A DNA stretch of 32,709 bases from a virus, in the IMG/VR virus record IMGVR_UViG_3300018063_000343, positions 1-32,709 of that record. One strand, written 5' to 3'. Both the position numbers and the translations under genes were made by a program. Shown piece after piece: positions 1 through 32,709 of this stretch. The notes beneath the pieces were generated by a model, which worked only from the letters and a program-made list of their open reading frames with translations, made no database searches and was not told where the DNA came from. Within the stretch, counting starts at the first letter, position 1; every line of letters begins with the position of its first letter.

Positions 1-16
1 CGGAATTGAGGAGACT

Positions 17-1204
17 ATGAACAAGATTATTGGCTTTTTGAAAGGGAAGGGTCAGGCCGAAGGAGCAACTATGAACCAGCAACTAAGCCTATTTGACTAT
101 CAGGCGCTCGACGCCGAAACGCGTATCGTCGTTCAGCAGCGCACCGGCGAAATCAAGGCGCTAATGAAGCGCACCGTGTCGGACATTATCGAGATTGGCG
201 AGAAGCTGATTGAGGTAAAGGAGCGGTTGGGGCACGGGCATTTTGGGGGATGGCTAGAAGCGGAGTTTGAATGGAGCGAACGGACGGCGCGGCGCTACAT
301 TTCCGTTGCCGAAACATTCAAATCGGACACCGTGTCCGATTTGAGATTTGATGCAAAGGCCCTCTACCTCCTCGCCGCTCCTTCCACACCCGACGAAGCC
401 CGCGCCGAGGCCATCGAGCGGGCCGAGGCAGGCGAAACCATCACCCACGCCCGCGTCAAAGAAATCGTGGCTGAACATTGGATCAAGCCCGCGCCCGCGC
501 CGGAACCTCCACCCCTGACTTTCGAGAGCGCCCAACCGGCCCCGGCGATGGAGATTGTAGAAGACGACGACGAGGACCTGGCCGAACTGGAACGCCTGGA
601 GGCGGCGGAGCGGCCCGCCGCCGCCCCGGCCGCTGACCCCGCCGAACTCCGCAAGCAACTCCACCGCGTCTTGCACTGCTACGTCGGTGCTGCCGACCGC
701 TGGGCCGAGCGCCGGCAGCGGGGGATGACCAATGATGAATTATACGAGGCGATTGGCCAAGAGTTTGGCACCGGCGGCGCATCCGGCCCAGGCGACCCCG
801 GCTACAACAGCAAGGGCGGGCTATTTCCGCGCCTCTGGCTGGGCCATTGGCAAGATGGCAAGCCGGCCCTGCAGGGCGCGGCGCTGCGCGTTGCGGTGCG
901 GGAGTTGTTGGAGATACCGTATCCGGGGTTCCCCCCTGTTGCCGTTGAAGCGCCGGTCGTCGACGACTCGCCGCTTACGTTGAATATCAGCTTCTCTCCG
1001 GACGCGACCCGCAAACCGTTGGTTTCTATCTATCGCGGCTTTAGCCGCCTGGATCATATACCGCGCGACATCGCCGAGCGAGCGCACGCGGCTATCGAGG
1101 AATTGACCGAACCGGAGCCGACGATAGTCGATGACGCCGACGTGCCCGAGGCTGCGCCGGATTGGTTGATACATGATACTTTCACAGTGAACAACGGAGA
1201 CTAA
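17..1204 (+). CDS. DUF3102-like DNA-associated phage protein
   Basis: A 395-residue protein. Residues about 35-110 resemble the DUF3102 family of phage and plasmid proteins; the key stretch is IGEKLIEVKERLGHGHFGGW followed by a segment rich in Trp, Arg and Tyr that ends RTARRYISVAE. The middle (about 160-210) is Pro/Ala/Glu-rich and probably unstructured. A C-terminal part (about 235-320) looks like a second folded domain I do not recognise. Family members are usually thought to act with DNA or plasmid maintenance, but no activity is established from this sequence. The start at 17 has GAGGAG just upstream. A second in-frame ATG at 71 has a better-spaced AAGGAG, so a 377-residue form is equally likely. 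It is the first gene of a tightly packed plus-strand operon. Confidence 0.75.
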   Translation: MNKIIGFLKGKGQAEGATMNQQLSLFDYQALDAETRIVVQQRTGEIKALMKRTVSDIIEIGEKLIEVKERLGHGHFGGWLEAEFEWSERTARRYISVAETFKSDTVSDLRFDAKALYLLAAPSTPDEARAEAIERAEAGETITHARVKEIVAEHWIKPAPAPEPPPLTFESAQPAPAMEIVEDDDEDLAELERLEAAERPAAAPAADPAELRKQLHRVLHCYVGAADRWAERRQRGMTNDELYEAIGQEFGTGGASGPGDPGYNSKGGLFPRLWLGHWQDGKPALQGAALRVAVRELLEIPYPGFPPVAVEAPVVDDSPLTLNISFSPDATRKPLVSIYRGFSRLDHIPRDIAERAHAAIEELTEPEPTIVDDADVPEAAPDWLIHDTFTVNNGD

Positions 1205-1425
1205 TGATCCAAGACGCTTTTATCACCCAGGCCAAAGCAATCCTGAAGACAGCCCAGGACATGCAGCGCGAAATCTATTATTGGCAGCTCCTCGACCTGG
1301 CCGCCGCCGTCGACGCCCGCCTACGCCGGGGCGTGCACCTGCGGGGCCGGGACGGGCGGTTGATCGAGCGCTTCGACCAGTGGCTGCTGGCGGCGGGGTT
1401 GGGGGAATGGCCCTCGGAGGGATGA
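1204..1425 (+). CDS. small hypothetical protein (73 aa)
   Basis: The ATG overlaps the stop of the upstream gene (TAATG), the typical arrangement of coupled phage genes. The product is 73 residues, mostly helical in appearance, with a basic middle (residues about 38-55, many Arg). I see no membrane segment, Cys cluster or known motif. The stop codon lies inside the first unit of the GGATGAA repeat array that follows, so the very C-terminus may have been shaped by that repeat. No function is proposed. Confidence 0.6.
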   Translation: MIQDAFITQAKAILKTAQDMQREIYYWQLLDLAAAVDARLRRGVHLRGRDGRLIERFDQWLLAAGLGEWPSEG

Positions 1426-1447
1426 AGGATGAAGGATGAAGGATGAA
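1420..1447 (+). repeat. GGATGAA heptamer tandem repeat, four perfect units
   Basis: Four back-to-back copies of GGATGAA occupy 1420-1447. The first unit supplies the TGA stop of the upstream gene and the last supplies the ATG of the downstream gene. Each unit contains an SD-like AAGGA and an ATG. A three-unit copy of the same heptamer sits at 21301-21321, again at a gene junction. Confidence 0.9.
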
Positions 1448-1745
1448 TAATGACTATGAGGATGACTACTATGAGGATGACTACGACGAAGCGTGCCCTA
1501 AGTGCGGTCATTTGCCAATTCGCCGGCGAGACTGTGCGAATTATTGTTGTGACGATGGCTGGATTGATATGTACGAATTTGACGACCCGCTCTGGTACGA
1601 CATCGGCGATGCCGAGCGGTGTCCGGAGTGCCGGGGCACGGGCATCGAAAAGTGGTGCCCCGGTTGTGGGGCGAATTTAAGCGGCGTAGCCACGACGGAA
1701 ATCGAGAAAGGTGATGGACAACCAACCTGGGATAGCCCCCTTTGA
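1443..1745 (+). CDS. Cys-rich zinc-ribbon-like protein (100 aa)
   Basis: A 100-residue acidic protein beginning with a run of Asp, Glu and Tyr. It carries paired cysteines that look like zinc sites: CPKCGH near residue 18, CANYCC near 31, then CPECRGTG near 60 and CPGCGANL near 71. The CxxCxGxG pattern is like a DnaJ-type zinc finger repeat. A zinc-binding adaptor or nucleic-acid-binding role is likely, but the partner is unknown. The start lies in the last unit of the GGATGAA array, which provides AAGGATGAAGG as SD-like sequence. Confidence 0.65.
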   Translation: MNNDYEDDYYEDDYDEACPKCGHLPIRRRDCANYCCDDGWIDMYEFDDPLWYDIGDAERCPECRGTGIEKWCPGCGANLSGVATTEIEKGDGQPTWDSPL

Positions 1746-1758
1746 TCGAGGTGGTGAA

Positions 1759-2070
1759 GTGAGCGTCTCCCGGCCCACCTACCGGCGCAACACCAAGCCG
1801 TTCCTGGACCCCTGGCGACACGCCGTCTGCGACCGCTGCCCGCTGCCGGATTGTGTCCGGCCGGAGGGGGCGATTTACGCGGGAAACAGGCCCGGCGGTT
1901 GGTCAAGGCGACGGGGAGGCCGTGTTACGTGTGCGCCGGCTGGCCGCGAGCCGGGCGGTGATGAGCCGGCGGGTGGAGTTTGTGAGGATGTGGAGGGAGG
2001 CGAATGTACATTAGAATTATCCCCAAGATTGACATCGCCAACGCGCCGACCTGCCTGGCTTGCCCGCTGA
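1759..2070 (+). CDS. small Cys-motif hypothetical protein
   Basis: Reading from GTG at 1759 (GAGGT six bases upstream), the N-terminal part contains CDRCPLPDCV, which closely resembles CLACPLTECV in the next gene. That makes the first 40 or so residues credible. Further on, the frame becomes Gly/Arg-rich and less protein-like, and it overlaps the next gene by 67 bp. Another frame from about 1870 to 2014 also stays open and ends just inside the next gene, so a frameshift is possible. An alternative longer start is ATG 1714. It may be a paralogue, perhaps damaged, of the following gene. Confidence 0.4.
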   Translation: MSVSRPTYRRNTKPFLDPWRHAVCDRCPLPDCVRPEGAIYAGNRPGGWSRRRGGRVTCAPAGREPGGDEPAGGVCEDVEGGECTLELSPRLTSPTRRPAWLAR

Positions 2071-2225
2071 CCGAGTGCGTTTTTATGTTGCCGGAAAGCG
2101 CGAAAATCCGGCAACAATGCCCCGTTTGGCGGGCGGAGCGGGGGCGCTATAGAGAGGCTATGCAGCGGCACCGGGAGAAGAAGCGCGCGGCGCGAGTGAG
2201 TTTAAATAGACGAAAGGAAATCTGA
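2004..2225 (+). CDS. small Cys-motif basic protein (73 aa)
   Basis: GGAGGGAGG directly upstream supports the ATG at 2004. The protein has CLACPLTECV at residues about 17-26 and a third Cys-Pro (QQCPVW) near 40, then an Arg/Lys-rich helical tail. The four-Cys arrangement suggests a small metal-binding site and the tail suggests nucleic acid contact. This is inference, as I do not recognise the family. It shares its Cys motif with the upstream ORF. Confidence 0.6.
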   Translation: MYIRIIPKIDIANAPTCLACPLTECVFMLPESAKIRQQCPVWRAERGRYREAMQRHREKKRAARVSLNRRKEI

Positions 2226-2227
2226 TT

Positions 2228-2857
2228 ATGACTGACCAATACAACCCCGAAAGCGAGGCCGAATGGGACGACGCCTTCCCCGACTACGCCGCCGCCCACG
2301 ACGCCGCAATCCTTTGGGCAAGGGAAATTTTGACCACGGATTTTATTTGTCTGGATTGCGAGACGACCGGCCTCGATCACGACGGCGAAGCCGTCTCGAT
2401 CGGCATCGTCGCCAAGGGCGGGCGGGTGCTACTCAACACGCTCCTATGCCACGAGAAGCCGTCCAACCCGCTCGCGTTGGCGGTCCACGGCGTCACGTGG
2501 GAGGCGACGCGGGGCGCGCCGGGCATTGGCGACATTTACGAAATTCTGGTCGAGCTACTGACTGGCAAGGCGGTCATCGGCTACAACGCCGTTTTTGACC
2601 ATCGCATCATCCAACAGACGTTGGCCAGACACGGCCTGTTTAGCATCCACTGGGCGACCAACGACGCGATGAGTGCGTTTGCCGCCTTCTACGGCGAATA
2701 CAACAGCTATCGCCAGAGCTATACCTGCAAGAAGCTCACCTTCGCCGCCGCCTGTTTCGGCATCACCGTCGCCGGCGCGCACGGGGCGGTGGCCGATTGT
2801 CTTATGACGATGGCCGTGGTGGGCGCGATGGCGCGGGCGAAGTGCCGGGGGGAGTGA
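2228..2857 (+). CDS. DnaQ-like DEDDh 3'-5' exonuclease
   Basis: A 209-residue protein with all three exonuclease motifs of the DnaQ/RNase T superfamily. Exo I is LDCETTGL (D43, E45), Exo II is GYNAVFDHRI (D124) and Exo III is HGAVAD (H185, D190), which makes it a DEDDh enzyme. The first 35 residues are an acidic N-terminal extension. Members remove nucleotides from 3' ends using two metal ions. The catalytic set is complete, so activity is expected, but DNA versus RNA substrate cannot be told. It overlaps the next gene by one base in TGATG and sits with an HAD phosphatase and a polymerase X-like protein, which suggests a nucleic acid end-processing set. Confidence 0.9.
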   Translation: MTDQYNPESEAEWDDAFPDYAAAHDAAILWAREILTTDFICLDCETTGLDHDGEAVSIGIVAKGGRVLLNTLLCHEKPSNPLALAVHGVTWEATRGAPGIGDIYEILVELLTGKAVIGYNAVFDHRIIQQTLARHGLFSIHWATNDAMSAFAAFYGEYNSYRQSYTCKKLTFAAACFGITVAGAHGAVADCLMTMAVVGAMARAKCRGE

Positions 2858-3228
2858 TGGGTAAACCTATTCTGTGTCTTGATTTTGATGGGGTATGCCA
2901 TTCCTACACTAGCGGCTGGCAAGGCGTGACGGTTATCCCAGACCCGCCCGTGAATGGCGCTTTTGCTTTTATCATAAATGCCCTTAATCATTTTGAGGTT
3001 CATATCTTTTCAAGCCGTAGCAATCGGCCAGGCGGCAGAGGGGCTATGCAGGATTGGTTTATCGAACACGGTTGGCCGGGGACTTACCTGACTGGCCCGG
3101 AATACCTGTACTTTCCGACCGAGAAGCCAGCCGCATTTTTGACCATAGATGACCGTGCCCTGACTTTTACGGGTATTTGGCCGGATGTGGACAAGCTCAA
3201 AGAATTTAAGCCGTGGTGGTACGAATGA
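2857..3228 (+). CDS. HAD-superfamily phosphatase-like protein
   Basis: A 123-residue protein from ATG 2857, preceded by GGGGGGAG. HAD motif I is LDFDGVCHSY (nucleophile D9, acid/base D11). Motif II is the Ser pair after the strand VHIFSSRS (about 52-53). Motif III is likely K90, and motif IV is TIDDRALTF (D98, D99). The protein has no large cap domain, as in small HAD phosphatases such as polynucleotide 3'-phosphatase relatives and other phage HADs. It starts on the stop of the exonuclease gene and ends in an ATGA overlap with the polymerase X-like gene. Substrate is unknown; end repair is plausible from context. Confidence 0.85.
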   Translation: MGKPILCLDFDGVCHSYTSGWQGVTVIPDPPVNGAFAFIINALNHFEVHIFSSRSNRPGGRGAMQDWFIEHGWPGTYLTGPEYLYFPTEKPAAFLTIDDRALTFTGIWPDVDKLKEFKPWWYE

Positions 3229-3806
3229 GCCAATCCCCCTTCCGTCTCGCCCTTGACATCGCCGCCGACCTCGCGGCCCGGATCGCGGACGGCCTCGCGC
3301 CGGTCTGCGAGCGCATCCAAATCGCGGGCAGCATCCGCCGCCAGCGGCCCGACGTGGGCGACATCGAACTCGTGGTTATCCCGCGCTTCAGCCGTAGCCT
3401 GCTGCCCGACGTGCCCGGCGTCTCGCTGCTCGACCTGGAATTAAACGCCTGGCTGCTCCAGGGCCGGCTGCTCCGCGCCAACAAGGGCGAGACGCTGAAG
3501 CAGTATTATATCCCCGCCCTGGCCCGCGACGGGCACTATTTCAAGTTGGAGATCAACGTCAGCGACCCGGAGCGCTGGCCGGTGGAGCTGGCGATCCACA
3601 CGGGCAGCGCGAATTTTAGTCATCGGCTGGTCACGCCGCGCAATCGGTTGATCGCGCCGGGGGTGTATGGGCTGCTGCCGAGCCACTGTATTGTCAAGGA
3701 CAGGTGGCAGGTGTGGGATGAGGCGGGACGGCTGCACTTTGCGGATGAGCGGGAATTTATCGAGTGGGCGTGTGGGGAATGGGTGGAGCCGGAGCGGAGG
3801 GATTAA
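3225..3806 (+). CDS. DNA polymerase X-like nucleotidyltransferase
   Basis: A 193-residue protein starting at ATG 3225 (ATGA overlap). Residues 33-50 read IAGSIRRQRPDVGDIELV, matching the GS...GDID nucleotidyltransferase motif of DNA polymerase beta relatives. Catalytic acids would be D46, E48 and, in the strand FKLEINV, E109. The later IHTGSANFSHRL matches the TGS...N..LR motif of the family X palm, and the C-terminal EFIEWACGEWVEPERR resembles the thumb ending. The usual N-terminal lyase and helix-hairpin-helix parts are absent, so it is a compact catalytic core. Two acids being Glu instead of Asp is unusual. A role in gap filling or end addition is an inference. Confidence 0.75.
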   Translation: MSQSPFRLALDIAADLAARIADGLAPVCERIQIAGSIRRQRPDVGDIELVVIPRFSRSLLPDVPGVSLLDLELNAWLLQGRLLRANKGETLKQYYIPALARDGHYFKLEINVSDPERWPVELAIHTGSANFSHRLVTPRNRLIAPGVYGLLPSHCIVKDRWQVWDEAGRLHFADEREFIEWACGEWVEPERRD

Positions 3807-4012
3807 TGATTATTCAGGTCAAGATCAAAGCAGAGATCGTCGAATGGGTAAGCGGGCAGACAGGGATGGATTACGAGGAGGCCCAGGAGTTTACCAAGCA
3901 CTTTGTCGGGATGCTTTACTTTACCGGCGCTTTTGAAGAGATAAAGCTTTCGCCGAAAAGCAGCGCGAGCGTGAACGTGACCAACAAATCAAAGCGCCCT
4001 GGTCGCGGATGA
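3806..4012 (+). CDS. small hypothetical protein (68 aa)
   Basis: Starts at ATG 3806 overlapping the previous stop (TTAATG), with GGAGCGGAGGGA upstream. The 68-residue product has an amphipathic helical middle (EEAQEFTKHFVGMLYF) and a basic C-terminus. No known family is recognised. It is the last gene of the first operon and is followed by an intrinsic terminator. Confidence 0.55.
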   Translation: MIIQVKIKAEIVEWVSGQTGMDYEEAQEFTKHFVGMLYFTGAFEEIKLSPKSSASVNVTNKSKRPGRG

Positions 4013-4069
4013 AAGCCGCTTCCAGGGCAGGCCGCTGAGCAAACAGCAGCCGAGTCCATTTTACCCAGG

Positions 4070-4105
4070 GCGCGGTCGCTACGCAAGCGGCGGCGCTAGT
4101 TTTTT
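4070..4105 (+). terminator. intrinsic terminator closing the first operon
   Basis: An 11-position stem (arms 4070-4080 and 4086-4096, one G-G mismatch and one G-U wobble, loop ACGCA) is followed by TAG and a run of six T at 4100-4105. The next gene's ATG follows directly. A further 7-bp inverted repeat (GCCCTGG / CCAGGGC) lies just upstream, around 3995-4027. Confidence 0.75.
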
Positions 4106-4798
4106 ATGTGGCAAATGAACCAACAAAGAAAATCGTTAATTCCTAAAACCCTGACCTACGCCCTCACCAGCATCGCCTTCACCATCCCCGCCGCCTGGCT
4201 CGCCGTCTATGGCGCGTGCATCATTTGGGACGGCGCGCGGCTCTGCGCCTGGCCGGGCCTCTACCCGCTTGCGGCGGCCCTGGCTACCATGGCGGTCGTC
4301 GCCCCCATCGGCCTGGTCTACCGCGAGCGGGCGCGCCGGCGGGCGGCGCGGGGGATGTGGCAGAAGGTGGGGGCCGGGGGCGGGGGGCCGGGGGCCGGTT
4401 GGCTGGATACATTCGAGCGCACCGTCGCGGTGATGTGGGGGAGCGAGGCCGAGCTACCGGGGTTGATTACGGGCGAGATGCGCTATCAGCGACGCGGCTG
4501 GTGGCTCAACGTGCAAAACGGTCAAAGGATTTTTGTTGATCGGTGGGAGTTTTGGCAGTGGCTTTTGCAGGTTGAAGCGGTAGCCGCGACGCTCGCGCCG
4601 GGGGAGTCGGCCATCGGCGAGCGGCGCTGGAAAAAGGAACTGGGGGAGGGGCGCTGGTTGGCTTATTGCCAGATTTTGCAAACGGTCAATGCGGTGGAAT
4701 TTCGCACCGACGACGCCCGCAGCCGGCGTTATACCGGCGGTGGGGCGTGGAAGTGGGTGGAGGAATACGAGAAACATCACCCATCTGAGCCTTATTGA
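4106..4798 (+). CDS. membrane-anchored hypothetical protein (two TM helices)
   Basis: A 230-residue protein. Two hydrophobic helices are visible, at residues about 16-40 and 52-70, followed by a basic Arg stretch and a Gly-rich linker, then a soluble domain (about 98-230) rich in Trp. By the positive-inside rule the Arg-rich segment and C-terminal domain are cytoplasmic. No family is recognised. ATG 4106 touches the T-run of the upstream terminator and has no SD. ATG 4115 is an alternative start, also without SD. Expression would need readthrough or a promoter I cannot identify. Confidence 0.6.
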   Translation: MWQMNQQRKSLIPKTLTYALTSIAFTIPAAWLAVYGACIIWDGARLCAWPGLYPLAAALATMAVVAPIGLVYRERARRRAARGMWQKVGAGGGGPGAGWLDTFERTVAVMWGSEAELPGLITGEMRYQRRGWWLNVQNGQRIFVDRWEFWQWLLQVEAVAATLAPGESAIGERRWKKELGEGRWLAYCQILQTVNAVEFRTDDARSRRYTGGGAWKWVEEYEKHHPSEPY

Positions 4799-4882
4799 TT
4801 GCAAGTGAGGGCAATTGAGCCTGATTGAACCTGATTGAACGGCTAGAGAAAGCGAGGAACGGGGAACAAGGAAAGGGGAAAT

Positions 4883-4906
4883 AAAAAAGCCCCGGTTAAG
4901 GGGCTT
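4883..4906 (-). terminator. intrinsic terminator of the minus-strand operon
   Basis: On the minus strand, AAGCCCC, loop TTAACC, GGGGCTT forms a perfect 7-bp stem followed by a T-run. On the plus strand this is an A-run at 4883-4888 and arms at 4887-4893 and 4900-4906. It lies 27 bp after the last minus-strand gene. The interval 4799-4882 also holds an imperfect direct repeat built on CTGATTGAAC and an A/G-rich stretch, with no gene seen. Confidence 0.85.
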
Positions 4907-4933
4907 GGGATACTGGCCGGCGGCCGTGGGGGC

Positions 4934-5161
4934 TTAACGGGCTTTTTTCATCCAGGCCAGCTCCGTTTCACTGGCCTGGTTGATGGAGGTCCAGGATGCG
5001 ACTCGCTCCACCCATTTGGCTAATTGGTCGCCGGTAGCCCGGCGACCACCACCATCAACCAGGGGAGGCGAACCGGCTACAACGGCAAATCTATTGCTTG
5101 ATGTGTCCACGATAATGGTGTTCGTGGACATATGGGCCGAAAGAGTATTTGTTTGGTACAT
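4934..5161 (-). CDS. small hypothetical protein of the minus-strand operon (75 aa)
   Basis: A 75-residue protein. The minus-strand start has GGGAG two bases before ATG. The N-terminal half is polar with several Thr/Ser and the C-terminal half (about 46-75) contains Trp, Glu and Lys in a likely helix. No motif is recognised. It is third in an operon with a helix-turn-helix protein and another unknown, and is followed by a clear terminator. A GC-rich hairpin at 5174-5192 separates it from the second gene. Confidence 0.6.
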   Translation of the reverse strand: MYQTNTLSAHMSTNTIIVDTSSNRFAVVAGSPPLVDGGGRRATGDQLAKWVERVASWTSINQASETELAWMKKAR

Positions 5162-5173
5162 TTCTCCCTCTTC

Positions 5174-5192
5174 GCCCCGGCTTAAACGGGGC
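5174..5192 (-). promoter_or_regulatory. intergenic hairpin in the minus-strand operon
   Basis: GCCCCG and CGGGGC arms (5174-5179 and 5187-5192) with a 7-nt loop form a perfect stem between the second and third minus-strand genes, just ahead of the SD of the third. There is no T-run, so it is more likely an mRNA stability, processing or translation-control element than a terminator. Confidence 0.5.
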
Positions 5193-5203
5193 TGCTATCG
5201 TGA

Positions 5204-5437
5204 TTATTCTAAAATTTCCTTTGGCGGCTGGGGGCCATAATGAAGCTCCATTCCCCTTCGGCTCACCAGCCATGTTCCAGCCGACTTGCGGCCCTGGATA
5301 ATATCACGGTTCAGGGCCGCCCGAACCGTACCGTTTTCTAGCCCCCAAAGCTTTTCAGCTTCGCGGGCTGAAAAAACCTCGTTGAGGATTGGGTCAAAAT
5401 TTTCAATCTTGAAATTCGGGATTTTTAATGCTACCAT
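5204..5437 (-). CDS. helix-turn-helix domain protein (77 aa)
   Basis: A 77-residue protein. Residues about 21-66 look like a winged or MerR/excisionase-type helix-turn-helix: FSAREAEKLWGLENGTVRAA gives the two helices, followed by RKSAGTWLVSRRGME as a wing-like hairpin and terminal helix. Such small proteins occur as transcription regulators, recombination directionality factors or antitoxins. The neighbour order (unknown gene, HTH, unknown gene on one promoter) does not decide between these. It could bind the dyad in the operon's own promoter, but that is inference. Confidence 0.7.
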   Translation of the reverse strand: MVALKIPNFKIENFDPILNEVFSAREAEKLWGLENGTVRAALNRDIIQGRKSAGTWLVSRRGMELHYGPQPPKEILE

Positions 5438-5448
5438 TTCTTTACTCC

Positions 5449-5733
5449 TTAATCTAATTTATTGTACTCGGCCTCCATCCAGCTATTGATAGCCTGGACC
5501 GCTTCGGCCTTCTCAGGAGACGAGAATTGAATTCCATCCAGACCGAAGTCGAAAATCCGGCAAGCCAGCCCGTAGGCCTTGGCTTCGTCAAAGCCGGCCA
5601 GCTCGACCAGCTTTGCAGCGCCCGCGCTCTGGATGTCGGAGACGCCGGAGAAATCGGCCTCTTTGGACCATTGGGCCATCATTTCGGCCCATTCTTGATT
5701 TGAGTATTTGTTACCGCACTTGGTAGTAATCAT
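5449..5733 (-). CDS. hypothetical protein, first gene of the minus-strand operon (94 aa)
   Basis: I chose ATG at 5733, with AAGGAG eight bases upstream, over a longer frame reaching 5784. The 94-residue protein begins MITTKCGNKYSNQEWAEMM and is acidic and mostly helical. It has no membrane segment or known motif. It starts 23 bases downstream of a TATAAT box, so it is the promoter-proximal gene. The helix-turn-helix gene follows after 11 bp. Confidence 0.65.
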   Translation of the reverse strand: MITTKCGNKYSNQEWAEMMAQWSKEADFSGVSDIQSAGAAKLVELAGFDEAKAYGLACRIFDFGLDGIQFSSPEKAEAVQAINSWMEAEYNKLD

Positions 5734-5755
5734 TTCAATCTCCTTACTTGAGATA

Positions 5756-5784
5756 ATTATATCACTAATACGTGATGAACACAA
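5756..5784 (-). promoter_or_regulatory. promoter with internal dyad for the minus-strand operon
   Basis: On the minus strand, TATAAT (plus coordinates 5756-5761) is a perfect -10 box. TTGTGT lies 17 bp upstream (5779-5784) as a weak -35. The spacer contains ATCAC-N6-GTGAT (5761-5776), a perfect 5-bp dyad that would make a good repressor operator. The same interval is shared with the divergent plus-strand genes from 5836. Confidence 0.6.
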
Positions 5785-5835
5785 TACGCCATTTGGCCTA
5801 ATTCATTTGTTCTAATGCTACTAAAGGAGCCTATT

Positions 5836-5946
5836 ATGAAACCAATACTAAAATGGATTTTTGGGGGCAGCCGCGTAGACCGGCTGCTGCTGGCGGCGAC
5901 GGTCGTCGCCGGCGTGCGCATGCAGAAAGGACAAGGATTATCGTGA
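5836..5946 (+). CDS. 36-aa small protein
   Basis: A short ORF with an ideal AAAGGAG six bases before ATG and a GTGA stop/start overlap with the next gene. The product has a basic N-terminus (MKPILKWIFGG), then a short hydrophobic stretch (RLLLAATVVAGV), and ends basic. It could be a small membrane-associated peptide or a translational coupler for the following membrane protein. No family is recognisable at this length. Confidence 0.5.
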   Translation: MKPILKWIFGGSRVDRLLLAATVVAGVRMQKGQGLS

Positions 5947-6644
5947 ACAGACAAAAAACAGGGAAATGGGTTACCTCTGGCAAATTGCAGTTCGCCGCTT
6001 TTATGGTCGCCGCCCCCCGCTTTATGTCAATTGGGGCAATGCTGTTGGGGGTTGATCTGGTTAGAGCTTACCCGATTTTCTTTTGGTTGGATGTTGTAAG
6101 TTGGCTTGGTCTAGCTCTGTTGGAGGGCTTTGCAATTCCCTACGTGGCAAAAGGCAAGCTGAAGTTTGAGCGGGGCACGCCGGAGCGTCGCCAGCTTGAA
6201 ACCTACCGGGTAATGTATCTGCTGGCGATCCCATTCCTGGGAGCGCCGTACTATTTCGCCACGTCAGCAGAGTTGCTGGTCAAGGATGTATTATGGACAA
6301 TCGCTTATTGGGCGTGGTCTTTCCTGGCCGCCGGAATTGTTGCCTTAGTGATTGACGCGGTGGGAATAGTAGAGACGGTGAATGAGGGACAGGGTGGGGA
6401 GGTTGATGGAAGTAATAAACTTATCACTACGCGAATGGCAAACAATGGCTCAATGGGCGCGTTCAGCGTTGATGAATTGGCGCGGCTGCTGGCTCGAAAG
6501 AAGCCGGATCTCACGCCCGATAATTTCGCGATAGCATTTCGTGAGAGTATCGGAATTGAATTGACCGCAGAGGAAGCCGAGGCGTATCTACTGGCTGCGC
6601 AGCCGGGCGCGGGGCGGCGGAAAAATGGGAAGGGGGCGGGGTGA
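5943..6644 (+). CDS. multi-pass membrane protein (four TM helices)
   Basis: I chose GTG at 5943 (AAGGA upstream, GTGA overlap with the 36-aa ORF) over the longer frame at 5853, whose Arg-rich N-terminus is the shadow of that small ORF. The 233-residue protein has about four hydrophobic segments (residues about 14-38, 44-66, 92-112, 118-142). A soluble C-terminal tail (about 165-233) contains a helix-rich stretch that may be a small protein-binding domain. Function is unknown. It lies upstream of the strong promoter at 6667 and is oriented with the coiled-coil genes. Confidence 0.6.
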   Translation: MNRQKTGKWVTSGKLQFAAFMVAAPRFMSIGAMLLGVDLVRAYPIFFWLDVVSWLGLALLEGFAIPYVAKGKLKFERGTPERRQLETYRVMYLLAIPFLGAPYYFATSAELLVKDVLWTIAYWAWSFLAAGIVALVIDAVGIVETVNEGQGGEVDGSNKLITTRMANNGSMGAFSVDELARLLARKKPDLTPDNFAIAFRESIGIELTAEEAEAYLLAAQPGAGRRKNGKGAG

Positions 6645-6666
6645 TCCCCAGTACCTAGCCCGTCCC

Positions 6667-6695
6667 TTGACACCACCTACTACCTGTGGTATATT
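6667..6695 (+). promoter_or_regulatory. strong sigma-70-type promoter with dyad spacer
   Basis: TTGACA (6667-6672), a 17-bp spacer, then TATATT (6690-6695). The spacer contains ACCAC-N9-GTGGT (6672-6690), a possible operator. The predicted start of transcription, about 6702, falls right at the base of the following hairpin. Confidence 0.75.
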
Positions 6696-6702
6696 AATTC
6701 TG

Positions 6703-6758
6703 CCCCCGGCGCGTAGAATTTCATCGCGAAATTACGTGCGTCGGGGGTGTTTTCTTTT
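6703..6758 (+). terminator. leader hairpin with T-rich tail (attenuator or small RNA terminator)
   Basis: Arms 6703-6722 and 6728-6747 form a long stem (CCCCCG base paired with CGGGGG, further C-G and A-T pairs, small bulges) around a 5-nt loop. It is followed by TGTTTTCTTTT. The whole predicted transcript from the promoter at 6667 would be this hairpin, so either it ends here as a small RNA or it regulates readthrough into the downstream operon. Confidence 0.65.
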
Positions 6759-6782
6759 CCGCCGGGGGAGGCGCTAACGTGT

Positions 6783-7346
6783 GTGCCTGATGCTATCAGT
6801 CCAGAAACCGCTGCCGAGCTTTTACAATCGCTCCTGGCTCAGCAGACGAAGCTCACTATTGAGCAAAACCGGGCCAATGACCTACAGGAGCAGGAGCTAA
6901 GGCAGAAGCAACAGGCGCTAGACCTGCAAGCTCAGGAATTGGCCCTACGCCGTGAAACGCTCAATCGGGCCGAGGCGCGGTTGCAAGAAGTTTTGCAACG
7001 GTTCATCACCGCCGAGAACAAGCTGATTACATTAGACGACAGCTTCGGCGAAACAGTCCAGCGCGTGATTGTAGCCATTCGAGAAATAGCCGCTGCGCTC
7101 ATAGACGTTGAAAAGAGCAATTATGCTCTACTCACGCAGAATAGTAGCGACATTCGAGAGGCGCGGCTGGGCGGCCCGGATAGATTGCAGCGAATGAGAA
7201 AGCAGGAGCTGCTCTTACAACATCAGGAGACGCTACACACGCTCCAGCTTCAGGCGGCGGCGCACGGGAGCCTGGAAGCGCCCGTCAAACTCCTGCGCCA
7301 GATCGAGGCGGAGCAGGCCGCTATAGAGCAACTAACGAATGGTTAA
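6783..7346 (+). CDS. coiled-coil protein, first gene of accessory module
   Basis: The open frame reaches back to 6747, but that part encodes the terminator hairpin's T-rich tail. GTG 6783 with GGAGG 11 bases upstream is the likelier start (187 aa). Residues about 25-90 are a strong heptad coiled coil rich in Gln, Glu, Leu and Arg, and further helices follow to the end. There is no membrane segment. The end overlaps the ATG of the next, membrane-bound gene, so the two products may interact through coiled coils. Function unknown. Confidence 0.65.
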   Translation: MPDAISPETAAELLQSLLAQQTKLTIEQNRANDLQEQELRQKQQALDLQAQELALRRETLNRAEARLQEVLQRFITAENKLITLDDSFGETVQRVIVAIREIAAALIDVEKSNYALLTQNSSDIREARLGGPDRLQRMRKQELLLQHQETLHTLQLQAAAHGSLEAPVKLLRQIEAEQAAIEQLTNG

Positions 7347-7992
7347 ATTTTTTGACTTCCTCTTGTCTATTCCAAAATGGATCGGGTTTGCGGGCGCGAT
7401 TTTATTCGCCCTGATCTACCACGCCGGCAGCCTCTATTTCGGCTACTCGATCACCGTATCCTGGCTATGGGTATTCCTTATCATCAGTGGCCTGGTTGCG
7501 GGGCTACGCCTGAGCCTGGCGCTGGCAATCCTCATTTGCATCTATGCGTTTTTCGCCATTCCCGGCGAGCCGAGCCGGGTCGTTCAAATTGGCATAGCCA
7601 GTGTCATCGTGGCGCTGCTGGCCGGCGGATATTCGCGCTACGCCCGCCATTTGCTGGAACAGAGTGAGGCCGCCTGGATGGAGGCCGAAATTCAGCGAAA
7701 TATTCTCACAGAGATCGAACAGGCGGCTCAGTTGCTAAGGGACGTAAACGGTAATATCGCCAAAATCAAAAAGGCCCGCATTGATTTGCAAGCGACCATG
7801 TATAATTTTAGCTTCCCGGATAATGCCAGAACTCAATTGAACGGCATCGTTCACGATTTGAGCAACCTTGAATTAGCTTCGGACGGTTGGCGGGCGCTGC
7901 ATAAAATCGTCGAGGATGTCAAGAGCGCCAAATTAGAGATTAGTGCGCGCACCCGCAGGCCGATGAAGGCACGGGATCGGGCGGAGGAATAG
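7339..7992 (+). CDS. membrane protein with cytoplasmic coiled-coil tail
   Basis: A 217-residue protein with three to four hydrophobic helices in residues about 10-100 (WIGFAGAILFALIYHAGSLY, then WLWVFLIISGLVAG, LSLALAILICIYAFF and VVQIGIASVIVALLAG). A C-terminal helical region (about 105-205) with heptad-like spacing is likely cytoplasmic. ATG 7339 overlaps the previous stop. A membrane-sensing or exclusion role is possible for such a phage-borne module but cannot be shown from sequence. Confidence 0.65.
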   Translation: MVKFFDFLLSIPKWIGFAGAILFALIYHAGSLYFGYSITVSWLWVFLIISGLVAGLRLSLALAILICIYAFFAIPGEPSRVVQIGIASVIVALLAGGYSRYARHLLEQSEAAWMEAEIQRNILTEIEQAAQLLRDVNGNIAKIKKARIDLQATMYNFSFPDNARTQLNGIVHDLSNLELASDGWRALHKIVEDVKSAKLEISARTRRPMKARDRAEE

Positions 7993-7997
7993 AGCCA

Positions 7998-8513
7998 ATG
8001 CACGGCAATAATGTCTTGGGGTGGATAAAAAGGCTCGTAGGGGTAGTAACACCCAGTAAACCCAAATCCATTATGGAGCGGCTGGAGAGCCTCATTCCGC
8101 CGGTTGAGAAGATCAGAGATAGCTACAAAGTCGATCAACGGATCGCTGAGGAAATTCATAAAGAGATGCTCATCATCGAGGATCGGATGAGGATAAATCT
8201 GGAGGAGCAGCGGCAAAATGTCAAAGTGTCCGAACTCCTGCTAGAGCAGCAAGCTGCCACGGGTGACATAATCGAGGCTCAATATTACAAGAGCCTGGAC
8301 GCCGAAACTATCATAAATAATCTCAGGGAGTGGCTGCTCGGAGATGACCTGACTATCGGTTGGATGCTGGAAAACTCCCTTATTCCTGCTTTTGGCAGAG
8401 GTTTCGCCAAGCAAAAACCTGAGAGGCAACGCGCACTATTCGCACAGCTTCGGATTGCGGCAAACCATTTGCAAAAAATAGACGGGATGCTCATAGAGCC
8501 GGGGGACATATGA
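7998..8513 (+). CDS. helical hypothetical protein of accessory module (171 aa)
   Basis: GGAGGA lies nine bases before ATG 7998. The 171-residue product starts with a short amphipathic, hydrophobic segment (VLGWIKRLVGVV), followed by long charged helices including a probable coiled coil at about 45-90. It ends in an ATGA overlap with the next gene. No family is recognised. It belongs to the operon of the coiled-coil and membrane genes. Confidence 0.6.
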   Translation: MHGNNVLGWIKRLVGVVTPSKPKSIMERLESLIPPVEKIRDSYKVDQRIAEEIHKEMLIIEDRMRINLEEQRQNVKVSELLLEQQAATGDIIEAQYYKSLDAETIINNLREWLLGDDLTIGWMLENSLIPAFGRGFAKQKPERQRALFAQLRIAANHLQKIDGMLIEPGDI

Positions 8514-8761
8514 TCTTCACCGGTTACAACCCCTACGCGCCCCCACGCACCACGCCGCCCCACGCCGGCGATTTGCCCGAGGTGCCGTTGCACGTGTTCG
8601 CGGCGGCGGAGGATGTCCACGCCACGCATTTGAGCGCGGATGGCAGGTTTGCATATTGCGAGCGGTACGGGGCAGTTCTGCAAGCCGAATGGGACGGGGG
8701 GATTTTTGGAGCGTGGTGGCTCTATCCGAATGGACTTCCACCTGACGCGGTTAGGATGTAA
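8510..8761 (+). CDS. small hypothetical protein of accessory module (83 aa)
   Basis: ATG 8510 overlaps the previous stop (ATGA) with GGGGGA upstream. The 83-residue protein is Pro-rich at the start (NPYAPPRTTPPHAGDLPEVP) and ends with a compact, Trp-rich stretch (EWDGGIFGAWWLYPNGLPP) suggestive of a small beta domain. Unrecognised. It is the last gene before the next promoter. Confidence 0.55.
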   Translation: MIFTGYNPYAPPRTTPPHAGDLPEVPLHVFAAAEDVHATHLSADGRFAYCERYGAVLQAEWDGGIFGAWWLYPNGLPPDAVRM

Positions 8762-8763
8762 AG

Positions 8764-8791
8764 TTGACAATTACCTCATTAAAAGTATAAT
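8764..8791 (+). promoter_or_regulatory. consensus sigma-70 promoter of the regulator gene
   Basis: TTGACA (8764-8769), 16-bp spacer, TATAAT (8786-8791): both boxes match consensus exactly. It drives the helix-turn-helix gene at 8841 and probably the HNH gene. Confidence 0.85.
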
Positions 8792-8837
8792 ATCTGTAGT
8801 TGAATACTCAACACAATGTTATACTTAAGTGAGGTAA
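8771..8837 (+). promoter_or_regulatory. inverted operator-like repeat flanking the leader
   Basis: TTACCTCA-N6-GTATAA (8771-8790) overlaps the promoter spacer and -10 box. Its inverted counterpart (8819-8837, TTATAC...TGAGGTAA) covers the SD of the regulator gene. A smaller dyad GTTGA-ATAC-TCAAC lies between them. This fits autoregulation by the encoded Xre-type protein binding two sites. Confidence 0.6.
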
Positions 8838-8840
8838 AAA

Positions 8841-9107
8841 ATGACTCTGTTGGAATATGCTACTGAGATTGACAAAGCAGAACGGGAGTACCACCGGCTT
8901 TTAGAGGATTTCTTTAGAGATGCCCCCCGGCTTTTTAAGGAGGCCAGAAAAGCAAACGGGTTATCACAAAGGGCATTAGCGGATTTACTGGGGGTTGACT
9001 TTACCTACATCTCCAAAATAGAAAATGGGCATCTTAGGCCGGGTATGCCGACGGTTCGGAAATTTGGGGAGTGGCTAAGGACTGGCAAGGTCGACTCCGG
9101 TGAATAG
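8841..9107 (+). CDS. Xre-family helix-turn-helix regulator
   Basis: An 88-residue protein whose residues about 28-82 form a classic Xre/Cro helix-turn-helix: LFKEARKANGLSQRALADLL, then GVDFTYISKIENGHLRPGMP. The N-terminal 27 residues form an extra acidic helix. It has no effector or dimerisation domain, so it is a small repressor or Cro-like protein rather than a full C1 repressor. GAGGT five bases upstream is part of the inverted repeat, which suggests self-repression. It overlaps the HNH gene by 8 bp. Confidence 0.85.
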   Translation: MTLLEYATEIDKAEREYHRLLEDFFRDAPRLFKEARKANGLSQRALADLLGVDFTYISKIENGHLRPGMPTVRKFGEWLRTGKVDSGE

Positions 9108-9741
9108 TAAGCAAAGGTGGTACGCTAAACTAAAAGCCGACCCAGAACGGTATAAAGAGTACCTACGCCAGTGGCGAGAGAGGCGCAGGCGAGAAGCTGA
9201 CCCGGAAGGATGGGCAGAACGCCAGCGTAAGCAACAGGAGATTGATAACCGACGAATTGCAAAGCTAAAGGCTGATCCCGAACGATGGGCAGAGCGCCTT
9301 CGCAGGAGGCGGGAAACGGCGCGTATATACAGAGAGACCAGGCGAGAAGAGTTAGCCAAGAAGGAGCGCGAGCGCCAAGCAGCTAATCCAGAGGCGATAA
9401 GCAAGGCAAAAAAAGAACGGCGTGCGGCCAATCTGGAAAAATATCGAGAGAATGGGCGTAAGGATTACGCGGCAAATTCGGGAGAGTACAAGCGCCGCGC
9501 GTGGAAGCGGAAGCTATCCGAGATCAACGCCCTTGGCTATCATACGGAAAAAGAATTTCAGGACTTATGTTCTTATTATATGGATCAATGCTTGGCCTGT
9601 GGTGATGTTCCAGACAAGCTAAGTAGAGACCACGTTATTCCGCTTGTCAAAGGTGGCTCTGATGACATCTCAAATATTCAACCATTATGCCGCGGCTGCA
9701 ATGCCAGCAAGGGCACAAAGACGATTGGCTATCGGGTATAG
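9100..9741 (+). CDS. HNH endonuclease
   Basis: A 213-residue protein from GTG 9100. The C-terminal HNH domain reads CLACG, then SRDHVIPLVKGGSDDISNIQ, then CRGCN, giving the two Cys pairs (zinc) and the Asp-His/Asn catalytic signature. The N-terminal 140 residues are highly basic and contain loose repeats of KADPER..AE.LR.RR type, typical of phage HNH proteins. HNH proteins beside terminase genes in HK97-like phages support DNA cutting during packaging; here it sits directly ahead of the terminase genes. A free-standing homing role is the alternative. Confidence 0.9.
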   Translation: MNSKQRWYAKLKADPERYKEYLRQWRERRRREADPEGWAERQRKQQEIDNRRIAKLKADPERWAERLRRRRETARIYRETRREELAKKERERQAANPEAISKAKKERRAANLEKYRENGRKDYAANSGEYKRRAWKRKLSEINALGYHTEKEFQDLCSYYMDQCLACGDVPDKLSRDHVIPLVKGGSDDISNIQPLCRGCNASKGTKTIGYRV

Positions 9742-9786
9742 GTGGTGGCCCTGTGGCGAATTGCCAGCCAACGCAGTGAGGATGCC

Positions 9787-9951
9787 GTGACGTGTGAAAT
9801 AAAGGTCAAATTTGAACCAAGAGATATTTGGATAGGTGTCTATTGGCGACTTACACCATCTATTGAAAGCAAGTATCGAAAATTGGAAATATATATTTGT
9901 ATTTTACCTATGATTCCAATTAAATTGCGTTTTGAATGGGGCTGGAAATGA
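9787..9951 (+). CDS. small conserved-looking phage protein
   Basis: I chose GTG 9787 (GAGG five bases upstream; 54 residues), although the frame is open from 9742. The core FEPRDIWIGVYWR followed by a repeated-strand ending in ILPMIPIKLRFEW looks like a small beta-rich protein of a type I associate with genes next to terminases. Function is unknown. Its stop overlaps the ATG of the terminase small subunit (ATGA). Confidence 0.6.
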   Translation: MTCEIKVKFEPRDIWIGVYWRLTPSIESKYRKLEIYICILPMIPIKLRFEWGWK

Positions 9952-10619
9952 CCGACTTCCTCCCCGCCGCCGGCCAACCCGAAGCGTTCGCCGGCTCCTT
10001 CCCGGCCTCGCACGATACGCTGGGGCAGGCAAAGCGCCGGATGGCCTTGTCGGAAGCCTTCGCCGGTGCGTTCAACGCCTCGCCTGCCGTGCAGGGGCAA
10101 TCTAAAAGCCGCGAAACTTTCAAGTGGCTAATAGAAACCGATAACAAGCCGGCGTGGTGGCCTGATTTTGACGAAATACGGGAGGAATTTCCTCATTTCA
10201 AAAAGTGGGAAATTTGGAGCTTGATCGCCTGGGCGTCAATGCACGCGGGTCTGCGGGACCCGCGCACCCTACAAGAATTTGCAGATAGTATAAATACCTC
10301 TACTCGAACTCTTTTGACATATCGAACAAAAACCTGGGGCGACAAACCGACCGTTGATGAGGCAATAGCCACGGTAAAATCAGGTTCGATGTGGCATAGA
10401 CGTAGAAAGGTACTTACGGCGTTGGGAGATGTGGCCGAAATGCCCGACCCCAAAGCACATCCCGACCGCAAAATGTTTCTGGAAATGACGGGCGATTACC
10501 CCGCTCGGCCACGACCCGAGCCGGATCTCACCATTGACGAAACCTTCACAAAACGATTGGAGCAAATCTATCAGGATGACGGCGATATTATCGACCTACC
10601 GGCCCTTGACGCAGATTGA
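9948..10619 (+). CDS. terS: terminase small subunit-like protein
   Basis: A 223-residue protein from ATG 9948 (ATGA overlap, GGGG upstream; ATG 9936 is an alternative). Residues about 60-140 contain a helix-turn-helix-like region (WSLIAWASMHAGLRDPRTLQ, then EFADSINTSTRTLLTYR) resembling phage terminase small subunits of the phBC6A51 type. The acidic C-terminus would contact the large subunit. The position directly before the large terminase supports the call. The extreme N-terminus has two similar motifs (EAFAGSFPAS and EAFAGAFNAS). Confidence 0.75.
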   Translation: MTDFLPAAGQPEAFAGSFPASHDTLGQAKRRMALSEAFAGAFNASPAVQGQSKSRETFKWLIETDNKPAWWPDFDEIREEFPHFKKWEIWSLIAWASMHAGLRDPRTLQEFADSINTSTRTLLTYRTKTWGDKPTVDEAIATVKSGSMWHRRRKVLTALGDVAEMPDPKAHPDRKMFLEMTGDYPARPRPEPDLTIDETFTKRLEQIYQDDGDIIDLPALDAD

Positions 10620-13152
10620 GTACCGGTCCCCAATTGACCGCTTTATCATCACCGGCAAGGCGGCTGGCTGCCCGCCGGACCAGCTCCTCAATTTCCGACG
10701 CGGCAACTACCCGGCCCAACCGCGCCAGTTGGAATTTCACGCCGCCGCCCGCGAGTGCGACCGGCCAGGCGGCCCCGTGCGAGTGGGCTACGGCGGGCCG
10801 CGCGGGGAGGCGAAAGCTTTGGCAATTAATACACCCATCCCTACACCGGATGGGTGGAAACTGATGGCGGATATTGCTCCAGGGGATTACGTGTTTGCGC
10901 CTGATGGAAATCCTACTATAGTGACAAACTGCTCACCTATTATGTTCGACCAAACTTGTTTTGAAGTAGAGTTTTCGGACGGCGCTAGACTTATTGCGGA
11001 TGCTGGACATCAATGGTTGACATTTTCAAAATTAGAAAGAGGGCGCCTAAAGGGTAGAACGGACGAATTTAGAGAAAGGCGCAGAGAAAGGCGACCTTCA
11101 GTAGGAATGGGGAAAAAGCCCTGGTTAGTAGAGGCAAATAAAAATAGAATTTACTCCTACTTACCTCCTCAATGCGGGTCAGTCAGGACGACCCAGGAGA
11201 TTTTTGAGTCTCTTTATCACAATGGTGAAGTAAATCACGCTGTGAAGTTGACCGATCCGCTTTGCTTGCCTTCTTTGGATTTACCTATTGACCCATACGT
11301 ATTGGGGCTATGGCTAGGCGACGGTGACTCTTTAAGAGGTTACATAACCACTGAAGACGCTGAAATCTTACTGGAAATAGAAAATGCGGGACTTGTGGCA
11401 ACGCACCGGAAAAGATTGCGGTATCACCTCGCCGGGTTAACCACTCTGCTCCGTGAACAAAACCTGATAAAAAATAAGCACATTCCGAAAGTTTATCTTC
11501 GCGCCTCAGTTGGTCAAAGGCTAAGTTTGCTCCAGGGATTGATGGACACGGACGGCAGCGTAAATAAAAATAATGGAGGCTGTAGATTTACCTCAACCAA
11601 TCACGGGCTTGCGTTAGGGACATTGGAGCTAGCCCTTTCTCTTGGGATTAAGGCTACAATATTTGAAGGGGTCGCAAGGTTGAATGGTAAGGATATTAGC
11701 CCGCTGTGGAACGTTTCGTTTTCAACAATGTTGCCAGTGTTTAGATTGCCTCGTAAGTTAAATATTCAAAAAATGAATGGATTTACCTCGGTTATAAGCC
11801 AGCGGTTTATTGTCAAGGCTAGACCGACCATTAGCGTTCCTGTCAGGTGTATCACAGTAGAGTCCGAGTCTCATTGTTATCTGGCGGGTGATAGATTTAT
11901 TCCTACCCATAATTCACACGCGGCGCTGGCGCAGGCGGTGATGGATGACGCATGGCGGGTGGATGACCTGAAGGTTTTGTTTCTGCGGAATATCGGCAAG
12001 GCCGCCCGCGAGTCGTTTGAGGATTTGGTTCATAAGGTACTGGCCGGGTTCCCGGCGGAATACGTCGGCAGCCGCAGCCGGCTAAAACTGGCTAACGGCT
12101 CCTTTGTCGTTCTAGGCGGCTTCAAATCAGAGAGCGACATAGACAAATATATCGGGATCGAATATGACCTGATGGTGATCGAGGACGCCAACCTGATCAC
12201 CAAAACCAAAATAGACCGGCTCTTTGGCTCGCTGCGATCCTCAAAAACCAACTGGCGGCCCCGCGCCTATTTGACCTTTAACCCTGGCGGTGTAGGACAC
12301 GCCTGGGTCAAACGAATGTTTGTCGAACCCTGGCGCGCGGGGCGACAATCAGAGACGCGCTTTATCCAGGCCCGGCCTGGCGAAAATATATTTGTCAATC
12401 CCGAATACCGCCAATACCTGGATGGCCTGACTGGCTGGCTGCGGCGCGCCTGGCGTGATGGGGATTGGGATATTGCGGCGGGGCAGTTTTTCACCACGTT
12501 TCGGCGCGAGGTTCACGTCAAGAAGCCACCGTTTGCAAAAATTCCGGCAAACTGGCCGGTGTGGGCCTCGCTCGATTATGGCTTCAATCACCCAACGGTC
12601 TTTTACCTGCACACGATTGGAGACGGGATACTCTGGACAGTCGGAGAGCACTGGCGGCAGCGTTGGCAGGTGAGCCAGCACGCCGAGGCGATCAAGGCGC
12701 TTTTCGGGCGCTGGGGGGTTGCGCCGGGGCGGATCAGAAATTTTCCGGCGGGGCACGATTGTTTTGGGGATGAAGAGGATAACGAGAACCCGACCATTGC
12801 CCAGAAATACAAAAAATATGGCCTCAAACTGACCCGCGCCGATACCGACCGGGTGAATGGCTGGGCTGAAATGCTGGCCCGCCTGGGCGATCCCGACGAA
12901 GGCATAGCCCCGACGTGGTTTATTTCCGAGGATTGCCCCCGGCTGATTGAATGTTTACCTCTACTGCAACACGACCCCCACCGGCCTGAAGATGTCTTGA
13001 AATGGGACATCGACGAAACGGGGGAGGGGGGCGATGATTCGGCGGACGCGGCCCGCTACGGGCTGATGGGCGCGCCGCAACGCCGGTTCGTCGAGGCGTC
13101 CACTATCAAGCGCCCCGATCCTATCGGAGAAATGGACAAAGCCGGATGGTGA
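10576..13152 (+). CDS. terL: terminase large subunit interrupted by an intein
   Basis: The ATP-driven packaging motor and nuclease. From ATG 10576 the precursor is 858 residues; TTG 10534 is a possible earlier start. Removing the intein leaves about 492 residues, normal for TerL. The P-loop reads GGPRGEAK, then Ser after splicing. Walker B is DLMVIED, the coupling motif lies near TFNPGG, and the nuclease domain has SLDYGFNHP, a second acidic cluster (GHDCFGDEEDNE) and WDIDETGEGGDDSADA near the end. The intein splits the P-loop between Lys and Ser, so packaging ATPase activity requires splicing. The gene overlaps the small subunit by 44 bp and a 65-aa gene by 7 bp. Confidence 0.95.
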   Translation: MTAILSTYRPLTQIEYRSPIDRFIITGKAAGCPPDQLLNFRRGNYPAQPRQLEFHAAARECDRPGGPVRVGYGGPRGEAKALAINTPIPTPDGWKLMADIAPGDYVFAPDGNPTIVTNCSPIMFDQTCFEVEFSDGARLIADAGHQWLTFSKLERGRLKGRTDEFRERRRERRPSVGMGKKPWLVEANKNRIYSYLPPQCGSVRTTQEIFESLYHNGEVNHAVKLTDPLCLPSLDLPIDPYVLGLWLGDGDSLRGYITTEDAEILLEIENAGLVATHRKRLRYHLAGLTTLLREQNLIKNKHIPKVYLRASVGQRLSLLQGLMDTDGSVNKNNGGCRFTSTNHGLALGTLELALSLGIKATIFEGVARLNGKDISPLWNVSFSTMLPVFRLPRKLNIQKMNGFTSVISQRFIVKARPTISVPVRCITVESESHCYLAGDRFIPTHNSHAALAQAVMDDAWRVDDLKVLFLRNIGKAARESFEDLVHKVLAGFPAEYVGSRSRLKLANGSFVVLGGFKSESDIDKYIGIEYDLMVIEDANLITKTKIDRLFGSLRSSKTNWRPRAYLTFNPGGVGHAWVKRMFVEPWRAGRQSETRFIQARPGENIFVNPEYRQYLDGLTGWLRRAWRDGDWDIAAGQFFTTFRREVHVKKPPFAKIPANWPVWASLDYGFNHPTVFYLHTIGDGILWTVGEHWRQRWQVSQHAEAIKALFGRWGVAPGRIRNFPAGHDCFGDEEDNENPTIAQKYKKYGLKLTRADTDRVNGWAEMLARLGDPDEGIAPTWFISEDCPRLIECLPLLQHDPHRPEDVLKWDIDETGEGGDDSADAARYGLMGAPQRRFVEASTIKRPDPIGEMDKAGW
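10816..11913 (+). mobile_element. class 3-type intein with LAGLIDADG endonuclease
   Basis: An in-frame 366-residue insert. It starts with Ala instead of Cys or Ser (ALAINTPIPTPDGWK) and ends PTHN before Ser+1. Block B has H65 and W67 (AGHQW), block F has C345 in VRCITVE where most inteins have Asp, and T364 precedes H365-N366. This Trp-Cys-Thr set is the class 3 intein signature, where the block F Cys starts splicing. The two LAGLIDADG motifs are LGLWLGDGDS (Asp 169) and LLQGLMDTDGS (Asp 246), so the endonuclease looks intact. The insert is visibly more AT-rich than the flanking exteins, consistent with later arrival. Confidence 0.92.
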
Positions 13153-13343
13153 AAACCTACACCAAACCGACCTTGACCGGCAGCCGGGCCCGCACCGTTC
13201 GCCGCAGCGACGGGCTGATTGAATACCGGGATAAGGAGACCAACGCGCTGTTGTTCCTGTATGATCCTACCCGGCGGATTATCCAAATCCAAAAGCGGGG
13301 CAGGCGTTCAATTGGGGAATTGCCACTTGACAACCCGGTGTGA
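13146..13343 (+). CDS. small hypothetical protein between terminase and portal (65 aa)
   Basis: ATG 13146 overlaps the end of the terminase by 7 bp. The 65-residue protein is basic with a beta-rich look (DGLIEYRDKETNALLFLYD, then RRIIQIQKRG). No family is recognised. The TTGACA at 13327-13332 lies within its last codons. Confidence 0.65.
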   Translation: MVKTYTKPTLTGSRARTVRRSDGLIEYRDKETNALLFLYDPTRRIIQIQKRGRRSIGELPLDNPV

Positions 13344-13356
13344 GGTGTGGTAGTAT
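13327..13356 (+). promoter_or_regulatory. probable promoter ahead of the structured interval
   Basis: TTGACA (13327-13332), 18-bp spacer, TAGTAT (13351-13356). The -35 box is perfect and the -10 matches four of six. Predicted transcription would start around 13363 and run into the structured region and its terminator. Confidence 0.5.
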
Positions 13357-13437
13357 AACGGCATAGCTTCGTAATGAAATGCCATAAGGCATAGATAGGC
13401 GGGGCAGGCACTACTCAGAAGCCACACCTGCCTCGCC
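13344..13437 (+). ncRNA. candidate structured RNA between terminase and portal
   Basis: No ORF covers this interval, yet it is densely self-complementary. GGTGTGG (13344-13350) pairs with CCACACC (13422-13428). An 11-nt arm at 13398-13408 pairs with 13427-13437 (one mismatch). These two pairings interleave, as in a pseudoknot, and their 3' arms overlap by two bases, so they may also be alternatives. GGCAT (13360-13364), ATGCC (13379-13383) and GGCAT (13388-13392) offer two competing hairpins. A promoter lies upstream and a strong terminator downstream. It could be a small RNA or a leader controlling the portal operon. It is not a tRNA: the T-arm is missing. Confidence 0.45.
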
Positions 13438-13464
13438 AAAAACTAAATAATTACAGCGACTTAG

Positions 13465-13510
13465 AGCGCACCTTAAGGAAGGTTTTTCTTCCGGGTGCGC
13501 TTTTTTATTT
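13465..13510 (+). terminator. strong intrinsic terminator before the portal gene
   Basis: AGCGCACC (13465-13472) pairs with GGTGCGCT (13494-13501). Inside it GGAAG (13477-13481) pairs with CTTCC (13488-13492). The stem is followed by TTTTTTATTT. It separates the packaging genes from the head and tail genes, so late expression would need readthrough, antitermination or another promoter. Confidence 0.85.
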
Positions 13511-13523
13511 CCCACCATTAACG

Positions 13524-14927
13524 ATGAACTTTCTTCAGCGCATCGGTCAGGCAATCGTAAAACTCACCTCCCTCGTCACCGGCTACACGCCCGACAAGCG
13601 CGTGACCGACGACGGCAACTGGGACCTTATCGCCGGGGGCAATGGCCCCTCGGACCGCAACTGGCGCGACATCGAAACCGACCTCAAGGACACCCTGGAG
13701 GCGTGGCGCAAAAACTTCCTCGTTCGCCAGATCGTGCGCCTGCTGACCGCGTATGTGGTCGGCGATGGGATCAAAGTCGGCAGCGAGCGCCGCCAGATCC
13801 AGAAGTTCAGCGACGAGCTTTGGAGCCACGAGCAAAACGAAATCGAGGAGCGTATACCGGCATGGTGCGACGAACTGACCCGCGCCGGCGAGATATTTAT
13901 CGCTCTGTTTACCAATCCCGTCGATGGCATGTCCTACGTTCGCGCTATTCCCGCCGCTTCTATTCGCAAGGTTGAATGTGACCCGGAAGACTACGAAAAA
14001 GAGCTTTATTTTTACGAGACGATCCCCGGTCAGATTGAACCTAAACAGTGGAAATCCAGGCATACCGGCGGCCCCAAAGAGCCGATCTTGCTCCATTACA
14101 CCATCAATAAACCCATCGGTGCGACGCGCGGCGAAAGTGACTTGACGCCCGTGCTTCCTTGGGCCAAGCGATACTCTGAGTGGCTCAAGGACCGGGTGCG
14201 CTTCAACCGGCTACGGACCGAGCTGGCCGCCGTGGAACTCCGCACGAAGGGCGATGTCGAGGCGCGCAAAAAGTCCATCCAGAGCAATCCACCCATCAAT
14301 GGCAATATTGTGGTCACCCAGATGGGCGAAGAAGAACTTATTTTCCATTCCGCCCAGATCGAGGGTGGCGACGCCGAACCCGACGGGCGCGCCCAGCGCC
14401 TGGCCATTGCTACCGCCGCAGACATCCCCCTACATTTTATGGGCGAGGGAGACACGGCCAACCGGGCCACGGCGGTTGAGATGGGCGACCCGACCCATCG
14501 TTTCTACCGGGTGCGCCAAAACGAAATCGTAAAAATCCTCAAAAAACTGGTCAAGCAGGCGTACCTTCGCAAAGTGGCCCTGGGCCTGGCCCGCCTGCCC
14601 GCCAATGGAGACCTGAAACTGACCGCCGAAGTGCCCGACATCAGCCGGGCCGACAACGGCGCGATGGCTACGGCGGCGGCAACTATCGTCAACGCCTTTG
14701 CGGTGATGAAAGCGCAGGGGTGGATCACGGACGAAATCGCGATCCGGCTGGCGTTCAAATTTGCCGGGGAGATTTTGGACGAGGAGACCATTCAGGAGAT
14801 TTTGGACGCGGCGGAGGCGGAAGAGCCGGAAGAGGAAACGCCGCCGAAGGATGAAGAGGAGGAGGATCAGATGTCGGCTTACCCATTCGAGAATTGGGTA
14901 TTATCGCAGGGGCGAAATGGCAGATAA
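13524..14927 (+). CDS. phage portal protein
   Basis: A 467-residue protein that would form the dodecameric ring at the capsid vertex through which DNA enters. Portal features include the N-terminal wing region (LEAWRKNFLVRQIVRLLTAY), the repeated acidic helices, and the segment DIPLHFMGEGDTANRATAVE typical of the portal stem and crown area. The C-terminus is an acidic Glu-rich tail. Its position after the terminase and before the protease/capsid gene is standard. The ATG at 13524 has no SD and lies 14 bases after the terminator's T-rich tail, which is unusual for a highly needed protein. It overlaps the next gene by 11 bp. Confidence 0.9.
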   Translation: MNFLQRIGQAIVKLTSLVTGYTPDKRVTDDGNWDLIAGGNGPSDRNWRDIETDLKDTLEAWRKNFLVRQIVRLLTAYVVGDGIKVGSERRQIQKFSDELWSHEQNEIEERIPAWCDELTRAGEIFIALFTNPVDGMSYVRAIPAASIRKVECDPEDYEKELYFYETIPGQIEPKQWKSRHTGGPKEPILLHYTINKPIGATRGESDLTPVLPWAKRYSEWLKDRVRFNRLRTELAAVELRTKGDVEARKKSIQSNPPINGNIVVTQMGEEELIFHSAQIEGGDAEPDGRAQRLAIATAADIPLHFMGEGDTANRATAVEMGDPTHRFYRVRQNEIVKILKKLVKQAYLRKVALGLARLPANGDLKLTAEVPDISRADNGAMATAAATIVNAFAVMKAQGWITDEIAIRLAFKFAGEILDEETIQEILDAAEAEEPEEETPPKDEEEEDQMSAYPFENWVLSQGRNGR

Positions 14928-17022
14928 ACTCGACACGCAAACCCAAGCCCAATACTTCCTCCCTATCCATCTTACCCAACTCGCCACCAGCGCCGACACC
15001 CCGGCGGGCCGCCGCGAGTACGGCGTTTCATTTGTGAGCGCGGGCCGGGTGCGGAGCCGCGACGGGAAGCAAGCGAACTGGGAAATCCCCGCCGACACGA
15101 TCCGCAAGGCCATCGGGCTAATGAACGCGCGCCCCGTGTTTGTGGATCACACGACCTGGATAGACGACTATCCCCATATGGACCGCACCGCCGCTGTGAC
15201 GTTTGGGGCGGAATGGAACGAGCAGGCGCAGCGCGCCGACGGCGGGATCAGGATGTACAGCACCCCGCTGGGCCTGGCCATGCAGGCGCTATTCGACGAG
15301 ATCGTGGCCGACGCGGGAGCCGGGCGCGAGGTGCCCGACGTGGGCCTGTCGCTGACCTTTTTTGGCCGGCACGATTTTATTGACGTGGGTGACGAGCCGG
15401 GCGAGGAGTACATGCGGATCACGACCGAGATCACCCACATCGAGTCAGCGGACATCGTTTTTGGCCCCGGCACGGCAGACGCCCGGATCAGAGAAATCTT
15501 ATCATCAGTGACCAACGGCGCTGAAGTCCAGCCGCCGCAAAACATAAACCAATTAGCACAAAACGGAGGTGTCCAGATGGACAAATTTTGTAGCAAGTGC
15601 GGCGGGGCGCTCGTCTCCGGTCAAGAGCATATGTGCCCCGTCGCCCAAACAGAAACACAGTTAGCGGCGGCCCAAATCGGCCAAACGCCGCCAGCGGTTC
15701 AGCCGCCGGCGCAACCCGCCGCGCCACAGCAACCGGCCCCAGTGGCCTCGCTTCTCCCGCCCGCGCCGGCCGACCTGGCCGTGCAACTCAATGCGGTCAA
15801 CACCCGGCTCGATCAACTGACCGCAGCCCTGGCCGGGCGGATCGAGCCGAGTGTCATTCAGGGCATGGGCCACGCCCCGGCGGATAGGCCGGAAAACCGG
15901 CGCGGCTCGCACATCACCGGGCTGAACACCTGGGACCAGGTGGAGTTGGCCTATCAGCGGCTGATGGGGATGCCGGTCAACCAGCCGGTGTACCAACTGA
16001 ACGGCATCCGGGAGCTTTACCTGATGCTGACAGGTGACAGGAATTTCACCGGGCGCTACAACGCCGACAACGTGATGGTGCAGCTCGCCTATGACCCCAA
16101 CGGTAACAACGCCGACACGACCGCAATGGCCGAACTGACCCGGAACGTGATGAACAAAGTTTTGGTCGAGCAGGTCAATCTGCTCGAGGAGTACCAGTGG
16201 TGGCGGCGTATTGTCAAGCAGGATAATTTCACCACGCTCCAACAGGTGAGCTGGGTCCGTATCGGCGGCATCGGCGACCTGCCGACCGTGGCCGAAAAAG
16301 CGGAGTACACCCAACTGGCCTGGGACGACGCCAGGACGACCGCCGACTGGACGAAGAAGGGCGGGTATCTGCCCCTCTCCCTGGAGATGATCGACCGCGA
16401 CGACCTAGTGGGTTGGCGCGACGTGCCCCGGCAACTGGCCTGGGCCGCCATCGTTACCCTGTCCAGTGTGATTAGCGCCCTGTTCACCGACAACGCCGGC
16501 GCGGGGCCGTCGATCACCACCGAAGGCGTTACCGACAACCTGTTCAGCGCCGCCTTTGGCAATGTCATCGCCCAGCCACTCGACTTCACCAACTGGGGCC
16601 TGGCGGTGGAGACAATGTACAAGCTGGCTCAATTGAATGTGAGCGGGCGGCGGCAGGGGGTACGGCCCAAGTATCTGCTGGTCCCGATCGAGCTGGAGGG
16701 GCAGGGGATCGAGGCGGCCACAACCACTGTCAAGCCTAACACGTTCACCAACAAAGTCGCTCGCAAGCGCACCATTCCAGAGGACAGCGTCGTTACCGTG
16801 CCCCACTGGACAGACGCCGAGAGTTGGGCGGCGGTGGCCGACCCCTTGATGGTCCCTATCGCCGGCGTGGGCTTCCGCTTCGGCGAGCAGCCGGAACTAT
16901 TCACGCAGGCGGATCCGCGCATCGGGCTGCTGTTCACCAATGATGTGCTGCCGATCAAGGTCCGCTATTTCTTTGCCGTAAGCGCGATCAACCCGCGCGG
17001 GGCGATCAAGAGTAATCAGTAG
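14917..17022 (+). CDS. capsid maturation protease fused to major capsid protein
   Basis: I chose ATG 14917 (AGGGG upstream) over the open frame at 14761, whose Arg-rich start is a shadow of the portal's acidic tail. In the 701-residue product, residues 1-200 resemble a prohead protease (H78 in VFVDH, S145 in DVGLSLTF, then SADIVFGPG). Residue 221 begins a small Cys motif (FCSKCGG...HMCP), then a Pro/Ala/Gln-rich linker to about 320 that may act as scaffold. Residues about 330-701 are a HK97-fold or Mu gpT-like capsid protein. An internal ATG at 15577 with GGAGGT six bases upstream would give a 481-residue capsid protein without the protease. Confidence 0.85.
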   Translation: MADKLDTQTQAQYFLPIHLTQLATSADTPAGRREYGVSFVSAGRVRSRDGKQANWEIPADTIRKAIGLMNARPVFVDHTTWIDDYPHMDRTAAVTFGAEWNEQAQRADGGIRMYSTPLGLAMQALFDEIVADAGAGREVPDVGLSLTFFGRHDFIDVGDEPGEEYMRITTEITHIESADIVFGPGTADARIREILSSVTNGAEVQPPQNINQLAQNGGVQMDKFCSKCGGALVSGQEHMCPVAQTETQLAAAQIGQTPPAVQPPAQPAAPQQPAPVASLLPPAPADLAVQLNAVNTRLDQLTAALAGRIEPSVIQGMGHAPADRPENRRGSHITGLNTWDQVELAYQRLMGMPVNQPVYQLNGIRELYLMLTGDRNFTGRYNADNVMVQLAYDPNGNNADTTAMAELTRNVMNKVLVEQVNLLEEYQWWRRIVKQDNFTTLQQVSWVRIGGIGDLPTVAEKAEYTQLAWDDARTTADWTKKGGYLPLSLEMIDRDDLVGWRDVPRQLAWAAIVTLSSVISALFTDNAGAGPSITTEGVTDNLFSAAFGNVIAQPLDFTNWGLAVETMYKLAQLNVSGRRQGVRPKYLLVPIELEGQGIEAATTTVKPNTFTNKVARKRTIPEDSVVTVPHWTDAESWAAVADPLMVPIAGVGFRFGEQPELFTQADPRIGLLFTNDVLPIKVRYFFAVSAINPRGAIKSNQ
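15565..15579 (+). promoter_or_regulatory. internal translation start of the capsid protein
   Basis: GGAGGT (15565-15570), six bases, then in-frame ATG (15577-15579) within the protease/capsid gene. This is a better ribosome site than the one at the fusion's own start. It falls exactly where the protease domain ends and the Cys-motif/capsid part begins. Confidence 0.75.
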
Positions 17023-17047
17023 TAGGTAGTAGGTAGTAGGTAGTAAG
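17021..17047 (+). repeat. AGTAGGT heptamer tandem repeat
   Basis: Three perfect AGTAGGT units (17021-17041) plus a degenerate fourth directly after the capsid coding region. The capsid stop codon TAG is partly built from the first unit. No inverted partner is seen here. Confidence 0.8.
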
Positions 17048-17086
17048 GGCATTTTTAACTCACTTAGTTTTTACGGAGGTCTTCAA

Positions 17087-17560
17087 ATGAGAATGAAAGA
17101 TAGAGCTTTCGCCGCCAGCGTGGGCACCCTGGTTATCGCCCTGGTGGTCATCGCCCTGGTGGTCATCGGTTCGATTACTGGTATTGTACAGGCCGCGCCG
17201 CCGGCAGCGCCGACGCCCATCGCCAACCTGGTAAATTCTAATGACACTCTCAACGTTACCTTTCAGAGTGCCACGGCCCTGACCGCCGACACAAACACAG
17301 GCGGGTCGCAATTGCCGGTTTACGAGTGGGTCGATCTTCAGTACGTGATCGACCATGGCACGGTCAACACGACCACGATCACCATTCAATTTAGTAACGA
17401 CAACTCTAATTGGGTCAGCGGCCCGGCGATTGTGACCGACAGCGCTGCCGACGGCACGGATATAACCCGCGTGCCACTGTTTGGCCGGTACGTGCGCTTT
17501 AATCAGAATGTGACCAACTCCAACCCGATCACCATTACCCTGATCGGCCTGGCGAAGTAG
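17087..17560 (+). CDS. secreted or signal-peptide-bearing beta-rich protein after the capsid gene
   Basis: A 157-residue protein with strong SD (GGAGGT) upstream. Residues 1-37 look like a Sec signal peptide: basic start (MRMKDR), hydrophobic core with LVIALVVIALVVIG, and an AxA-like end (VQAAP). The rest is Thr/Asn/Val-rich beta structure (TLNVTFQSATAL, then TTITIQFSNDNSNW). Position after the capsid suggests a head decoration protein, but a signal peptide is odd for a virion part made in the cytoplasm. The hydrophobic core contains a perfect 15-bp tandem duplication (17135-17164). It could alternatively be a host-surface or exclusion protein. Confidence 0.65.
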   Translation: MRMKDRAFAASVGTLVIALVVIALVVIGSITGIVQAAPPAAPTPIANLVNSNDTLNVTFQSATALTADTNTGGSQLPVYEWVDLQYVIDHGTVNTTTITIQFSNDNSNWVSGPAIVTDSAADGTDITRVPLFGRYVRFNQNVTNSNPITITLIGLAK

Positions 17561-17568
17561 GTCTATTT

Positions 17569-17763
17569 ATGAACAAATCACCATCGGCCTGGCCCATTCC
17601 CAAAGTGGCCGCCGGAGGCGGGGCGGCGGCGGCTACCGCGCTGGCCGTCTGGGCGCTTGATGCGTTTTTGGGAATTAGCATGCCCGCTGAAGCCGCAGCC
17701 GGATTGACCGCGTTTGTCTCATTTGCGGCGGCTTATCTAACCCCGCCGGGAGGTGTCAAGTGA
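17569..17763 (+). CDS. small membrane protein, possibly holin-like
   Basis: A 64-residue protein with two hydrophobic stretches (residues about 13-35 and 40-58), many Ala and Gly, and a Pro/Gly-rich end (LTPPGGVK). Size and layout resemble holins, but no lysin gene is nearby, and its position within the head genes is unusual for lysis. The stop overlaps the next GTG. Confidence 0.55.
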   Translation: MNKSPSAWPIPKVAAGGGAAAATALAVWALDAFLGISMPAEAAAGLTAFVSFAAAYLTPPGGVK

Positions 17764-18038
17764 ATAGCAGGGCAATCGTCGAGGCCGCTTGTAAAACCAG
17801 GGGCCTTGATCCGGCAACGGTCAAGCAGGTTGATCTGATTGGGGATGACCTATTGCTTCACCTGGTCGATGGCTCGCAGGTCCGCGTTGAACTCAGCGCC
17901 CTGCCCGCCGAATTGTTCGCGTCCGCACCCGCGCCGGAAACTGACCAGCTTATCCAACCGACGCCGGAACACGCCACACTGACCGAGCCGCAGCCGGCGC
18001 GGGCGCGCGTCCGCTCCAAAAAGAAAGGGCGTAGATAG
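17760..18038 (+). CDS. small head-region hypothetical protein (92 aa)
   Basis: Starts with GTG at 17760 in a GTGA overlap with GGAGGT upstream. The 92-residue protein has a small folded N-terminal half (ATVKQVDLIGDDLLLHLVDG) and a Pro-rich linker ending in a strongly basic tail (RVRSKKKGRR) that could bind DNA. No family is recognised. It ends in a one-base overlap with the next gene. Confidence 0.6.
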   Translation: MNSRAIVEAACKTRGLDPATVKQVDLIGDDLLLHLVDGSQVRVELSALPAELFASAPAPETDQLIQPTPEHATLTEPQPARARVRSKKKGRR

Positions 18039-18706
18039 TGCCCGCAACCCTGGCCACCCTGACCGACCGGGTCGAGTTGATGATTGCCGACGTGTCAAAC
18101 GTGACGTTCAGCGCCACGGCAATCGCCGAGGGCGCCCGCCAGGCGCTGCACCGCTACTCCAAGCGCCGCCCGCTTTCGGTCATCACCACGCTCGCCATTG
18201 CGACAACGGGCCGCGAGGTGAGCGTCGCCAGCCTGACCGGCCTGCTGGGTGTCTCTGAGGTCTGGCTGCCCTACACGGCGGCTAGCCCCGAACAGCCGCC
18301 GCTCCGCCGGGGCTTTGAACTGTGGTTCGATCAGAAGGTGCTCTATTTTCCCTACGGCTCTAATGGCGGCTTTGAGCCGACGGCGGGGGAAACGGCCCGG
18401 ATTTTCTACAGCAAGCTCCAGACGCTGAACGGCCTGGACAGTGAAACCGTGACGACGATCCCGCTCGACGACGAGACGCTGCTGGCCACGGGCGCGGCGG
18501 GCTACACGGTGTTGCCACGGGCGCGGGAGGCCACAGAGATAGTGATGCTGACCGAGCAGGTGCCGATCAGCAAACAGCTTATGGAATGGGCCAAAATGAA
18601 GCTGGATGAATTTGAGACCAGCCTGAGCCAATCAATCCAGCGCGAGCAATCCGTGCCGTGGGTGCAACTGCCGGCGCTGGATCGGTGGGACGGCGGGTGG
18701 CAATGA
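18038..18706 (+). CDS. head-tail connector (head completion) protein
   Basis: A 222-residue protein from GTG 18038. The N-terminal helical part (LTDRVELMIADVSNVTFSAT followed by AIAEGARQALHRYS) resembles the adaptor proteins that follow capsid genes and bind the portal (gp6/gp15 type). The middle is beta-rich and the C-terminus ends with a helix and a Trp-rich tail. Role is inferred from position and size. The hairpin heptamer repeat follows its stop. Confidence 0.65.
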   Translation: MPATLATLTDRVELMIADVSNVTFSATAIAEGARQALHRYSKRRPLSVITTLAIATTGREVSVASLTGLLGVSEVWLPYTAASPEQPPLRRGFELWFDQKVLYFPYGSNGGFEPTAGETARIFYSKLQTLNGLDSETVTTIPLDDETLLATGAAGYTVLPRAREATEIVMLTEQVPISKQLMEWAKMKLDEFETSLSQSIQREQSVPWVQLPALDRWDGGWQ

Positions 18707-18722
18707 GGGGGAGAGATAGGAG

Positions 18723-18784
18723 AGTAGCCAGTAGCCAGTAGTCAGATAAAACAATTCTTGTCTGACTACTGACTACTGACTCCT
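18723..18784 (+). repeat. heptamer hairpin repeat, copy A
   Basis: Left arm 18723-18749 consists of AGTAGCC, AGTAGCC, AGTAGTC and AGATAA. After an 8-nt loop, the right arm 18758-18784 is the imperfect inverse (TTGTCT then three GACTACT-type units). The roughly 27-bp stem has four mismatches or wobbles. It lies between the connector and the next tail-completion gene, with no T-run. Confidence 0.9.
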
Positions 18785-18795
18785 AGCAATCTGAT

Positions 18796-19182
18796 ATGCC
18801 TGACATTTACAACACGGTCCGAACCTTTCTACTCGCCGACGCCGGCGTCGCGGCCATCGTTGCGACCCGGATTTACATAGACACCATGCTCCCGACGGGT
18901 TACAAAATCACCGATGGATCGTGCCTGGTCATCCGGCCCAATGGCGGGGGCACAACTCAATATGTCATCAATGGCGATAATCTGATGTTCCTATCCTACA
19001 CCACGACCGCGCAGGCAGCGATTGATTTAAACGAGGCGCTTTTTGACGCCTTCAGGCTGACCAACAACCCGGCCGGAGCGACCGCCTTTTACGCCGCGCC
19101 AATCCAGCGCGGCAACCTCATCAGGCAGCCGGGGGACATGTACACGATGCTGGCGACCTACGAATGCGCTGAGGTCATCTAG
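18796..19182 (+). CDS. tail terminator-like / DUF3168-type protein
   Basis: A 128-residue protein. DIYNTVRTFLLADAGVAAIV followed by a strand-rich core and a C-terminal MYTMLATYECAEVI matches the layout of small tail completion proteins (gpU or DUF3168-like) that cap the tail tube and join it to the head. Family assignment is from general form and position, not a strong motif. It is coupled to the next gene by a one-base overlap (TAGTG). Confidence 0.6.
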   Translation: MPDIYNTVRTFLLADAGVAAIVATRIYIDTMLPTGYKITDGSCLVIRPNGGGTTQYVINGDNLMFLSYTTTAQAAIDLNEALFDAFRLTNNPAGATAFYAAPIQRGNLIRQPGDMYTMLATYECAEVI

Positions 19183-19613
19183 TGGCTATTCCGGCGATTA
19201 TCTACGACATTCCAATGGGGCAGGTCAAGGCCGAGATTGAGGCGGAGCAACGGCGCATCGAGCGCGGGCTGAATGGGGCCGCGGACGACTTGCTTACCCT
19301 CGCGGGGCTAGTCCAGGCCGAAAGTTATCTCAGTACTTCGATGCCCGCCCTCCCGCCCGGTTCCGCATACGAGCGCACTTTCACGCTAAGGGAGGCCAGC
19401 AAAACCCGGCGCACCGGGACACACCTACCCGACATCTCAGGCGAATGGTACATCGACGAGGGGATTGCGCCTTACGGGGAGGATGTGATTGGGCCGAAGG
19501 CCAAACAGAAACCAATCCACCAGGGGCGCTGGAAATCACAAGAGGGCATCGAGGCGGCGGTTGAGGCCAAAGCGCCGGAAATTATTAAAGAGAGATTAAG
19601 AAGTAGTCAGTAG
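19182..19613 (+). CDS. HK97 gp10-like tail completion protein
   Basis: A 143-residue protein from GTG 19182. The helical N-terminal part and the segment with Arg-rich strands resemble gp10-like head-tail joining proteins. The last codons (SSQ and stop) are made of the left arm of heptamer hairpin copy B, so the natural C-terminus was probably altered by the repeat. Position between the DUF3168-like gene and the tail tube gene supports tail completion. Confidence 0.55.
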   Translation: MAIPAIIYDIPMGQVKAEIEAEQRRIERGLNGAADDLLTLAGLVQAESYLSTSMPALPPGSAYERTFTLREASKTRRTGTHLPDISGEWYIDEGIAPYGEDVIGPKAKQKPIHQGRWKSQEGIEAAVEAKAPEIIKERLRSSQ

Positions 19614-19665
19614 TCAGTAGTCAGACAAAAACTTTTCTTATCTGACTACTGACTACTGACTACTT
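19601..19665 (+). repeat. heptamer hairpin repeat, copy B
   Basis: Left arm 19601-19628 and right arm 19638-19665 are 28-nt inverted copies with a single mismatch, built of AGTAGTC heptamers around a 9-nt loop. It supplies the stop codon of the upstream gene. Copy C at 26517-26544 is identical to the right arm. Confidence 0.95.
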
Positions 19666-19681
19666 CAGTACTGGAGGTACG

Positions 19682-19975
19682 ATGAAATACCACTTTGCAG
19701 ACATCGAAAACGGCTCAATCGAAAGCGCCGCTATTCTGGATTTTACGGACGAGGCCGGCGTGAGGCGCAGCGCGGTTCACAACCTCGTTTTAACCATCGA
19801 AAACCACGAGGCCCAAATCCCCGACGATTACACAGCCACGGCCCTGATGTTTCTGGCCGAGCAAAACGGCGGGGAACTAACTACAGGGACCGGGGACCGG
19901 GGACCGGGGACCGGCAGAAAAGCCCCGGTCTCCCGTCACCCGTCTCCGGTCGCCGACGAAGGAGGCATTAACTAA
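19682..19975 (+). CDS. small tail-region protein with repeat-derived C-terminus
   Basis: A 97-residue protein with GGAGG eight bases upstream. The first 65 residues look like a normal small protein (strands plus helix, ALMFLAEQNGGEL). The rest (TTGTGDRGPGTGRKAPVSRH and on) is encoded by the GGGACCG heptamer hairpin at 19886-19951 and is probably disordered. Function is unknown; its position is just before the tail tube gene, with a one-base overlap. Confidence 0.6.
   Translation: MKYHFADIENGSIESAAILDFTDEAGVRRSAVHNLVLTIENHEAQIPDDYTATALMFLAEQNGGELTTGTGDRGPGTGRKAPVSRHPSPVADEGGIN
19886..19951 (+). repeat. GGGACCG heptamer hairpin inside a coding region
   Basis: Four perfect GGGACCG units (19886-19913) are followed by a 10-nt spacer, then four degenerate inverse heptamers (CCCGGTC, TCCCGTC, ACCCGTC, TCCGGTC; 19924-19951). 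The layout matches hairpin copies A and B, with a different heptamer, but here it lies within an ORF and keeps it open. Confidence 0.9.
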
Positions 19976-21294
19976 TGGCCCAATTTGCAACTTGGAAACG
20001 ATACTGGAGAATTTCAACCGAGGCCAGCGCCGACGTTGCCGGCCCCGCCACTAAAGCCGACTGGCACATAGGCGGGAATGGGGGTGGGGCTAATGGCTGG
20101 ATGGACCTGGCTATCTCGAAAGACACGGACGGCCTGCAATTCCACCCGCCCCTGATTTACCCCACGCCGGCCGCTGGAAACCGGGCGATGAATACCGCCG
20201 ACCCTGTTGCCGGCGCTTACGTGCCCGAGCTGGGATCACTCCCGTTCTTTGTCTACCCCGAACTGACCGACCGTATTTTACGGGCCGTGATGGGTGGGGT
20301 AAGCCGGGCGGCCACGGCGGGGGTGGCGGCGCTGGCGTCTACGGCGTTTGCGTCGGTAGCCACACTGGATACGCAGCCGAGTACGTTGGAGCAGCTTAAA
20401 TTCACTATTGCCTCATCTACAGCAGCCAGCGCCGCGGCCATCAACATCATTCAAAACGGCGTTACTCAGGAGACCGTTACCATCGGCACCAACGCCGGCA
20501 CGGTCAACGGGGTCTACTACTCACAAAATGCCTACAATGGCAGCGTGAACGCGGTCACTTTCAGCATCGTCGGGACGGTCACCAGTGGCATGGTGGTTGT
20601 GGCCGGCGTGACCAAAAACACCAATACTTTCACCTGGGGCACGACTAACCCAACCTTGGCGCTTGAACAGGGCGGGCGCATCGAGGCCGGGTCTGGCAAT
20701 TCAGAATATTTCACCGGCGTGATTGTGCCTCAGTGTTCGTTCAGCTATGACCGCAGCGCCCCTGATGGGCTGCTACAAGGGGAGATGACCCTGCACGGGA
20801 TGAACCGGGCCACGGCCACGGCCACGACGTTTCAGAACGCGCCGGCGCTCTACACGCGCCCATTTGCCGGCTGGACCGGCTCGTTAACGGTGGATGCGGT
20901 AGCTAACCTGGAGCTTGCCGCCGCAACCATTAACCTCAATAACAATAATGAGATTTTCGCCGTTAGCAGCGGCAACCAGAAGGCGAGCGGGGCGATTGAA
21001 GGGGAGTATGAAGTAATGGGCGAATTGCAGTTACTCCCCACCGACGCGACCCGGCACGCCGATTTTTTGGCGGCGACTAACCGGACGCTGGTGCTCACCT
21101 TTACCACGCCGTACTTTATCACCGGCACCACGCCCTACACCATTACAATGACCTTTACCCGCGTCTTTTTTGGGGACTATACCCGCAACCGGCGGGGGAT
21201 GGTGCAGGCGGCCACGGTCCCATTCCGAGGGGTGTACAACGCCACCGACGCGGGCGCGTGTAAAATCGTGGTGGTTAGCAGGATGCCGGTGTGA
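19975..21294 (+). CDS. major tail tube protein
   Basis: A 439-residue protein with GGAGG upstream of ATG 19975. It is Thr/Ala/Val-rich and beta-dominated, with a first part typical of tail tube proteins (MAQFATWKRYWRISTEASAD) and a C-terminal region that includes strands with TMTFTRVFFGDYTRNRRGMV. The middle (about 125-225) looks like an inserted Ig-like or extra beta domain (TFTWGTTNPTLALEQGGRIE at its end), making it longer than usual. Position before the chaperones and tape measure supports the tube role. Confidence 0.75.
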   Translation: MAQFATWKRYWRISTEASADVAGPATKADWHIGGNGGGANGWMDLAISKDTDGLQFHPPLIYPTPAAGNRAMNTADPVAGAYVPELGSLPFFVYPELTDRILRAVMGGVSRAATAGVAALASTAFASVATLDTQPSTLEQLKFTIASSTAASAAAINIIQNGVTQETVTIGTNAGTVNGVYYSQNAYNGSVNAVTFSIVGTVTSGMVVVAGVTKNTNTFTWGTTNPTLALEQGGRIEAGSGNSEYFTGVIVPQCSFSYDRSAPDGLLQGEMTLHGMNRATATATTFQNAPALYTRPFAGWTGSLTVDAVANLELAAATINLNNNNEIFAVSSGNQKASGAIEGEYEVMGELQLLPTDATRHADFLAATNRTLVLTFTTPYFITGTTPYTITMTFTRVFFGDYTRNRRGMVQAATVPFRGVYNATDAGACKIVVVSRMPV

Positions 21295-21300
21295 TGGAAA

Positions 21301-21321
21301 GGATGAAGGATGAAGGATGAA
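21301..21321 (+). repeat. GGATGAA heptamer tandem repeat, three units
   Basis: Three perfect GGATGAA units directly after the tail tube gene (stop at 21292-21294) and ahead of the tail chaperone. Same heptamer as at 1420-1447. Confidence 0.9.
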
Positions 21322-21334
21322 AGGAAGAAAAGAG

Positions 21335-21745
21335 ATGCTTAACCTATCCGCAGGACTATCGAATTTGTCCGTCCAAACCACCATGCGGGTCACCGCCGAC
21401 GACCTGGAAATATACGCCGACCCGCCCCTCACATTCGAGGCCATAGGCCGGGTCAACGACACCCTACACCGCGAGCTGGCGGCGTGGGCATCCGCTGGCT
21501 ATCCGCCCGACCAGACCGCCCGTTTTATTCCCCGGCTATTTTTAAGCGTAGCGCAGAACGGCCAAAGCTACCCGCTCGCCACTCCGGACGACGCGCAGGC
21601 GTTGCGCGATGCGGTCGGCGATGAGTTTCTCGCCAACCTTGTCGAGAGCTTTTGGGATTATGAGTTTAGCTATTTCAAAAAAAAGAGGCTCGCCTCTATG
21701 AACTTATCAGCGGGGCCGAGCAACGGGAACGTACCCACACCGTAG
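21335..21745 (+). CDS. tail assembly chaperone, short form (G-like)
   Basis: I chose ATG 21335 (AAGGA nine bases upstream); ATG 21317 is an in-frame alternative inside the heptamer repeat. The 136-residue product is what ribosomes make without shifting. Helical segments (NDTLHRELAAWASAGYPPDQ, DEFLANLVESFWDYEF) match the small tail chaperone placed before the tape measure in siphoviruses. Its last 17 residues after the slip site would be absent from the longer form. Confidence 0.8.
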   Translation: MLNLSAGLSNLSVQTTMRVTADDLEIYADPPLTFEAIGRVNDTLHRELAAWASAGYPPDQTARFIPRLFLSVAQNGQSYPLATPDDAQALRDAVGDEFLANLVESFWDYEFSYFKKKRLASMNLSAGPSNGNVPTP

Positions 21746-21963
21746 CCGGCCAGACGTTCACGATCAAACCCTCGCGCGTGATGGCCGAGCAGTTCCTCAG
21801 TGCCATTGCCCAGGAATTCCCCGAATTTATCGAAGTGAATTCAGTCCTCCGCCTGGCCGCGCTGACCTGGCCGAAGTTTGGCATCAGCGCCGCCGATTTG
21901 ATCGAGCTTGATCCCTGGGTAGTTGAAATGATCAGAGTTAGTTTAGTGGACGGTACATCCTGA
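21335..21963 (+). CDS. tail assembly chaperone, -1 frameshift product (GT-like)
   Basis: A -1 shift at A_AAA_AAG (21679-21685) continues into an open frame ending at 21963, giving about 209 residues. The extension contains TFTIKPSRVMAEQFLSAIAQ and ends in WVVEMIRVSLVDGTS. The downstream frame has no good start of its own near the slip site, and the arrangement (short form, slip, long form, tape measure) is the conserved siphovirus pattern. The longer form chaperones tape measure assembly and is not part of the finished tail. Confidence 0.85.
21679..21685 (+). other. programmed -1 ribosomal frameshift site A_AAA_AAG
   Basis: The zero frame reads TTC AAA AAA AAG, placing the classic slippery heptamer A_AAA_AAG in phase. 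It is followed at once by AGAGGC-TC-GCCTCT (21684-21697), a short perfect inverted repeat that lies closer to the slip site than usual stimulators. No upstream SD-like stimulator is obvious. Confidence 0.85.
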
Positions 21964-21981
21964 GTTTATCGAAGGGTTAAA

Positions 21982-24564
21982 ATGGCTGTTGTTATTCCCA
22001 TAACAACTAAATACGACGGTGGTAAGGGCTTCACCGACGCCGAACGCGACGCCAAACGCGCCCAGCAGGCGGCGACCCGGGCGACGCGCGAGCAGATCGC
22101 GGAGCATCGGCGCTTTACCAGCCTGACGGCCAAGCTCGACCGTGATCTGGCCTCAGAGCAAAAGAGACAGGCCAAAGAGCTTGCCGACTTCAAGGGCAAG
22201 CTCCGGACCGGCGCGGGGGCCGCCGCGCTCGCCGGTGGTATTCTGGTTGGGGCTGGGGTCGAAGCGGTTGGGGCCGCCCGTGAAAGCATCGCCGCCGAGG
22301 CAGAGCTGCAGGCCGCGCTTAACTCCACCGGCCAGGCCGCAGCGGGCTATAAAGCGGAACTGGCGGGCCTGGCTAACGAACTCCAAAACACCTCCAATTT
22401 TAGCGATGAAGCGGTGATGCACGCCGAGACGCTGCTGCTGACCTTTACCAAAATCGGGCGGGGCGTTTTGCCCGATGCGACGAGAGCCGTAGCGGATATA
22501 GCCACACTGATGGGCGGCGATATGCAGGCCGCTGCCATTCAAGTTGGCAAGGCGTTAAACGACCCTATTAAGGGACTTGGCGCTTTAACCCGAATTGGCG
22601 TTACTTTTTCTCAGCAGCAAAAAGACCAGATTAAGGCAATGGTCGAGGCCGGCGACGTGGCCGGGGCGCAGGCGGTCATTTTGGCCGAACTCAATAAGGA
22701 GTTTGGCGGTCAGGCTCAGGCGGCGCGGGACGCGGCGGGTGGGACGCAAGACCTCAAGGTTTCCTTTGGTGAGCTTCAGGAGTCCGTTGGCAAGCTTTTG
22801 CTGGCGATTGGGGACGGGGGCGTAACCGGGGCCGTCGGTGGCTTTTTGGATAAATTGAACGAGGGCGCACAGGCGTGGACGGGGGCAATTGAAAATATAC
22901 AGTTGCTGGCCAAGGCCAACGACATCCTTGCCGACAAAACGGGTGAAGCCGCTGCGATGGAAAAATATCGCCAGGCTAATATAGCCCAGGCGAACGCGGA
23001 AAGTGACGCCCTTTTTGGCTGGTTGCAAAAATTGATCGGTGCGCAAGTCCAGGGGTCAGCCAGCGCCGAGGATTTTGGCGCGGCTGTCCAGCAAGCCGCC
23101 CAAGAGCAAGCCGCCGCGAAAGCCGCCGCCGAAGGGAACGCCAAAGCCCTCCTAACCGAAGGCGACGCCGCCGAGGATGACGCCAAATCCCAGGAGGAAT
23201 TAGAGAAGGCCCTCAAAGCCGCCAACGCCGCCCGGCGCGACATAGCCGGCAGCCTCATCGACATCACCGAAAAGGCCGCCGCCGACAGTGCCAGGGTGAA
23301 CGAGGATTTCGCCAAAGAAGACGCCGCGCTTCTCTCGGACCACTACGAAGCGAACCAGAAAATCACCGCCGACGCCGAAAAGGAGCGGCTGCAGAACGAG
23401 AAGCAGCTCGCCAAGGACCTCCTTGACGTAGACAAGGATCTGGCCAAAGACCTCGCCAAGCTGGATAAGGATCTCGCCAAAGACAAGGCCAAACTCGACC
23501 GCGACACCAACAAACAAATCACCCGCATGCAGCAGGACGCCGCCCGTGAGGAAAAGCAGCAGCGCCGGGCCAGGCAGATCGACGCGCGGGGGGACCAACG
23601 GCTCTTTAACTTCGATATGCGCCAATTGGCCGCCGAGGGCGAGTTCAACGCCATTCAGCAGGCAATGGAGCGGCGCGAGATCGAGAAGCAGATCGAGGCC
23701 GAGAAGCTGACCGAGGAGCAGCGGGCGGCAGATGATAACCAGCGTATCGAGATCGACCGCGTTCGCCAGGACGCCGACGAGCGCAAGCGCGAAATGGAGG
23801 CGGAGGCCGAGGAGCGTAAGACCGAGCTGGAGACAGCCGCCCAGGAGCGCCGGGATCAGCTTACTGAACAGGCCGCCGAGGAGGAGGTCAGGCGACAGGA
23901 GGAATTGACCCAGGCCCTGGCCGACGAACAGGCCAGCTATGACGAACGCCAGGCGGCGCTTGTGGCGGCCAGGGATGAGAAATTGGCGGCCATCGAGGAA
24001 GGCAAACAGGCGGCGATTGCGAAGCTGGCCGAGGAGTTGACCGAAACCGGCGACCTGACCAAAGAGGAATTGGCAGCGCTTATACCCCTGGCCGGCGAAT
24101 TTGGCGAGGACGCGGGCGCGGCGTTTGCCTCTGGCCTGAGCGCCGGCTTTGCTCGCAACCAGCGCATTGATCAGATGGTGGCCGGGCTAGGCACGGGCCA
24201 GGGAGACACTGACCGCCCCTCCTCTCGCCCCGGCGCTCAAAACCGCAACCCCGCCCCGCCGCCTCGCCCTTCCTCGCGGCCCGGCGCTCAAAACCGGCGC
24301 TTTGCCGAAGGCGGCGCGTTCACCGTCGGCGGGGTTGGCGGGCCGGATAGCCAGCTCGTGGAGTTTATGGCCACGCCGGGAGAGCGGGTGATCGTGCAGC
24401 CGGCGGGCGGCGGAGGTGGCGGCGGCATTGTCATCAATCAAACCATTAACGGCGGGGGTGAAGAATTAGCCCGGCGTATCGCGGCGGTGACGAAAGCGGC
24501 AGCCGAGCGGGAGCTCGAGCGCTTTTACTCGGAGGTCATCGTGCCGTGGGCGGGGGGTGGATAG
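21982..24564 (+). CDS. tape measure protein
   Basis: An 860-residue protein with GAAGGG upstream. It has a hydrophobic Ala/Gly-rich stretch at about 72-95, then a TMP core (LQNTSNFSDEAVMHAETLLL). A long charged coiled coil spans about 420-680 with repeats such as DKDLAKDLAKLDKDLAKDKA. At the C-terminus, FAEGGAFTVGGVGGPDSQLV and a Gly run are typical of tape measure proteins. Two near-identical Pro-rich units (PSSRPGAQNR) lie around residues 750-775. By the usual ruler rule (about 1.5 angstrom per residue) the tail would be near 130 nm. It sets tail length and enters the host during DNA ejection. Confidence 0.92.
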   Translation: MAVVIPITTKYDGGKGFTDAERDAKRAQQAATRATREQIAEHRRFTSLTAKLDRDLASEQKRQAKELADFKGKLRTGAGAAALAGGILVGAGVEAVGAARESIAAEAELQAALNSTGQAAAGYKAELAGLANELQNTSNFSDEAVMHAETLLLTFTKIGRGVLPDATRAVADIATLMGGDMQAAAIQVGKALNDPIKGLGALTRIGVTFSQQQKDQIKAMVEAGDVAGAQAVILAELNKEFGGQAQAARDAAGGTQDLKVSFGELQESVGKLLLAIGDGGVTGAVGGFLDKLNEGAQAWTGAIENIQLLAKANDILADKTGEAAAMEKYRQANIAQANAESDALFGWLQKLIGAQVQGSASAEDFGAAVQQAAQEQAAAKAAAEGNAKALLTEGDAAEDDAKSQEELEKALKAANAARRDIAGSLIDITEKAAADSARVNEDFAKEDAALLSDHYEANQKITADAEKERLQNEKQLAKDLLDVDKDLAKDLAKLDKDLAKDKAKLDRDTNKQITRMQQDAAREEKQQRRARQIDARGDQRLFNFDMRQLAAEGEFNAIQQAMERREIEKQIEAEKLTEEQRAADDNQRIEIDRVRQDADERKREMEAEAEERKTELETAAQERRDQLTEQAAEEEVRRQEELTQALADEQASYDERQAALVAARDEKLAAIEEGKQAAIAKLAEELTETGDLTKEELAALIPLAGEFGEDAGAAFASGLSAGFARNQRIDQMVAGLGTGQGDTDRPSSRPGAQNRNPAPPPRPSSRPGAQNRRFAEGGAFTVGGVGGPDSQLVEFMATPGERVIVQPAGGGGGGGIVINQTINGGGEELARRIAAVTKAAAERELERFYSEVIVPWAGGG

Positions 24565-24568
24565 ATGG

Positions 24569-24940
24569 CTACGTTTGTTGCCAGGCTGGATGGTTTTTGA
24601 GGTTAGCAATAAATTGGGCCGTGGCTGTCTTACGATACGTCTTTTTGAGATTATTAAATTCCGTGAGGGCGCTCAACATATTCACATTAAGCAATTCATC
24701 ATAGTTACCCGGTGGGACGTTTGAAAACCTTAATATTGTCATAGTGCCACGTCTTGATAATTGTAAAGTGCCCAAAGAGCCAAGACGATATTTCAAGAAA
24801 AATCCTCTTTCGGCTCGCTCAAACATAAAGTCTGAATAGAGAAGACAATCAGCAATAATGGCTTCGAGGTTTTCAACCGTGGGGACCGTCAACTCAAACA
24901 TACGCTCACCCAAGCCGTCTGGTAAGTCTGTGAAATTCAT
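24569..24940 (-). CDS. minus-strand moron, hypothetical protein (123 aa)
   Basis: A 123-residue protein on the strand opposite to all surrounding tail genes, and visibly more AT-rich than they are. It has its own promoter and no SD; the ATG lies where transcription should begin, so the mRNA is probably leaderless. Sequence features include ELTVPTVENLEAIIADCLLY, an aromatic-rich middle (FMFERAERGFFLKYRLG) and a basic C-terminal helix. No family is recognised. Such inserted single genes (morons) in tail operons often serve lysogens or exclude other phages, but here that is inference. Its stop is 4 bp from the tape measure stop, on the opposite strand. Confidence 0.75.
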   Translation of the reverse strand: MNFTDLPDGLGERMFELTVPTVENLEAIIADCLLYSDFMFERAERGFFLKYRLGSLGTLQLSRRGTMTILRFSNVPPGNYDELLNVNMLSALTEFNNLKKTYRKTATAQFIANLKNHPAWQQT

Positions 24941-24946
24941 AACCGG

Positions 24947-24974
24947 ATTATAGCGATATGGCTCAGGTTTTCAA
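24947..24974 (-). promoter_or_regulatory. leaderless promoter of the moron
   Basis: On the minus strand: TTGAAA (plus 24969-24974), 16-bp spacer, TATAAT (24947-24952), then six bases to the ATG (24940). The predicted start of transcription is the A of ATG. The promoter overlaps the first codons of the plus-strand tail gene at 24958. Confidence 0.75.
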
Positions 24975-25293
24975 AATCAACTCTACCAGTCTCACCAGAA
25001 TAACCAAAGGCGATTGGCTCGACGAACCCGGCGACAGCCAGGCTCTCGACGGTGTCACACCGCTGGCCCGCTGGCGACGGCACCGGTGGCAGGCGGATGT
25101 ACTGAGCGCGTCGGAGTGGAATACGCTGCGGGCTTTGGAGGGGGCGAAGGTGAGTATTACGACGCCGAATTATAGCGACCGCAACGCGGCGGATTATGTA
25201 AGTTACTACCAGGTAGATTTTGAACAACTCAGTGGTGACCACCAAGGCCCGGTAATGGTCAACGTGGTCGCGGAATTTTTGGTGAGGCTATAG
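24958..25293 (+). CDS. small tail protein 1 (111 aa)
   Basis: A 111-residue protein with a beta-rich N-terminus (VFKINSTSLTRITKGDWLDE) and a Trp-containing middle. It is the same length as, and adjacent to, the next gene, and the two may be distant relatives. Position after the tape measure suggests a distal tail component. The first codons carry the moron's promoter on the other strand. Confidence 0.6.
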   Translation: MAQVFKINSTSLTRITKGDWLDEPGDSQALDGVTPLARWRRHRWQADVLSASEWNTLRALEGAKVSITTPNYSDRNAADYVSYYQVDFEQLSGDHQGPVMVNVVAEFLVRL

Positions 25294-25629
25294 ATGGCAA
25301 CTCCAACTTTTGTAGTTAATGGGTCGATCACCTTCCATGGTGTTCAATCTACCTGGCAGCGCGTGGTCAAGCGGAAAAACGCGGACGGGTCAATTGATTA
25401 TCAGCCCTATGCGCTGAATGTTTGGGAGATTAGTCAGGCCGAAATGTCCAGCTATTTGAGCCTGCTGGCCCAGAGCGGCCATCGGCTAACGAGCCTGGCG
25501 ACGACGGATATCGAGGATGTGAACAATGGGGCGACGTACACGAGCGCGGAATTGGCGGTCGTGAATTGCCAGCAGGTGGGGAGAAGAGCGGTTGGGATAC
25601 GTTGTGAGTTTCGGGTGGATGTGAGCTAA
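25294..25629 (+). CDS. small tail protein 2 (111 aa)
   Basis: A 111-residue protein, beta-rich (TPTFVVNGSITFHGVQSTWQ) with a helix in the middle (SQAEMSSYLSLLAQSGHRLT) and ending in strands. GTGAGG lies upstream. Likely a tail tip or distal tail component by position. The end overlaps the next ATG by one base. Confidence 0.6.
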   Translation: MATPTFVVNGSITFHGVQSTWQRVVKRKNADGSIDYQPYALNVWEISQAEMSSYLSLLAQSGHRLTSLATTDIEDVNNGATYTSAELAVVNCQQVGRRAVGIRCEFRVDVS

Positions 25630-26486
25630 TGGCTGCTTTGGACCGTTATCTTGAAAGCCCTACAGGACTTGAAGGTGAGATTTGGTCGGGTCGGCTGTTT
25701 CGGGCCAGATTTATGTGTGATGACCCTACGGTCGGCGCAAGCATAGCTATCTATTCCACCAAGCCGCCGGTATGCCATCTCATCCTAACCCCCCGCGTCC
25801 AAACATTAGCCAGCGCCACCGCCTGGGATATCTCCCCTTCCGGCAGCGCCACGTCCACGATCTCTACCTACACCATTGACTTTGGCGGCGGCGGCGTTGC
25901 GAACATAACCGGCGCGGCCTGGGCCGGCGCAAAGACGGGCACAGTCACTTATAACGCTATTGGCAGTTACACCGTTGAAGCGTTTGTAACCGACCTGCTG
26001 GGCACCACAAGCCAGCATTGCGTTTCAACTGTCGAAATAGTCTTACCCGAAGAGCGGACCTACATCGGGACCACCGATTTAGGCGTGTTCATTATGATAG
26101 CCGGCGCGACACCCGTCGCCTCCAACACCGGCCTGACCGGCGATCAACTGAAGCTCCGCGCCCTGCGCGTCCACCCGGCCTATGCGGACCTGCCCGGCAG
26201 CCAGCAACACGTCTGGATTGCGACGAAAGCCGGGGTTAGCTACAGCACGGACGGGGCAGCGACGTGGACCAACATCACAGAGGCGACGCTGGGGACGCCT
26301 GTCAACACGGCGGCGGATAGCCCGGCGCCGACAGCGGCGGATTTGGACAATATTGACATTGCTTTTTGTCCACAGGATAGCCGGCGGGTTTATTTGCTCA
26401 GGACGTGGGCCTCTCCCAAGCGGGCGTGGCTTTACAAATCGGATGACTACGGGGCAAGCTGGAGCAACACCCAAATTTTCGTCTAA
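25629..26486 (+). CDS. tail protein with PKD-like domain and Asp-box repeats
   Basis: A 285-residue protein. Residues about 55-140 look like a PKD/Ig-like beta domain (WDISPSGSATSTISTYTIDF, then YNAIGSYTVEAFVTD). Residues about 145-285 contain Asp-box (BNR) motifs (STDGAATWT, KSDDYGASWS) of a sialidase-type beta-propeller. Two Asp boxes are too few for a full propeller, so it may be incomplete on its own and pair with the gene at 27039, which has similar propeller-like features. Likely an adhesion or surface-binding tail protein. Confidence 0.7.
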   Translation: MAALDRYLESPTGLEGEIWSGRLFRARFMCDDPTVGASIAIYSTKPPVCHLILTPRVQTLASATAWDISPSGSATSTISTYTIDFGGGGVANITGAAWAGAKTGTVTYNAIGSYTVEAFVTDLLGTTSQHCVSTVEIVLPEERTYIGTTDLGVFIMIAGATPVASNTGLTGDQLKLRALRVHPAYADLPGSQQHVWIATKAGVSYSTDGAATWTNITEATLGTPVNTAADSPAPTAADLDNIDIAFCPQDSRRVYLLRTWASPKRAWLYKSDDYGASWSNTQIFV

Positions 26487-26490
26487 GTCT

Positions 26491-26544
26491 CTTGTCCCCC
26501 AAGGGGATAGCAAGGCTTATCTGACTACTGACTACTGACTACTT
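26491..26544 (+). repeat. hairpin plus half-copy C of the heptamer repeat
   Basis: A nested stem (CTTG-T-CCCC-CAA-GGGG-ATAG-CAAG, 26491-26514) is followed by a 28-nt stretch (26517-26544) identical to the right arm of copy B. No matching left arm is present, so this is a half element or a remnant of a deleted one. It lies just upstream of the next ORF. Confidence 0.85.
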
Positions 26545-26556
26545 AGGTACTATCTA

Positions 26557-27042
26557 ATGTCCTTTTGGAACTTTCTAACCGACGTGGAAAGCTGGACAGG
26601 CTCCGCCGCCTGGACGGGCAGCGAGGGCCACCCGGCGGGCTGTCTGAGCGGTGGAAATGGATTTGATCAGGGACGGGTTGTCAGCATCGTCACAGTAGAC
26701 ACCGACCCTTGTTCAATGTGGTATCGGGTCAAAAGCACGACTGATGACAGCCTCGCCGCCGGGACAATAATCGTCAGACTTTCTGCTAATGCGGTTACCC
26801 GGCTTGAGGTAGAGATTGAGATAGCGGTGGAACAAGCCGGGTTGCCCTATGATACTGGTTGGCTTAAAACTTCCGGGCTTCTGGCAAATGAGACCGTAAC
26901 CGGCCTGTCAATTGTAACCGATGCGGGCACATCCAACGGCTACACAGTTTATGTGGATACGGTCTATGTGGCGGAGGCGGAGCCGGGCGGGTCGGAGTTT
27001 ACGCACAGCGCGGGTGGGGTGCCGGGGGCGGTGATGATTTGA
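26557..27042 (+). CDS. jelly-roll-like tail protein (161 aa)
   Basis: A 161-residue beta-rich protein beginning MSFWNFLTDVESWTGSAAW and resembling carbohydrate-binding or jelly-roll modules (alternating strands, VSIVTVDTDPCSMWYRV and IIVRLSANAVTRLEVEI). It ends GGVPGAVMI in a TTGA overlap with the next TTG start. It may be a carbohydrate-binding module that originally formed part of a larger propeller protein. Lack of a good SD leaves the start moderately sure. Confidence 0.6.
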   Translation: MSFWNFLTDVESWTGSAAWTGSEGHPAGCLSGGNGFDQGRVVSIVTVDTDPCSMWYRVKSTTDDSLAAGTIIVRLSANAVTRLEVEIEIAVEQAGLPYDTGWLKTSGLLANETVTGLSIVTDAGTSNGYTVYVDTVYVAEAEPGGSEFTHSAGGVPGAVMI

Positions 27043-27626
27043 GCGCAATCGCCGTGTCAGCCGATGGTGACAACATCTTCCTGGCCCTTGAAAACGGCTC
27101 TGGCTTTCCCGTGTTCGTCAAGGCGTCCCGGTCAGACCTGAGTACGTGGACAAGCGTATATGCGCCGGGGGCGGGTAGCTCGGCCAACGTCGCCAGTGTT
27201 CCAGCCGATGCGGATAAAATGTTATTCTTTGGGTACTTCGGCTCCGGCGCTCAAGTCATCTCGCATACTGTCAGCACGGGCGCGGAGGTCAACATATCCC
27301 CGGCGGGGTTGACCACCAAAATCGTTAATGCCCTGGTTAGCAACCCGTCCGACCCGAATGAGATTGATATAACCGTGGGAACTGACCAGGACTTACTCAC
27401 CACCGTCAACCTGGGCACGGCGTGGAGTACGTTATATGCGACTTTGGGCGTGAACGCAACCGCCATGGCGGTGCGTTGGGATGACCCGGATCGGGTGTTT
27501 GTGGCGGGGTATGATGGGGCAGATGTGGATTTACTGTTTAGTCCTAACGAAGGCAGTACGGTAAGCGACGTAAGCGGGGCCGCTTTAAAAGCTGCTTTAA
27601 ACGTCACCAATGTGGAGTTGACCTGA
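27039..27626 (+). CDS. propeller-like tail protein (195 aa)
   Basis: A 195-residue protein from TTG 27039, overlapping the previous stop. It shows repeated strand pairs such as AIAVSADGDNIFLALENGSG and RWDDPDRVFVAGYDGADVD, ending with an SPNEG-type Asp-box-like turn. It is in the same reading frame as the Asp-box gene at 25629. It looks like part of a beta-propeller. Weak start codon and overlap suggest expression by translational coupling. Confidence 0.6.
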   Translation: MSAIAVSADGDNIFLALENGSGFPVFVKASRSDLSTWTSVYAPGAGSSANVASVPADADKMLFFGYFGSGAQVISHTVSTGAEVNISPAGLTTKIVNALVSNPSDPNEIDITVGTDQDLLTTVNLGTAWSTLYATLGVNATAMAVRWDDPDRVFVAGYDGADVDLLFSPNEGSTVSDVSGAALKAALNVTNVELT

Positions 27627-28765
27627 TGCAACGAAGGGTTGAGATAACGCCGATTAGCCTCTCCGGTGACTTGCGGGCCGGCGGCTGGACTATGACCGCC
27701 GCCGTAGCGGGTGATACCGACCTCGTTACCCCTGGTCAGTACCTAAGATACAAGGGCCGCAGCCTATCAGGTTTTGTTGACCCGGCACTTAGAATGGCTT
27801 TTGACGGGCACGTATTGGGCCAACCTGATTTCAGTTTTGATCGCTATTCCTCCCAGGCTCAAATCCAGCTTGCGACCGCTCACGCGCATCTCATTGGCGG
27901 GTCGCTTCAGGACCTCTCCTTTGCCGTGGTCGCTTCCCCGGCCAACTCCCACGAGGCGACAAGCTGGCGCTTCTCGGAGATGATTACCCACATCCTGAAG
28001 TTTCATACGAACTTCTTTTACGATGCAACCGGCGCGGCGGGCAGCCCAGAGGGGATTATCACCACGCTTGATTTTGACAGCAGCAGCACCCTGTTTGGCA
28101 CCAATGGGGATTATTTCATTGTCAATGGCTCGACTAACCTCTGGGCCACACTTCAGGCCATAGGCGGTGGGGAAGAGGGAGGCGGGGAATTTTACCGGAT
28201 ATGGTGCACCCGCCGCAACGTCCTGAGATACCAACCCGCCCCCCCCTTCATCAGCCCCCAGCCCGCCGCCAAGGGCACGCTCACCAAGCAGCATCTACGC
28301 GGGTCGGTGCAGGTGCGCTTCCACAACAACCAGCCCGGACAAAAAATCGGGCAGGTGCAAATTGTCGCGGGCATACGGCCGGCAACGATATTTAACGCTC
28401 AATACCCGGCGTCGCCGGGGGATGGGAAGATATTGCAACGCAAGAGTGGAATTTGGGCGAATGACCAGACGCGGGCGAATTTGTTGGCTACACGGTTATA
28501 TAAGTGGCTCACCCGGACCTGGACTATAACGGTGTCAGTGGATGCCGGGCTTGTGCTTTTCGGCGACAATGGGCAGGGCCTGGAGCTTGGGGATCGGTTG
28601 CTGCTGACATTCGATGGCCCGGCTTTTGAGGCAGATACCGGCTCAGGTGTCCACCTAAACTTGTCTGCCCAGAGCGTTTTCATTTATGGGATCAACGTAA
28701 ATTTTGACCCGGCCCGGCGCACGGCGACGGCCCAACTAACCCTTGAAATGGACAATTCGGCCTGA
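27626..28765 (+). CDS. tail hub / baseplate protein
   Basis: A 379-residue protein with an overlapping ATG (TGATG). The N-terminal VEITPISLSGDLRAGGWTMT and domain order (strands, then helices, then beta domain, ending TATAQLTLEMDNSA) resemble tail hub proteins of siphoviruses (late control D-like or distal tail-associated). Residues about 195-260 form an extended Pro-rich segment. It would sit at the tail tip between tube and fibre. Assignment is from position and general form. Confidence 0.6.
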   Translation: MQRRVEITPISLSGDLRAGGWTMTAAVAGDTDLVTPGQYLRYKGRSLSGFVDPALRMAFDGHVLGQPDFSFDRYSSQAQIQLATAHAHLIGGSLQDLSFAVVASPANSHEATSWRFSEMITHILKFHTNFFYDATGAAGSPEGIITTLDFDSSSTLFGTNGDYFIVNGSTNLWATLQAIGGGEEGGGEFYRIWCTRRNVLRYQPAPPFISPQPAAKGTLTKQHLRGSVQVRFHNNQPGQKIGQVQIVAGIRPATIFNAQYPASPGDGKILQRKSGIWANDQTRANLLATRLYKWLTRTWTITVSVDAGLVLFGDNGQGLELGDRLLLTFDGPAFEADTGSGVHLNLSAQSVFIYGINVNFDPARRTATAQLTLEMDNSA

Positions 28766-30948
28766 TGGCGCTCAATCTTGACGTAACCAAACTCCCCCCC
28801 CTGGGTCATATTCTGGAACCCTGTGAAGTCATCTCCATCCCCGCCGGAGCAGCGCCCAAGGCTATCATAGTCGAGCTACCCGGCATCGAAGGCGCACGGG
28901 TGCATGTACGCTGGTCTGGGTTCCCGGCGCTAATCGTTGGCGACTTCGTAGCCATTCAGCGGCGGCAAATGGGCGCGTCGCAATACGTGATCGTCGGCGC
29001 GAGCGCGGGCACGGCCATAGGCGACCCCATTCTCAAAAGCCTGATCGACGCCAAGGGCGACCTGATCGCCGGCACGGCGGCGGATACGCCGGCGCGGCTG
29101 GCGGTGGGGACGAATGGGAAGGTTCTTACTGCTAATAGCGCGGAGGCGACGGGGCTGGAGTGGGTGACGCCGAGCGGAGGCGCTGCCGCATCCGAGACGG
29201 TCGCCGGCATTGCCGAACTGGCCACCCAGACCGAAACAAACGCCGGCACGGATGACCTGCGGATCGTGACGCCGCTGAAATTGCATGGATTCGTCTTAGC
29301 CAGGTACTTCAAGAACTTCCTGGCCGACAGCCTGACTTACGATATTTGGCCGCGTGGCGCAACATTCAACGATGTCGCCGATGGTTTTCTTGTCACCGGC
29401 AAATGGTATGCACTGCACAACGGGCAAGCGCCAGACATCACCAGGCAAGCGGCAGGGGTTACCGACCCGCTCACGCACAATCTGCGCTGCACGTTTGACA
29501 GCGCCAGTAGCCAGGTAGGGATAATTGAGTTCATTTCATACGCCGACACGGTGGCTCTAAGAGGACAAAATATAACGCTTGCGGCAGACTTTTGGGGCAC
29601 TAATGTCGGCAATTTGCGAATGTCTGTATTGGAGTGGTCAGGCACTGCCGATGCCTATACAATTGATGTTGTTGACACATGGGGCGCTGGTACTCCTACA
29701 CTAGTAGCCGATTGGGATTACACCGATGTCCCTGCCGACATTGCCATTTCCGGCACCCGCACCCGGAAAACCATCGCTGCCGCTGTGCCGGTCAGTAACA
29801 CATCCAATAATTTGGCCGTGTTTATATGGTCATCCGACATAGAAGGGTCAGGCGACCTTTTCAATGTTGCCAGGGTCAAGCTGGAGCAGGGTTCGGTAGC
29901 CACAAACTTAATAACTGCTACGTTTGAAGAAGAGCTGGCCGCGATATATGGCAAGATAAACCTAATCAAAGCCAAAAACACAACCGGCAGCACCCTTATT
30001 GCCGGCCTGATGATGTACACAACCTATGTTGCAGGCTCAGGGACAGAGGTCGAATATGCGGCCTCGTCGTCGACACTCTACTCTTCATCGGCAGTGGTGG
30101 TGGTGGTGGGAGGGGTGGATGGTGCGGATGTTATGGTGGCTGCGAGAGGGAGATACAGCCTTTTCTATACCGGCACGGCGCCCTCTCAGGGAGATTATTT
30201 GATCTTTGGGGCATCCGGCGCGGTGGTACGCCAGACGTTCATGTCGCCGGAGGTCGTGGCGATTGCGCAGGCGGCGGGGAGTGGGGGACTGGTGGATGCG
30301 CTGCTGCTGACGGGGCGTGTATACGCGCCCCTGTCCTCTACTGAGGATATTTTCAGGGTCGGGAGCGCCAGTGTGGGCAATTTCACCGGCACAATCAATG
30401 GAACGCCAAGCGGCTCAACCCTGGTCTACACCATCACGGGAGGCACAAATGAGAATACGATCAAGCCGGCCTCTGCCGGCGAACTGGCAAAAATCGTCTT
30501 GCACAACACCACGCGGGGAACCTCGCTGCTCATTGACAGTGTTGACCTGGCAACAAACACGATTACTTTTACGGATGCTGTGCCGGGGGCATGGGTTAAT
30601 ACAGATGTGATTACTACTCGTTCGCAGACTAACACCAACACAGCCGGCAGCGCCTACTTTTTTGACTACGATCTGAGCAGCGCCGATAATACAGCCGTGC
30701 CGGCCCTGGCGGTTTCTGTGTCAGGCTGGCTTTTAATGCTGGATAGCGGGAGTGGGACGCTCGACCTACATCCATTCGAGGCATTTGCAGCCTCCAAGGA
30801 TTTGCAGGCTTATAGTCAGACCGGCAATGCCTGGATTGCCGATTTACCGCTCATCAATCGTAAATTTTGCATCAGAAATCAGGCGTCAGGCAGCGCCACG
30901 GCTACATTTTTGATGCGCTTGACGGGGATAGTGATAGCAGCACCTTAA
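28765..30948 (+). CDS. tail fibre / receptor-binding protein
   Basis: A 727-residue protein. Residues about 85-140 carry the known tail-fibre motif KSLIDAKGDLIAGTAADTPA with LAVGTNGKVLTANSAEATGL, followed by ETVAGIAELATQTETNAGTD, a second widely shared fibre motif. The remainder is a mosaic of beta domains (a jelly-roll-like part at about 180-370) and a Ser/Val-rich part with a Val-Gly run. The N-terminal 70 residues likely anchor it to the hub. It probably recognises the host surface and determines host range. Overlaps the hub gene by one base. Confidence 0.85.
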   Translation: MALNLDVTKLPPLGHILEPCEVISIPAGAAPKAIIVELPGIEGARVHVRWSGFPALIVGDFVAIQRRQMGASQYVIVGASAGTAIGDPILKSLIDAKGDLIAGTAADTPARLAVGTNGKVLTANSAEATGLEWVTPSGGAAASETVAGIAELATQTETNAGTDDLRIVTPLKLHGFVLARYFKNFLADSLTYDIWPRGATFNDVADGFLVTGKWYALHNGQAPDITRQAAGVTDPLTHNLRCTFDSASSQVGIIEFISYADTVALRGQNITLAADFWGTNVGNLRMSVLEWSGTADAYTIDVVDTWGAGTPTLVADWDYTDVPADIAISGTRTRKTIAAAVPVSNTSNNLAVFIWSSDIEGSGDLFNVARVKLEQGSVATNLITATFEEELAAIYGKINLIKAKNTTGSTLIAGLMMYTTYVAGSGTEVEYAASSSTLYSSSAVVVVVGGVDGADVMVAARGRYSLFYTGTAPSQGDYLIFGASGAVVRQTFMSPEVVAIAQAAGSGGLVDALLLTGRVYAPLSSTEDIFRVGSASVGNFTGTINGTPSGSTLVYTITGGTNENTIKPASAGELAKIVLHNTTRGTSLLIDSVDLATNTITFTDAVPGAWVNTDVITTRSQTNTNTAGSAYFFDYDLSSADNTAVPALAVSVSGWLLMLDSGSGTLDLHPFEAFAASKDLQAYSQTGNAWIADLPLINRKFCIRNQASGSATATFLMRLTGIVIAAP

Positions 30949-30957
30949 GGAGAAAAA

Positions 30958-31401
30958 GTGACCATTCAAATAATCAAAGTTTCCACCGAGAACGATTGGG
31001 AAACTGGCGAACCCGCCAACCGCACGGCTCATTTTACCATTCAGAGTGGGGGCGGTATCGTGTACAGTTGGAGCATGGGCGGGTTGCCTCTGACGGGCGG
31101 AGTCCAGGCAATGCTGGAGGCGGAGGAAACGCAGCTTTATGCGGAGGCCAGTGCGAGTGGGAACGTAGCAACGCCGGCTGAACTGGAGATGGCCGGCGCG
31201 CGGGCGTGGTACGTGGCGAATCCGGGGACAAAAGCCGCCGTGTTTGACAAAACGGTTGCTCAGGAAAACACGGATATAACGGCGCTGATTGCAGCCTCGT
31301 TCCCGTCAGCAAGCGCGGCGGTCAAGGCGGGTTGGTTGCAACTGCTAATGTCCAGTTTGCTGGACACGCGGGTCAATGCGCACGACCGTGACCTGGTCTA
31401 G
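30958..31401 (+). CDS. small protein after tail fibre gene (147 aa)
   Basis: A 147-residue protein from GTG 30958 with AAGGAG upstream. The N-terminal half is strand-rich (IQIIKVSTENDWETGEPANR), the C-terminal half helical and Ala-rich. Likely a tail fibre assembly or accessory protein by position. Its stop is 4 bp from the stop of the convergent recombinase gene. Confidence 0.6.
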   Translation: MTIQIIKVSTENDWETGEPANRTAHFTIQSGGGIVYSWSMGGLPLTGGVQAMLEAEETQLYAEASASGNVATPAELEMAGARAWYVANPGTKAAVFDKTVAQENTDITALIAASFPSASAAVKAGWLQLLMSSLLDTRVNAHDRDLV

Positions 31402-31404
31402 TTG

Positions 31405-32709
31405 TTAGCCCAAAATCACGAACATATCCAACCACGTGACACGTTCCTCGGACTTCGCCTCAATCGACGTTGCGAACAAGTCGAAAAGCGGCGCAGCCTG
31501 GGGCGATGGAAAAATCGCCGCGATCTGGCCATCCACGATCTTGATCCGCTGAATGAACTCCCGTAGCATCACCTTCTGCTGGTGCGGGTCGGCCTCCGAC
31601 AATTGTCCCATAGGCCCCATTATTTCATCTATCAGCGCGTCTACCTCGGCGGCGTCGGCGGGCGTCACCGTCGTCTTTTCCAGCCGCTGGATCTCCGCCC
31701 GCAACGGCCCGTCGCGGCGGTCGAACTCCGCCCGGGTGATTGCGCCCGTGATCCGCAGGTCGATCAGGCGCTCGTGATCCTCGCGCCGCTGCTGCAGCTC
31801 GGCCTGGTCGCCCTCGTCCTCGCTGGCCAAAAGGAGCGCCCTCAGCCGCTCGGCGCTCTGGCGAAAAATCGGCTCGCAGCTCGTAACCCGCTCGACGAAT
31901 TCCAGCACCTCCGCCTCCAGGTCCAGCGCCGGGAGCATCCGCTCGGTGCAATCCCCCTTACTGTACTGATGGCGATAGTAGTAATGCCGCCCGTGCTGGG
32001 CGTGCTGGCCACCCAGCGCCTGGCCACAGCGCCCGCAGTAGAGCAGTCCGGATAACAGGTACAAATGGTAGCCCGACCTGTCGCTCGCCCGGCGGGATAA
32101 ATGCCGCGCCTGAAAAACTACGCCCACCCGCTCGCACAACTCGACCGGCAGAATTGGCTCGTGGCCGCCGGGTAACACCGGCCGGTTGCGGTGCTGCTTG
32201 ATCGGCGTCGTCGGCGATGGGGGCAGCTCGCCGGCGTAGAGCTGCCAATGACGGATGACGCTGTGGACGGTTTGGCGGTTGAAGGGTTTTGGGGCGGTAA
32301 GGTTTTGTTCCCAATGTCGCCAGCCAGCGAGGTTGAGCGCGTGACCTACCTCGGCAACGCTGTAATGCCCGTTGCTGTAGTAGTCAAAAATGGCGCGGAG
32401 GCTGTCGTGAAAATAACGCTTTTCCCAGGGCGGCGGCAATTCAATGCCGTCAGGTACCACCTTGCGAGTGGATGGGTCGCGCCGGTAGGCCGGGCGAGCT
32501 TCTTGGGTAATAGGATTATACCAATAAAAGCGGGTTGAAGGGATCAAATGTTTGGTAATTTCATCACGGCCACAACCGAATGGGGCAGGCCCCCAATGCC
32601 TATGTAGTGTCTGGACTTTGTAGGCCACAGTGGCCGCCATTCGTTCAGAGGACTTGGAACTTTCCCACTCAGCAATACCCATCAGCAAAGAGGCCATCAT
32701 TCTGCCATC
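31405..32709 (-). CDS. large serine recombinase (phage integrase), partial
   Basis: The coding region runs off the right edge, where the reverse strand reads DGRMMASLLMGIAEWESSKS, the end of the catalytic domain with the start of the E helix. Visible parts: a recombinase domain (about residues 25-190 of the visible part), a zinc ribbon with CGRCG and a later Cys (GDCTERM), and a coiled-coil region (about 270-370) with heptads. The catalytic Ser lies outside the window. It would integrate the phage by attP x attB recombination. The attachment site, usually next to the integrase start, is not in the window. Confidence 0.92.
   Translation of the reverse strand, partial: DGRMMASLLMGIAEWESSKSSERMAATVAYKVQTLHRHWGPAPFGCGRDEITKHLIPSTRFYWYNPITQEARPAYRRDPSTRKVVPDGIELPPPWEKRYFHDSLRAIFDYYSNGHYSVAEVGHALNLAGWRHWEQNLTAPKPFNRQTVHSVIRHWQLYAGELPPSPTTPIKQHRNRPVLPGGHEPILPVELCERVGVVFQARHLSRRASDRSGYHLYLLSGLLYCGRCGQALGGQHAQHGRHYYYRHQYSKGDCTERMLPALDLEAEVLEFVERVTSCEPIFRQSAERLRALLLASEDEGDQAELQQRREDHERLIDLRITGAITRAEFDRRDGPLRAEIQRLEKTTVTPADAAEVDALIDEIMGPMGQLSEADPHQQKVMLREFIQRIKIVDGQIAAIFPSPQAAPLFDLFATSIEAKSEERVTWLDMFVILG

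Follow-up and report, generated by a model that had tools for sequence, protein, structure and literature searches.

The window analyzed here is the whole 32,709-nucleotide stretch of IMG/VR virus record IMGVR_UViG_3300018063_000343, and the locus of interest lies on its plus strand, between the terminase and portal genes. The terminase large subunit gene (positions 10534 to 13152; recognized as terminase with PHROGs) is interrupted by an intein, and its product belongs to ordinary large-subunit families. The intein is of the LAGLIDADG type; it apparently lies within the Walker A motif, between GPRGEAK and S, and apparently begins with Ala instead of Cys or Ser. The end of the terminase gene is overlapped by a 65-amino-acid open reading frame (ORF) (13146 to 13343, plus strand), which had no relatives in IMG/VR and whose 3' end contains the -35 element and most of the spacer of the promoter described below. 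The portal gene (13524 to 14927, plus strand) starts with an ATG about 17 nt past the T run that ends the terminator, and no clear Shine-Dalgarno sequence was seen at this start.

The gap between the two genes (13344 to 13523) is 180 bases long and holds no credible ORF, in agreement with the sequence-only reading of the locus, which had described a gene-free stretch of about 180 bp. The single ORF of at least 60 amino acids that reaches into the interval is an 84-amino-acid frame on the other strand (13157 to 13411), and it is mostly antisense to the 65-amino-acid ORF. A short frame at 13374 that could encode a leader peptide, MKCHKA, is not preceded by a Shine-Dalgarno sequence.

Because relatives of the portal protein occur in Chloroflexota metagenome-assembled genomes (Ardenticatenia and Thermoflexales) and in 60 of 400 Chloroflexota genomes, the host of this phage, as judged from its portal relatives, probably belongs to the phylum Chloroflexota. 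The phage is probably temperate and equipped with a serine recombinase, since its minus strand encodes a protein carrying the PF13408 domain (recombinase zinc beta ribbon; 31405 to 32700) and an excisionase-like protein (5204 to 5437).

Promoter and terminator of the interval

A sigma-70-like promoter is predicted on the plus strand at 13327 to 13356, with TTGACA at 13327, an 18-nt spacer, an extended -10 element (TGTGG), and TAGTAT. The TTGACA promoter noted earlier was found again, and transcription from it would start near position 13363. The plus strand of the window contains five promoter sites scoring at least 10 of 12, compared with 0.8 expected from dinucleotide shuffles, and two sites of the same quality that also carry the TGn element, compared with 0.03 expected from shuffles. 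The remaining strong plus-strand promoters include one at 6667 and a 12/12 site at 8764 that precedes a helix-turn-helix (HTH) gene. No other promoter-like site was seen between the terminator and the portal gene.

The region from 8764 to 8845 combines a perfect TTGACA-16-TATAAT promoter ahead of the HTH gene (8841 to 9107) with a long inverted repeat (TTACCTCATTAAAAGTATAA / TTATACTTAAGTGAGGTAA), the 5' arm of which overlaps the spacer and the -10 element and the 3' arm of which immediately precedes the start codon; from its position, this repeat looks like an autoregulatory operator of the HTH gene. An operator common to the promoters of the window (TGAGGT, present in the 8764 unit and at 13341) did not exceed chance, and neither did any spacer motif common to them. 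An 11-nt direct repeat, GCGGGGCAGGC, occurs at 13295 to 13305, within the 65-amino-acid ORF, and at 13399 to 13409, in the 5' arm of the 11-bp hairpin described below, with no further copies in the window.

The strong intrinsic terminator proposed for the interval was confirmed by prediction at 13465 to 13506 (plus strand), about 144 nt past the promoter -10 element. It has a perfect 8-bp outer stem (AGCGCACC/GGTGCGCT) that encloses a nested hairpin and is followed by TTTTTT. The hairpin is worth about -22 kcal/mol, and the terminator alone gave a z score of -5.7 against shuffles. A simple terminator scan overlooked it because its loop contains the nested hairpin.

Predicted fold of the leader

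The segment from 13344 to 13512 folded better than its shuffles (z = -5.4), and the portion before the terminator gave z scores of -3.0 and -4.2. Only the terminator and the hairpins before it were robust in the fold prediction. Two leader hairpins are predicted on the plus strand: a 5-bp hairpin, ATGCC-ATAA-GGCAT, at 13379 to 13392 (probability, 0.86 to 0.98) and an 11-bp hairpin, GGCGGGGCAGG/CCTGCCTCGCC, at 13398 to 13437 (arms 13398 to 13408 and 13427 to 13437; probability, about 0.98 to 0.99), which includes one GU pair and an 18-nt loop. The competing GGCAT/ATGCC hairpins that had been proposed do exist, but the competition is unbalanced, at about 0.98 versus 0.02.

Two interleaved long pairings, of 7 and 11 bp, had also been described, and both can be found in the sequence, but they are mutually exclusive. 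The shorter one pairs AGGTGTGG with CCACACCT (13343 to 13350 with 13422 to 13429; 7 to 8 bp), and its ensemble probability was 0.4% even if its 5' arm is taken as transcribed, compared with about 99% for the 11-bp stem. The two pairings compete and cannot both form fully because bases 13427 to 13429 are common to both. Additionally, the 5' arm of the shorter pairing lies on the plus strand within the promoter spacer, upstream of the start expected near 13363, and this pairing would therefore be missing from the proposed transcript. Perfect stems of at least 7 bp arose in 24% of shuffles and those of at least 8 bp in 9%, while 11-pair stems, GU pairs included, arose in 1%. The 11-pair stem is unusual; the interplay of pairings behind the idea of an RNA switch is not.

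Comparison with known RNA families

The interval matched nothing in Rfam at the gathering score. The weak match to the DUF2800 RNA (RF02960) reached 24 bits, with an E value of 0.018. The window resembles this family in having a hairpin, an A-rich linker (AxAAxUAAAUAAxxACAGC), and a U-tailed hairpin, but the outer helix is broken in the interval. This candidate was rejected: its 24 bits fall below the gathering score of 60.2, a search with the whole record returned no match, and a control terminator gave a chance match of similar strength (E value, 0.037). A true member of the family, from locus L077 (123 bits), sits in an unrelated gene setting. A tRNA, suggested by GGTGTGG...CCACACC together with TAGTATAACGGCATAG, was also rejected. 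ARAGORN was negative in its default, intron, and mitochondrial modes, lowered thresholds produced artifacts on the other strand only, and no Rfam tRNA match was obtained.

Search for homologues of the leader RNA

The comparison covered about 70 related phage loci, and the relatives fetched were portal relatives at 38 to 57% identity and terminase relatives at 24 to 55% identity. The window terminase had no match in the loci of the portal relatives save one at 26%, and thus two modules meet at the terminase/portal junction. In most portal relatives, the portal gene overlaps its upstream neighbor or follows it after no more than about 25 nt; those at 50 to 57% portal identity usually have no gap, and most relatives have no terminator at this junction.

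Searches of the related loci with blastn and nhmmer found no homologue of the interval DNA, only matches of chance length, and the same was true of phage records, exact scans of IMG/VR, and 301 Chloroflexota genomes. A covariance model of the leader, built from one sequence, matched only itself in the related loci, plus a weak antisense self-match. Applied to 400 Chloroflexota genomes, it gave three matches, all of which were rejected: one lies inside a metal-transporter gene, and the other two are one and the same terminator hairpin, located between chromosomal genes in two genomes. Because these matches proved unrelated, we judged the E values of the model too optimistic. By these sequence comparisons, the folded body of the RNA is not conserved among the relatives searched, and the collections searched yielded no close homologue in which compensatory base changes could be compared.

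Recurrence of promoter-leader-terminator units

A second unit of the same layout is predicted on the plus strand of the window at 6667 to 6755. It runs from TTGACA-17-TGTGGTATATT through a 12-bp hairpin and a U-rich run to a Shine-Dalgarno sequence and a gene; its promoter (TTGACA-17-TATATT) carries TGTGG before the -10 element, and the unit is gene-free. The GTG start listed at 6747 falls in the tail of the terminator of this unit, and the GTG at 6783, after GGGGGAGG, is the likelier start of the gene.

Among the terminase relatives, locus L043 has such a unit at the same terminase/portal junction as the window: its promoter immediately follows the terminase stop codon, and about 60 nt of leader separate this promoter from a strong terminator, with the portal start a few nucleotides further on. 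Over 21 nt, the L043 terminator can be aligned with that of the window (CGGGTGCGCTTTTTTATTTCC versus CGGGCGCTTTTTTTTATTTCC); the local score of this alignment was reached by 0 of 300 shuffles, although terminators share such features anyway. More promoter-terminator units were found in L003 (two), L032, L034, and the record of L059 (three). Overall, the order of promoter, 40- to 150-nt leader, terminator, and gene occurs in about five related phage records.

We also counted terminators around promoters, with thresholds that were set after seeing the window and with the window's own two units counted in. In the related loci, 12 of 88 strong promoters had a same-strand terminator 20 to 260 nt downstream and 3 had one upstream, the corresponding numbers for the other strand being 0 and 3. 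Extended -10 promoters numbered 21 in 25 phage records, compared with 3 for a control with the pattern reversed. With the window included, a terminator lay downstream of 13 of 23 extended -10 promoters and upstream of 4, several of the terminator calls in this count falling within coding sequence. One-sided sign tests gave values of only about 0.02. Leader length and sequence differed in every unit compared, and the leaders of relatives differed in structure as well. Such variation would be expected under selection for the architecture and not for the RNA. Half of the related units had no hairpin besides the terminator.

The two L003 promoters (at 448 and 640) each contain the palindrome AGAAC-N4-GTTCT in the spacer, which resembles LexA boxes of the Gram-positive type, and an 80-amino-acid LexA-like DNA-binding ORF lies between terminase and portal in this locus. 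Direct SOS control of the L003 late promoters is possible on the basis of these sequences.

Interpretation of the interval

We favor, with a probability of roughly 50%, the explanation that the interval is a promoter-proximal attenuator, or terminated leader, which would control the head genes by regulated readthrough and would work like lambda PR'-tR'. A transcript would start near 13363 from the sigma-70-type promoter at 13327 to 13356 and would normally stop at the terminator, giving an RNA of about 140 to 145 nt. The head genes, from the portal gene onward, would be transcribed on readthrough, either by an antiterminated (modified) polymerase late in infection or by transcription arriving from upstream. 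The promoter, the leader, the terminator, the second copy in the genome, and the recurrence in related phages are all sequence-based predictions. The interval had earlier been taken for a short RNA or a switch controlling late genes; an initiated and terminated leader before the head genes is well supported as an architecture, and late-gene control is its most likely purpose, but a switch built on the two long pairings is not supported. The body of the RNA is best read as a by-product or an orphan small RNA.

In lambdoid phages, antitermination control yields the short terminated PR'-tR' transcript as a by-product, from which a small RNA can be processed, as with StxS in Stx phages (PMC7873438), and lambda late promoters show sigma-dependent pausing (PMC4604602). 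The window appears to share with these phages a strong sigma-70-type promoter followed within about 200 nt by a terminator, before late genes. It differs in that the unit sits between terminase and portal, with a second unit further upstream, and in that no Q-like protein was recognized among the window proteins scanned. Neither Pfam nor PHROGs revealed any antiterminator in these proteins, many of which had no family at all, and no early gene was common to all genomes with such units. For these reasons, we describe the interval as working like the Q-controlled class and not as a member of it. The put antiterminator RNA of phage HK022 is a leader RNA with two hairpins near a terminator in a phage operon. 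The window interval likewise has a two-hairpin leader adjoining a terminator in a phage operon, but no sequence relation to put was seen, and the lack of nonterminator hairpins in half of the related units is a further difference.

Regulated readthrough is the likeliest use of the interval, followed by a plain operon boundary and, third, by a trans-acting small RNA. Under the operon boundary explanation, which is possible but the less probable one, the terminator ends the terminase transcript where the terminase module of one phage meets the head module of another, and the promoter-like site is weak or has no special control. The different phage lineages of the terminase and portal are consistent with this, and so are the terminators directly after the terminase genes in L043, L065, and L072, with no promoter-like site in the latter two. 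However, an ordinary boundary does not need a same-direction promoter upstream of its terminator, an order that recurs at 6667 and in relatives, and no other promoter-like site is seen after the terminator, ahead of the portal gene.

An independent small RNA, made from the same promoter and terminator and acting in trans on phage or host messages, is unlikely. The StxS precedent (PMC7873438), the promoter- and terminator-bounded leader with its two hairpins, the better-than-shuffled fold before the terminator (z = -3.0 to -4.2), and the rarity of the 11-pair stem (1% of shuffles) argue for it, but no RNA homologue was found in any related locus, where the leaders have other sequences, lengths, and structures. 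It is more doubtful still that the interval acts in cis as an RNA switch, with the terminator opened or closed by competing pairings on sensing of a ligand, a protein, or the ribosome. The alternative fold, which contains the 7-bp pairing, is less stable by just 3.2 kcal/mol, and competing GGCAT/ATGCC elements are present; however, this alternative fold depends on bases that precede the expected transcription start, and neither competing fold is predicted to touch the terminator stem. A switch built on the two long pairings, as first suggested, also has to contend with their mutual exclusion, with one of them lying outside the proposed transcript, and with the absence of any Rfam family, conservation, or similar RNA in relatives.

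Phage phi29 encodes its small pRNA close to packaging or head genes, and the window interval is also near such genes. The analogy with packaging RNAs drawn earlier came from this position between terminase and portal, and a packaging RNA for the DNA-packaging motor is extremely improbable, since no pRNA family or other Rfam family matched at the gathering score, neither sequence nor structure resembles that of phi29, the terminase is of another type (ordinary large-subunit families), and the RNA is missing from relatives whose portal or terminase belongs to the same family.

To our knowledge, late gene control has hardly been studied in phages of Chloroflexota. As a speculative extension of regulated readthrough, which we think improbable as a whole, these phages and the relatives that share modules with them might use a recurrent set of "start-stop" late promoters, as many as two or three in a genome and each with its terminator, that are opened jointly by a still undescribed type of antitermination factor or cis-acting leader RNA. 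If the favored explanation is true, processive antitermination at late promoters would extend to phages of Chloroflexota, and the recurring units offer a concrete route to the antitermination factor. For the specific folded RNA, we found no evidence of a new RNA class.

Elsewhere in the window, two intergenic hairpins of very high stability, built from heptamer repeats of the TAGTCAG type, lie at 18720 to 18785 (z = -4.1) and 19603 to 19663 (z = -7.2); these are the strongest folds in the window and look like repeat elements.
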